Below, piece by piece: positions 1 through 34,610 of a stretch of DNA of 34,610 nt. The DNA comes from Vicinamibacteraceae bacterium (GTDB taxonomy: Bacteria; Planctomycetota; Phycisphaerae; Phycisphaerales; UBA5793): NCBI GenBank assembly GCA_011525805.1, contig WYBR01000054.1, positions 1 to 34,610 of the forward strand, in the 5' to 3' direction. The notes beneath the pieces are model-generated. The model was not told the origin of the DNA and searched no databases. It was given only the letters and a program-made list of their open reading frames with translations. The first letter of the stretch is position 1, and the number at the start of each line of letters is the position of its first letter. The position numbers and the translations under genes were made by a program.

Positions 1-6
1 GGGTGC

Positions 7-36
7 CACACATCGACCCGCATCGGGCGATGTGTG
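7..36. other. Stem-loop at the left edge of the window
   Basis: The 9-base arm at 7-15 (CACACATCG) is exactly complementary to 28-36 (CGATGTGTG). Inside it, CCCG at 17-20 pairs with CGGG at 24-27, leaving a three-base loop and one bulged A. No T-run follows on either strand. It lies about 100 bases beyond the stop of the minus-strand methyltransferase and could be its terminator, or that of a plus-strand gene off the left edge. The rest of 1-132 shows no gene that I can support. Confidence 0.45.
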
Positions 37-132
37 TCGAGCGGGCCACGGCGGTCGTTCTCACTTGCACATTCGCATCGATCTCCGCCCAGAGCGGCGG
101 CGATCGATGGCACCCGCGCCCGCGCGCGAGCC

Positions 133-933
133 TCACGGGCACAGCCGCCAGAGGATGATGCCCGCGGCGACGGCGACGTTGAGCGAGTCGTTGCCCAGGT
201 GCATCGGGATCGTCAGCCGCCGATCGCACAGACTCACCCACTGGCGCGACAGGCCCTGCGACTCGCTGCCGAAGAGGATCGCCGTGCGCGGCCCGCGCCG
301 GGTCCGCTCATCGAGGCGCTCCGCCCCATCGTCGTCCACCACCGTGGCGATCAACTCGAATCCGCGCCGTCGCAGTTTTTCGAGATCGCGGACCATGTCG
401 ATGCTGCGCACGATCGGGAGCGTGAAGACCGCCCCCATCGAGACGCGCACCACGCGGCGAAAGAACGGATCGCACGACCGCTCGCCGACGAGCATCCCCT
501 GCGCGCCCAGCGCGGCGGCGATGCGGATGAGCGAGCCGAGGTTTTCGGTGTTGTGCGTCTCGGGGCAGACGACGAGCGTGCAGCGGGTGTCGCCCGCCGG
601 GAGGAGCGATTCGAGGGGAGGATTCGCGGGCCGTGTCGCGCAGGCGATGACGCCCGAGTGGAACTTGAAGCCGAGGATGCCGCGGATGACCGCGTCGCTT
701 GCGACGTAGACAGGGCAGTGCGGCGGCGCGAGCGGGGCGATCTCGTCAACCTTGCGCGTCGTCACGAGGATCGACACGGGCGAGATGGCGCTGGCGAGGA
801 GGCGGCGCACGAGGTGCTCGCCCTCGGCGATGAAGAGGTCTCCGCGGGCCGCCAGTTCGCGGTCGCGCAGGTTGAGGTAGGGCGCGATGCGGGGATCGTC
901 GGGCGCGTCGATGGCGAGGCGCGAGGCGGGCAT
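133..933 (-). CDS. SpoU/TrmH-family RNA 2'-O-ribose methyltransferase
   Basis: 266 residues. The C-terminal half carries the three SPOUT trefoil-knot motifs: an N-T-E-N-L-G-S-L-I-R stretch (motif 1), LFGSESQGL (motif 2) and the end motif IPMHLGNDSLNVAVAAGI (motif 3). These bind S-adenosylmethionine in enzymes that methylate ribose 2'-OH in rRNA or tRNA. The N-terminal part (residues about 10-90) resembles the substrate-binding domain of two-domain SpoU proteins (APYLNLRDRELAARGDLFIAEG). The ATG at 933 is chosen because family similarity starts just after it and longer versions would run into the divergent kinase leader. A TATCAT lies 5 bases upstream of this ATG, so the message could be leaderless, but no good -35 is seen. 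The target nucleotide cannot be deduced. Confidence 0.9.
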   Translation of the reverse strand: MPASRLAIDAPDDPRIAPYLNLRDRELAARGDLFIAEGEHLVRRLLASAISPVSILVTTRKVDEIAPLAPPHCPVYVASDAVIRGILGFKFHSGVIACATRPANPPLESLLPAGDTRCTLVVCPETHNTENLGSLIRIAAALGAQGMLVGERSCDPFFRRVVRVSMGAVFTLPIVRSIDMVRDLEKLRRRGFELIATVVDDDGAERLDERTRRGPRTAILFGSESQGLSRQWVSLCDRRLTIPMHLGNDSLNVAVAAGIILWRLCP

Positions 934-1019
934 GGCGGATGATACCGCGCCTGGTCGCGCTTCTGGGCCGCGTGCGGCGGGCCTATGCTCTTCGACCCGA
1001 GCCTGCACAGGAGAAGCGG

Positions 1020-1931
1020 ATGCCCCTGGTTGTAACCGGCAGCGTCGGAATCGACACGATCCACACCCCCAGCAGCAGCGCCGCCGAGGTGCTCGGAGGC
1101 TCGTGCACCTACTTCGCCGCTGCCGCCTCCTTCTTCCATCCCGTGCGCGTCGTCGCCGCCGTCGGGGACGATTTCGACGATCGCTTCCTCGAGACGATCC
1201 GCGCCTTTTCCGGCGTCGACCTCGCCGGCCTCGAGACGCGCCGCGGTTCGGAGACCTTCCGCTGGACGGGGCGCTACCACGCCAACATGAACGACCGCGA
1301 CACGCTCGAGGTCGACCTTGGCGTGCTTGGCGAGGCGCCGCCGCCGGTGCCCGCCTCCTTCGCCGATTCGCAGTTCGTCTTCCTCGCCAACGCCTTCCCG
1401 AAGAACCAGATGCAGTTCCTCGAGTCCTTTCCCCGGCGCCGCCTCACCGTCGCCGACACCATGGACCTGTGGATCAGCACCGAGCGCGAGGCGCTCAATG
1501 ACCTGCTCGAGCGCATCGACGGGCTGGTGCTCAACGACTCCGAGGCGGAGATGCTCACCGAGTTCGCCAACCCAGTCAAGGCGGCGATCACGATCCGCGA
1601 GCGCTACGGCCTCAAGTTCGTCGTGCTCAAAAAGGGCGAGCACGGCTGCATCCTCTCGCACGAAGAGGGAATGGCCGTGCTGCCCGCCTACCCCGTCGAG
1701 TCCGTCGTCGACCCGACCGGCGCGGGCGACTGTTTCGCCGGGGGGATGATGGGCTACCTCGCCTCGATCAACCGCACCGACTTCTCCTCCATCCAGCACG
1801 CGCTGACGCACGGGACGGTCATCTCAAGTTTCGCGGTCGAGGCCTTCAGCCTCAACCGCCTGCGGCAGATCGGCATCGCGGACATCCACCGCCGCATGAT
1901 CCAGTTCGCCCGCGCCGTGCGAGTGGTGTAG
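1020..1931 (+). CDS. PfkB-family carbohydrate/nucleoside kinase
   Basis: 303 residues. It has a ribokinase-type fold: an N-terminal GSVGIDTI strand, a GG motif near residue 26 (EVLGGSCTYFA), and the C-terminal PfkB signature DPTGAGDCFAGG at 231-242, with Asp237 as the expected catalytic base and the glycines forming the anion hole. Members phosphorylate sugars or nucleosides with ATP in the cytoplasm; the substrate cannot be told from sequence. The ATG is preceded by AGGAG at a normal distance. A possible -10 (TATGCT, 984-989) lies upstream without a convincing -35. It heads a tight run: the Nfu_N gene starts 5 bases after its stop. Confidence 0.92.
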   Translation: MPLVVTGSVGIDTIHTPSSSAAEVLGGSCTYFAAAASFFHPVRVVAAVGDDFDDRFLETIRAFSGVDLAGLETRRGSETFRWTGRYHANMNDRDTLEVDLGVLGEAPPPVPASFADSQFVFLANAFPKNQMQFLESFPRRRLTVADTMDLWISTEREALNDLLERIDGLVLNDSEAEMLTEFANPVKAAITIRERYGLKFVVLKKGEHGCILSHEEGMAVLPAYPVESVVDPTGAGDCFAGGMMGYLASINRTDFSSIQHALTHGTVISSFAVEAFSLNRLRQIGIADIHRRMIQFARAVRVV

Positions 1932-1936
1932 GCGTC

Positions 1937-2224
1937 ATGGGCTTTCGCATCATCGACATCGAGACGACGCCGAACCCCAACGCGCTGAAGTTCAACCTCG
2001 ACCAGCCGATCAGCCGCGGCACGCTCAGTTTTGTCCGGCCGCCGGACGCGGAGCGGGATCCGATCGCGGCCTCGCTCTTCGCGATCGAGGGAGTGGTGTC
2101 GCTGATGTTCCGCGGCGACTTCGTGACGGTGAACAAGCGAGCCGACGCCGACTGGGGGCCGATCAAGGCCAAGGTGCGCCGGGCGCTGGCCGAGGCCCAG
2201 CCGCTGTCCGAGGCGGGATTCTGA
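1937..2224 (+). CDS. Stand-alone Nfu/NifU N-terminal-type domain protein
   Basis: 95 residues matching the Nfu N-terminal domain (Nfu_N), recognisable from ETTPNPNALKF near the start and FAIEGVVSLMFRGDFVTVNK in the middle. In full-length Nfu proteins this domain precedes a C-terminal CxxC domain that carries an Fe-S cluster. Here the protein ends after the N-domain and contains no cysteine, so it cannot ligate a cluster by cysteine. A role as adaptor or partner in Fe-S assembly is possible but inferred. It lies 5 bases after the PfkB stop and is probably co-transcribed with it. Confidence in the domain is high, in the function low. Confidence 0.85.
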   Translation: MGFRIIDIETTPNPNALKFNLDQPISRGTLSFVRPPDAERDPIAASLFAIEGVVSLMFRGDFVTVNKRADADWGPIKAKVRRALAEAQPLSEAGF

Positions 2225-2296
2225 CCCGGCGGACCCCGCGTGTTCGGCGCTAGACTTGGCCCCCGACCCGATTCTCATCGCACTCACGAGGCGGTC

Positions 2297-2653
2297 ATGG
2301 ACTTCAAAGAGCCGATCAAGTATGACGATTTCGCGAAGATCGACCTGAGGGTGGCGACCGTCCGCGCCGCCGCCCACCACCCCAACGCCGACAAACTCCT
2401 CGTCCTGCAACTTGACGACGGCAGCGAAGGCGGGCGGCAGATCTGCGCCGGAATCCGCGGCCACTACGAGCCGGAGCAACTCGTCGGCCGGCAGATCGTC
2501 ATCGTCGCCAACCTCGAACCGCGGAAGATCAGGGGCGAGGTGAGCAACGGCATGCTCTGCGCCGCCAGCGACCTCTCCTCGGGCGAAGAGAGCCGCCAGG
2601 TCGTGCTGCTGGGCGTCGATCGGCAGGTTCCCGCCGGCTCGCCGATCAGTTGA
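2297..2653 (+). CDS. Stand-alone tRNA-binding (EMAP/Trbp111-type) protein
   Basis: 118 residues of OB-fold tRNA-binding domain, like the C-terminal part of bacterial methionyl-tRNA synthetase, Trbp111 or CsaA. Diagnostic segments are [11 protein letters not shown] near residue 10, [13 protein letters not shown], a [13 protein letters not shown] segment, and [17 protein letters not shown] near 75-91. Such domains bind the outer corner of tRNA and often dimerise. It is not fused to a synthetase here, and no metG is in the window. The ATG at 2297 is chosen because the conserved domain begins about ten residues later; upstream in-frame sequence is not conserved in type. It is 72 bases after the Nfu_N gene, probably the same transcript, and ends 57 bases before tRNA-Arg. 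Confidence 0.88.
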
Positions 2654-2710
2654 TGATCGCCGCCGGCGCGCCGGCCGATTCGATCCGGCGGCGCGTATCA
2701 TGAACCGGAA

Positions 2711-2784
2711 GCCCCGGTAGCTCAGTTGGACAGAGCAGCCGCCTTCTAAGCGGCAGGTCGCGCGTTCGAGTCGCGCCTGGGGCG
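2711..2784 (+). tRNA. tRNA-Arg (anticodon TCT)
   Basis: A full cloverleaf can be drawn. Acceptor arm GCCCCGG (2711-2717) pairs with CTGGGGC (2777-2783) with one G-U pair. The anticodon stem GCCGC/GCGGC encloses loop CTTCTAA, with TCT at positions 34-36. The T stem GCGCG/CGCGC encloses TTCGAGT. The discriminator base is G2784, and CCA is not encoded. It reads AGA (and AGG by wobble), codons that are rare in DNA of this composition. No integrase or duplicated tRNA end is nearby, so there is no sign of use as an attachment site. Confidence 0.96.
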
Positions 2785-2822
2785 TTGCGGCGGCGCGCGG
2801 CCGGCGCGTTCGGTTCCCCGGA

Positions 2823-2858
2823 GAAAAAACACCGGCCGCGCTTTCGGCGCGGCCGGCG
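2823..2858 (-). terminator. Rho-independent terminator of the subtilase gene
   Basis: A perfect 10-bp stem, CCGGCCGCGC (2832-2841) with GCGCGGCCGG (2847-2856), loop TTTCG. On the minus strand it is followed by GTG and six T residues (the A-run at 2824-2829), the classic intrinsic terminator layout. It begins 27 bases past the stop of the minus-strand subtilase. The plus strand has no T-run, so it is mainly a minus-strand terminator, although it could also block read-through from the tRNA. Confidence 0.88.
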
Positions 2859-2885
2859 CTCTCCTTCCCGAAACTCGCCGTCGCC

Positions 2886-4937
2886 TTACCTCACGCCGAC
2901 GACGTCGATGTCATCGACATAGAAGTTGTCGCTCGTCGCGTTCATGTCGGCGTCGAAAGCGATCCGGAAGTTGCTCGTCATGGCGAAGCCCGACAGGTCG
3001 ATGTCGAAGAACCGGTAGACGTTGTTCCCATCGGCGCTGGTGAGTGTCCGCACAAGCGTGTAGTTCACGCCGTCGGGGCTGACCCAGACCTCGGCCCGGT
3101 CGCCGGACTCGAAGGATGAGACCTTGGCCCAGAAGGTGAGATGGACGGAGGAAGCGCCGCTGAGATCGACGCCCCGCTCGATGTACCCCGTGCCGCGGCG
3201 CAGCCGCACGTGTCCGCTGCCGCTGTGCGGTCCCTCGCGGTTCCAGCGCAGGTTGACGTCGCCGCTGGTGATCCACGATCCGACCCACGAGCCCGTTCCG
3301 CCGGAGAAGTTGCGCGACTCGAAGCCGTCGAAGGCGAGTGAACCCGGATTGCCGCCGGGGTCCGTCACGTTGATGGTGACGGAATCGGTGTCGGTGGCGC
3401 CGTCGTCGTCCGTCACGCGCACCGTGGCGTTGTAGACCCCGGCAATGGTGTACGTGGCTGCGGCGAAGGGGCTTGTGCCCGTCGACTGGTCGTAGAACCC
3501 GTCGCCGTCGAAGTCCCACGAGAAGTCCACGATCGTTCCGTCCGGATCGCTGCTCGCGGAGGCGTCAAAGGAGACGTTGAGCGGGGCGTTGCCGCTCAGC
3601 GGCGCCGCCGCGAGCGACGCGACGGGCGGCTGGTTGCCTCCGCCGCCGCCGACGAGCAGCAGCGAGCCGTTTGTGTTGATCCGCCCGTAGCCGAAGGTGT
3701 TGTCGATGCCGGACGTGCCGAGGTCGTCCGTCCCCCCCTTGAGGATCGCCTCGACTTCGGCGGAGGTGAGAGCGGGATTGGCGGACCAGATCAGCGCCGC
3801 CAGACCCGCGGTCAGCGGTGTTGAGAAACTCGTCCCGCTCACCGAGGCATAGTCGTTGTCGCTGCCCGAGTCGGTCGTGAAGACGCTCACCCCCGGCGCG
3901 ACGAGATCGACGAACTGGCCGTAGGCGGAGAAGGAGGCCTTGTTGTCGTTGATGTCGGTGGCGCCGACGACGATGATGTCATCGTTGTCGCGGTTGCCGA
4001 AGGTCAGGTTGCGGTTGTCGTTGCCGGCGGCCCAGACGAGCAGCCCGCCAAGCGAGCGGATGTAGGTGGCGGTGGTCAGGTTGGAGGAACTGTCCACGCC
4101 GCTGTAGGAGACGCTGGCGACCTTGTCGCCGTTCTCGACCGCGGTGCGGGCCGCGTGCTGAAGCGTCGAGAGCGACGAACCCCCGCCGGTGCTGTTGGAG
4201 ACGCGCAGCATGCGGTGGCTGAGGTTCCAGCCCACGCCCGCGATTCCCACGCCGTTGTCGCCGTTGGCGGCGGCGCAGCCGGTGGTCATCGTGCCGTGCG
4301 GGTGGATCGGGCCGATGGCGCCGCCCTGGTTCTCCCACAGGCGATCGACGGCGTTGTAGCCGAGCAGCCGATGCTGCTGGAAATCCTCGTGCGTCGTGCG
4401 GATGCCCGTGTCGCAGATGCCCACGCTCACTGAAGGTCCGCCGGTGTGAATGTCCCACCCGGCGCAGGAATCCATGTTGACGTGATGCCACTGGCTTGAG
4501 AAGCGCGAGTCGTTCGGGCAGGCAAGGGGATAAACGATCCAGTCCGGCTCGGCGTACTGGATGACGCCGGTGGTCAGGAGTGAGGCGGCGACGTCGTTTT
4601 CAGTGGCGCCCTCGGGCACGGCGATGACGTACTCACCCGTCTGCGGCACGAACTCGACGAGCGCATAGCGCGTGATGGCCGCGCGCGCTTCCTCGATGCG
4701 CTCGCGCGCCGCCGCGGCGCCGAGGCCTCCCTCGAGCCACCGGTCCACCTGGATCGGTCGGACGATCATGCGGCCCGAGAACTCACGGTCGCCCGGAACG
4801 GCGAAGAACTGGATGGGCGGATCGGACCGCCGCGCCTCCGGCGGCGCCTGAACCATGCCGGCCGAGGCGCCGGCCGCGAACAACGCCGCCGCGCAGACAA
4901 GCGGACGGCTGAAGAAGGACGAGGAACCCACGTTCAT
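2886..4937 (-). CDS. Exported subtilisin-like (S8) serine protease with PKD domain
   Basis: 683 residues. Order: signal peptide (1 to about 26), a propeptide-like region (about 45-135), an S8 catalytic domain (about 150-430), a PKD domain (about 435-525, with WDFDGDG) and a C-terminal jelly-roll-like domain (about 532-683). The catalytic residues are visible: Asp176 in ICDTGI, His214 in HPHGT, Ser370 in SGTSFSTP, plus oxyanion Asn306 in WAAGNDN. It should degrade proteins outside the cytoplasm; the last two domains probably bind surfaces or polymers. The ATG at 4937 is chosen because GGAGGT lies 7 bases upstream and the signal peptide starts there. A good promoter candidate (5055-5083) and terminator (2823-2858) bracket it as a single-gene unit. 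Confidence 0.94.
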   Translation of the reverse strand: MNVGSSSFFSRPLVCAAALFAAGASAGMVQAPPEARRSDPPIQFFAVPGDREFSGRMIVRPIQVDRWLEGGLGAAAARERIEEARAAITRYALVEFVPQTGEYVIAVPEGATENDVAASLLTTGVIQYAEPDWIVYPLACPNDSRFSSQWHHVNMDSCAGWDIHTGGPSVSVGICDTGIRTTHEDFQQHRLLGYNAVDRLWENQGGAIGPIHPHGTMTTGCAAANGDNGVGIAGVGWNLSHRMLRVSNSTGGGSSLSTLQHAARTAVENGDKVASVSYSGVDSSSNLTTATYIRSLGGLLVWAAGNDNRNLTFGNRDNDDIIVVGATDINDNKASFSAYGQFVDLVAPGVSVFTTDSGSDNDYASVSGTSFSTPLTAGLAALIWSANPALTSAEVEAILKGGTDDLGTSGIDNTFGYGRINTNGSLLLVGGGGGNQPPVASLAAAPLSGNAPLNVSFDASASSDPDGTIVDFSWDFDGDGFYDQSTGTSPFAAATYTIAGVYNATVRVTDDDGATDTDSVTINVTDPGGNPGSLAFDGFESRNFSGGTGSWVGSWITSGDVNLRWNREGPHSGSGHVRLRRGTGYIERGVDLSGASSVHLTFWAKVSSFESGDRAEVWVSPDGVNYTLVRTLTSADGNNVYRFFDIDLSGFAMTSNFRIAFDADMNATSDNFYVDDIDVVGVR

Positions 4938-5254
4938 TGCTGATACCTCCGCACAGTGGGACAAGGGCGGCCACGCGTCGAAACGCTCGATCGGCGTACC
5001 GGAGGGCGACCCGCTCGCAACCTCTGCGAAAGGCGGATGAGCCACGGTGCGCCCAGACTACCACATCGCCTCGAGTCTGTCAATGGGAATCTCGGATCGT
5101 CCGATTGAATCACGTCGACCGAGTCGCCGGGCCGGGGGAGGGTCGGGCTTTCCGCGGCGCAAAGCGGTTCTATCATGAGCCGTGGGCGCACGGTGGGAGG
5201 CGGATGAGACGCATCCGCCCCGTCGGCCCCGCCCGCCATCAAGGAGGTTGGATC
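4938..5254. other. Divergent intergenic region, subtilase / M3 peptidase
   Basis: 317 bases without a convincing gene. It holds the minus-strand promoter candidate (5055-5083), the subtilase ribosome site just above 4943, and the M3 ribosome site (AAGGAGG at 5241-5247). A plus-strand TATCAT (5171-5176) could be a -10 for the M3 gene, but its -35 is poor. A small inverted repeat TCGGA-TCG-TCCGA lies near 5093-5105. Open frames crossing the region are composition artefacts. Confidence 0.6.
5055..5083 (-). promoter_or_regulatory. Sigma-70-type promoter for the subtilase gene
   Basis: On the minus strand TTGACA (5083-5078) is followed by a 17-base spacer and TAGTCT (5060-5055). The -35 is consensus, the -10 is moderate, and the spacing is ideal. 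Predicted transcription start is near 5048, giving a leader of about 110 bases before the ATG at 4937. Confidence 0.55.
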
Positions 5255-7396
5255 ATGCAGGGGGATGCAAGCCGCACAGGCGATCGGCTTCGGTTCGGTT
5301 CGGCGCGGTCCGGCGCGATCATCGCGGCCGCGGCGATACTCCTGGGATTGTGGTCGAGCGCGCCGCTGAGCGCGCAGACCACCGCATCCGGACGGCCGAC
5401 GACCGCGGCCGCGAGCGCGGCGGTCCGGCAGGTCGGCTCGCCGGTGTATTCGGACATTCCGGCGCTGATCGACGCGGCGCTGAAGCGAGCCGACGCCGCC
5501 GTGGCCGCGATCATCGCGCTGCCCGACGCGCAGCGCACCTTCGAGAACACGCTCGGCGCCATTGACGACATCGACGCGCGCGTCGAGGCCGAGACGAACA
5601 TGATCCAGTTCATGGCCTACGTCTCGACGGACGCTGCGGAGCGCGACGCCGCCAGCGCCGCCGAGCAGCGCGTCACCGAGTGGTACATCGACCTGAGCAA
5701 GAACGAAGACCTCTACCGCGCCGTCAAGGCCTACGCCGCGACGAGTCCGAAACTCCAGGGCGAGCGGGCGCGGATGCTCGAGCACACCCTGCGCGACTAT
5801 CGCCGGGCCGGCATGGAACTGCCCGCCGAACAGCGCGAGCGCCTCAAGGAGATCGAAAAGACCCTCAGCGAACTCGAGATCCAGTTCCAGACGAACATCC
5901 GCGAAGATGAGACCGTCGTCCCCGTAACGCGCGATGAACTCGGCGGTATGCCGCAGGAGTTCGTCGACGCGCTCCAGCGCAGCGGCGACCTGTTCGTCAT
6001 CACGATGGACTACCCCTCCGTCGAGCCGCTCTGGACGCTGTGCGACAACGAGATGACCCGCGCCAAGGTGCGCTTCGCCTACGTCCGCCGCGGCGGGCAG
6101 AAAAACGTCCGCCTCCTCGAGCGCATCATCAAACTCCGGGCCGAGCGGGCCCAGATGCTCGGCTACGCGCACACCGCCGACTACCAGACCGAGACGCGCA
6201 TGGCCGGCAGCGCGCAGACGGTGCGCGAGTTTTACGACAAACTCATTCCCATCGTGAAGAAGAAGGCGGTGAAGGACTACGCCGAACTCACCGCCGCGAA
6301 GCGCGAGCACACCGGCGACGGCAACGCGGTCGCGCAGATCTGGGACGGCCGCTTCTACACCGACTACCTCCTGCGCACCAAGTACGCGGTGAACCACGAG
6401 GAGATCCGCGAGTACTTCCCGCTTGACGCGGTGATTGACGGCCTGTTCAGCATCACGCAGTCGCTCTACGGCATCGAGTACCGCGACGCGACGAACTCGG
6501 CGGGCGCCGCGGACCGGCCCCTCTGGCACGAGGATGTCAAGTACTACGAGGTCTACGACACCCGCAGCGGCGAGATGCTCGGCGCGTTTTACCTCGACCT
6601 CCATCCGCGCCCCAACAAGTACAACCACGCGGCGCAGTGGGGCCTGATGCAGCGCAAGACCTACATGGACGGCCGGGTGCAGAAGCCCCTCGCCGCGCTC
6701 GTGTGCAACTTCACCAAGCCCACCGCCGAGAAGCCCTCCCTCATGCGCCACAACGAGGTCGAGACCTTCTTCCACGAGTTCGGCCACTGCCTGCACACCA
6801 TCCTCAGCACCGCCACGCTCAACTCTTTCGGCGGAACCAAGTGCGAGCGCGACTTCGTCGAAGCCCCCTCGCAGATGTTCGAGAACTGGGTCTGGGACGC
6901 CGACGTGCTCGCCACCTTCAGCCGGCATTACAAGACCGGCCAGCCCCTGCCGCGCGAACTGCTCGACCGCATGATCGCGGCGCGGCACCTCGGCTCGGGC
7001 CTGCTCGCCCAGGGGCAACTCTGGCTCGGCTCCATGGACTTCGCCTACCACACCGTTCCCGACGGCGTCGTGGACACCACCGCCGTTCAGCACGAACTCT
7101 ACGAGAAGATCTCCGAGTATCCCGACCTGCCCAACACCTGGTTCCAGGCGGGCTTCGGGCATCTCATGGGGTATCATGCGGGGTACTACGGCTACATGTG
7201 GTCGCTCGTCTACGCCTCCGACATGTTCCAGCGCTTCAAGGAACTGGGCATGCTCGATCCCGAGGCGGGGCGCTACTACCGCGAGAAGATCCTCGCGCGC
7301 GGCGGAACGGTGGACGGCATGGTGATGGTGCGCGAATACCTCGGCCGCGAGCCGGACATGAACGCCTTCCTCAAGCACCTCGGGCTGGAGGAGTAG
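5255..7396 (+). CDS. Exported M3-family oligopeptidase (thimet oligopeptidase-like)
   Basis: 713 residues, close to the usual M3 length plus a leader. Residues 1 to about 41 look like a signal peptide (hydrophobic stretch 20-40 ending SAPLSAQ), so it probably acts in the periplasm, whereas many M3 enzymes are cytoplasmic. The zinc site is HEFGH at 507-511 with Glu508 as catalytic base, and the third ligand Glu536 in DFVEAPSQ lies 29 residues after His507, as in thimet oligopeptidase. The C-terminal GHLMGYHAGYYGY segment, typical of the family, lines the substrate site. It hydrolyses short peptides. The ATG is fixed by AAGGAGG 7 bases upstream. It may finish peptides released by the neighbouring exported proteases (inference). 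Confidence 0.95.
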   Translation: MQGDASRTGDRLRFGSARSGAIIAAAAILLGLWSSAPLSAQTTASGRPTTAAASAAVRQVGSPVYSDIPALIDAALKRADAAVAAIIALPDAQRTFENTLGAIDDIDARVEAETNMIQFMAYVSTDAAERDAASAAEQRVTEWYIDLSKNEDLYRAVKAYAATSPKLQGERARMLEHTLRDYRRAGMELPAEQRERLKEIEKTLSELEIQFQTNIREDETVVPVTRDELGGMPQEFVDALQRSGDLFVITMDYPSVEPLWTLCDNEMTRAKVRFAYVRRGGQKNVRLLERIIKLRAERAQMLGYAHTADYQTETRMAGSAQTVREFYDKLIPIVKKKAVKDYAELTAAKREHTGDGNAVAQIWDGRFYTDYLLRTKYAVNHEEIREYFPLDAVIDGLFSITQSLYGIEYRDATNSAGAADRPLWHEDVKYYEVYDTRSGEMLGAFYLDLHPRPNKYNHAAQWGLMQRKTYMDGRVQKPLAALVCNFTKPTAEKPSLMRHNEVETFFHEFGHCLHTILSTATLNSFGGTKCERDFVEAPSQMFENWVWDADVLATFSRHYKTGQPLPRELLDRMIAARHLGSGLLAQGQLWLGSMDFAYHTVPDGVVDTTAVQHELYEKISEYPDLPNTWFQAGFGHLMGYHAGYYGYMWSLVYASDMFQRFKELGMLDPEAGRYYREKILARGGTVDGMVMVREYLGREPDMNAFLKHLGLEE

Positions 7397-7418
7397 TCTC
7401 CGTTTCGTTCCCCCCACG

Positions 7419-7446
7419 CCCACGATGAGGCTCTGCGAATCGTGGG
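7419..7446. other. Stem-loop after the M3 peptidase gene
   Basis: CCCACGAT (7419-7426) pairs perfectly with ATCGTGGG (7439-7446) around a 12-base loop, starting 22 bases past the M3 stop. No T-run follows. It may be a weak or factor-dependent terminator, or processing hairpin. Its right arm lies inside the first copy of the tandem repeat described next. Confidence 0.45.
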
Positions 7447-7492
7447 GTGCATCTGCGAATGGTGGGGTGCATCTGCGAATCGCGGAGTGCTG
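7433..7492 (+). repeat. Three tandem copies of a 20-bp unit upstream of greA
   Basis: The unit CTGCGAATCGTGGGGTGCAT occurs at 7433-7452, again at 7453-7472 with one change, and in degenerate form at 7473-7492. No spacers separate the copies, so this is not CRISPR. It sits in the 140-base gap between the M3 gene and greA. Function unknown. Confidence 0.85.
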
Positions 7493-7536
7493 TGGGCACG
7501 ACGTCGCCGGACCTTCCGGGATGAAAGGTGAATCTC

Positions 7537-8010
7537 ATGGAAATGATCTCCCCGGAAGAAAAGCAGAAACTCGTCGATCAGTTGGAGGAACTCAAGGCCC
7601 GGCGGCCTGAGATCAGCAAGCGCATCGCCGAGGCGCGCGAATTGGGCGATCTCAAGGAGAACGCCGACTACCACGCCGCGCGCGAGGATCAAGGCGTCAT
7701 GGAGGCGCGCATCCGCCAACTCGAGGAGCGCCTGAGCAAAGCCGTCGTCGCCGGCGCCGGCGCGAGCGTCCCGGACGACATGGTCTTCCTCGGCGCCACC
7801 GTCCGCCTGCGCAACGTGGACAACGAGCAGGAGATGCTCTACCGCCTCGTTGGTGAAGCGTCAGGCCGCTTCAGCGAGGAAGTCATCGAAGTCACCGCCA
7901 CGTCGCCGATGGGCACCTCGCTCATGCGGGCGCGCATCGGCGAAGTCATTCGCGTCGATCTGCCGCGCGGCGTGCGGCGCTTCGAAGTCATCGAAATCGT
8001 GGTCGAGTAG
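7537..8010 (+). CDS. greA: Transcription elongation factor GreA
   Basis: 157 residues, the usual GreA length. The N-terminal half is the antiparallel coiled coil that enters the RNA polymerase secondary channel. Its tip carries [17 protein letters not shown], with the acidic Asp and Glu that promote cleavage of backtracked RNA. The C-terminal half is the FKBP-like globular domain ([18 protein letters not shown]). Cytoplasmic. The ATG at 7537 is preferred over an in-frame GTG at 7528, because AAAGGTG sits at good distance before the ATG. The S10 peptidase starts 21 bases after its stop, so the two may share a transcript. Confidence 0.95.
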
Positions 8011-8031
8011 TTCAGAACATCGAGGTGCATC

Positions 8032-9591
8032 ATGAGTGGATGGACGGGTCTGGGGCGGCGGTCGATCGGGTCGGCAATCCTGGCGATCGCGATGGGAGGC
8101 GCGGCGATTCCGAGCAGCGCCCAGGAGCCCGCGACCCCGCCCGCCGAAGAACAGCCCGCGCCCGTCACGGCCGAGTGGAACAAGGACCTCGTCTCCACCC
8201 AGCACACCATCGCCATCGACGGCGCCGCCATCGCCTACACCGCCACCGCCGGAACCATGGCTCTGCTCGAAGAGTCCGGCAAGGTGCGCGCCAACCTCTT
8301 CTTCGTCGCCTACACGCGCGACGGCGTCGAGGACACCTCCAGCCGCCCCATCACCTTCACTTTCAACGGCGGACCCGGATCGTCCTCCGTCTGGCTGCAC
8401 CTGGGCCTCTTCGGCCCCAAGCGCGTAGTCATGAACGACGACGCCACGCCCGTCCCGCCTCCCTTTCAACTCGTGGACAACGAGCACTCCCTCCTGGACG
8501 TCTCGGACTTCGTCTTCATCGACCCTGTGACGACGGGCTACAGCCGCGCCGCCGAGGGAGTGAACGCGGGCGAGTTCCACGGCGTGAGCGAGGATGTCGA
8601 ATCGGTGGGCGAGTTCATCCGCCTCTACGCGACCCGCTTCAAGCGGTGGGACTCGCCCAAGTTCCTCGCCGGCGAGAGTTACGGCACGACGCGCGCCGCG
8701 GGCCTCTCGGGCCACCTCCAGGGACGCCACGGCATGTACCTCAGCGGCATCATGCTCATTTCCTCGATCCTCGACTTCCAGACGGCCCGCTTCGACATCG
8801 GAAACGACCTGCCCTTCGTCCTGTTCCTTCCGACATACTGCGCCACGGCGTGGTACCACGGACGTCTCGACGAGTCGCTTCAGCGCAACCTCCGCGCCAC
8901 CCTCGACGAAGTTGAGGAGTTTGCCCTCGGCGAGTACGCGCAGGCCCTGCTGCTGGGCGACCGCCTCAGCGCCGAGGAGCAGTCGCGCCTCGCCGCGAGG
9001 GTGGCGCGCTACTGCGGCGTGTCGCAGGAGTTCATCGAGCAGTGCAACCTCCGCCCGAGCATCGGCCGCTTCGCCAAGGAACTGCGCCGCGATGAGCGGC
9101 GGACCGTCGGCCGCCTCGACAGCCGCTTCGTCGGCATCGACCGCGACGCCGCGGGCGACGGCTATTCCTATGACCCGAGTTACGCCGCCATCCAGGGGCC
9201 CTACAGCGCCGCGCTCAATCACTACGTCCGCGGCACGCTCAAGTACGAGAACGACCTGCCCTACGAGATTCTCACCGGCCGCGTCCAGCCGTGGAGTTAC
9301 GGCCGCAACCAGAACCAGTACCTCAACGTGGCGGAAACGCTGCGAAGCGCGATGACGCAGAATCCGTCGCTGCGCGTCTTCGTGGCCAACGGCTACTACG
9401 ACCTCGCCACCCCCTACTTCGCCACCGAGCACACCTTCAACCACATGAGCCTCGACGCGTCGCTGCGCGGCGGCGTGAGCATGGGCTATTACGAGTCCGG
9501 GCACATGATGTACATCCACGGCCCTTCGCTCGCCAAACTCCGCGGCGATCTCAAGGCCTTCATCGCCGCCGCAACTGCGCCGCAACCCTGA
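8032..9591 (+). CDS. Exported S10-family serine carboxypeptidase-like protein
   Basis: 519 residues with a signal peptide (1 to about 31, ending SSAQ). The alpha/beta-hydrolase S10 features are clear: FNGGPGSSS at 111-119 (oxyanion hole), nucleophile Ser216 in GESYG, Asp457 in NGYYDLAT, and His491 in ESGHMMY. Members remove C-terminal residues from peptides at acidic pH; bacterial homologues are less studied, so the exact substrate is uncertain. GAGGTG precedes the ATG. Together with the nearby S8 and M3 enzymes it makes three exported peptidases within 7 kb. A possible terminator hairpin follows at 9597-9635. Confidence 0.93.
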   Translation: MSGWTGLGRRSIGSAILAIAMGGAAIPSSAQEPATPPAEEQPAPVTAEWNKDLVSTQHTIAIDGAAIAYTATAGTMALLEESGKVRANLFFVAYTRDGVEDTSSRPITFTFNGGPGSSSVWLHLGLFGPKRVVMNDDATPVPPPFQLVDNEHSLLDVSDFVFIDPVTTGYSRAAEGVNAGEFHGVSEDVESVGEFIRLYATRFKRWDSPKFLAGESYGTTRAAGLSGHLQGRHGMYLSGIMLISSILDFQTARFDIGNDLPFVLFLPTYCATAWYHGRLDESLQRNLRATLDEVEEFALGEYAQALLLGDRLSAEEQSRLAARVARYCGVSQEFIEQCNLRPSIGRFAKELRRDERRTVGRLDSRFVGIDRDAAGDGYSYDPSYAAIQGPYSAALNHYVRGTLKYENDLPYEILTGRVQPWSYGRNQNQYLNVAETLRSAMTQNPSLRVFVANGYYDLATPYFATEHTFNHMSLDASLRGGVSMGYYESGHMMYIHGPSLAKLRGDLKAFIAAATAPQP

Positions 9592-9596
9592 GACAC

Positions 9597-9635
9597 GCCG
9601 AGGCAAAGGCTCTGTCACGGCCCCTGAGCCTCGGC
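9597..9635. terminator. Hairpin between convergent genes (S10 and DoxX-like)
   Basis: GCCGAGGC (9597-9604) pairs with GCCTCGGC (9628-9635) across a 23-base loop. An alternative fold pairs AGGCTC with GAGCCT in the same stretch. It starts 5 bases after the S10 stop, in the gap between convergent genes. No T-run is present. Confidence 0.4.
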
Positions 9636-9685
9636 GAAGGGCGCTGCCCCGGATCCGGCCGGCAAGCGCCCCCATCGTCGCGGTT

Positions 9686-10144
9686 TCAGGCCGGAATCGC
9701 GCCGTGTCGGCGGCGGACGGTGCCGCCGACTGCGATCGCGGCGGAGATGATGAGCAGGTTTTTGATGATGTACTGCCCCTCCATCGTCGGCGCGTAGGGA
9801 AAACGGCCGGGCTGGAACGTGATCTCCCGCAGGATCACCAGGGGAAGCAGGGTGCCGACCATCTGAAGCGCCAGCAGCGCGATCGCGAGGCGCAGCGTCC
9901 GTCGAAAGAGGAAGGTTACGCCGATGGTGACCTCCCACCAGCCGATGATCGCCAGCCACTGCCGCGGCGTAAGCAGGGGCAGCCAGTCCACCGTGCGCAG
10001 CACGAGTGGTTCGGCGGGCGAGAGGCCCAGCGGCTTGAGCACGCCGAACCAGATGAAAATCACCGCCAGCGACCATCGGAGCAGGCGCGCGCCCCAGTGC
10101 TGCATGAGGGAGGCAATGCGGAGATCAAGGTCGCGCCAGATCAT
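9686..10144 (-). CDS. DoxX/DUF417-like integral membrane protein
   Basis: 152 residues with about four transmembrane segments. The first begins RLLRWSLAVIFIWFGVLK and the last contains GQYIIKNLLIISAAIAVGG. The order of motifs (FGVLK near the first helix, PTMEGQYIIKNL before the last) is that of the DoxX-like / DUF417 inner-membrane family. Members are linked to redox or stress responses, but no reaction is established. The ATG at 10144 opens directly into the conserved part; GGGGCGAG lies upstream as a modest ribosome site. The neighbouring DUF4010 gene on the same strand is 131 bases away and no functional link is evident. Confidence 0.8.
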   Translation of the reverse strand: MIWRDLDLRIASLMQHWGARLLRWSLAVIFIWFGVLKPLGLSPAEPLVLRTVDWLPLLTPRQWLAIIGWWEVTIGVTFLFRRTLRLAIALLALQMVGTLLPLVILREITFQPGRFPYAPTMEGQYIIKNLLIISAAIAVGGTVRRRHGAIPA

Positions 10145-10275
10145 GGAATCTCGCCCCGTACAGGGTGGGCCGGGCCGCGAAGAGCCGGCGCGCGGATGGT
10201 AGTGCGCCTCCCGCTCGCGGCGCCGATCCGGGAGATCACTGAAATGCATGGGAGCGCGGCGGCGGCCGGGTCGGT

Positions 10276-11520
10276 TCACGCGGGCCAGAGCCACAGAAGC
10301 AGCGCGCCGCCGGCAAGACTCACGCCGAACATCACCGCCATGCGCCCGGCGAGGGATCGACCGGCGACGAGGGCGATGACGGCGAGTTTGAAGAGGAGGT
10401 TGGCCATCGCCCCCACGAGGATAAGGCGCCAACCCGTCGCCTCTTCGAGCGCGCCGGTCTTCATGAGTTGGGCGCTCGAAAGGGTGATGGCGTCCATGTC
10501 GGTCAGGCCGGAGAGCGCGGCGACCACGTACATCGCCGTCGCGCCGAAGTTCTCGCGCACCGCCGATACGCCCACCAGCACGCCGGCGTAGAGCAGGCCG
10601 AAGACGACCGCGGCCGAGAGGTCTGACGGCGGCTGCTCGTCGGCCGAAGCCCGGAACGCGGAGCGGGCGCGGTAGAAGGCCGCGAGGCAGATCGCCGTCA
10701 TGAACACCATCATCGCCGCCAGCGGCGGCGCGACGGACGCGAGGATCGAGGGCGCCACCAGCGCGATCTCGAAGAGAACGCGCGCAAACACGATCGTCGA
10801 AGCGACCATCAGCACGATCGACGACCCCGCCGCCTCATCGCCGCCGGCTCGGGCGCGGCGGGCGTAACTGACGGTCGTCGCGGTGCTCGAGATCAGGCCG
10901 CCGAGCACGCCGGCGAGAATCACCCCCAGTCCCGCCCCCATCAGCAGGCGCGCAACATAGGCCGCGAGACTGATGCCCACGATCAGCACCACCATCAGCC
11001 AGATGCGGAACGGGTTGAGCACGTCGTACGGGCCGTAGTTCTCATCCGGCAGCAGCGGCAGAATCACCATGCCGATGAGAATGAGCCGGGCGATGGCGCG
11101 GAAGTCTCCCTCGCCGAGGCGATCGACGAAGGCGTGCAGCCGCCCCTTGGCATGCAGGAGCAGCGCGACGACTCCGGCGGTCACGACGGCGACGATTGCG
11201 TGGCCCACCATGACCGCGGCGCCGATGAGGAAGACGACCAGCGCGGCGACTTCGGTCGTGACCCCCGAGCCGTTCGCCGTGGCCGCGGACCTCGCCTGGT
11301 TGCCGATCCAAAGGACCCACGCCACCGCGAGCAGCCCCGCCGCCAGCAGCCACGCGAAGTTCAGGTCTCGGCTGAGCAGGCCGCACAGCGCCCCGGCGAG
11401 CGCGATGAGCGCGAAGGTGCGGATGCCCGCGACGGACTTCTCCGCCCACTCGCGCTGCATGCCGATGAGCAGGCCCAGGCCCACCGCCACCATGAGGTCG
11501 CGTACGAGTTCGGGTTCCAC
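10276..11520 (-). CDS. MgtC/SapB and DUF4010-domain membrane protein
   Basis: 414 residues and very hydrophobic, with roughly eleven or twelve membrane spans. The N-terminal part (about 10-140) is MgtC/SapB-like, recognised by GLGLLIGMQREWAEK and GIRTFALIALAGAL. The C-terminal part (about 180-414) is DUF4010-like, with GLISSTATTVSYARRAR and ALSGLTDMDAITLSSAQL. MgtC proteins are tied to magnesium or phosphate stress and membrane potential; transport by this fusion family is not established. The GTG start at 11520 is chosen because GGAG lies 13 bases upstream; an ATG nine codons later (11493) is the alternative. An 8-bp hairpin (11556-11576) sits in its leader. Confidence 0.85.
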   Translation of the reverse strand: MEPELVRDLMVAVGLGLLIGMQREWAEKSVAGIRTFALIALAGALCGLLSRDLNFAWLLAAGLLAVAWVLWIGNQARSAATANGSGVTTEVAALVVFLIGAAVMVGHAIVAVVTAGVVALLLHAKGRLHAFVDRLGEGDFRAIARLILIGMVILPLLPDENYGPYDVLNPFRIWLMVVLIVGISLAAYVARLLMGAGLGVILAGVLGGLISSTATTVSYARRARAGGDEAAGSSIVLMVASTIVFARVLFEIALVAPSILASVAPPLAAMMVFMTAICLAAFYRARSAFRASADEQPPSDLSAAVVFGLLYAGVLVGVSAVRENFGATAMYVVAALSGLTDMDAITLSSAQLMKTGALEEATGWRLILVGAMANLLFKLAVIALVAGRSLAGRMAVMFGVSLAGGALLLWLWPA

Positions 11521-11894
11521 GCCGGTGCGTCTCCGTCCAGCGGCCGCCGCGTCGGGGCGGGCCGTCGAGGCCCGCCGCGGAAACAATATCGGCACTCGCG
11601 CCGCCGGGGAATAGGCGCGGCGCCGCGGGCGCCCCGCGAGCCCGCCGCCGCGCGCCGAATCGCAGTCGCCGGCGCCTGATCGTCGGTGGGAGGGAATGCG
11701 CCTCGCGTCGATCGCTCCTCCCGGCGGCGATACCCTCGTGCATCGGCATCGAAGCCGCCCCCGTCCGGGCAGCCCTCGCGCCCGATGCCACCACCACCCG
11801 AAAGGACAGACCCCGGATAACAGGGATGGAGGTATTTCACGGGGCGGCGTCGGGCGGCCTTGACCGCGGTGGCCGGCGCGTGTATACTTGCACA
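11521..11894. other. Divergent intergenic region, MgtC-like / arsR
   Basis: 374 bases without a supportable gene. It holds the arsR promoter (11860-11888) and part of its operator at the right end. On the minus-strand leader side is a perfect 8-bp stem, GGCGGGCC (11556-11563) with GGCCCGCC (11569-11576), loop GTCGA. The middle is GC-rich and shows no known riboswitch or RNA pattern that I recognise. Confidence 0.6.
11860..11888 (+). promoter_or_regulatory. Sigma-70-type promoter of arsR, apparently leaderless
   Basis: TTGACC (11860-11865), a 17-base spacer, and TATACT (11883-11888) form a near-consensus promoter. The arsR ATG begins at 11895, six bases after the -10, exactly where transcription should start. 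No Shine-Dalgarno sequence fits between them. The transcript would therefore begin at or next to the ATG. Confidence 0.75.
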
Positions 11895-11906
11895 ATGACG
11901 CAAGTA
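11885..11906. promoter_or_regulatory. Candidate ArsR operator overlapping -10 and start codon
   Basis: A perfect inverted repeat, TACTTGC (11885-11891), 8-base spacer, GCAAGTA (11900-11906). It covers the last bases of the -10, the predicted transcription start and the first codons of arsR. Bound repressor would block polymerase directly. Dyad symmetry of this size fits a winged-helix ArsR dimer; a further GCAAG follows at 11908-11912. Confidence 0.65.
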
Positions 11907-12410
11907 CGCAAGAATATCCGCCGCCCCCCCGCCGCCGCGCCCGCCGTCCGAACGCCGGCCCGCGCCTGCTGCCCGCAACTCGCCGACCTCCTCGACGCAA
12001 GACTCTTCCGCGCCCTCGCCGACGGCAACCGCCTCGCCCTGCTCATGCGCCTCGCGGCGTGCGGACGCGCCTGCACCGTCAGCGAACTCAACGCCTGCTG
12101 CCCCGTCGACCTCTCCGTCGTCTCGCGGCACCTCGCCATCCTCCGCGACGCCGGAGCCCTCCAGGCAACCCGCCGCGGCAAGGAAGTACTCTACCAGGTG
12201 CGCTTCGAGCGGCTCGTGCCGCTGCTGCGCGGCATTGCGGCGGCGCTCGATTCGTGCCGATGTGCGGCCGAGTCGTGCGGCCCCTGCTGTGACACCCCCG
12301 GCGAGGCCGCCGCGGCGCCCGCCGCCCGCAAGGCCAGGCGCGCCGGAACCTCCCTGCGCTCCACACGCTCCAACCACTCCACCGAATCACGAAAGGAACG
12401 ATCGTCATGA
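11895..12410 (+). CDS. arsR: ArsR/SmtB-family metalloid-responsive repressor, cysteine-rich
   Basis: 171 residues, longer than typical ArsR. The winged helix-turn-helix spans about 32-115 (RLFRALADGNRLALLMRLA; SVVSRHLAILRDAGAL; RRGKEVLYQV). Eleven cysteines are present: 25-26, 56, 60, 68-69 in ELNACCPVD just before the recognition helix, and 121, 123, 128, 131-132. Such thiols bind arsenite or another soft metal and release DNA. The tail (about 135-171) is low-complexity and basic. The ATG at 11895 is chosen from the promoter geometry (leaderless) and the domain start. arsM overlaps its stop by four bases (ATGA), so the two are one operon. The metalloid is inferred from arsM. Confidence 0.92.
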   Translation: MTQVRKNIRRPPAAAPAVRTPARACCPQLADLLDARLFRALADGNRLALLMRLAACGRACTVSELNACCPVDLSVVSRHLAILRDAGALQATRRGKEVLYQVRFERLVPLLRGIAAALDSCRCAAESCGPCCDTPGEAAAAPAARKARRAGTSLRSTRSNHSTESRKERSS

Positions 12411-13282
12411 CCACGCGTGAAGCCGAGATTCGTCGCCACGTCTCCGAGTCCTACACCAAGGCCGTCACGACGCCGGGTTCGAGTTGCTGCGGCGGCATGC
12501 AGCCGGCGCAGAAGGGCGTGGCCGTCAAAAGCGCCGGCTATGGCCCGGAACTGGGCGAACTTCCCCCCGACGCCGTGGAAAACTCCTTCGGCTGCGGCAA
12601 CCCCCTCGCTTTCAGCGAGGTGCGCGAGGGCGACACCGTCGTCGATCTCGGCAGCGGCGCGGGCATCGACCTGCTCATCGCCGCGAAGCGAACCGGGCCG
12701 ACCGGCCGCGTCATCGGCGTCGACATGACCGACGCGATGATCGATCGCGCCCGGGCCAACATCGCCGCCGCCGGCCTCGCCGCGTTCGTCGAGGTTCGCC
12801 AAGGCTACATCGAGGCCCTGCCCCTCGAGAGCGGCACGGTGGACTGGGTCATCTCCAACTGCGTCATCAACCTCTCGCCCGAGAAGGAGAAGGTCTTCGC
12901 CGAGATCGCCCGCGTCCTTCGGCCCGGCGGTCGCATGCTCGTCTCCGACATCGTCGTTGAGAGCCTCCCCGAGGAACTCCGGCGCAACCAGGCCCTCTAC
13001 AACTCCTGCATCGCGGGCGCCATCAGCGAGGCGGACTACCTCGCCGGCCTTCGCCGCGCGGGATTGACCGACGTGCAGGTTCGCTCGCGCCACGTCTACG
13101 ACGAGATGCAACTCGAGTCGCTCATCGAAAGCGAGATCGTCGATCCGGCGGAGAAGAAGCGCGCCGGCGGCTGCTGCGGACCATCCTGCTGCGGCGGTTC
13201 AGGCGATGTCGACGTGGCCCGGCTCGCGCGGCGCAGCGCCGGCCAGGTCGCCAGCATCAGCGTTCACGCGCGAAAGGCGTAG
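12407..13282 (+). CDS. arsM: Arsenite S-adenosylmethionine methyltransferase ArsM
   Basis: 291 residues. The SAM-binding Rossmann core has [15 protein letters not shown] at 78-92 and the post-core [13 protein letters not shown] at 171-183. The As(III)-binding cysteines of the family can be placed: Cys63 in NSFGCGNP, Cys152 in [15 protein letters not shown] and Cys201 in [10 protein letters not shown]; an N-terminal CC at 27-28 may be the further thiol. It converts arsenite to methylated, partly volatile arsenic in the cytoplasm. A short tail has two CC pairs at 256-257 and 261-262 ([11 protein letters not shown]), a possible extra metal site. It overlaps arsR by four bases. No arsB, acr3 or arsC is nearby in this window. 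Confidence 0.95.
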
Positions 13283-13318
13283 CCCGGCGACGCAAGCCAG
13301 GTCAACCCGGAGCGGAGA

Positions 13319-13780
13319 TCACCCATCGGTCAGGTTGTCGAGGAGCCGCTCGAAGATGATGATGTTCTGGGCGGTGTCGGGATCCCAGCGGATGCCGACG
13401 ATGGCGTAGTTCTCTGAGATGCCGAAGTGGAGCATGGGGCGGTGGGTGTTGTTGCACTCGAAGCGCAGCGACGTGTAGCCTTCGTCGCGGGCCCAGATCT
13501 GCGCCTTGTGCATGAGGCGGCCGGCGATGCCCATGCGGCGAAAGTCGGCCGCGACGCCGACCATCCAGCCGAAGTGCACGGAGGGCTTGAGTTCGAAACC
13601 GATGTAGAAGCCCACCGCGTCGTTCTTCACCGAGGCGACGAGGCAGAGCACCTTGTAGCGCCCGCGAAACCGGCGCTCGAAGGACTCGGGCGGCCGCTCG
13701 GGACGGAACATCGTGTTGTGCAGGTGGGAGATAAGTTCGGTGTCCTTGGGATCGATGAGGTCGATGCGCAGGTCATTCAT
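13319..13780 (-). CDS. GNAT-family N-acetyltransferase
   Basis: 153 residues of single GNAT domain. Motif A is VGVAADFRRMGIAGRLMHKA, where the RRMGIAGR segment is the acetyl-CoA pyrophosphate loop. Motif B follows in YTSLRFECNNTHRPMLHF, with the Asn residues often seen near the acyl-CoA arm. It should transfer an acetyl group to an amine; the substrate is unknown. GGGGAGGG lies before the ATG at 13780. It converges with arsM, 36 bases apart, and lies 64 bases downstream of riboflavin synthase on the same strand, so co-transcription with it is possible. Confidence 0.85.
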   Translation of the reverse strand: MNDLRIDLIDPKDTELISHLHNTMFRPERPPESFERRFRGRYKVLCLVASVKNDAVGFYIGFELKPSVHFGWMVGVAADFRRMGIAGRLMHKAQIWARDEGYTSLRFECNNTHRPMLHFGISENYAIVGIRWDPDTAQNIIIFERLLDNLTDG

Positions 13781-13844
13781 GTCGGCCCTCCCCGTCGGAT
13801 CGGTGTGCTGTCCCGGGTAACCATCATCGCCTGCGGGGGCGGGG

Positions 13845-14453
13845 TCAAGCGCCGGCCGGGCCTTTGGCGCTCATTCGACGCATCTGGTGGACGATCGTCT
13901 TGACGACGAGGTCGGCCTCGAGGTTGACGCGGTCGCCCGGAACTGCGAGGCCCAGCGTCGTGAGTTGGAGGGTGGTCGGGATGAGGGCGACGACAAACCC
14001 GTCGTCGAGGACTTCCGCGAGGGTAAGCGAGACGCCGTCCACCGCGATCGAGCCCTTGGGAACGAGGTAGTCCATGAGGTCGCTCGGAGCGTCGATGCGC
14101 AGGCGCACGCCCTCGGCATCGTCGGCGAGGTCGCGGACGACGCCGACGCCATCCACGTGCCCCTGGACGAGGTGCCCGCCCATGAGCGTGGCGGGGGTGA
14201 CGGAGTGTTCGAGGTTGACGGCGCTTCCGGCCTGGAGGCCGCCGAGCGTCGTGACCCTGAGCGTCTGGTGAATGACATCGAAGCGCAGGGGCGAAAGGCC
14301 GGCGACGGTGAGACAGCAGCCGCTGACGGCGATGCTCTCGCCGTGGGCGGGCTGGTGGTCCCAGCCCCCGGCGTCGATGAGCAGGGAGCGGCCGGCGGCC
14401 GCGAGCCGCGACTCGATGACGCGTCCGCGATGCTGGACGAGGCCGGTGAACAT
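13845..14453 (-). CDS. ribE: Riboflavin synthase, alpha subunit
   Basis: 202 residues, the normal size. Two lumazine-binding repeats are visible: the first begins MFTGLVQHRGRV and contains GESIAVSGCCLTV, the second contains GHLVQGHVDGVG and GSIAVDGVSLTLAEV. The enzyme dismutates two 6,7-dimethyl-8-ribityllumazine molecules to riboflavin and the pyrimidinedione. The MFTGLV start is diagnostic and fixes the ATG at 14453. Other rib genes are not in the window. No FMN riboswitch was recognised upstream. The C-terminal tail (residues after about 188) is basic and divergent. Confidence 0.95.
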   Translation of the reverse strand: MFTGLVQHRGRVIESRLAAAGRSLLIDAGGWDHQPAHGESIAVSGCCLTVAGLSPLRFDVIHQTLRVTTLGGLQAGSAVNLEHSVTPATLMGGHLVQGHVDGVGVVRDLADDAEGVRLRIDAPSDLMDYLVPKGSIAVDGVSLTLAEVLDDGFVVALIPTTLQLTTLGLAVPGDRVNLEADLVVKTIVHQMRRMSAKGPAGA

Positions 14454-14510
14454 GGCGCAACACTACGCGTCGGCGAGGTTGGTCACCACAACTCCGGGGA
14501 GGATCAGGGC

Positions 14511-14539
14511 TTGACGCGACGCGGCGACGGCTCAATACT
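14511..14539 (+). promoter_or_regulatory. Sigma-70-type promoter for the PQQ-propeller lipoprotein
   Basis: TTGACG (14511-14516), a 17-base spacer and AATACT (14534-14539). Predicted start is near 14546, giving a leader of about 79 bases that contains the hairpin at 14561-14577. Confidence 0.5.
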
Positions 14540-14560
14540 GGCTGTCTCGGCGGCGCGGAT

Positions 14561-14577
14561 TCCTCCCCTTCGGAGGA
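14561..14577 (+). other. Leader hairpin upstream of the PQQ-propeller gene
   Basis: TCCTCC (14561-14566) pairs with GGAGGA (14572-14577), loop CCTTC. The right arm is a perfect Shine-Dalgarno core but has no start codon at the right distance, and the left arm masks it. The actual ribosome site is GGAAGGA further down. It may be a stability hairpin. Confidence 0.35.
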
Positions 14578-14624
14578 TTGGCGGCGCGCGCCGAACATCC
14601 CCTGCCTCGGGAAGGACTCGGCCC

Positions 14625-15791
14625 ATGACTGGACGGCGCCTTGGTTCGTTGCATCGCTGGGCCCGCGCGGCGGCCCTGATGCCCCTCGCCCTCCTCGCCC
14701 TCCTCGCGCTCGGGTGCGAATCGAGCCGCAAGGGGCCCGTCGCCCCCGAGTATCTCCTCAATTTCGAGCAGTCCGATCAACTCGATTACACGATCGCGTG
14801 GGAGTCGGCCGTGGCGGTGAGCCTGGGCGGCAAGGCCGTCTCCATCCACCCCTTCGGCGAATGGGTGCTCACCGTCGAGGACGGCCGAAACATCCTCACG
14901 GCCCTGACGGCGCGCGACGGGCGCGACGCGTGGGAGTACCAGGTCGGCGCCAGCCTCGAGCATCTGCGCGGCGTGCTGCTTCGCGGCACGACCGTTCTCG
15001 CGTCCACCCAGTCCGACCTCTACTTCCTCGACATCGCCACGGGTCGGCCGCAGAGCCAGCAGCGCTACGCCGCGCAGAACGCCGCCGCGGCGGCGGGACT
15101 GCTCTTCGGACCGTTCCTCGTCTACGGCACCAACGACGGCCGCATCATCTACCACCATCTCGACCTCGGCCTGATGCAGGCCGCGTACCGCCTCGAATCC
15201 TCCCAGCCCATCACCCACGCCCCCGTTCCCCTCGGAGACGTCTTCGCCATCATCACGCAGTCGGGCGCCATCCACCTCATGGACGGCGTCAACAACTCGC
15301 GCCTGTGGACTGCGGCGGCGCGCGACCCGATCGACACCACCCCCGCGATCGATGAGAACGGCATCTACGTCGCCGGCCGCGACCAGTCCGTCTGGGCCTT
15401 CCGCCTCTCCGACGGCAAGATGATGTGGCGCTTCCGCTGCCAGCGGCCGCTCATTGACGATCCGAAGTTGATCGACGGCGTGCTCTACCAGGCCGAGCCG
15501 GGGCGGGGCTTTCATGCGATCGACGCCGCGACGGGCGCGGCGAAGTGGACCTGCCCGGCCATACAGGGCGGAACCGTCCTGGCGCGCAAGAACGGCCAGT
15601 TGATCGTCTGGGACAAGGACGACGGCGCCGGCGCGACTGGTTCGACCTTCTACCGCGTGCTGGAGCGCGACGGCTCGGTCCTCGGCTCGGTGCGGGCGGA
15701 ACGAATCTCCGTCGCGACGTCCGACCGCATCGAGAACGGCACGATTTACGCCATGAGCCGCGCCGGCCGCATCATCAAACTCATCCCGTAG
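14625..15791 (+). CDS. PQQ-like beta-propeller lipoprotein
   Basis: 388 residues. The first 31 form a lipoprotein-type signal peptide (RRLGSLHRWARAA, then a Leu/Ala-rich core, then GC at 30-31; the -3 residue is Ala rather than Leu). The rest has repeated beta-propeller blades with PQQ-type motifs: LTALTARDGRDAWEYQVG, LYFLDIATGRP, IYVAGRDQSVWAFRLSDG and FHAIDAATGAAKWTC. BamB and PQQ-binding dehydrogenases share this fold, but no dehydrogenase domain is present, so a scaffold or assembly role at the membrane is more likely. GGAAGGA precedes the ATG. The isomerase-like gene starts 73 bases downstream. Confidence 0.85.
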   Translation: MTGRRLGSLHRWARAAALMPLALLALLALGCESSRKGPVAPEYLLNFEQSDQLDYTIAWESAVAVSLGGKAVSIHPFGEWVLTVEDGRNILTALTARDGRDAWEYQVGASLEHLRGVLLRGTTVLASTQSDLYFLDIATGRPQSQQRYAAQNAAAAAGLLFGPFLVYGTNDGRIIYHHLDLGLMQAAYRLESSQPITHAPVPLGDVFAIITQSGAIHLMDGVNNSRLWTAAARDPIDTTPAIDENGIYVAGRDQSVWAFRLSDGKMMWRFRCQRPLIDDPKLIDGVLYQAEPGRGFHAIDAATGAAKWTCPAIQGGTVLARKNGQLIVWDKDDGAGATGSTFYRVLERDGSVLGSVRAERISVATSDRIENGTIYAMSRAGRIIKLIP

Positions 15792-15864
15792 CCGCCCCGA
15801 AGGGGGCACAACCCCGCATCCGCTGCGACCGGACGGCCGCACGCGGGGAATCGAGGATTGCCGC

Positions 15865-16824
15865 GTGAGCGATCCAGGCATTTCGCGGCGTGAGGCGATG
15901 GCGGGCGGCGGCGCAGCGCTCCTGCTGGGCGCGGTTGGCACGTTGGGCGGCGCCGGCGTCCGTCCCCAGGCTCCGAGCGGCGCCGCTCAGCCCGTCCGAT
16001 CGATCGCGCCCGGCGAGCCGCTGCACCTGCGCTTCGCGGTCAAGTACGGCATGGTCGGCGTGGACGCCCCGCTCGCCGCGAAATTTGCGCTGCTCAAGAG
16101 CCTCGGCTTTGACGGCATCGAACTCGACAGCCCCACATCGCTGCTCGCCGAAGAAGTGCGCGCCGCCAGCGAGCAGGCCGGCCTGCCGGTGCATGGCGTG
16201 GTCGACGGCGTCCACTGGAACACGCGCCTCTCCGACCCCGACCCCGCCGTCCGCGACAAGGGCCGCGCCGCGCTCGAACAGGCGATCCGCGACAGCAAGT
16301 CGTTCGGCGGGTCAAGCGTCCTGCTCGTGCCCGGCGTGGCCGGCAACGCTGAAACGGAGAGTCACGATCACGTCTGGGAGCGATCGATCGAGGAGATCGA
16401 CCGCGTCCTTCCCCTCGCGGCCGAACTGGGAGTCCACATCCTCATCGAGAACGTGTGGAACCGCTTCTGCTACGACCACGACGGCGGCGAGGACCAGACC
16501 GCCGAGCAACTCGCGCGCTACATCGACGCGATCAACAGCCCCTGGGTCGGCGTCTACTTCGACATCGGCAACCACCGCAAGTACGGCCGGCCGGAGGAGT
16601 GGATCCGCACGCTCGGCCGGCGCATCGTCAAGTGCGATGTGAAGGACTGGGGCAAGAGCGCCGGCTGGTCGAAGATCGGCGAGGGCGACGTGGACTGGCC
16701 CGCCGTGCGGGCGGCGCTGCGCGACATCGCGTTCACGGGGTGGTGCACGGCCGAGGTCGCCGGCGGCGGCGAGGCGCAACTGCGCGACGTCAAAGAGCGC
16801 ATGGATCGCTGTCTGCGCGCCTGA
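15865..16824 (+). CDS. Tat-exported sugar phosphate isomerase/epimerase-like TIM barrel
   Basis: 319 residues. It starts at GTG 15865, preceded by GAGGA. Residues 5-30 look like a twin-arginine signal (ISRREAMAGGG, then a hydrophobic stretch). The rest is an AP-endonuclease-2-type TIM barrel: LKSLGFDGIELD near 75, ILIENVWNRF near 193, VGVYFDIGNH near 228, and a C-terminal TAEVAGG. These Glu, Asp and His positions bind the divalent metal in xylose-isomerase-like epimerases. Planctomycetes carry many such exported paralogues; the sugar substrate is unknown. The stop codon is directly followed by a strong hairpin. Confidence 0.88.
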   Translation: MSDPGISRREAMAGGGAALLLGAVGTLGGAGVRPQAPSGAAQPVRSIAPGEPLHLRFAVKYGMVGVDAPLAAKFALLKSLGFDGIELDSPTSLLAEEVRAASEQAGLPVHGVVDGVHWNTRLSDPDPAVRDKGRAALEQAIRDSKSFGGSSVLLVPGVAGNAETESHDHVWERSIEEIDRVLPLAAELGVHILIENVWNRFCYDHDGGEDQTAEQLARYIDAINSPWVGVYFDIGNHRKYGRPEEWIRTLGRRIVKCDVKDWGKSAGWSKIGEGDVDWPAVRAALRDIAFTGWCTAEVAGGGEAQLRDVKERMDRCLRA

Positions 16825-16863
16825 GCGTCGAAGCCCACGTTCATTGAACGTGGGCTTCGACGC
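16825..16863. terminator. Perfect 18-bp hairpin between convergent genes
   Basis: The arm 16825-16842 (starting GCGTCGAAG, ending ACGTTC) is the exact reverse complement of 16846-16863, with loop ATT. It starts on the base after the TGA of the isomerase-like gene and ends 14 bases before the stop of batE on the other strand. The symmetry suggests a bidirectional terminator, although neither side has a T-run. Confidence 0.75.
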
Positions 16864-16877
16864 GGGCGCGCGAGTGA

Positions 16878-17690
16878 TCACTCGATGAGATCGACGCTGC
16901 GGCGCGGCAGCCACGTCTCGCGCCCGTCGCGCAGCCGCGCCAGCAGCCACGCGCCGCGGTCCTCCAGCGCCGCAAACTCCACGCCCTCGGCAAGCGGCTC
17001 GGTGAAACTCGGCTCGTAGCCGATCTCCGACGGCCCTTTGCGGCCGATCGTCTCGTGCAGCACGACCCCCGTGGGCGCCTCGGGCGCGAGTTCTTCCACG
17101 GCAAGCGAGCCGGCGAGAACGAGGGCCAGCGCCGCGGCGCTCCACCCCGGCCAGCGCGGCAGCATCGCCAGGCGATCCGCCCGCCGCGCGAGCGCCCAGA
17201 TCCATCCCGCGCCCCAGAGAATCGTCAGCAGCGTAAGGCGGGTGCGCTGCGACCAGTCGTCGTGCCAGAAGAGCAGCAGGCCGCGCGCCCGCTGCGAAGC
17301 CGGAGTTTCGACGGCGGTGCGAACGCGCCGCCGCGCCTGATCGAGGTTGGCGACGAGGTGCCGGTCGCCGGCGATGTACTGTTCCGCGCGCCGGTAGGCG
17401 GCGATCGCCGAACCGACTTCGCCCGCGAGCAGGTGCGCGTTGCCGATGTTGTAGAGCAGGCGGCCGTTGCGGACGCCGCGCTCATCGACGAGTCGCTGCC
17501 ACGCGGCGGCGGCCTGGCGGAAGGACTCGGCCGCGGCGCCGGGCGCCTCCGCCCGCTGCGCCAACCCCTCATCAAACGCGCGCTGCCCCATCTCGAAGAG
17601 CGATTCAAGGGCGCGGGCCTCGTCTTGCTGCGCCGGCGCGGCGGGCGCGAGGCACAGCATCGCCAGCAGGATGGCCAGTGCGCGGAGCAT
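16878..17690 (-). CDS. batE: BatE-like TPR protein with SH3-like C-terminus
   Basis: 270 residues. Order: signal peptide (1-20, ending APAAPAQ), a TPR region (about 26-125, with NGRLLYNIGNAHLLAGEVGS), two membrane helices (about 150-200), and a C-terminal SH3-like domain (about 205-268) ending WLPRRSVDLIE. This layout is that of BatE proteins at the end of Bat operons. It would sit in the inner membrane with the TPR outside and may bind the BatA/BatB complex. Its ATG (17690) shares one base with the batD stop (TGATG), indicating coupled translation. Last gene of the operon; the hairpin at 16825-16863 follows. Confidence 0.85.
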   Translation of the reverse strand: MLRALAILLAMLCLAPAAPAQQDEARALESLFEMGQRAFDEGLAQRAEAPGAAAESFRQAAAAWQRLVDERGVRNGRLLYNIGNAHLLAGEVGSAIAAYRRAEQYIAGDRHLVANLDQARRRVRTAVETPASQRARGLLLFWHDDWSQRTRLTLLTILWGAGWIWALARRADRLAMLPRWPGWSAAALALVLAGSLAVEELAPEAPTGVVLHETIGRKGPSEIGYEPSFTEPLAEGVEFAALEDRGAWLLARLRDGRETWLPRRSVDLIE

Positions 17691-19507
17691 CACGCCTCCG
17701 CCTCCGTCGCGGACCGGTCGATCGCTTCGAGGAGTCGGGCCGCCTGATCGACGAGATCCTCCGGCGCCGTCGCCGCCCCGCCGTAGCGGGCCGCGTCGCA
17801 GGCGTTGAGGAGGTCGTCCAGTCGCGCCGCGAGCGCGGCGTCCAGGCGCGATACGACCTCGACGCACTCGGCGGTCGTCAGACCCGCCGCCGGACGATCG
17901 AATCGATCGCCGATGTACTGGCGCACGGCTCGCCCGGCGCGGTCGGCGGCCGACTCGCCGCCCCGCGCCTTCGCCAGCGACTGCTGCGCCGTCGCGAGCG
18001 CCCGGCGGCGCCGGCGCGCCGTCTCATCACGCGCGCGGCGCTGCCGCCAGACTCCGGACAGCAGCGTCAGCACGTAGAGCGCGGGCGGCGCGCCGAGGCC
18101 CAGGAGCCATCCAGGCGATTGCAGCGCCGCCGCGAGATCGAATCGCTGATCGACCAGCGCGGCGCTCGCACCGTAGTTGTGCGCGATGCCCTCATCGCGC
18201 TCCTCGATCTCGGAGGCGACCGTCGCCCCTTCCGCATCCCCGGCGGTGACGATGCGCGTCGGGCGCACGTTCAGCGCGATCGGCTCGCTGCGCGCCACGG
18301 CGTACTGCCCGGTCTGCGTGTCAAAGTACGGCACCTCGATGGGCGGAATCTCCGTGATCGCGTCGCTCAGCGGGCGAACCACCTGTTCGAAGACGATCTC
18401 ATCGCCCGCCCGTTGCGGCTCCTGCGCCAGGGCATTCACGCGGAAGCGCTCGGCGAAGCCCGGCTGCTTCGCGAGGTCGAGGTGCGGATCGCGCAGGACG
18501 CCCGAGCCGGCGATGAGCCGAATGGTGAGCGTGATCGGATCGCCGACGTTCACGTCCGTCGCCGACGCCCGCGCCGAAACGCGGTAGCGCCCGACGAGGC
18601 CGGTGAAGTGCGGCGGCCGGCCCTCCTCGGGAACGGGTCGAACCTCCAGCACCACCTCGTTGGAAGGCACGGTGATGCGCTCAACCTGGTCGTTCTCGAA
18701 GAGCGATCGCGCCGCCCGCACGATCACCTCGCAGGTGAACGCGGCGGGCCCGAGCGTCTGCCGGCCCGGCATGAGCGGGACAAGCACCTTGCGGAAGGTA
18801 AACGTGTCGAAGTCGATCCCGTCGAGCGTCGCCTGCCCGCGCTCCAGCGCCGTTTGCGAACCGAGAAACGCGATCGTGTCGCGCCGCCCGCCGCGCAAAC
18901 CCTCGCCCGGCGAATCGAGCACTTCGAAGCGGCCCTCGAGATTCGTGAAGCGCAGCGACGGCCGTTGAATCGACGAGCGCAGGTACAGCGTCACCTCCAT
19001 CTCGATCGCTTCGCCGACGTACGGCGACGTGTGCGCCACCCGGATCGCCATGCGCACGTCCGGGCGCGGCTGCGGTTCAAGCACGCGCACCGTGACGGGG
19101 TTGGAGCGGTAGACCGCCCCGCCGATTTCGACGCTCAGGGACGGGACCGTGTGTACGCCGGGCTTGCTGAAGGTGAGTTCGTAGATGTGGACGTAGCCCT
19201 CGAAGCGCTGGTCCTGCCGCCGTCCGTTGATGATCGTCGTCATGGACTGCGTGGTGATCTGCCCGCCGAGACTGCGCACGTCGACGCCGTCGAGCGGCGG
19301 CCAGTCGGGATCGATCGGCGCCTCCGAGCCGTTGACGCTGATGTGAAAGCGAATCGCTTCGCCGACGTAGGGAGTGTCATTGGTCACGCCGGCGCGGACC
19401 GTGACGGGATCCTGCGCCGCCGCCCCACACAGCACCAGCAGCCAAGCCATGGCGCCGGCGAGCCGCGAGACCATTCGATGCGGAACGTCAGAGGCGCGCA
19501 TGCTCAT
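17690..19507 (-). CDS. batD: BatD (oxygen-tolerance) family exported membrane-anchored protein
   Basis: 605 residues. Signal peptide (1 to about 31), then repeated Ig-like beta domains beginning VTVRAGVTNDTPYVGEAI, VRMAIRVAHTSPYVGEAIEM and YRVSARASATDVNVGDPITL (about 36-60, 151-175, 308-330). The thrice-repeated [YN]VG[ED] motif is typical of BatD. A membrane helix (about 466-486) follows, then a charged cytoplasmic helical region to the end. It probably links extracytoplasmic sensing to the Bat/MoxR machinery. The ATG at 19507 is chosen over GTG 19510 because it shares one base with the batC stop (TGATG) and GGAGAAGGA lies upstream. Confidence 0.9.
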   Translation of the reverse strand: MSMRASDVPHRMVSRLAGAMAWLLVLCGAAAQDPVTVRAGVTNDTPYVGEAIRFHISVNGSEAPIDPDWPPLDGVDVRSLGGQITTQSMTTIINGRRQDQRFEGYVHIYELTFSKPGVHTVPSLSVEIGGAVYRSNPVTVRVLEPQPRPDVRMAIRVAHTSPYVGEAIEMEVTLYLRSSIQRPSLRFTNLEGRFEVLDSPGEGLRGGRRDTIAFLGSQTALERGQATLDGIDFDTFTFRKVLVPLMPGRQTLGPAAFTCEVIVRAARSLFENDQVERITVPSNEVVLEVRPVPEEGRPPHFTGLVGRYRVSARASATDVNVGDPITLTIRLIAGSGVLRDPHLDLAKQPGFAERFRVNALAQEPQRAGDEIVFEQVVRPLSDAITEIPPIEVPYFDTQTGQYAVARSEPIALNVRPTRIVTAGDAEGATVASEIEERDEGIAHNYGASAALVDQRFDLAAALQSPGWLLGLGAPPALYVLTLLSGVWRQRRARDETARRRRRALATAQQSLAKARGGESAADRAGRAVRQYIGDRFDRPAAGLTTAECVEVVSRLDAALAARLDDLLNACDAARYGGAATAPEDLVDQAARLLEAIDRSATEAEA

Positions 19508-21045
19508 CACCAGTCCTTCTCCACCGGATTCAATTGCCGCACGCGCGTGCGATCGCGGCTGTCGCGCATTTCGCGGGTGATTCGCTCGCGTTCGAGGAGT
19601 CGCTGCACGAGGTCGTCGCGGCCGTCGCCAGGTCCGCTCTGCGGCGCCTGCTCGCCGTCCTCGCCGGGTTGCGGCTGGGGCGCCTGGGCCGGTTGCGGCT
19701 GCTGCGCCTGCTGGTCCTGCGCGCCCTTCGGCTGGTCCTGGGGCAAGGCCGGCTGATCGGGCGGGCTCTCCCCGGCCGGCGCCTGCTGCGACTCGCCTTC
19801 CGGGCGCAGATGCTCGGCCGCGTCGCGCAGATGCTCGGCGGCGCGCTGCTGATGCTGCTGCGCCGCTTCGAGATCGCCCTCCTGAAGCGACTCCGACGCC
19901 TCACGCTGCTCGGCGCGAGCCTGTTCGAGCGATTCCTGCGCCCGGTCCAGCGATTGGCGCAGTTCTGAGTCATCCAACCGCGGAAGGTTGGCGGGCGCGG
20001 GCTGCGACTGCGGCGATGACTGACCCTGCGGCTCATCAAGCGGCTCCTCCTGCGGCGGCTCATCCTGCGGCGGCTCATCCGTCGGCGGCGCCTCCCGCGG
20101 TGATTCGCGCGCCTCGCGTGATTCGCGCGCCTCTCCCGCTTCACCCGGCTGCGGATCCAGTTCCTCGCGCGCCTCATCAAGGCGCTGCTGCAACTGCTCG
20201 GTGAGTTCATTGAGCATCTGCTGCAACTGCTCGAGTTGCTCGGGAGTGAGCATCTGCTCCAATTGCTCGGGAGAAGGCGGGGCAGACTGCGGCGGCGGCT
20301 GGGCTTGCGGCTGGGCCTGCGGCTCCTGCGACTGCGGTTGACCCTGCGATGCGCTCTCCGGCTGCGGCTGCGATTGCGGCTGCGTTTGCGGCGGCGCCTG
20401 TTGCTGCAATTGCTCCGCTCGCTCCTGCTGCCGCTGCGTCTGCCCGGCGGCGTCCTGCTGCTGTTGTGCAAGTTGCTCGGCCTGCTGGGCCATGTCGCGG
20501 CGCTGGTCGCTGAGGCTCTGCGCCTGCTCGATCGCCTCGCGGATCTGCCGCCGGGCGAGGCGCGCGTACTCGAGATTGCGCGCCGCGTCGCGGTCTTCGG
20601 CATTGCGCCGCAGGACGTCGCGGAAGGCTCCTTCCGCACGATGCAGCGTGTCCATCGCGGCGCGGGGATCGCCCTGCACCTCATCGAGACCCTGATCGAG
20701 CAGCATTCGGCCGATGTTGTAGCGGGCGGCCTCGGCGAGCGCCGGCGGGCAGCGGCGCGTCGCCTCGACCTCGCGAAAGAGCGCCGCCGCCTCATCGCGC
20801 TGGCCGAGTTGCGCCAGGGCGACGGCGCGGTTGAAGGTCGCCTCGATCGGCGCCTCCTCCGCCCGCCGCGCCTCGTCGAAGAGCGTGGCCGCGCGGCGCA
20901 GGTCGCCGGCGTGATACTGCTCGATTCCCATGCGGATGAGGTCGCGCGGATCACCCTGCCCCCGCGCCGCCCCCGACGCCAGGCACAGCGCCGCAACCGC
21001 CGCCGCCCGGCCCCACCGCTCAATCCATCGTGCGCTTGCGTTCAC
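19507..21045 (-). CDS. batC: BatC-like TPR protein with long Gln/Pro/Glu-rich region
   Basis: 512 residues. Signal peptide (1 to about 29, ending ARGQ), TPR-like helices (about 30-170; GIEQYHAGDLRRAATLFDEA), then a coiled coil (about 170-215) and a low-complexity region rich in Gln, Pro and Glu (about 195-480) broken by amphipathic helices such as SPEQLEQMLTPEQLEQLQQM. The TPR part fits BatC; the low-complexity part is not a recognised domain. The GTG start at 21045 has GGAAGGG at ideal distance and lies 26 bases inside batB, so initiation is probably coupled to batB translation. Composition-driven false frames are strongest here. Confidence 0.82.
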   Translation of the reverse strand: MNASARWIERWGRAAAVAALCLASGAARGQGDPRDLIRMGIEQYHAGDLRRAATLFDEARRAEEAPIEATFNRAVALAQLGQRDEAAALFREVEATRRCPPALAEAARYNIGRMLLDQGLDEVQGDPRAAMDTLHRAEGAFRDVLRRNAEDRDAARNLEYARLARRQIREAIEQAQSLSDQRRDMAQQAEQLAQQQQDAAGQTQRQQERAEQLQQQAPPQTQPQSQPQPESASQGQPQSQEPQAQPQAQPPPQSAPPSPEQLEQMLTPEQLEQLQQMLNELTEQLQQRLDEAREELDPQPGEAGEARESREARESPREAPPTDEPPQDEPPQEEPLDEPQGQSSPQSQPAPANLPRLDDSELRQSLDRAQESLEQARAEQREASESLQEGDLEAAQQHQQRAAEHLRDAAEHLRPEGESQQAPAGESPPDQPALPQDQPKGAQDQQAQQPQPAQAPQPQPGEDGEQAPQSGPGDGRDDLVQRLLERERITREMRDSRDRTRVRQLNPVEKDW

Positions 21046-22033
21046 TGATCAACCCTTCCATGACAAGCAGCGCCAAGCCCAGGCCGAGGAAGATCTGAAA
21101 CTTCTCCTCGTAACGGACCGCTTCGGTCGCCTCCATCTCGCGCTGCGGCGCCCTGCGAATGAGACGCTCGTAGATGTCGTCCAGTTCGATCGTCCCGGTC
21201 GCCACGTTGAGGTACTGACCGTCGCGGCTGGCGAGCGCGACTTGCCGCAGCGTCTGTGCGTCAAGACGGCTGAGGACGCGCTCGCCGTCGTGCATCACGT
21301 ACAACTCGCGGCCGAACTCATCGGGCAGGCGGATCGGCGTGCCGACGCTCTCATCTCCGATGCCGATGGCGATGATGCGGATGCCCGCCTCGCCCGCGGC
21401 GGTGGCGGCCTCGACGGGGAAACTCTCCATGTCCTCGCCGTCGGTGATGAGGATGAGGTCCTTGTGGCTCGCCTCGTCGGCGTCGAAGACCTCGCGCGCC
21501 GCGAGGCGGATCGCGTCGCCGATGTACGTCCCGCCGCGCAGCACGCTCCCGGGGGAGAGTTCTTCGAGCGCCAGCCGCGCAAAGCCGTAGTCGTGCGTGA
21601 GCGGGCACTTCACCACCGCGGAGCCGGCGAAGGCGACGATCGCCACGCGATCGCCACGCATGGCTGCGAGCGCATCGCGCACCCACATCTTGGAGCGCTC
21701 AAGGCGGCTGGGCGCGAGGTCGGCGGCGAGCATGCTGCGCGAGACGTCGATCACGAAGCACACGTCGCGCCCGAGTCGGCGGACCTCCTGCGGCCTCGCG
21801 TTCCACTGCGGCCGGGCGAGGCTGAACACGACCGCGCCCAGCGCCGCCAGCGCGAGCAGGGTCTTGACGGCCAGTCGCGCTGGACTCGCCGTCGCCGCCA
21901 GCGCTTCCAGCAGCCGCGCCTCTGCCAGGCGGCGCAGGAGCGTGCGGCGGCGCTGCCACCCCCATGCCGCCAGCAGCGCGGCCAACGGCAGCGCCCACAG
22001 CGCCGCCAGCCAGCGGTCGTCGCCCAGGTGCAT
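21020..22033 (-). CDS. batB: BatB-like VWA-domain membrane protein
   Basis: 337 residues. Two N-terminal membrane helices (about 7-26 and 57-74), a von Willebrand factor A domain (about 90-290) and a C-terminal helix (GLGLALLVMEGLI). The MIDAS motif DVSRS at 96-100 is complete, with the downstream Thr and Asp positions in LTHDYGFA and LILITDGEDM, so it should bind a divalent metal and a partner protein. BatA and BatB are thought to form the core of the Bat complex. Its ATG shares one base with the batA stop (TGATG). Confidence 0.92.
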   Translation of the reverse strand: MHLGDDRWLAALWALPLAALLAAWGWQRRRTLLRRLAEARLLEALAATASPARLAVKTLLALAALGAVVFSLARPQWNARPQEVRRLGRDVCFVIDVSRSMLAADLAPSRLERSKMWVRDALAAMRGDRVAIVAFAGSAVVKCPLTHDYGFARLALEELSPGSVLRGGTYIGDAIRLAAREVFDADEASHKDLILITDGEDMESFPVEAATAAGEAGIRIIAIGIGDESVGTPIRLPDEFGRELYVMHDGERVLSRLDAQTLRQVALASRDGQYLNVATGTIELDDIYERLIRRAPQREMEATEAVRYEEKFQIFLGLGLALLVMEGLISERKRTMD

Positions 22034-23100
22034 CACGGCGTCCTCCTCAGCCACGTCGAGCCGAGCGCCACCTCCGCGAGCAGCAGCGACGCCGCCGCCA
22101 GCGCCCACGGCTGGAACAACTCCTCGTAGGACGTGTACTCCTTCGAGTGAATCTCCGTCTTCTCCAGACGGTCGATCTCGCGGTAGATGTCATCGAGCGC
22201 CTGGCGGCTGGCGGCGCTGCGGTAGAATCCGCCCGTCGTCTGGGCGATGGAGTCGAGGAGTTGCTCGTTGAAGCCGCCGCCGATGGTGATCTGCCGCTCG
22301 CCGAAGGGCGTCTGCACGGTGCGGACCGCCCCGCCGCCGATGCCCACGGCGTAGACGCGAATGCCCCAGTCGGCGCAGAGTTGCGCCGCCTGCGTCGCCG
22401 CGATCGTCGTCACGTTCTCGTCGCCGTCGGTGAGCAGGACGATGACCTTGCTCTTGATGGTGAAGTCGGGCGAGGCGTCCTCCTGTTCGTTGCGGCGGGC
22501 GAGTTCGGCCTCGGCGTCTCTGAGCCGGGCCGCCGCGAGCGCCAGCCCTTCGCCGATCGCCGTTCCCGCGTCGATCGACTGCGGATGCGCCAGGTCGATC
22601 GCATCGATGAGTTGGACGAGCGTTTCGTGGATGCGCACAAGCGGGCAGGCCGTCTCGGCGAACTTGCCGAAGGTGACGAGGCCGATGAGATCGTCCGGCC
22701 GGCCCTTGAGGCCGCGGTCGTTGCCGGCGATGAACTCCTTGCTCAGGCGCTTGACGACGTCGATGCGCGTCGTCTCCTCGTCGGGGTCGAGGCGCTCGTT
22801 CATGCTCCACGAACGATCGACGACGAACATGAGCGCGACGCCCTCGGCCGAGGTGCGGATCTCGCCGATGCCCTTCTGCGGCCGCGCCAGCGCCACGATC
22901 AGGCACGCGAGCGCGACCATCCGCAGAAGCGGCAGCGCCGGCGCGAGTCGCGCCCGCCACGTCGGGCGCACCGGGGCGAGCAAGGCGCGCGAGGAGAAGC
23001 GCACGGCGGCGCGGCGGCGCCGCCGGCCGCCCAGCCACGCCAGCAGCGGCGCCAGCGGCAGCAGCCCGAGCAGCCACGGCACGTCGAAGTGGGCCATCAT
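22033..23100 (-). CDS. batA: BatA-like VWA-domain membrane protein
   Basis: 355 residues with the same plan as its downstream neighbour: N-terminal helices (about 8-24 and 55-72), a VWA domain (about 85-310) and a C-terminal helix (WALAAASLLLAEVAL). The MIDAS motif is DRSWS at 95-99 and the second metal-site segment is IVLLTDGDENV. The two proteins are paralogues. The ATG at 23100 has GGAGG 8 bases upstream and overlaps the previous stop by four bases (ATGA); a second ATG directly follows and would overlap by one base. Either start gives the same protein but for one residue. Confidence 0.92.
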   Translation of the reverse strand: MMAHFDVPWLLGLLPLAPLLAWLGGRRRRRAAVRFSSRALLAPVRPTWRARLAPALPLLRMVALACLIVALARPQKGIGEIRTSAEGVALMFVVDRSWSMNERLDPDEETTRIDVVKRLSKEFIAGNDRGLKGRPDDLIGLVTFGKFAETACPLVRIHETLVQLIDAIDLAHPQSIDAGTAIGEGLALAAARLRDAEAELARRNEQEDASPDFTIKSKVIVLLTDGDENVTTIAATQAAQLCADWGIRVYAVGIGGGAVRTVQTPFGERQITIGGGFNEQLLDSIAQTTGGFYRSAASRQALDDIYREIDRLEKTEIHSKEYTSYEELFQPWALAAASLLLAEVALGSTWLRRTP

Positions 23101-24143
23101 GGCGCCGCCTCCACCGCACGCTCCGTGCGCCGACCCGCCCGGCGCTCCACCCGGGCCGGCGACACTTCCACCTGCGACTCGGCCGACTTAGTGCGCTCGA
23201 TGAACGCCCGCACAGTGTCGAGCGATTCGTTCATTCGCACCGGGTCGGGCACGAACTCGGCGAACTTGACCATGTCGCAGTGGGTGAGGAACTCTTCGAG
23301 CAGTCGCAGGTCGCCGGCGTTGAAGCACCGCGCGTGGCGCGATTCGGTGAGGAACTCCTCGGTCGTGCGCTCCGGCGCCCGCAGGGCGAAGCGGTTCTCG
23401 ATGTAGCGGCGCAGGATGTCGGACAGGCGCTGGTAGAAGGCCTTGCGGCGTCCCTGCTCGATGAGTTGCTCGGCGATGAGGCGGCCGAGGTCGGCCAGCG
23501 CCAGGTCGTGGGCCGCTTTGTAGACGGGCGGAATGACAAGCGGCCGGCGGCGGCGCACGGCGAACCACGCGACCGCCGCGGCGACGAGCAGCGCGCCGCC
23601 GCCAAAGCCCGCCCACACCCACCACGGCCAGGGCCGCGCCGGCGCCTCCACCACTCCGCGCAGCGCCGCAGGCTCGCGCGTCGGATCGCCCGCCGGCCAC
23701 TCCGACACCACCTCCACCGCAACCGGCATCGAATGGAGCGTCACGCGATTGCCCAGATCCCCCTTGAGGTCGCAGTTGATCTCAAAGGACCTGATCTCGT
23801 GCCGGCCGGGCAGGTACGGCTCAACCGTGAACTCGAACCGCTCGGTCCGCGCTTCGGCATCGGCGCGACGGACCCCGCGCCGGCGATCGGTGATCACCCA
23901 GTCCTGCGGCAGGGCCTCATCGAGATTGATGTCCTCAACACTCGCCCCGGCTGGCGTGGCTACCTCGATGATCAATCGCATCGACCCCGAAGTGCGCACC
24001 TCGCGCGGCGTGAGCGTCACAGACGCCTGCACCGGTCCTTCTTCGACGCGATGGGAGATGGATTGCGCCGCGGGATCATCACTCGTCGCGGTTGTCCGGT
24101 CGCGGCAGCCGCCGAAGAGCATCAGAAGCACGAGAACCGTCAC
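23097..24143 (-). CDS. DUF4381/BatD-related lipoprotein of the Bat operon
   Basis: 348 residues from GTG 24143. The start is uncertain. The lipoprotein-like signal VTVLVLLMLFGGC begins at this GTG, but its n-region is not basic. The frame stays open to an ATG at 24314 that touches the DUF58 stop (TGATG), which would put about 57 residues, coded by repeat DNA, before the signal. A Bat-like beta domain (about 30-160) is followed by a membrane helix (WWVWAGFGGGALLVAAAVAWF) and a DUF4381-like helical domain (AFYQRLSDILRRYIENRFALRAPERTTEEFL). It is probably membrane-anchored and part of the Bat complex. An 8-codon out-of-frame ORF (24166-24140) ends on the GTG (GTGA). Confidence 0.8.
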   Translation of the reverse strand: MTVLVLLMLFGGCRDRTTATSDDPAAQSISHRVEEGPVQASVTLTPREVRTSGSMRLIIEVATPAGASVEDINLDEALPQDWVITDRRRGVRRADAEARTERFEFTVEPYLPGRHEIRSFEINCDLKGDLGNRVTLHSMPVAVEVVSEWPAGDPTREPAALRGVVEAPARPWPWWVWAGFGGGALLVAAAVAWFAVRRRRPLVIPPVYKAAHDLALADLGRLIAEQLIEQGRRKAFYQRLSDILRRYIENRFALRAPERTTEEFLTESRHARCFNAGDLRLLEEFLTHCDMVKFAEFVPDPVRMNESLDTVRAFIERTKSAESQVEVSPARVERRAGRRTERAVEAAP

Positions 24144-24208
24144 GCGATAACGGTGTCCGACACCATCTCCTAGGCACCGATGCGCCGGTGTCGATGCATC
24201 CGCCGCTC

Positions 24209-24235
24209 GCTCCCCTGCGCAAAGCGTTCGGGTCG
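24209..24235. repeat. Dispersed repeat module, first copy
   Basis: This 27-base stretch (GCTCCCCTGCGCAAAGCGTT and on) matches 25351-25377 at 24 of 27 positions in the same orientation. Both copies are followed downstream by GATGCCTT units. It lies in the gap between the DUF58 gene and the likely start of the DUF4381-like gene. Confidence 0.7.
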
Positions 24236-24265
24236 CGGCGAAACGTCGCGCCGCCGCCTTCCCTC

Positions 24266-24297
24266 GATGCCTTGATGCCTTGATGCCTTGATGCCTT
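24266..24297. repeat. GATGCCTT x4 tandem repeat
   Basis: Four perfect copies of the 8-base unit GATGCCTT, with no spacers. It lies 16 bases from the DUF58 stop and within the extended frame of the next gene. Two more units occur at 25451-25466 on the other side of the DUF58 gene. Confidence 0.9.
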
Positions 24298-24313
24298 CGC
24301 CTGCGCCCTCTCA

Positions 24314-25261
24314 TCACCGCCTCCGCTCCCTTCTGCGGAACAGTTGCATGAGGGTGTGGATGAAGGGGCGGCCGGTGTAGACCTCGACAAAGTCCACGCC
24401 GAGGCGGCGAAACCGCTCGGAGAGCGAGCGGTCGTTCGCGGCCATGTGCCGCTCGAACTCCCGCCGCGCCCGGCGCGAACCGGCGTCGAAGCAGAACCGC
24501 TCGCCGGTCTCGGCGTCCTCAAACTCGATCAGCCCCGCGGCCGGCATGGCGTGCTCGAGCGGGTCGGTAATGCGCACGCCGATGACGTCGTGTCGGCGGT
24601 CGAGAAGGCGCAAGGCGGTATCGAAGTCGCTCGATGGGCGCGGGCCGAGGCGCCCGTTGCCGGGCGCGCTCCGGCGGCCGTCGCGGGCCGGCGCCTCGAT
24701 CGCGGCGATGAAGTCGGAGACGACAAAGACCACCGCCCGGCGCTTGAGCACGCGGCCGAGGTACTCGAGGGTTCCGGCGATGTTCGTGCCGCGACGCCTC
24801 GGATTGAAGTCCAGCAGTTCGCGAATGAGCCGCTGCACGTGCCGCGAGCCTTTCTTGGGCGGGACGAAGTGCTCGATGTGGTCGGTAAAAATGAGCAGGC
24901 CGACCTTGTCGTTGTTGGCGATCGCGGTAAAGGCGAGCACCGCGCACAACTCCGTGGCGGTGCGGTTCTTGAAACGGTCGACCGAGCCGAACTGCCCGGA
25001 GCCGCTCAGGTCCACGGCGAAGATGATGGTGAGTTCGCGCTCCTCGACGTACTTCTTGACGAAAGGCGTTCCGGTCCGGGCCGTCACGTTCCAGTCGATC
25101 GTGCGCACGTCGTCGCCGGGCTGATACTCGCGCACCTCGGCGAACTCCATCCCCCGCCCTTTGAACGCGCTCGAGTACTCGCCTGCGAAGTCCTCGTTCA
25201 CCGCGCGCCGCGTGAGGATCTGCAACTGCCGAACCTGTCGCATCAGTTCTTCGGGGAGCAT
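24314..25261 (-). CDS. DUF58-family protein of the Bat/MoxR operon
   Basis: 315 residues. The DUF58 signature is clear: REYQPGDDVRTIDWNVTART at 44-63 and VKKYVEERELTIIFAVDLSGS (68-88). The last segment resembles a VWA beta strand with an incomplete MIDAS (D84-L-S-G-S). DUF58 genes nearly always follow moxR and are believed to act as its partner or substrate; no reaction is known. No signal peptide or membrane helix, so it is cytoplasmic. GAGGA precedes the ATG. It is separated from moxR by 210 bases of repeat-bearing DNA. Confidence 0.93.
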   Translation of the reverse strand: MLPEELMRQVRQLQILTRRAVNEDFAGEYSSAFKGRGMEFAEVREYQPGDDVRTIDWNVTARTGTPFVKKYVEERELTIIFAVDLSGSGQFGSVDRFKNRTATELCAVLAFTAIANNDKVGLLIFTDHIEHFVPPKKGSRHVQRLIRELLDFNPRRRGTNIAGTLEYLGRVLKRRAVVFVVSDFIAAIEAPARDGRRSAPGNGRLGPRPSSDFDTALRLLDRRHDVIGVRITDPLEHAMPAAGLIEFEDAETGERFCFDAGSRRARREFERHMAANDRSLSERFRRLGVDFVEVYTGRPFIHTLMQLFRRRERRR

Positions 25262-25294
25262 GAGTCCTCATTGAATCGTTCGCAAAACGTTCAA

Positions 25295-25328
25295 CACAAA
25301 GGCACCAAGGCATGAAGACACAAAGAAG
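25295..25328. repeat. CACAAAGGCACCAAGG-type intergenic repeat
   Basis: The stretch consists of imperfect short A/G-rich repeats around ACAAAG and CCAAGG (CACAAAGGCACCAAGG, then CATGAAG, then ACACAAAG). It lies 34 bases upstream of the DUF58 start, between moxR and the DUF58 gene. Similar strings are, as far as I recall, scattered in the intergenic DNA of several environmental bacteria. No function known. Confidence 0.5.
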
Positions 25329-25350
25329 AATCGGTCGGACTTCCCGAAGC

Positions 25351-25466
25351 GCTCCGCTGCGCAAAGCCTTCGCGTCGTCATTCGACCCCGAGGCTCATGA
25401 CCCCGAGGGGCGGCTAACATAGGTGATTGACGTCGCACACTCGCTCCCTTGATGCCTTGATGCCCT
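25351..25466. repeat. Dispersed repeat module, second copy, with GATGCCTT units
   Basis: 25351-25377 matches 24209-24235 at 24 of 27 positions. GATGCCTT and GATGCCCT at 25451-25466 match the 24266-24297 array. Order and orientation of both modules are the same as on the other side of the DUF58 gene, although the distance between them differs (about 73 versus 30 bases). Confidence 0.65.
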
Positions 25467-25471
25467 CTTCC

Positions 25472-26461
25472 TCACGGCACGGGCACATGATCGAAGATCT
25501 TCTTCACGATCGCATCATTATCCAGCCCCTCCGCCTCGGCTTCGTAACTGGCGATCACGCGGTGGCGCAGCACGTCCAGGCCGACGGACTTGACGTCCTG
25601 TGGCGTGACGTAGCCGCGGCGCTGGAGAAACGCCCGCGCCTTGCCCGCGAGCGTCAGCGCCAGCGTGGCGCGCGGCGAGGCGCCGTAGTCGATCAGCCGC
25701 CCGATGTCCAGGCCGTACTCCTGCGGCCGGCGCGTCGCGTGAACCACGTCCACGATGTAGTCCTTGATCTTGTCGTCGATGAAGATCTGATCGACCACCC
25801 GCCGCGCCTCGCGGATCTCATCGAGGGTGATGACCGCTGCGATCGGCGGCCGCGCCTGCGTCGAGGCCATGCGGTCGAGCACCTGCCGCTCCTCGGCCTT
25901 GCTCGGGTACGTCACCTTCAACTTGAGCATGAAGCGATCGACCTGCGCCTCGGGCAGCGGATACGTCCCCTCCTGCTCGATGGGATTCTGCGTGGCGAGG
26001 ACGAGGAACGGATCGTCGAGGGGCCAGGTCGTCTCGCCGATGGTCACCTGCCGCTCCTGCATCGCTTCGAGGAGCGCGCTCTGCACCTTCGCCGGCGCGC
26101 GGTTGATCTCGTCGGCGAGGACGATGTTGGCGAAGATCGGCCCCTTGCGAGGCGTGAAGACCCCCTCGCGCGGGTTGTAGATCAGCGTCCCGATCAGGTC
26201 CGCCGGCAACAGGTCGGGCGTGAACTGGAGGCGCTGAAACTTCGCGTGGATCGCCTGCGCCAGCGTGCTCACCGTCAGCGTCTTGGCCAGTCCCGGCACC
26301 CCCTCCAGCAGCACGTGCCCGTTCGTGAGCAGGCCGATCAGCAGCCCGTCGATCATGTACCGCTGCCCGACGATGCGCTGCTCGACGGCGTCAATGATGC
26401 GGCCGACGAAAGCACTCTTGTCCTCCACGGTGCGGGCGATTCCCATGACGTCGACGGCCAT
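25472..26461 (-). CDS. moxR: MoxR-family AAA+ ATPase
   Basis: 329 residues. Walker A GVPGLAKT at 54-61 has the form typical of MoxR, Walker B is VLADE at 114-118, followed by INRAPAKVQSALLEAMQERQV, and the sensor region is ATQNPIEQEGTYPLPEAQVDRF at 156-177. The C-terminal helical lid follows. The cytoplasmic enzyme uses ATP to remodel or insert cofactors into partner proteins, here presumably the DUF58 and VWA proteins encoded downstream. The ATG at 26461 is chosen because GGAGAG lies about 8 bases upstream; the frame continues upstream without conserved sequence. First gene of the Bat operon. Confidence 0.96.
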   Translation of the reverse strand: MAVDVMGIARTVEDKSAFVGRIIDAVEQRIVGQRYMIDGLLIGLLTNGHVLLEGVPGLAKTLTVSTLAQAIHAKFQRLQFTPDLLPADLIGTLIYNPREGVFTPRKGPIFANIVLADEINRAPAKVQSALLEAMQERQVTIGETTWPLDDPFLVLATQNPIEQEGTYPLPEAQVDRFMLKLKVTYPSKAEERQVLDRMASTQARPPIAAVITLDEIREARRVVDQIFIDDKIKDYIVDVVHATRRPQEYGLDIGRLIDYGASPRATLALTLAGKARAFLQRRGYVTPQDVKSVGLDVLRHRVIASYEAEAEGLDNDAIVKKIFDHVPVP

Positions 26462-26625
26462 CGGCGGTCTCTCCATCCGGATCGGGTTGAAGGATTGTTG
26501 GCGTTTCGGCGGCACATTCCCCGCGCAGGCCAATCGGGCGCCACGCCGGGGCGCCGCCGACACCTTGTACTGACGCACCGGCATTGCGTTTCCGTCATCG
26601 CGGTCACCAGCCCGGTCAATGGGCG

Positions 26626-27093
26626 TCAGCGGCCTGCCGGGCCGGATGAGGCGAGGTGCCGGGCAATCGCCTCGAACGTGTCGCGCCAGCCTTTCTCACA
26701 GGCCCGCAAGCACTCGTCCGCCTCGGGACCAGCGGGAAACCCATGCTGCTCGACGCGCAGAATGCAGCCGCCGGCCGTCGGCGCGATGGTGAACTCGGTG
26801 CGGAAGTCCGCCTCGAAGGGCAGCGGACCTGACCGGGCGCGATAGCGATAGTCGCCCAAGACGATGCGCCGCGGTGGGTCGAAGACGATCATCTGCGCGA
26901 CGGTGAGGTAGTCGGGGTCGTTCTCATCCTCGCCCCACGCCGCCGCCCACGTGCCGCCCTCGATGGGTTCGACGATGCATCGGGCGGCGCCCCACCAGCC
27001 GCGAATGTCGCTGGGCGTGATGAGCAGGTCAAAGACGCGCGGTGGCGCGGCCGGTAGTTCCATCTCGTGTGTGTGACTGCGCGTGGGGCTCAT
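26626..27093 (-). CDS. SRPBCC (AHSA1/START-like) domain protein
   Basis: 155 residues of a helix-grip fold of the Aha1/CalC type. Typical segments are MELPAAPPRVFDLLITPSDIRGWWG at the start, PPRRIVLGDY in the middle and a C-terminal GWRDTFEAIARHL. The fold encloses a cavity for a small hydrophobic ligand, but no ligand can be named. The ATG at 27093 is preceded by GGGAG. The membrane-protein gene on the same strand ends 22 bases before it, so the two are probably co-transcribed. The moxR leader lies 164 bases downstream. Confidence 0.85.
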   Translation of the reverse strand: MSPTRSHTHEMELPAAPPRVFDLLITPSDIRGWWGAARCIVEPIEGGTWAAAWGEDENDPDYLTVAQMIVFDPPRRIVLGDYRYRARSGPLPFEADFRTEFTIAPTAGGCILRVEQHGFPAGPEADECLRACEKGWRDTFEAIARHLASSGPAGR

Positions 27094-27115
27094 GCCGCTC
27101 CCGAGTACGACGGCG

Positions 27116-27712
27116 TCAGGATGGGGCGCCGCGCCGGCGGCCTCCGCCGACCACCAGCGCCATGCCCGTCCCCGAAATCGCCCACCCGGCGACCTGGTCA
27201 AGCGTTTCAGCCGTAAGCCACGCCGTCGGAAAGCCGTACCAGTTCCAGTGCGAGAAGGAGATGGACGCGGGAATGACAAGGCCGATGAAGATGGACGAGA
27301 GCACCATCGGCACGAGGGACATCCGCGCCATCGTGAAGATGCAGGCCACGAGCAGCGCCGCGACGACGTTGCTGGCAAACTCGCCCAGGAGCCGCTCGGG
27401 CGGCATCATGACTTCCTTGCCCGTGCCCTTGTTGTAGAGGATGAGGCCCGTCGGGCCGGCGGCGTACTTCTTGAGCCAGGCCGCCTCCTGCTCCTTCGTG
27501 AAGTTCTTCGCGTCGGCCCCGCCCCAGCCGGGATAGAAGTACACGCCGGGCTCGAGGGAAGCGCCTTCAAGCGCGGCGACGACGGCCGGCTCCGCCTGCG
27601 GAGGCATCGAGTCCATGCCCATCTCGCCCAGACCGAGGACCATGTGCGACGCCGCCCCCCAGCCGAACATCAGAACGCCGCCGACCACCGCCGCCACGAG
27701 CAAACGAATCAT
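27116..27712 (-). CDS. Membrane protein of unknown function
   Basis: 198 residues. One N-terminal helix (4-24) is followed by an extracytoplasmic loop (about 30-105, rich in Met and Gly, GEMGMDSMPP and GVYFYPGWGG) and three more helices (about 111-128, 134-152, 172-190) with an HWNWYGFPTAW segment between the last two. I do not recognise a family. The ATG at 27712 is chosen because AGG-rich sequence lies at a usable distance and the first membrane helix begins immediately. Its partner gene downstream codes for the SRPBCC protein. A function cannot be given. Confidence 0.75.
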   Translation of the reverse strand: MIRLLVAAVVGGVLMFGWGAASHMVLGLGEMGMDSMPPQAEPAVVAALEGASLEPGVYFYPGWGGADAKNFTKEQEAAWLKKYAAGPTGLILYNKGTGKEVMMPPERLLGEFASNVVAALLVACIFTMARMSLVPMVLSSIFIGLVIPASISFSHWNWYGFPTAWLTAETLDQVAGWAISGTGMALVVGGGRRRGAPS

Positions 27713-27841
27713 GCGCGACCTGCCTTTCGTTGAGTTGCACCCCCGGGGACACGAAACGCGCCGCGGGATCATGCGCGGCCAATCCGCGGTGTCAAGGCGC
27801 GCCTGGCAGGGGACGCACGAGAACTGAGGGCTATTCACACA

Positions 27842-27904
27842 GGGATGGTGCGGGCTTTCAGCCCTCAGGATCGTACAGGCTGGAAAACCTGTACCACCAT
27901 TCCC
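27842..27904. repeat. REP-like element able to fold as a three-way junction
   Basis: Two hairpins, GGGCT-TTC-AGCCC (27852-27864) and GTACAGG-N8-CCTGTAC (27873-27894), are enclosed by a third stem, ATGGTG (27845-27850) with CACCAT (27895-27900), which extends into GGG/CCC with one extra T. The aldo/keto reductase stop lies 13 bases to the right. The region 27713-27916 otherwise shows no gene. Confidence 0.7.
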
Positions 27905-27916
27905 TTGCTCCGTCCC

Positions 27917-28876
27917 TCACACCCCCAGGATCATATTGATGCGGTCGAGCACGGCCTCGTGGAGGTCGATCTCGGCGGCGGCGATGTTCTCGCGCAACTG
28001 CTCCACCTTCGTCGCGCCGACGATGCAGCTGCTCAGTTCGCTCCGCCGCAGGCACCAGGCCAGCGCAAGTTGCGAAGCCGTGCAACCCATGCCTTCGGCC
28101 ACCTTCGCGAGGTCGGCGGCCTTGCGGAGATTCTCCTCCGTCATGCGCGGCCGCATCCACTGTCCCTGCTTCTCGTCGGCCGCCCGCGTGCCGCTCGGCG
28201 GCGCCTGGCCCGGCTGGTACTTGCCCGTCAGAATGCCCTGCGCCAACGGGCTGAAGACGACCACGCCCAGACCCAGGCTCGCGCACGTCTGCAGGATGTT
28301 CTTCTCGACGCCGCGTTCGAGCATGTTGTAGACGGGCTGGTTCGACGCCGGCCGCGGCCAGTCGTGCTCATCGCAGATCGAGACCGCCTCGCGGATCTGG
28401 TCGCTCGTCCACTCGCTCACCCCCCAGTAGAGGACCTTGCCCTGCGCGATGAGGTCATTGAACGCCCGGCAGGTCTCGTGCAGCGGCGCGTTCGCGTCGA
28501 AGCGGTGGCACTGGTAGAGGTCGATGTAATCGGTGCGCAACTCGCACAGCGAGTGATGGCACTGCTCGAAAATGTGCTTGCGCGACAGGCCGCGGTCGTT
28601 GACGCCGGGGAAAGGATGCTCGCCGTAAGGGAAGTAAACCTTGGTGGCGAGGACGTAGGTGTCGCGGCGGAAGGGCGCGAGGGACTCGCCGACGAGCGCT
28701 TCGGTCTCGCCGTTGCCGTAGACGTTGGCGGTGTCGAAGAAGTTGACGCCGTTCTCGTAGGCGGCGCGGTGGAGGCGCTGGGCGAGTTCGGCCCCCTTGT
28801 TGCGGATCGTCAGCCACGACCCGAAACTGATCGTGGAAACCTGCACGCCCCATTGCCCCAGCCGGCGGTACTTCAT
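27917..28876 (-). CDS. Aldo/keto reductase
   Basis: 319 residues of the NAD(P)H-dependent AKR barrel, close to the potassium-channel beta-subunit-like group (KYRRLGQWGVQVSTISFGSW at the start). The catalytic tetrad is visible: Asp48 (NFFDTANVY), Tyr53, Lys79 (ATKVYF) and His124 (YQCHRFD). The cofactor segment VVFSPLAQGILTGKY and the C-terminal IVGATKVEQLRENIAA are in place. It reduces aldehydes or ketones; the natural substrate is unknown. GGGAGG precedes the ATG at ideal distance. It diverges from aat. Confidence 0.94.
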   Translation of the reverse strand: MKYRRLGQWGVQVSTISFGSWLTIRNKGAELAQRLHRAAYENGVNFFDTANVYGNGETEALVGESLAPFRRDTYVLATKVYFPYGEHPFPGVNDRGLSRKHIFEQCHHSLCELRTDYIDLYQCHRFDANAPLHETCRAFNDLIAQGKVLYWGVSEWTSDQIREAVSICDEHDWPRPASNQPVYNMLERGVEKNILQTCASLGLGVVVFSPLAQGILTGKYQPGQAPPSGTRAADEKQGQWMRPRMTEENLRKAADLAKVAEGMGCTASQLALAWCLRRSELSSCIVGATKVEQLRENIAAAEIDLHEAVLDRINMILGV

Positions 28877-28949
28877 CGAATCCTCCCGTCGCGATCGCGG
28901 TTCCGTCGCATTCGGAGGCATTCTATCGTCCTGCGACCGCGACACGACC

Positions 28950-29579
28950 ATGACGCCTCGCTCCACGCCGCTGACGCCGCGACTGCTCCTGAGCGCCTAC
29001 GCGCAAGGGTGGTTTCCCATGGGCGATCCGGAGACGGGCGAGATTCACTGGTACAGCCCCGACCCGCGCGGGCATCTGCCGCTGGAGGCGTTTCACGTTC
29101 CCGATTCGCTGCGCAAACGGGTGCGGAGCGACGTGTTCGAGATCCGCTTCGACACGGCCTTCGAGGAAGTGATGCGGCAATGCGCCCGGCCGCGGCCCGG
29201 GCAGGGCGACACGTGGATCAACGAGGAGATCATCGCGGCGTACGTGCAACTGCACGAGCGCGGCCTGGCGCACAGCGTCGAGGCGCGGCGCGAGGGACGG
29301 CTGGTGGGCGGACTCTACGGCGTGTCGATCCACGCCGCCTTCTTCGGCGAGTCGATGTTCAGCCGCCCCGACATCGGCGGCACTGACGCGAGCAAAGTCT
29401 GCCTCGTGGCGCTCGTCGAACACCTCAAGGCGCGAGGCTACACACTGCTCGACACCCAGTTTGTCAACGAGCATCTCGCGCAGTTCGGATGCGCCGCGAT
29501 CGCACGCGACGAGTATCTCCATCGCCTCAACGAAGCGCTGCGCCGCGCTGAAGTGTCGTGGCACAACTCCACGAAATAA
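28950..29579 (+). CDS. aat: Leucyl/phenylalanyl-tRNA-protein transferase
   Basis: 209 residues, slightly shorter than the Escherichia coli enzyme. Family motifs: LLLSAYAQGWFPMG at about 14-27, IHWYSPDPRGHLPLEAFHVP, DTWINEEIIAAYVQLHERG and the C-terminal GGLYGVSIHAAFFGESMFSR, followed by TLLDTQFVNEHLAQFG. It transfers Leu or Phe from tRNA to proteins with N-terminal Arg or Lys, marking them for ClpS/ClpAP. It acts in the cytoplasm. The start lacks a strong ribosome site, but the conserved domain begins right after it. It diverges from the aldo/keto reductase. Confidence 0.95.
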   Translation: MTPRSTPLTPRLLLSAYAQGWFPMGDPETGEIHWYSPDPRGHLPLEAFHVPDSLRKRVRSDVFEIRFDTAFEEVMRQCARPRPGQGDTWINEEIIAAYVQLHERGLAHSVEARREGRLVGGLYGVSIHAAFFGESMFSRPDIGGTDASKVCLVALVEHLKARGYTLLDTQFVNEHLAQFGCAAIARDEYLHRLNEALRRAEVSWHNSTK

Positions 29580-29609
29580 CACAGCGCGTGCGCCGCTTGC
29601 ACCTTCGCC

Positions 29610-29903
29610 TCAGTCTTCCGCGATCTCATCGAGCAGATCGAGTTCCGCGTCGCGCAGGTCGTCCTGCGCCATCTCCAGCGCCTGGTTGAGCGAAGCGATG
29701 AGGCGCTTGGTCGAACTGATCGCCTGGTCCATGCTGCGGCGGCTGACGATCTGGCCCGCGAATGGCTGCGGCTGCTGCCGGTCCACCGCTTGCTGCGCGC
29801 TGAGCAGGCTCGAGAGCAGCACCTCCGCCTTGTCCCGCGCGGCGTTCGTCTCGATCAGAACGCGCAGCCGGCTGCCGAAGCGATTGCGCTTTCGCAGATC
29901 CAT
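29610..29903 (-). CDS. Small helical protein of unknown function
   Basis: 97 residues without cysteine. It should form two or three long helices (about 15-40, 52-78, 80-95) and has an acidic end (DDLRDAELDLLDEIAED) opposite a basic start (MDLRKRNRFGSRLR). No family is recognised. GGGAGG lies at good distance before the ATG, and codon pattern resembles its neighbours, so it looks genuine. It follows the CapD-like gene on the same strand by 98 bases and converges with aat. Confidence 0.7.
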   Translation of the reverse strand: MDLRKRNRFGSRLRVLIETNAARDKAEVLLSSLLSAQQAVDRQQPQPFAGQIVSRRSMDQAISSTKRLIASLNQALEMAQDDLRDAELDLLDEIAED

Positions 29904-30001
29904 CCCCGACCTCCCGCGCCCGATAAGGCAACGCCCGACAACCCGGACGCCGCAGTGGACGCCCCGGCGCTATCGACCGGATGCGTACGGAGGTGAAACG
30001 C

Positions 30002-31594
30002 TCAGGCCACGAGAGACTCGGGTCGGGGAACGATTCGCGGCTCAAGGCTCTTCGGCGCCTCGCCGCACTCGGGCACGAGCGAAAAGACCAGGCGCTGGGC
30101 CTCGATCGCATCGCCCCGCTCGCAGCAGCGCTGGAGCAGCGCGACCATTTCGCGGACCTGCCCCGCCTCGGGCGGCGGCATCGTCCAGATGTGGATCCCC
30201 GGATGCGCCGTCGGCCGCATCGATTCGCCGTCGCACGCGAGTTCCTCGAACAATTTCTCCCCCGGCCGGATGCCCGTGAAGACGATCGGCATCGTGCCTT
30301 GCGAGCCGTCACGTCTTCGTGACGGGTCGCGCGCGACGTTCACACCGTTCCCAACTCCCGCGCCCTCCTCGATCCGCGCCTCCAACCCGTGCGCGCGAAT
30401 GAAGCGCTTGGCGAGGTCGAGGATGCGGATCGGCTCGCCCATGTCCAGCAGGAGCACCTCGCCTCCCTTGCGGTCCTCGAGGGCCGCGGCCTGAAGGACG
30501 AGCGACGCGGCCTCGGGGATCGTCATGAAATAGCGCGTCATGTCCGGGTGCGTGACCGTCACCGGCCCGCCCTGGCGGATCTGCTCAGCCCAGATGGGCA
30601 GCACCGAGCCTGACGACGCCAGCACGTTTCCGAAGCGCACCATGCGGAAGACCGCCTCGCTGTTCTGATTCATGTGTTGCACGTACAACTCGGCGAGGCG
30701 CTTGGTCGCCCCCATCGTCGAAGTCGGGTTCACCGCCTTGTCGGTGCTGATCATCACGAAGCGCTCGCAGCCGCATGCGGCCGCGGCATCGGCGATCGCG
30801 ACGGTGCCGAGAAAGTTGTTGCGGATCGCCTCGATCGGATGGTCCTGCATCATCGGCACGTGCTTGTGGGCGGCGGAGTGGAAGATGACCTGAGGCCGAA
30901 TCTCGCGGCACAGCGCCGCCGTGCGCGACGCATCGGTGACGTCGTGCAGCAATGCCCGGCGGCGCAGCTGCCCCGCGAGCCGCGCGATCTGCCGGTCGAT
31001 CTCGAAGAGCGCGTTTTCGCTTCGCTCCATGAGGATGAGTTCCGCCGGCTCGAAGGCGGCGCAGCGCCGCGCCAGTTCCGAGCCGATCGAGCCTCCCGCC
31101 CCGGTGATGAGCACCCTCCGGCCGGTGATCACCTCGCCGACGGCTCGCTCATCGATGGGACGCGGGCGCCGTCCGATCAGGTCGGACACGTCAATCTCGA
31201 ACTGGCTGCGCGGCCCGACGCCGGCGAGTTGATCCTCGATCGTCGCAAAGAAGCGGTCCGGCACGCCCAGACGCCGCACGCTCGTGCGCAGCGCCGCCAC
31301 CGCCTCGGACATCGCTGCCGGCAGGGAAATGATGACCGAATCGACAGTCTCAGGATTGACGAACTCGTCAAGTTGATGCGCCAGACCCAGGATTCGCACG
31401 CCCTCGCGCTCCAGTCGCTCGCGCGCCTGAGCATCCGCCTCGCGCCACAGCAGGGCGCCGGCGACGCGCGGCCGGGCCGACTCGGGAAGCAGAGACAACT
31501 GCGCTTGCACTTGGAGACACGTGGCGGCGGTCCCGATGATCAGCGCGCTCGGTGGTGCTGGTGGAGCGCTTAGGGTGGGGCAATCGGCGCGCAT
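30002..31594 (-). CDS. CapD/FlaA1-family nucleotide-sugar dehydratase, soluble form
   Basis: 530 residues. An N-terminal Rossmann-like domain (about 15-125) precedes an extended-SDR domain. NAD-binding GAGGSIGSE is at 165-173; the catalytic region is MISTDKAVNPTSTMGATKR, with Thr284 or Ser283, Met294 replacing Tyr, and Lys298, as in WbpM-type 4,6-dehydratases. Substrate is probably UDP-N-acetylglucosamine. The N-terminal membrane helices of CapD and WbpM are not present, so it should be cytoplasmic. Residues 411-434 (before PIVFTGIRPGEKLFEEL) are an insertion coded by palindromic DNA. No other polysaccharide gene is nearby. Confidence 0.92.
   Translation of the reverse strand: MRADCPTLSAPPAPPSALIIGTAATCLQVQAQLSLLPESARPRVAGALLWREADAQARERLEREGVRILGLAHQLDEFVNPETVDSVIISLPAAMSEAVAALRTSVRRLGVPDRFFATIEDQLAGVGPRSQFEIDVSDLIGRRPRPIDERAVGEVITGRRVLITGAGGSIGSELARRCAAFEPAELILMERSENALFEIDRQIARLAGQLRRRALLHDVTDASRTAALCREIRPQVIFHSAAHKHVPMMQDHPIEAIRNNFLGTVAIADAAAACGCERFVMISTDKAVNPTSTMGATKRLAELYVQHMNQNSEAVFRMVRFGNVLASSGSVLPIWAEQIRQGGPVTVTHPDMTRYFMTIPEAASLVLQAAALEDRKGGEVLLLDMGEPIRILDLAKRFIRAHGLEARIEEGAGVGNGVNVARDPSRRRDGSQGTMPIVFTGIRPGEKLFEELACDGESMRPTAHPGIHIWTMPPPEAGQVREMVALLQRCCERGDAIEAQRLVFSLVPECGEAPKSLEPRIVPRPESLVA
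30301..30330. repeat. Palindrome inside the CapD-like coding region
   Basis: CCGTCACG (30306-30313) pairs with CGTGACGG (30318-30325), loop TCTT, flanked by GCGA (30301-30304) and TCGC (30327-30330), which also pair across one G-G mismatch. It lies within the segment coding the extra residues 411-434 of the dehydratase (ARDPSRRRDGSQG). Confidence 0.75.
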
Positions 31595-31624
31595 GATTGG
31601 TTCGGATATCGGTTAGGTGCAACG

Positions 31625-31656
31625 CGCCTCGTGAACGAGTCTTCGTTCCAGAGGCG
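31625..31656. other. Interrupted hairpin in the capD/ispA divergent region
   Basis: CGCCTC (31625-31630) pairs with GAGGCG (31651-31656) and GAACGA (31633-31638) with TCGTTC (31643-31648), around loop GTCT, with a two-by-two mismatch. It lies in the 106-base gap between two divergent genes. It may be an operator or part of the ispA leader. Confidence 0.45.
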
Positions 31657-31700
31657 GCTAGGATTTCGACCGTCTTCCATACTCCGCCGGAGTCCGCCGC

Positions 31701-32585
31701 ATGTCTTCAGCCGCACCGCCCGCCTGGCACGCCGCCATCGTCGCCGATGTCGATGCGCACCTCGCCCGGGCGGTGTCGGAGATGGACCTTCCGGCAAATC
31801 TTGCGCAGGCGGTCAACTACGCGCTGCTCCAGGGCGGCAAGCGCCTGCGGCCGACGCTGGTGGTCCTCAGCACCGAGGCGGTCGGCGCCCGGCGCGAGCA
31901 GGCCCTGCCCGCCGCGGCCGCGATCGAGATGATCCACGCCTTCAGCCTCGTCCACGACGACCTGCCCGCGATGGATGATGACGACCTGAGGCGGGGCCAG
32001 CCGACCTGCCACGTCAGATTCGGCGAGGCGATGGCGATCCTCGCCGGCGATGCGCTCGCCACGCTGCCGTATCTGCACCTCGCGCGCTGCGTCGAGGATG
32101 CGGCCCGGCGCAGCCGGCTCATTGAGGAACTCGCCGCCGCGACGCTCGCCATGATCGCCGGCCAGACGCTCGACACACTCGGCGGGTTCGCGGAGAGCCT
32201 CTCCGCCCGCCAGCGCCTCGAACTGACGCACCGCTCCAAGACCGGCGCGCTCATCCGCAGCGCCTGCCGCCTCGGCGCGATCTCCGGCGGGGCGACCGAG
32301 TCGCAACTCGCCGCGCTCACGGCCTACGGCGAGTCGATCGGCCTGCTCTTCCAGGTCGTCGATGACATCCTCGACGTAACGCAATCGGCCGAGCACCTCG
32401 GCAAGCGCTCCAACAAAGACGACGCCGCAGGCAAACTGACCTACCCCTCCATCCTCGGCCTCGACGAATCAAGGCAACTCGCCGAGCGCCTCTGCTCGCA
32501 GGCGATCGAAGCGATCGAACCCTTCGGCCACGCGGCCGATGGCCTCATCGCCCTCTGCCGCTACATGGCGGTGCGGACGAAGTGA
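31701..32585 (+). CDS. ispA: Polyprenyl (farnesyl/geranylgeranyl) diphosphate synthase
   Basis: 294 residues of all-helical trans-prenyltransferase. The first aspartate-rich motif is DDLPAMD at 86-92 and the second is VVDDILD near 222-228; GGKRLRP at 45-51 binds the diphosphate of isopentenyl diphosphate. The C-terminal KDDAAGKLTYPSILG is typical of IspA/GGPPS. It condenses isopentenyl diphosphate with allylic diphosphates for ubiquinone, carotenoid or hopanoid precursors. The residue two positions before the first motif cannot by itself decide C15 versus C20. It diverges from the CapD-like gene and converges with the next gene, 5 bases apart. Confidence 0.94.
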   Translation: MSSAAPPAWHAAIVADVDAHLARAVSEMDLPANLAQAVNYALLQGGKRLRPTLVVLSTEAVGARREQALPAAAAIEMIHAFSLVHDDLPAMDDDDLRRGQPTCHVRFGEAMAILAGDALATLPYLHLARCVEDAARRSRLIEELAAATLAMIAGQTLDTLGGFAESLSARQRLELTHRSKTGALIRSACRLGAISGGATESQLAALTAYGESIGLLFQVVDDILDVTQSAEHLGKRSNKDDAAGKLTYPSILGLDESRQLAERLCSQAIEAIEPFGHAADGLIALCRYMAVRTK

Positions 32586-32590
32586 CGAGT

Positions 32591-33757
32591 TCATTGAATG
32601 ATGCGGCGCCTCCAGAAGACCATATACAGGCCGCGGTGGTCCGTGGGAGCAGAGGTTGCATGGGTTGAGACGTTCATCGTGGCACTAACAAAGACGCCGT
32701 CTCCGGGATCCTCGTTGCCATGCCATTGCGCCAGACCGCCCTTGACGAGGTGACCGGCCGAGCCCGAGGAGTGGTTGTGCCACGAGATTGTGGCGCCGTC
32801 CGGCTCACACTTGTGCGCGGTGTAGTGGTTGTTCGAGTTCGTCGGGGTGCGCTCGATGAGCAGCGTGTCCTGCTGGCCCACCCGCTTGTAGAAGCGCACA
32901 TTGGTCGTGTGATCGAGGGTGTGGGGGACGGCGACGAGAATCGGGCCGCGATCAAGTTCGCCCAGGTCAAACACGCTGCCGGTCACCGTCGTCTGCGCGT
33001 CCGTCACGCAGAAGTTGTAGGCGCAACCTCCGCCGGCGCTGATCCATGACACGCCGCAGTTGGTGTAGAGGTAGTCATTTGGCCGCTTGTCGAAGTCAAA
33101 CTTCAGAGTGAACCTGATGTACACGTTCTCGTTGGCGCTCACGCCCGCCGGGTTCTTCCAGCGCCACGCCGCGGCTTCAAGCAGCCAGTCCTGGTGCATC
33201 AGCATTCCGTAGTGCTTCGGTTCCACCACCAGATGGTTATCCGGATGTGGATCGAGTTCGTAGGACGTCATTTCGCTGCCGGTCGCGATCGGCCAGATGC
33301 GCGAACCGCAGGGGTCGTGAGGATCGAGGTAGATCGGATCGCCGTCGAGGCCGAACACCATCATGTCGATCATCTCGCTGTACTCGTCTTCGCCGCTGAG
33401 CACCTGGAAGTTCTCCGGGTCATTGCCGCCCACGACCTGAATGGACTCCACGGCGAGGAACCACACCCAGTCATCCTCGATTTCCGAGTCTTCGAGCAAG
33501 TCTTGGATCGTGAAGCGGGCGCGCGGAATGGCTTGCGTCTGATCGTTAGGCAGTTGCGTCCATTGGTTGTTGTTGTCCGGGTCGAAGTGCCACGCCTCCG
33601 CGCTCTGCTGAGATGGAGACACCCGGTACTCCATCTTGACGTACAGATCGTGCGTGTCGATGTCCTGAGCCAGAGATGGGACCGAAACGCCGGCAACGGC
33701 GGCGATGGCAACCAGAAGGTTCAACACGAAGTGCGAGCGGATTGATCCGATGGTCAT
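32591..33757 (-). CDS. Exported protein of unknown function
   Basis: 388 residues with a signal peptide (1-31, ending SVPSLAQ). The mature part is rich in aromatic residues, Asp and Asn, and has five or so cysteines that could pair outside the cytoplasm (YTNCGVSW and GGCAYNFCVT among them). Beta structure is likely, but no domain is recognised and there is no clear sorting tail. AAGGAG lies before the ATG at 33757 and a near-consensus promoter is at 33831-33860, so the gene is probably well expressed. Composition is less GC-rich than its neighbours. It is next to a HAF-repeat protein gene, facing away from it. Confidence 0.85.
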   Translation of the reverse strand: MTIGSIRSHFVLNLLVAIAAVAGVSVPSLAQDIDTHDLYVKMEYRVSPSQQSAEAWHFDPDNNNQWTQLPNDQTQAIPRARFTIQDLLEDSEIEDDWVWFLAVESIQVVGGNDPENFQVLSGEDEYSEMIDMMVFGLDGDPIYLDPHDPCGSRIWPIATGSEMTSYELDPHPDNHLVVEPKHYGMLMHQDWLLEAAAWRWKNPAGVSANENVYIRFTLKFDFDKRPNDYLYTNCGVSWISAGGGCAYNFCVTDAQTTVTGSVFDLGELDRGPILVAVPHTLDHTTNVRFYKRVGQQDTLLIERTPTNSNNHYTAHKCEPDGATISWHNHSSGSAGHLVKGGLAQWHGNEDPGDGVFVSATMNVSTHATSAPTDHRGLYMVFWRRRIIQ

Positions 33758-33830
33758 GATGTTCTCCTTGCCAGAAGCCCGGTTCGCATGCTCGCCCGCC
33801 AACGGAGCGGACGGTCCCCCCTGTTGTGGC

Positions 33831-33860
33831 AGAATAGCAAAAAAAGAAAAACCGTGTCAA
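33831..33860 (-). promoter_or_regulatory. Sigma-70-type promoter of the exported orphan gene
   Basis: On the minus strand TTGACA (33860-33855), an 18-base T-rich spacer and TATTCT (33836-33831). Predicted start is near 33824, giving a leader of about 67 bases with AAGGAG before the ATG. The A/T-rich spacer is exceptional in this DNA. Confidence 0.75.
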
Positions 33861-33888
33861 GTCGCCGAATGAAAGTGACTCCAAATCT

Positions 33889-33907
33889 CTGAATCTGGCT
33901 GATTCAG
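33889..33907. promoter_or_regulatory. Inverted repeat, possible operator
   Basis: CTGAATC (33889-33895) and GATTCAG (33901-33907) form a perfect dyad with a five-base spacer. It lies between the two divergent promoters, about 30 bases upstream of both the minus-strand -35 and the plus-strand -10, a position suited to controlling either gene. Confidence 0.5.
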
Positions 33908-33932
33908 TGCAGCACACCGGGCCGTTCTGACG

Positions 33933-33938
33933 TATACT
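33933..33938 (+). promoter_or_regulatory. Candidate -10 element of the HAF-repeat gene
   Basis: TATACT lies 17 bases before the ATG, with the ribosome site GGAGGA in between. No good -35 is found at normal spacing, so it may need an activator or the dyad at 33889-33907. Confidence 0.4.
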
Positions 33939-33955
33939 GGCTCCGGAGGAACCCC

Positions 33956-34610
33956 ATGGCGAAGCATGCAGGCTTCAGCGGCATTTCAAGGCGGCTTCAC
34001 AGCGGCGTTGGAGCGGCTTGGGCAACCGCCGCTCTGGTCCTCTCTGGCCCCGCCTCCGCCCTCGGCCAGCGCTTCAACGTCGTCGCGTATAAGTACCCGA
34101 TCGAGTTCCGGTTCCTGGACGTCAATGCGATCAACAACGCGGGCCAGATCGTCGGGACGGGTTACTATCGGGAGGGCAACAACTGGAGCGAATCCGCCCT
34201 GCTGTGGCACGCCGACGGCCGGGTTGTCCAACTTGCACATCTGCTGCCCTCCGCAGCAACCAACTTCTTCTCCGGCTCCAGATCATCTCAAGCACATGAC
34301 ATCAATGACAATGGCGTCATCGCCGGCCGCTCCGAGGGTCGAATCTCGAGTGAATACGCCGTGCTTTGGGTGGATCCGTGGACCGTCCTCGACCTCCTCG
34401 GACGGGACAGTGTCGCGTACCACCTCGATAACTCCCTTCGCGTCGCCGGGATGTTCACGCGGTCCGGATTCTCGCGTGAGCCCTTCTTCTGGGAGAGCGG
34501 GCAGTGGTTCTCCCTTCACCCGCCGATGACCCAGGTGAAGGGAATGAACAACCTCGGGCAGGTGGTCGGCGAAGGGGGCGGCGAGGCCCTGCTCTTCGAC
34601 CGTGACCGCA
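33956..34610 (+). CDS. HAF-repeat exported protein, cut by the window end
   Basis: 218 codons are visible and the frame is open at the end. GGAGGA sits before the ATG at 33956. Residues 1 to about 36 form a signal peptide (SRRLHSGVGAAWATAALVLSG, ending ASALG). The rest has repeated HAF-type units: DVNAINNAGQIVGTGYY, ALLWHADGRVV, DINDNGVIAGRSEG, AVLWVDPW, and GMNNLGQVVGEGGG. HAF repeats occur in secreted proteins of several phyla and probably form a beta-propeller; no activity is known. The short overlapping frames on both strands are artefacts. Confidence 0.88.
   Translation, partial: MAKHAGFSGISRRLHSGVGAAWATAALVLSGPASALGQRFNVVAYKYPIEFRFLDVNAINNAGQIVGTGYYREGNNWSESALLWHADGRVVQLAHLLPSAATNFFSGSRSSQAHDINDNGVIAGRSEGRISSEYAVLWVDPWTVLDLLGRDSVAYHLDNSLRVAGMFTRSGFSREPFFWESGQWFSLHPPMTQVKGMNNLGQVVGEGGGEALLFDRDR

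Follow-up and report, generated by a model that had tools for sequence, protein, structure and literature searches.

The arsR-arsM locus

In the window (the whole stretch of 34,610 nucleotides that was analysed), a gene for a 171-aa repressor of the ArsR/SmtB family, arsR (11895..12410, + strand), is followed by arsM (12407..13282, +), whose product scores above the cut-off of the arsenite methyltransferase model NF008823. The ATG of arsM overlaps the stop codon of arsR (ATGA), with a Shine-Dalgarno-like AAGGA ahead of it (within GAAAGGA). A divergent gene for an MgtC/DUF4010 membrane protein adjoins arsR on the other side (10276 to about 11600, - strand). ArsR matches NF033788 with 61.5 bits (cut-off 55) and PF12840 with 28.8 (cut-off 27), and PDB profiles match too, so that the winged-helix ArsR domain by which the family is recognised is present; the predicted structure is a winged helix with its recognition helix at residues 73-85 and a long C-terminal helix, in a fold resembling solved ArsR/SmtB structures.

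The genome to which the window belongs has MAGs of the Phycisphaerales as its nearest named relatives. Comparisons rest on ArsR relatives drawn from 392 genomes of the phylum, 301 of the order and the contigs of named genomes. Counts are of loci rather than independent events: the relatives share ancestry and are not independent samples, and a few loci may represent one organism that entered through two collections. Among the 85 relatives from which a motif was built, cysteines C56, C60, C68 and C69 are conserved in at least 95%, and C121, C128 and C132 in about 80-90%. The resulting pattern, C-x3-C-x7-CC with a C-terminal cysteine group (121-132), is unlike the R773 arrangement; counted back from SRHL, the cysteines miss the type 1 positions of R773 (C32, C34, C37). 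Known types of ArsR arsenite site are listed in PMC11868830.

A predicted promoter directly before the start codon

Upstream of arsR stand a -35 box TTGACC (11860..11865, +), a 17-base spacer, a -10 box TATACT (11883..11888, +), the six bases TGCACA and the ATG (11895-11897, +), all just as the initial annotation had placed them. This is the only sigma-70-like site on either strand of 10500-13500, with 10 of 12 matches where 0.1 such sites would be expected. The T/T/G/A/C columns of the -35 box are conserved at constant distance in the 85 relatives, as are the columns of the -10 box, and the six-base spacing between -10 box and ATG is kept in 73 of them. Because the -10 box ends only six bases before the ATG, the A of that ATG is the expected transcription start. 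TATACT begins at -12 from the ATG, which is the position used to recognise leaderless genes in PMC3160421, and no Shine-Dalgarno-like sequence was found before the ATG at 11895. The constant spacing of -35, -10 and ATG among relatives and the missing Shine-Dalgarno sequence fit the earlier claim that arsR probably begins without a leader.

The ATG at 11895 opens the frame in which the ArsR domain is read, and this frame continues upstream, without a stop, as far as an ATG at 11826. In 29 of the 85 relatives, no in-frame ATG, GTG or TTG lies between the preceding stop and the start codon in the dyad, which argues against a longer ArsR protein. Among 213 long ORFs tested, none has a full promoter at the arsR spacing before a candidate start. 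In 245 long ORFs, TAnnnT stands 5-8 bases before 20 among 1007 candidate starts, roughly three times as often as in the surroundings, so that probably only a minority of genes here lack a leader.

A putative operator centred on the start codon

A dyad, TACTTGC-N8-GCAAGTA (11885..11906), overlaps the -10 box, the predicted start point and the first codons, its arms (11885-11891 and 11900-11906) flanking ACAATGAC with the start codon sitting in the gap. The arms match perfectly over 7 bp, as had been claimed. Even when up to 3 mismatches are allowed, the window has this sequence only once, and the related dyad pattern has one site in the whole 4.54 Mb genome at the same tolerance. As evidence by itself the dyad was nevertheless rejected, being near chance by count: the window has five anonymous perfect 7-N8-7 dyads, and some perfect 7-bp dyad turns up in 4% of random stretches of 40 bases. 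Its weight comes from conservation among relatives, not from rarity.

That conservation redraws the extent of the site. While the 7-bp arms are present here, the core shared by relatives is narrower, TTGC(A)-N7(8)-GCAA (TTGC at 11888-11891 and GCAA at 11900-11903 in the window), and it is accompanied by a third GCAA (11908..11911, +) 8 bases after the second. This third copy occupies motif columns +20 to +23, which are strongly conserved in the 85 relatives (C in 82, the two A in 77 and 70), and it makes the single GCAA-N4-GCAA of the window; it is possibly an extra half-site, or else a coding constraint from Lys6. A fully symmetric operator would read ATGATGCAA, but at codon 2 (motif +10,+11; window 11898-11899) AT is rare, occurring in 3 of 85 relatives against AC in 57, GT in 16 and GC in 9, a pattern that would suit avoidance of a tandem ATG. 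In two paralogues or relatives, L035 (the second ArsR of G393) and L113, the dyad is altered to TACTGGCA...TGCCAGTA, both half-sites having changed symmetrically.

Conservation through the phylum

In a first alignment made on the half-sites alone, with the gap ignored, a start codon fell at motif +7 in 85 of 109 relatives (79 ATG and 6 GTG). The motif built from 85 of the 111 relatives with readable upstream DNA scores above the cut-off of 12 in 101 of them, those 85 matching by construction; the highest score in shuffled upstream regions was 9.3 and their 99th percentile -8.7. An in-frame ATG or GTG stands exactly at motif +7, inside the TTGCA-N7-GCAA dyad, in 94 of 111 relatives, with the promoter boxes likewise kept. 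Several families of the order share the layout, as do at least five families elsewhere in the phylum. No motif was seen by eye in the upstream stretches inspected from the other-phylum relatives L028-L031, and no ArsR relatives were found on plasmids. Within the stretch retrieved, arsM lies downstream of arsR in 80 of 109 relatives.

Because relatives across the phylum keep this layout, the merger of promoter, operator and translation start is very likely a real design. The initial annotation saw the three packed into under 50 bases at this gene; the arrangement is not restricted to it, being common to a whole planctomycete ArsR family.

The imprint of this design extends to the choice of synonymous codons. 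arsR opens ATG ACG CAA GTA, and among the relatives threonine at codon 2 is written ACG in 57 of 57 cases (178/468, or 38%, later in the same genes), CAA encodes glutamine at codon 3 in 72 of 73 (46/199, 23%, later) and GTA encodes valine at codon 4 in 40 of 40 (14/799, 2%, later). The P values for these contrasts take no account of shared ancestry. Since the synonym used at each of codons 2-4 is the one that the operator requires, the DNA itself is constrained, beyond the peptide. The operator also persists where the start codon has moved: L042, L047 and L093 have their ATG at +3 bases, within the right half-site, L034, L036 and L041 have it at +9 bases, and L007, L019, L020 and L024 retain the operator although their start codon has moved away from it. 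The codon constraint and the operator retained beside displaced start codons fit the earlier proposal that a putative operator over -10, +1 and start codon would let the repressor regulate itself by steric block.

Which protein binds, and competing readings

Regulators of the ArsR/SmtB family bind an inverted repeat at the promoter of their own operon; the putative operator here is a conserved dyad at the promoter, with a single candidate target in the genome. Among 201 genomes, 15 have the strict motif, once each and always at the arsR of a listed relative, and the one site in the window's genome lies on the arsR-arsM operon. A wider regulon was considered and dropped: TTGC-N8-GCAAG has 26 matches in the genome, no excess over the 30 of a reversed control pattern. 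A right half-site of the form G[TC]CA goes with alanine rather than serine at recognition-helix residue 77 (15/19 vs 3/82). This co-variation fits ArsR itself as the candidate binder, yet it is only suggestive because independent changes are few, and as proof of autoregulation it was rejected: on the tree there are six changes and one well-supported independent pair.

That a different regulator, such as another ArsR/SmtB paralogue, binds the operator seems very unlikely indeed; two weak further ArsR-like matches exist in the genome and conserved DNA could in principle serve another binder, but the motif is found solely at arsR and its variants track the recognition helix of this ArsR. We consider it very unlikely that arsR has a leader, with transcription from further upstream and translation from the ATG at 11826 or from 11895 behind the leader. 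The upstream frame, open and furnished with that ATG, would allow it; against it stand the lack of a second promoter-like site in 10500-13500, the absent Shine-Dalgarno sequence, the conserved spacing of -35 and -10 to the ATG, and the 29 of 85 relatives with no alternative start after the preceding stop.

The overlap with the start codon and the conservation of codons 2-6 might also be expected of an RNA or translation signal, whether hairpin or downstream box, rather than a protein operator. This is highly improbable, however: the left arm TTGC precedes the predicted start point and would be absent from the RNA, the motif stays in place while the start codon shifts by 1, 3, 9 or more bases, and it behaves as a dyad whose half-sites change in step, for example to TGGC...GCCA in L035 and L113. 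As for a chance dyad over an ordinary promoter, for which the five perfect 7-N8-7 dyads of the window might speak, it is next to incredible, being refuted by the nearly universal presence of the dyad at the same place among relatives.

A proposed mechanism and its implications

The reading that we favour with good confidence is that of a leaderless, self-repressed arsR-arsM operon, in which ArsR would sit on the -10 box, start point and first codons until released by arsenite. The anatomy, the conservation, the constraint at the level of DNA and the single target are features of the sequence, from which a start point, binding, steric block and a response to arsenite are predicted. When arsenite is absent, an ArsR dimer would occupy TTGC-N8-GCAA, from the last part of the -10 box across the start point to codons 1-4, and RNA polymerase would be unable to engage the covered promoter or to leave it. 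Arsenite (or methylarsenite) binding to the conserved cysteines would then lift ArsR off the DNA, a release to which the arsM partner and the cysteines point. The transcript would start at the A of the arsR AUG, which would be read by the leaderless route to give modest amounts of repressor, whereas translation of arsM, with its Shine-Dalgarno-like sequence and overlapping start, would take the ordinary route or be coupled to that of arsR.

Whether this extends to a fixed design of the planctomycete ArsR family, phylum-wide, is an evenly balanced question. The family would then combine a start-codon-centred operator, a third half-site and a cysteine site of non-R773 type, one stretch of DNA would serve as operator and initiation region while encoding the N-terminus, and the repressor would co-evolve with its operator and start codon. 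From the arrangement follow predictions of leaderless translation and of where the operator lies for an entire family of Planctomycetota regulators, and the relatives form a natural set of operators that differ in the offset of the start codon. It is also an example of an operator within a coding region freezing synonymous codons and, as predicted, an arsenic sensor compressed into about 50 bases.

Comparison with known systems

Leaderless genes that carry TANNNT some 12 bp ahead of the start occur widely (PMC3160421), and for Planctomycetes a genome survey has suggested initiation that is leaderless or depends on S1 (PMC5397173). A literature search, for which subscription papers were mostly out of reach, found no description of a start-codon-centred ArsR operator, nor any transcription-start study of leaderless genes in Planctomycetota. 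In E. coli R773 and in Bacillus subtilis the ars operon is governed by an ArsR-family autorepressor released by arsenite, the role predicted for ArsR here, but the operator is placed ahead of the -35 box (at -64 to -40 in E. coli), and transcription in B. subtilis begins 34 nt before arsR (reviewed in PMC12607644). In Arsenicibacter rosenii, the arsRM(C) cluster has arsR followed by arsM as in the window, and its ArsR responds to arsenite and methylarsenite; its cysteine pattern differs, and the accessible part of the report mentions no leaderless arrangement (PMC11868830). The arsR of Cupriavidus metallidurans CH34 is reported to be leaderless, as is predicted here, from mapped transcription starts (PMC7563307), although this is a betaproteobacterium, unlike the planctomycete considered here, and the likeness covers the leaderless arsR only.

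Leaderless repressor mRNAs are also made for lambda cI from PRM and for Tn1721 tetR, according to citations in PMC3017554; these belong to families unrelated to ArsR, the likeness is one of leaderlessness, and a start-codon-centred operator is claimed for neither. Another parallel is the acuR-acuI-dddL operon of Rhodobacter sphaeroides, in which the first gene is leaderless, codes for the repressor of the operon itself and is translated less than the later genes (PMC3017554). As at arsR, the -35 and -10 boxes stand directly before the ATG and an inverted-repeat operator overlaps the promoter; unlike ArsR, AcuR belongs to the TetR family and takes acrylate as its signal, and its operator is described as overlapping the promoter, whereas the putative operator of arsR is centred on the start codon and reaches into codons 2-4. 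Each element is known separately elsewhere, and what seems new is a putative start-codon-centred operator conserved through a phylum.

Follow-up and report, generated by a model that had tools for sequence, protein, structure and literature searches.

The window, by which we mean the whole 34,610-nucleotide stretch of DNA that was analyzed (G+C content of 68%), carries on its minus strand an open reading frame of 530 amino acids encoding a CapD/Polysacc_synt_2 protein (Pfam PF02719, E = 3.1e-103), relatives of which are present in NCBIfam and the PDB. Inside this gene lie an extra loop and a palindromic unit that matches two covariance models, R1 and R2, of a dispersed repeat family that we call REP-A. 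The features of the locus are as follows.

30002..31594, minus strand: coding sequence of the CapD-like nucleotide-sugar dehydratase/epimerase, host of the element (open reading frame, Pfam PF02719)
30293..30364, minus strand: extra CapD loop, residues 411-434 (orthologue alignment, AF2)
30297..30346, minus strand: REP-A unit in the CapD gene (model R2, 57.2 bits, a training copy)
30299-30342, minus strand: the same unit as matched by R1 (68.5 bits, a training copy here too)
30301..30330, no strand assigned: hairpin with 13-nt arms, 12 of 13 positions paired, loop TCTT on the plus strand and AAGA on the minus strand
30335..30338, minus strand: CGTC motif 5' of the hairpin, within ...GAACGTCG...
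30301..30307, minus strand: GGCTCGC, the terminus of the unit (GCGAGCC on the plus strand), in highly conserved columns of alignment A4

The hairpin at 30301-30330 reads GCGAGCCGTCACG-TCTT-CGTGACGGGTCGC, with one arm mismatch and a 4-nt loop, and has a folding energy of -22.6 kcal/mol (RNA parameters, plus-strand letters). A preliminary description of this DNA had reported a near-perfect 30-base palindrome at this position, as indeed is present, and had placed it in residues 411-434, the correspondence of which to 30293-30364 is exact by codon arithmetic. Counting hairpins of this grade (13-nt arms, at most one mismatch, loop of 4-6), we found three in the window compared with a mean of 0.37 in 200 dinucleotide shuffles, 57 of which held at least one. 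Taken alone, the palindrome is only mildly unusual for a window of this G+C content and is weak evidence; it rises above chance because a repeat family exists.

In the AF2 model of the CapD-like protein (26 sequences, mean pLDDT of 84.9), the extra loop sits between predicted strands 404-407 and 433-438, and with pLDDT values of 47 and 52 for residues 411-420 and 421-430, respectively, it is probably disordered along 411-434. Relative to the solved WlaL/PglF structure (5bju), 34 residues replace 6, in an alignment whose second half is non-significant (i-Evalue 4.3). The claim of ∼24 extra residues stands against distant family members, as 13 of 30 aligned orthologue loci (30 of 39 matches taken in, the host's own locus among them) join almost directly to the TGxRPGEKL segment, but it fails against the host's own genus. 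From LDLA/LELA to RPGEKL the CapD gene has 57 codons, compared with 46, 48, 47, 48, and 47 in the congeners G001 to G005, respectively, a net excess of just 9-11 residues (27-33 nt). Because this gain is shorter than one unit, either loop codons were lost or the element partly arose in place. The loop is long and variable across part of the order. Within the genus the insertion is unconserved, the question of strain specificity having been raised in the preliminary description: the 46-48-codon loops of G001, G003, G004, and G005 are unrelated in sequence, and that of G002 holds, by eye only, a decayed look-alike of the unit that gave no match when R2 was run on the congener loci.

The exact CapD stem pattern has no second copy in the host genome (G000, a 4.54-Mb draft in 138 contigs, numbered with C), and looser DNA searches found diverged relatives at C133:42531, C133:8875, and C82:44247. 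R1, built from these three and the CapD copy, gave 50 matches in the host genome at E ≤ 10, with 23 at E < 0.01, 19 of them outside the training set; several intragenic copies are weak by this model (E of 0.035-0.06; the FlhA end, NuoG, M20, C75, and the second PurL strand). R2, built from the 26 copies of alignment A4, gave 30 matches in G000 at E ≤ 0.01, comprising the 26 training copies and 4 new ones, some of which overlap (the PurL palindrome on both strands, the cluster at C15:52349-52479, and the tandem in the M20 gene). The copy number is thus modest for a REP family.

Outside the host, R2 gave 10 matches in G002, none of them in the training set, and none in each of the congeners G001, G003, and G004. 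On congener loci it matched KsgA and, partially, PurL in G002 (E = 0.0024), with only noise beyond these (E of 0.07-0.4). The search that covered these congeners took in 81 genomes and returned, besides, 12 weak matches (E of at least 7e-4) in six other genomes and none in the remainder; those in G049, G008, and G075, the last from the same order as the host, have by eye the hairpin core alone in common with REP-A, and those in G016, G040, and G056 are dissimilar to it. A scan of 392 genomes across the phylum returned G000 and two weak outside matches, which by eye do not resemble the unit. With few candidates scored in each genome, the scan saw just 15 of the 30 matches that the host is known to have, a low sensitivity at which scattered copies elsewhere may have escaped it.

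As separate observations, a 24-nt hairpin core with a fixed stem, CGCGTCGRGGACGACGCGGCTCGC, occurs in 11 contig stretches of five planctomycete assemblies (titled Phycisphaerales, Phycisphaeraceae, uncultured planctomycete, or Botrimarina, a member of Planctomycetota), mostly as an isolated core and, outside the genus, without REP-A flanks by eye. A weak REP-A match at G000:C56:8038-8088 on the minus strand (E = 0.0118) lies in frame in a long, strongly coding open reading frame.

In alignment A4 the REP-A unit is ∼45-50 nt long and consists of an ACGTCG-like motif, an imperfect hairpin, and then GGCTCGC. The tag at the motif position is CGTC in 14 of the 26 copies and TGTC in one, and its position relative to the stem differs from that in published CGTC REPs. 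The loop is mostly RGGA, and AAGA in the CapD copy, and the stem is variable yet base-paired, with 93.0% of stem cells paired compared with 83.6% after shuffling. Changes on both sides of a pair affect 24 stem cells (shuffled mean of 7.7; 0-4 in slid controls), and the covariation score is 0.267 compared with 0.098. On these three of five measures none of 500 shuffles scored as high, and compensatory stem variation is therefore present in the family. The other two were non-significant, namely the number of pairs changed on both sides (3 versus 2.5, 223 of 500 shuffles as high) and of further pair types (12 versus 10.5, 89 of 500). Pairing reaches 97.8% of cells in the inner helix and 84.5% in the outer, which has no double changes, and all these values carry a bias toward pairing from the structured model by which the units were picked. 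Inverted doublets in the order minus, gap, plus, with gaps of 10-43 nt, are found on C50, C25, and C15 of G000 and on C27 and C79 of G002. The outer ends of some inverted pairs are GCGAGCC...GGCTCGC, and other orders also exist (plus/minus on C15, and weaker ones on C133 and C82).

The preliminary description had proposed a search for intergenic copies in the host genome. We classed the 30 R2 matches ourselves by codon score, Pfam limits, and reading frames, with gene names beyond Pfam families given by recognition, and 13 proved to be intergenic, among them copies upstream of uvrB, der, nuoG, and manC. A further 13 lie in frame inside 10 genes, singly in those for CapD, class-II DAHP synthase, ThiC, KsgA, a Wzt-like protein, NuoG, and MiaB, and doubled in those for PurL, an M20 peptidase, and a futalosine-hydrolase-like protein. 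Two copies lie at protein ends (the C-end of an arginyl-tRNA-transferase-like protein and the N-end of a DUF7088 protein), and two at N-ends are of ambiguous class (FlhA and a cytochrome-b C-terminal-domain protein). By eye, G002 has units within KsgA and Wzt and upstream of der, uvrB, and manC, as in G000; a unit at the end of a glucosidase-like open reading frame belongs to G002.

We compared the lengths of seven of these genes with those of five congeners. Gains confined to G000 were found for DAHP synthase (+22/23 aa), the M20 peptidase (+24 aa), and NuoG (+19 to +24 aa), and gains common to G002 for KsgA (+10 aa; +7 in G002) and MiaB (+4 aa), so the in-frame copies are clearly absent from close orthologues for the first three genes and, G002 apart, for the last two. 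Absence is less sure for PurL, where no consistent net gain over the congeners was seen and the altered sequence is common to G002, and for ThiC, where likewise no consistent net gain was seen in a DNA comparison that lacked G004. The futalosine-hydrolase-like gene is 38 aa longer than that of G002, counted by eye. Placed on the DAHP synthase structure 5uxm, the insert comes between residues 363 and 365, adjoining the DPMHGNT motif, and judging from the open frame the enzyme appears to tolerate it there. Twelve copies in 11 genes are read in five different unit frames (the DAHP synthase anchor being set by hand), and across the family units 139 of 156 copy-frames are stop-free, the other 17 holding a stop.

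REPs carried in frame are already known, from Rickettsia palindromic elements (RPEs) and from GTAG and CGTC REPs. The available text of Di Nocera et al. (2013, PMC3733652) describes RPEs as short palindromic repeats in frame within open reading frames of unrelated proteins, a likeness to REP-A, which differs from them in sequence and phylum; it also equates RPE-6 and RPE-4 with CGTC-1 and CGTC-4 REPs, whose signature REP-A does not have. As far as that text describes CGTC REPs, REP-A resembles them in the CGTC 5' of the hairpin (in the 14 of 26 copies), a 4-nt loop as in CGTC-1, the occurrence of dimers, and a transposase gene that is not adjacent. In contrast, its tag does not adjoin the stem, its end is a constant GGCTCGC, and the A-T pairs at the stem start and the CCA tail are missing. 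The available results name five phyla for CGTC repeats, Planctomycetes not among them; the wording of the abstract suggests that both super-families are found in that phylum. With GTAG REPs and REPINs and their RAYTs, as presented in the same text, REP-A shares inverted doublets, compensatory stem variation, and intragenic copies, reported there for some species; RAYT-type genes are also present in the host genome. However, the A4 consensus is without GTAG, and no unit was found beside a Y1 transposase gene. The element called "REP-type" is thus REP-like in its architecture, with no GTAG tag and with the signature of the published CGTC REPs only in part.

Could the palindrome have arisen by chance in a G+C-rich, fast-evolving loop that is simply a lineage-specific extension? 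Equally good hairpins appear in more than a quarter of the window shuffles, parts of the order have long, variable versions of this loop, and the net gain over congeners is small, all of which such an origin would accommodate. Yet the same ∼45-nt unit recurs in the host genome (the 19 new R1 matches at E < 0.01) and in G002 (10 matches) and has no match in three control congeners of the same genus, and short of the family itself being an artefact we consider a chance origin very improbable. We give equally little credence to a functional role for the hairpin as an RNA element in the capD mRNA, retained for attenuation or stability. The hairpin is strong, and the available text of PMC3733652 mentions a proposal that REPs act as RNA elements, but this one lies within the coding sequence, ∼300 nt before its end and with no adjoining T run seen, is unconserved at the CapD site in congeners, and belongs to a unit common to unrelated host genes.

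An origin in place, in which slippage, template switching, or hairpin gene conversion rewrote native loop codons into a hairpin with no transposition, deserves more weight and would fit the length neutrality of PurL and ThiC, the partial gains of CapD and MiaB, and the short tandem reiteration in the M20 peptidase. What such rewriting explains poorly is that the dispersed copies have motif, loop, and terminus in common besides the palindrome, and that similarly ordered inverted doublets recur in two species; we regard it as unlikely. Very probably, then, the CapD palindrome is one unit of REP-A, a non-autonomous family of REP/REPIN type common to the host species and the congener G002. REP-A has dispersed copies, a covarying stem, and inverted doublets and gives no match in three congeners, and open frames run through its units in about ten enzyme genes, several with a clear species-specific gain in length. 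The proposal of the preliminary description that a REP-type element had been captured in frame within a coding sequence is supported by this dispersed family and is essentially right: other copies exist, and the insertion is not conserved across distant orthologues.

As a member of REP-A, the CapD unit would have moved by a single-strand (Y1/HUH, RAYT-like) route with the enzyme supplied in trans. Insertion would not be aimed at genes, and units within genes would persist where they are in frame, stop-free, and in a loop that tolerates change. Translated as ...VNVARDPSRRRDGSQ..., the CapD unit would form a linker that is probably disordered and is not expected to take part in catalysis; we regard it as a passenger that the enzyme tolerates, not as a functional part. 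The host genome has eight Y1_Tnp matches, seven over the Pfam cut-off, and three of its Y1 proteins resemble the REP-associated tyrosine transposase NF047646 at scores below its cut-off. Six of the eight regions were examined, and in all six the transposase match is bordered by inverted repeats. No R1 match at E ≤ 0.05 was found in the eight loci, three of which end at contig ends, and three of the eight gave weak matches only (E of 0.076-0.74). As no Y1 gene was found beside REP-A, we infer mobilization by a RAYT in trans; counting against transposition, neither a clean empty site nor a target-site duplication was demonstrated for the family.

One Y1 domain lies inside valyl-tRNA synthetase (ValS), for which each of the five genomes searched has one locus at E ≤ 1e-20. 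In the host (G000:C60:2-4120, minus strand) the ValS frame has 1373 codons, upstream codons included, and is cut by the contig end. Five tandem repeats, a Y1_Tnp domain (Pfam E = 2.4e-8, above the cut-off), and an inverted repeat break up the synthetase, the ValS sequence continuing beyond them; repeats of ACGAGCCGCGCCCGTGAGGAAGCGG flank the transposase domain, and residues 415-680 stand against 11 residues in the solved enzyme 1gax. The AF2 model of the N-terminal part has a mean pLDDT of 39.1, and only about residues 561-620 reach 77-86. G004 ValS is full length (1236 residues, over the NCBIfam cut-off for valine--tRNA ligase), with a Y1_Tnp match in its loop that is barely over the Pfam cut-off (24.4 versus 23 bits), and the same loop in G001 matches NF047646 with 88.2 bits against a cut-off of 80. 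G003 has no Y1 match and only a short linker at the loop, and the G002 contig stops before it. A Y1/HUH domain is thus in frame in one ValS loop in three of the four genomes with a readable loop, the host included. The HLGH motif is intact in every ValS and KMSKS in G001, G003, and G004, the G000 contig ending before KMSKS. The domains of G001 and G004 differ in type, so at least two entries into the loop are likely. Two other loops of host ValS also hold repeats: three in-frame copies with 33-nt spacing (AEHGRPARTNE/D) at G000:C60:50-154, and a further copy of the transposase-flanking repeat, with one mismatch, at G000:C60:2061-2085.

The repeats around the ValS transposase have the form ACGAGCC...GGCTCGT and the REP-A doublets outer ends of GCGAGCC...GGCTCGC, a likeness that might serve as a lead to the mobilizer of REP-A. 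According to the available text of Quentin et al. (2018, PMC6006769), class 3 TnpA_Y1 enzymes are found mainly in Planctomycetes, Acidobacteria, and Proteobacteria. On visual inspection, the protein embedded in host ValS contains NHVH and WT, together with YVLHEQ, which comes close to the YV[VI][AENY]EQ of that class. The 5' foot of the class is given there as CnGA, compared with GCGAGCC in REP-A. That an enzyme of class 3 type moves REP-A is our conjecture. More broadly, we tentatively suggest that the RAYT/REP system of this genus may live inside proteins, with units as in-frame loops of core enzymes and a transposase, of a different RAYT type per species, in frame in one ValS loop; REP-A might be moved by such an enzyme; the repeats that flank it in ValS resemble REP-A doublets in their outer ends, CGAGCC...GGCTCG. 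If this were true, ValS would be at once a synthetase and the carrier of an HUH transposase, the element would reside in a host gene that it is unable to lose, and the persistence of REPs through a transposase kept inside an essential enzyme would become directly testable.

No earlier description was found of REP-A in the literature searched, nor of a transposase within ValS in a body of literature without most subscription journals. Palindromic "selfish" DNA that is read in frame is familiar chiefly from Rickettsia, and we extend it here to a planctomycete with a distinct repeat, in which apparent small DNA parasites have become protein loops, and the central enzymes give natural pairs with and without the insert for measuring the tolerance of inserted loops. 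Elsewhere in the window, 7416-7446 (plus strand) is an exact copy (31/31) of the repeat flanking the Y1 transposase gene of C99, and a stretch at 24207 (minus strand) has 5 mismatches in 36 positions to the repeat flanking the transposase gene of C6. Two strong hairpins lie at 2830-2858 and 16829-16859, the former followed on the minus strand by a T run and terminator-like.
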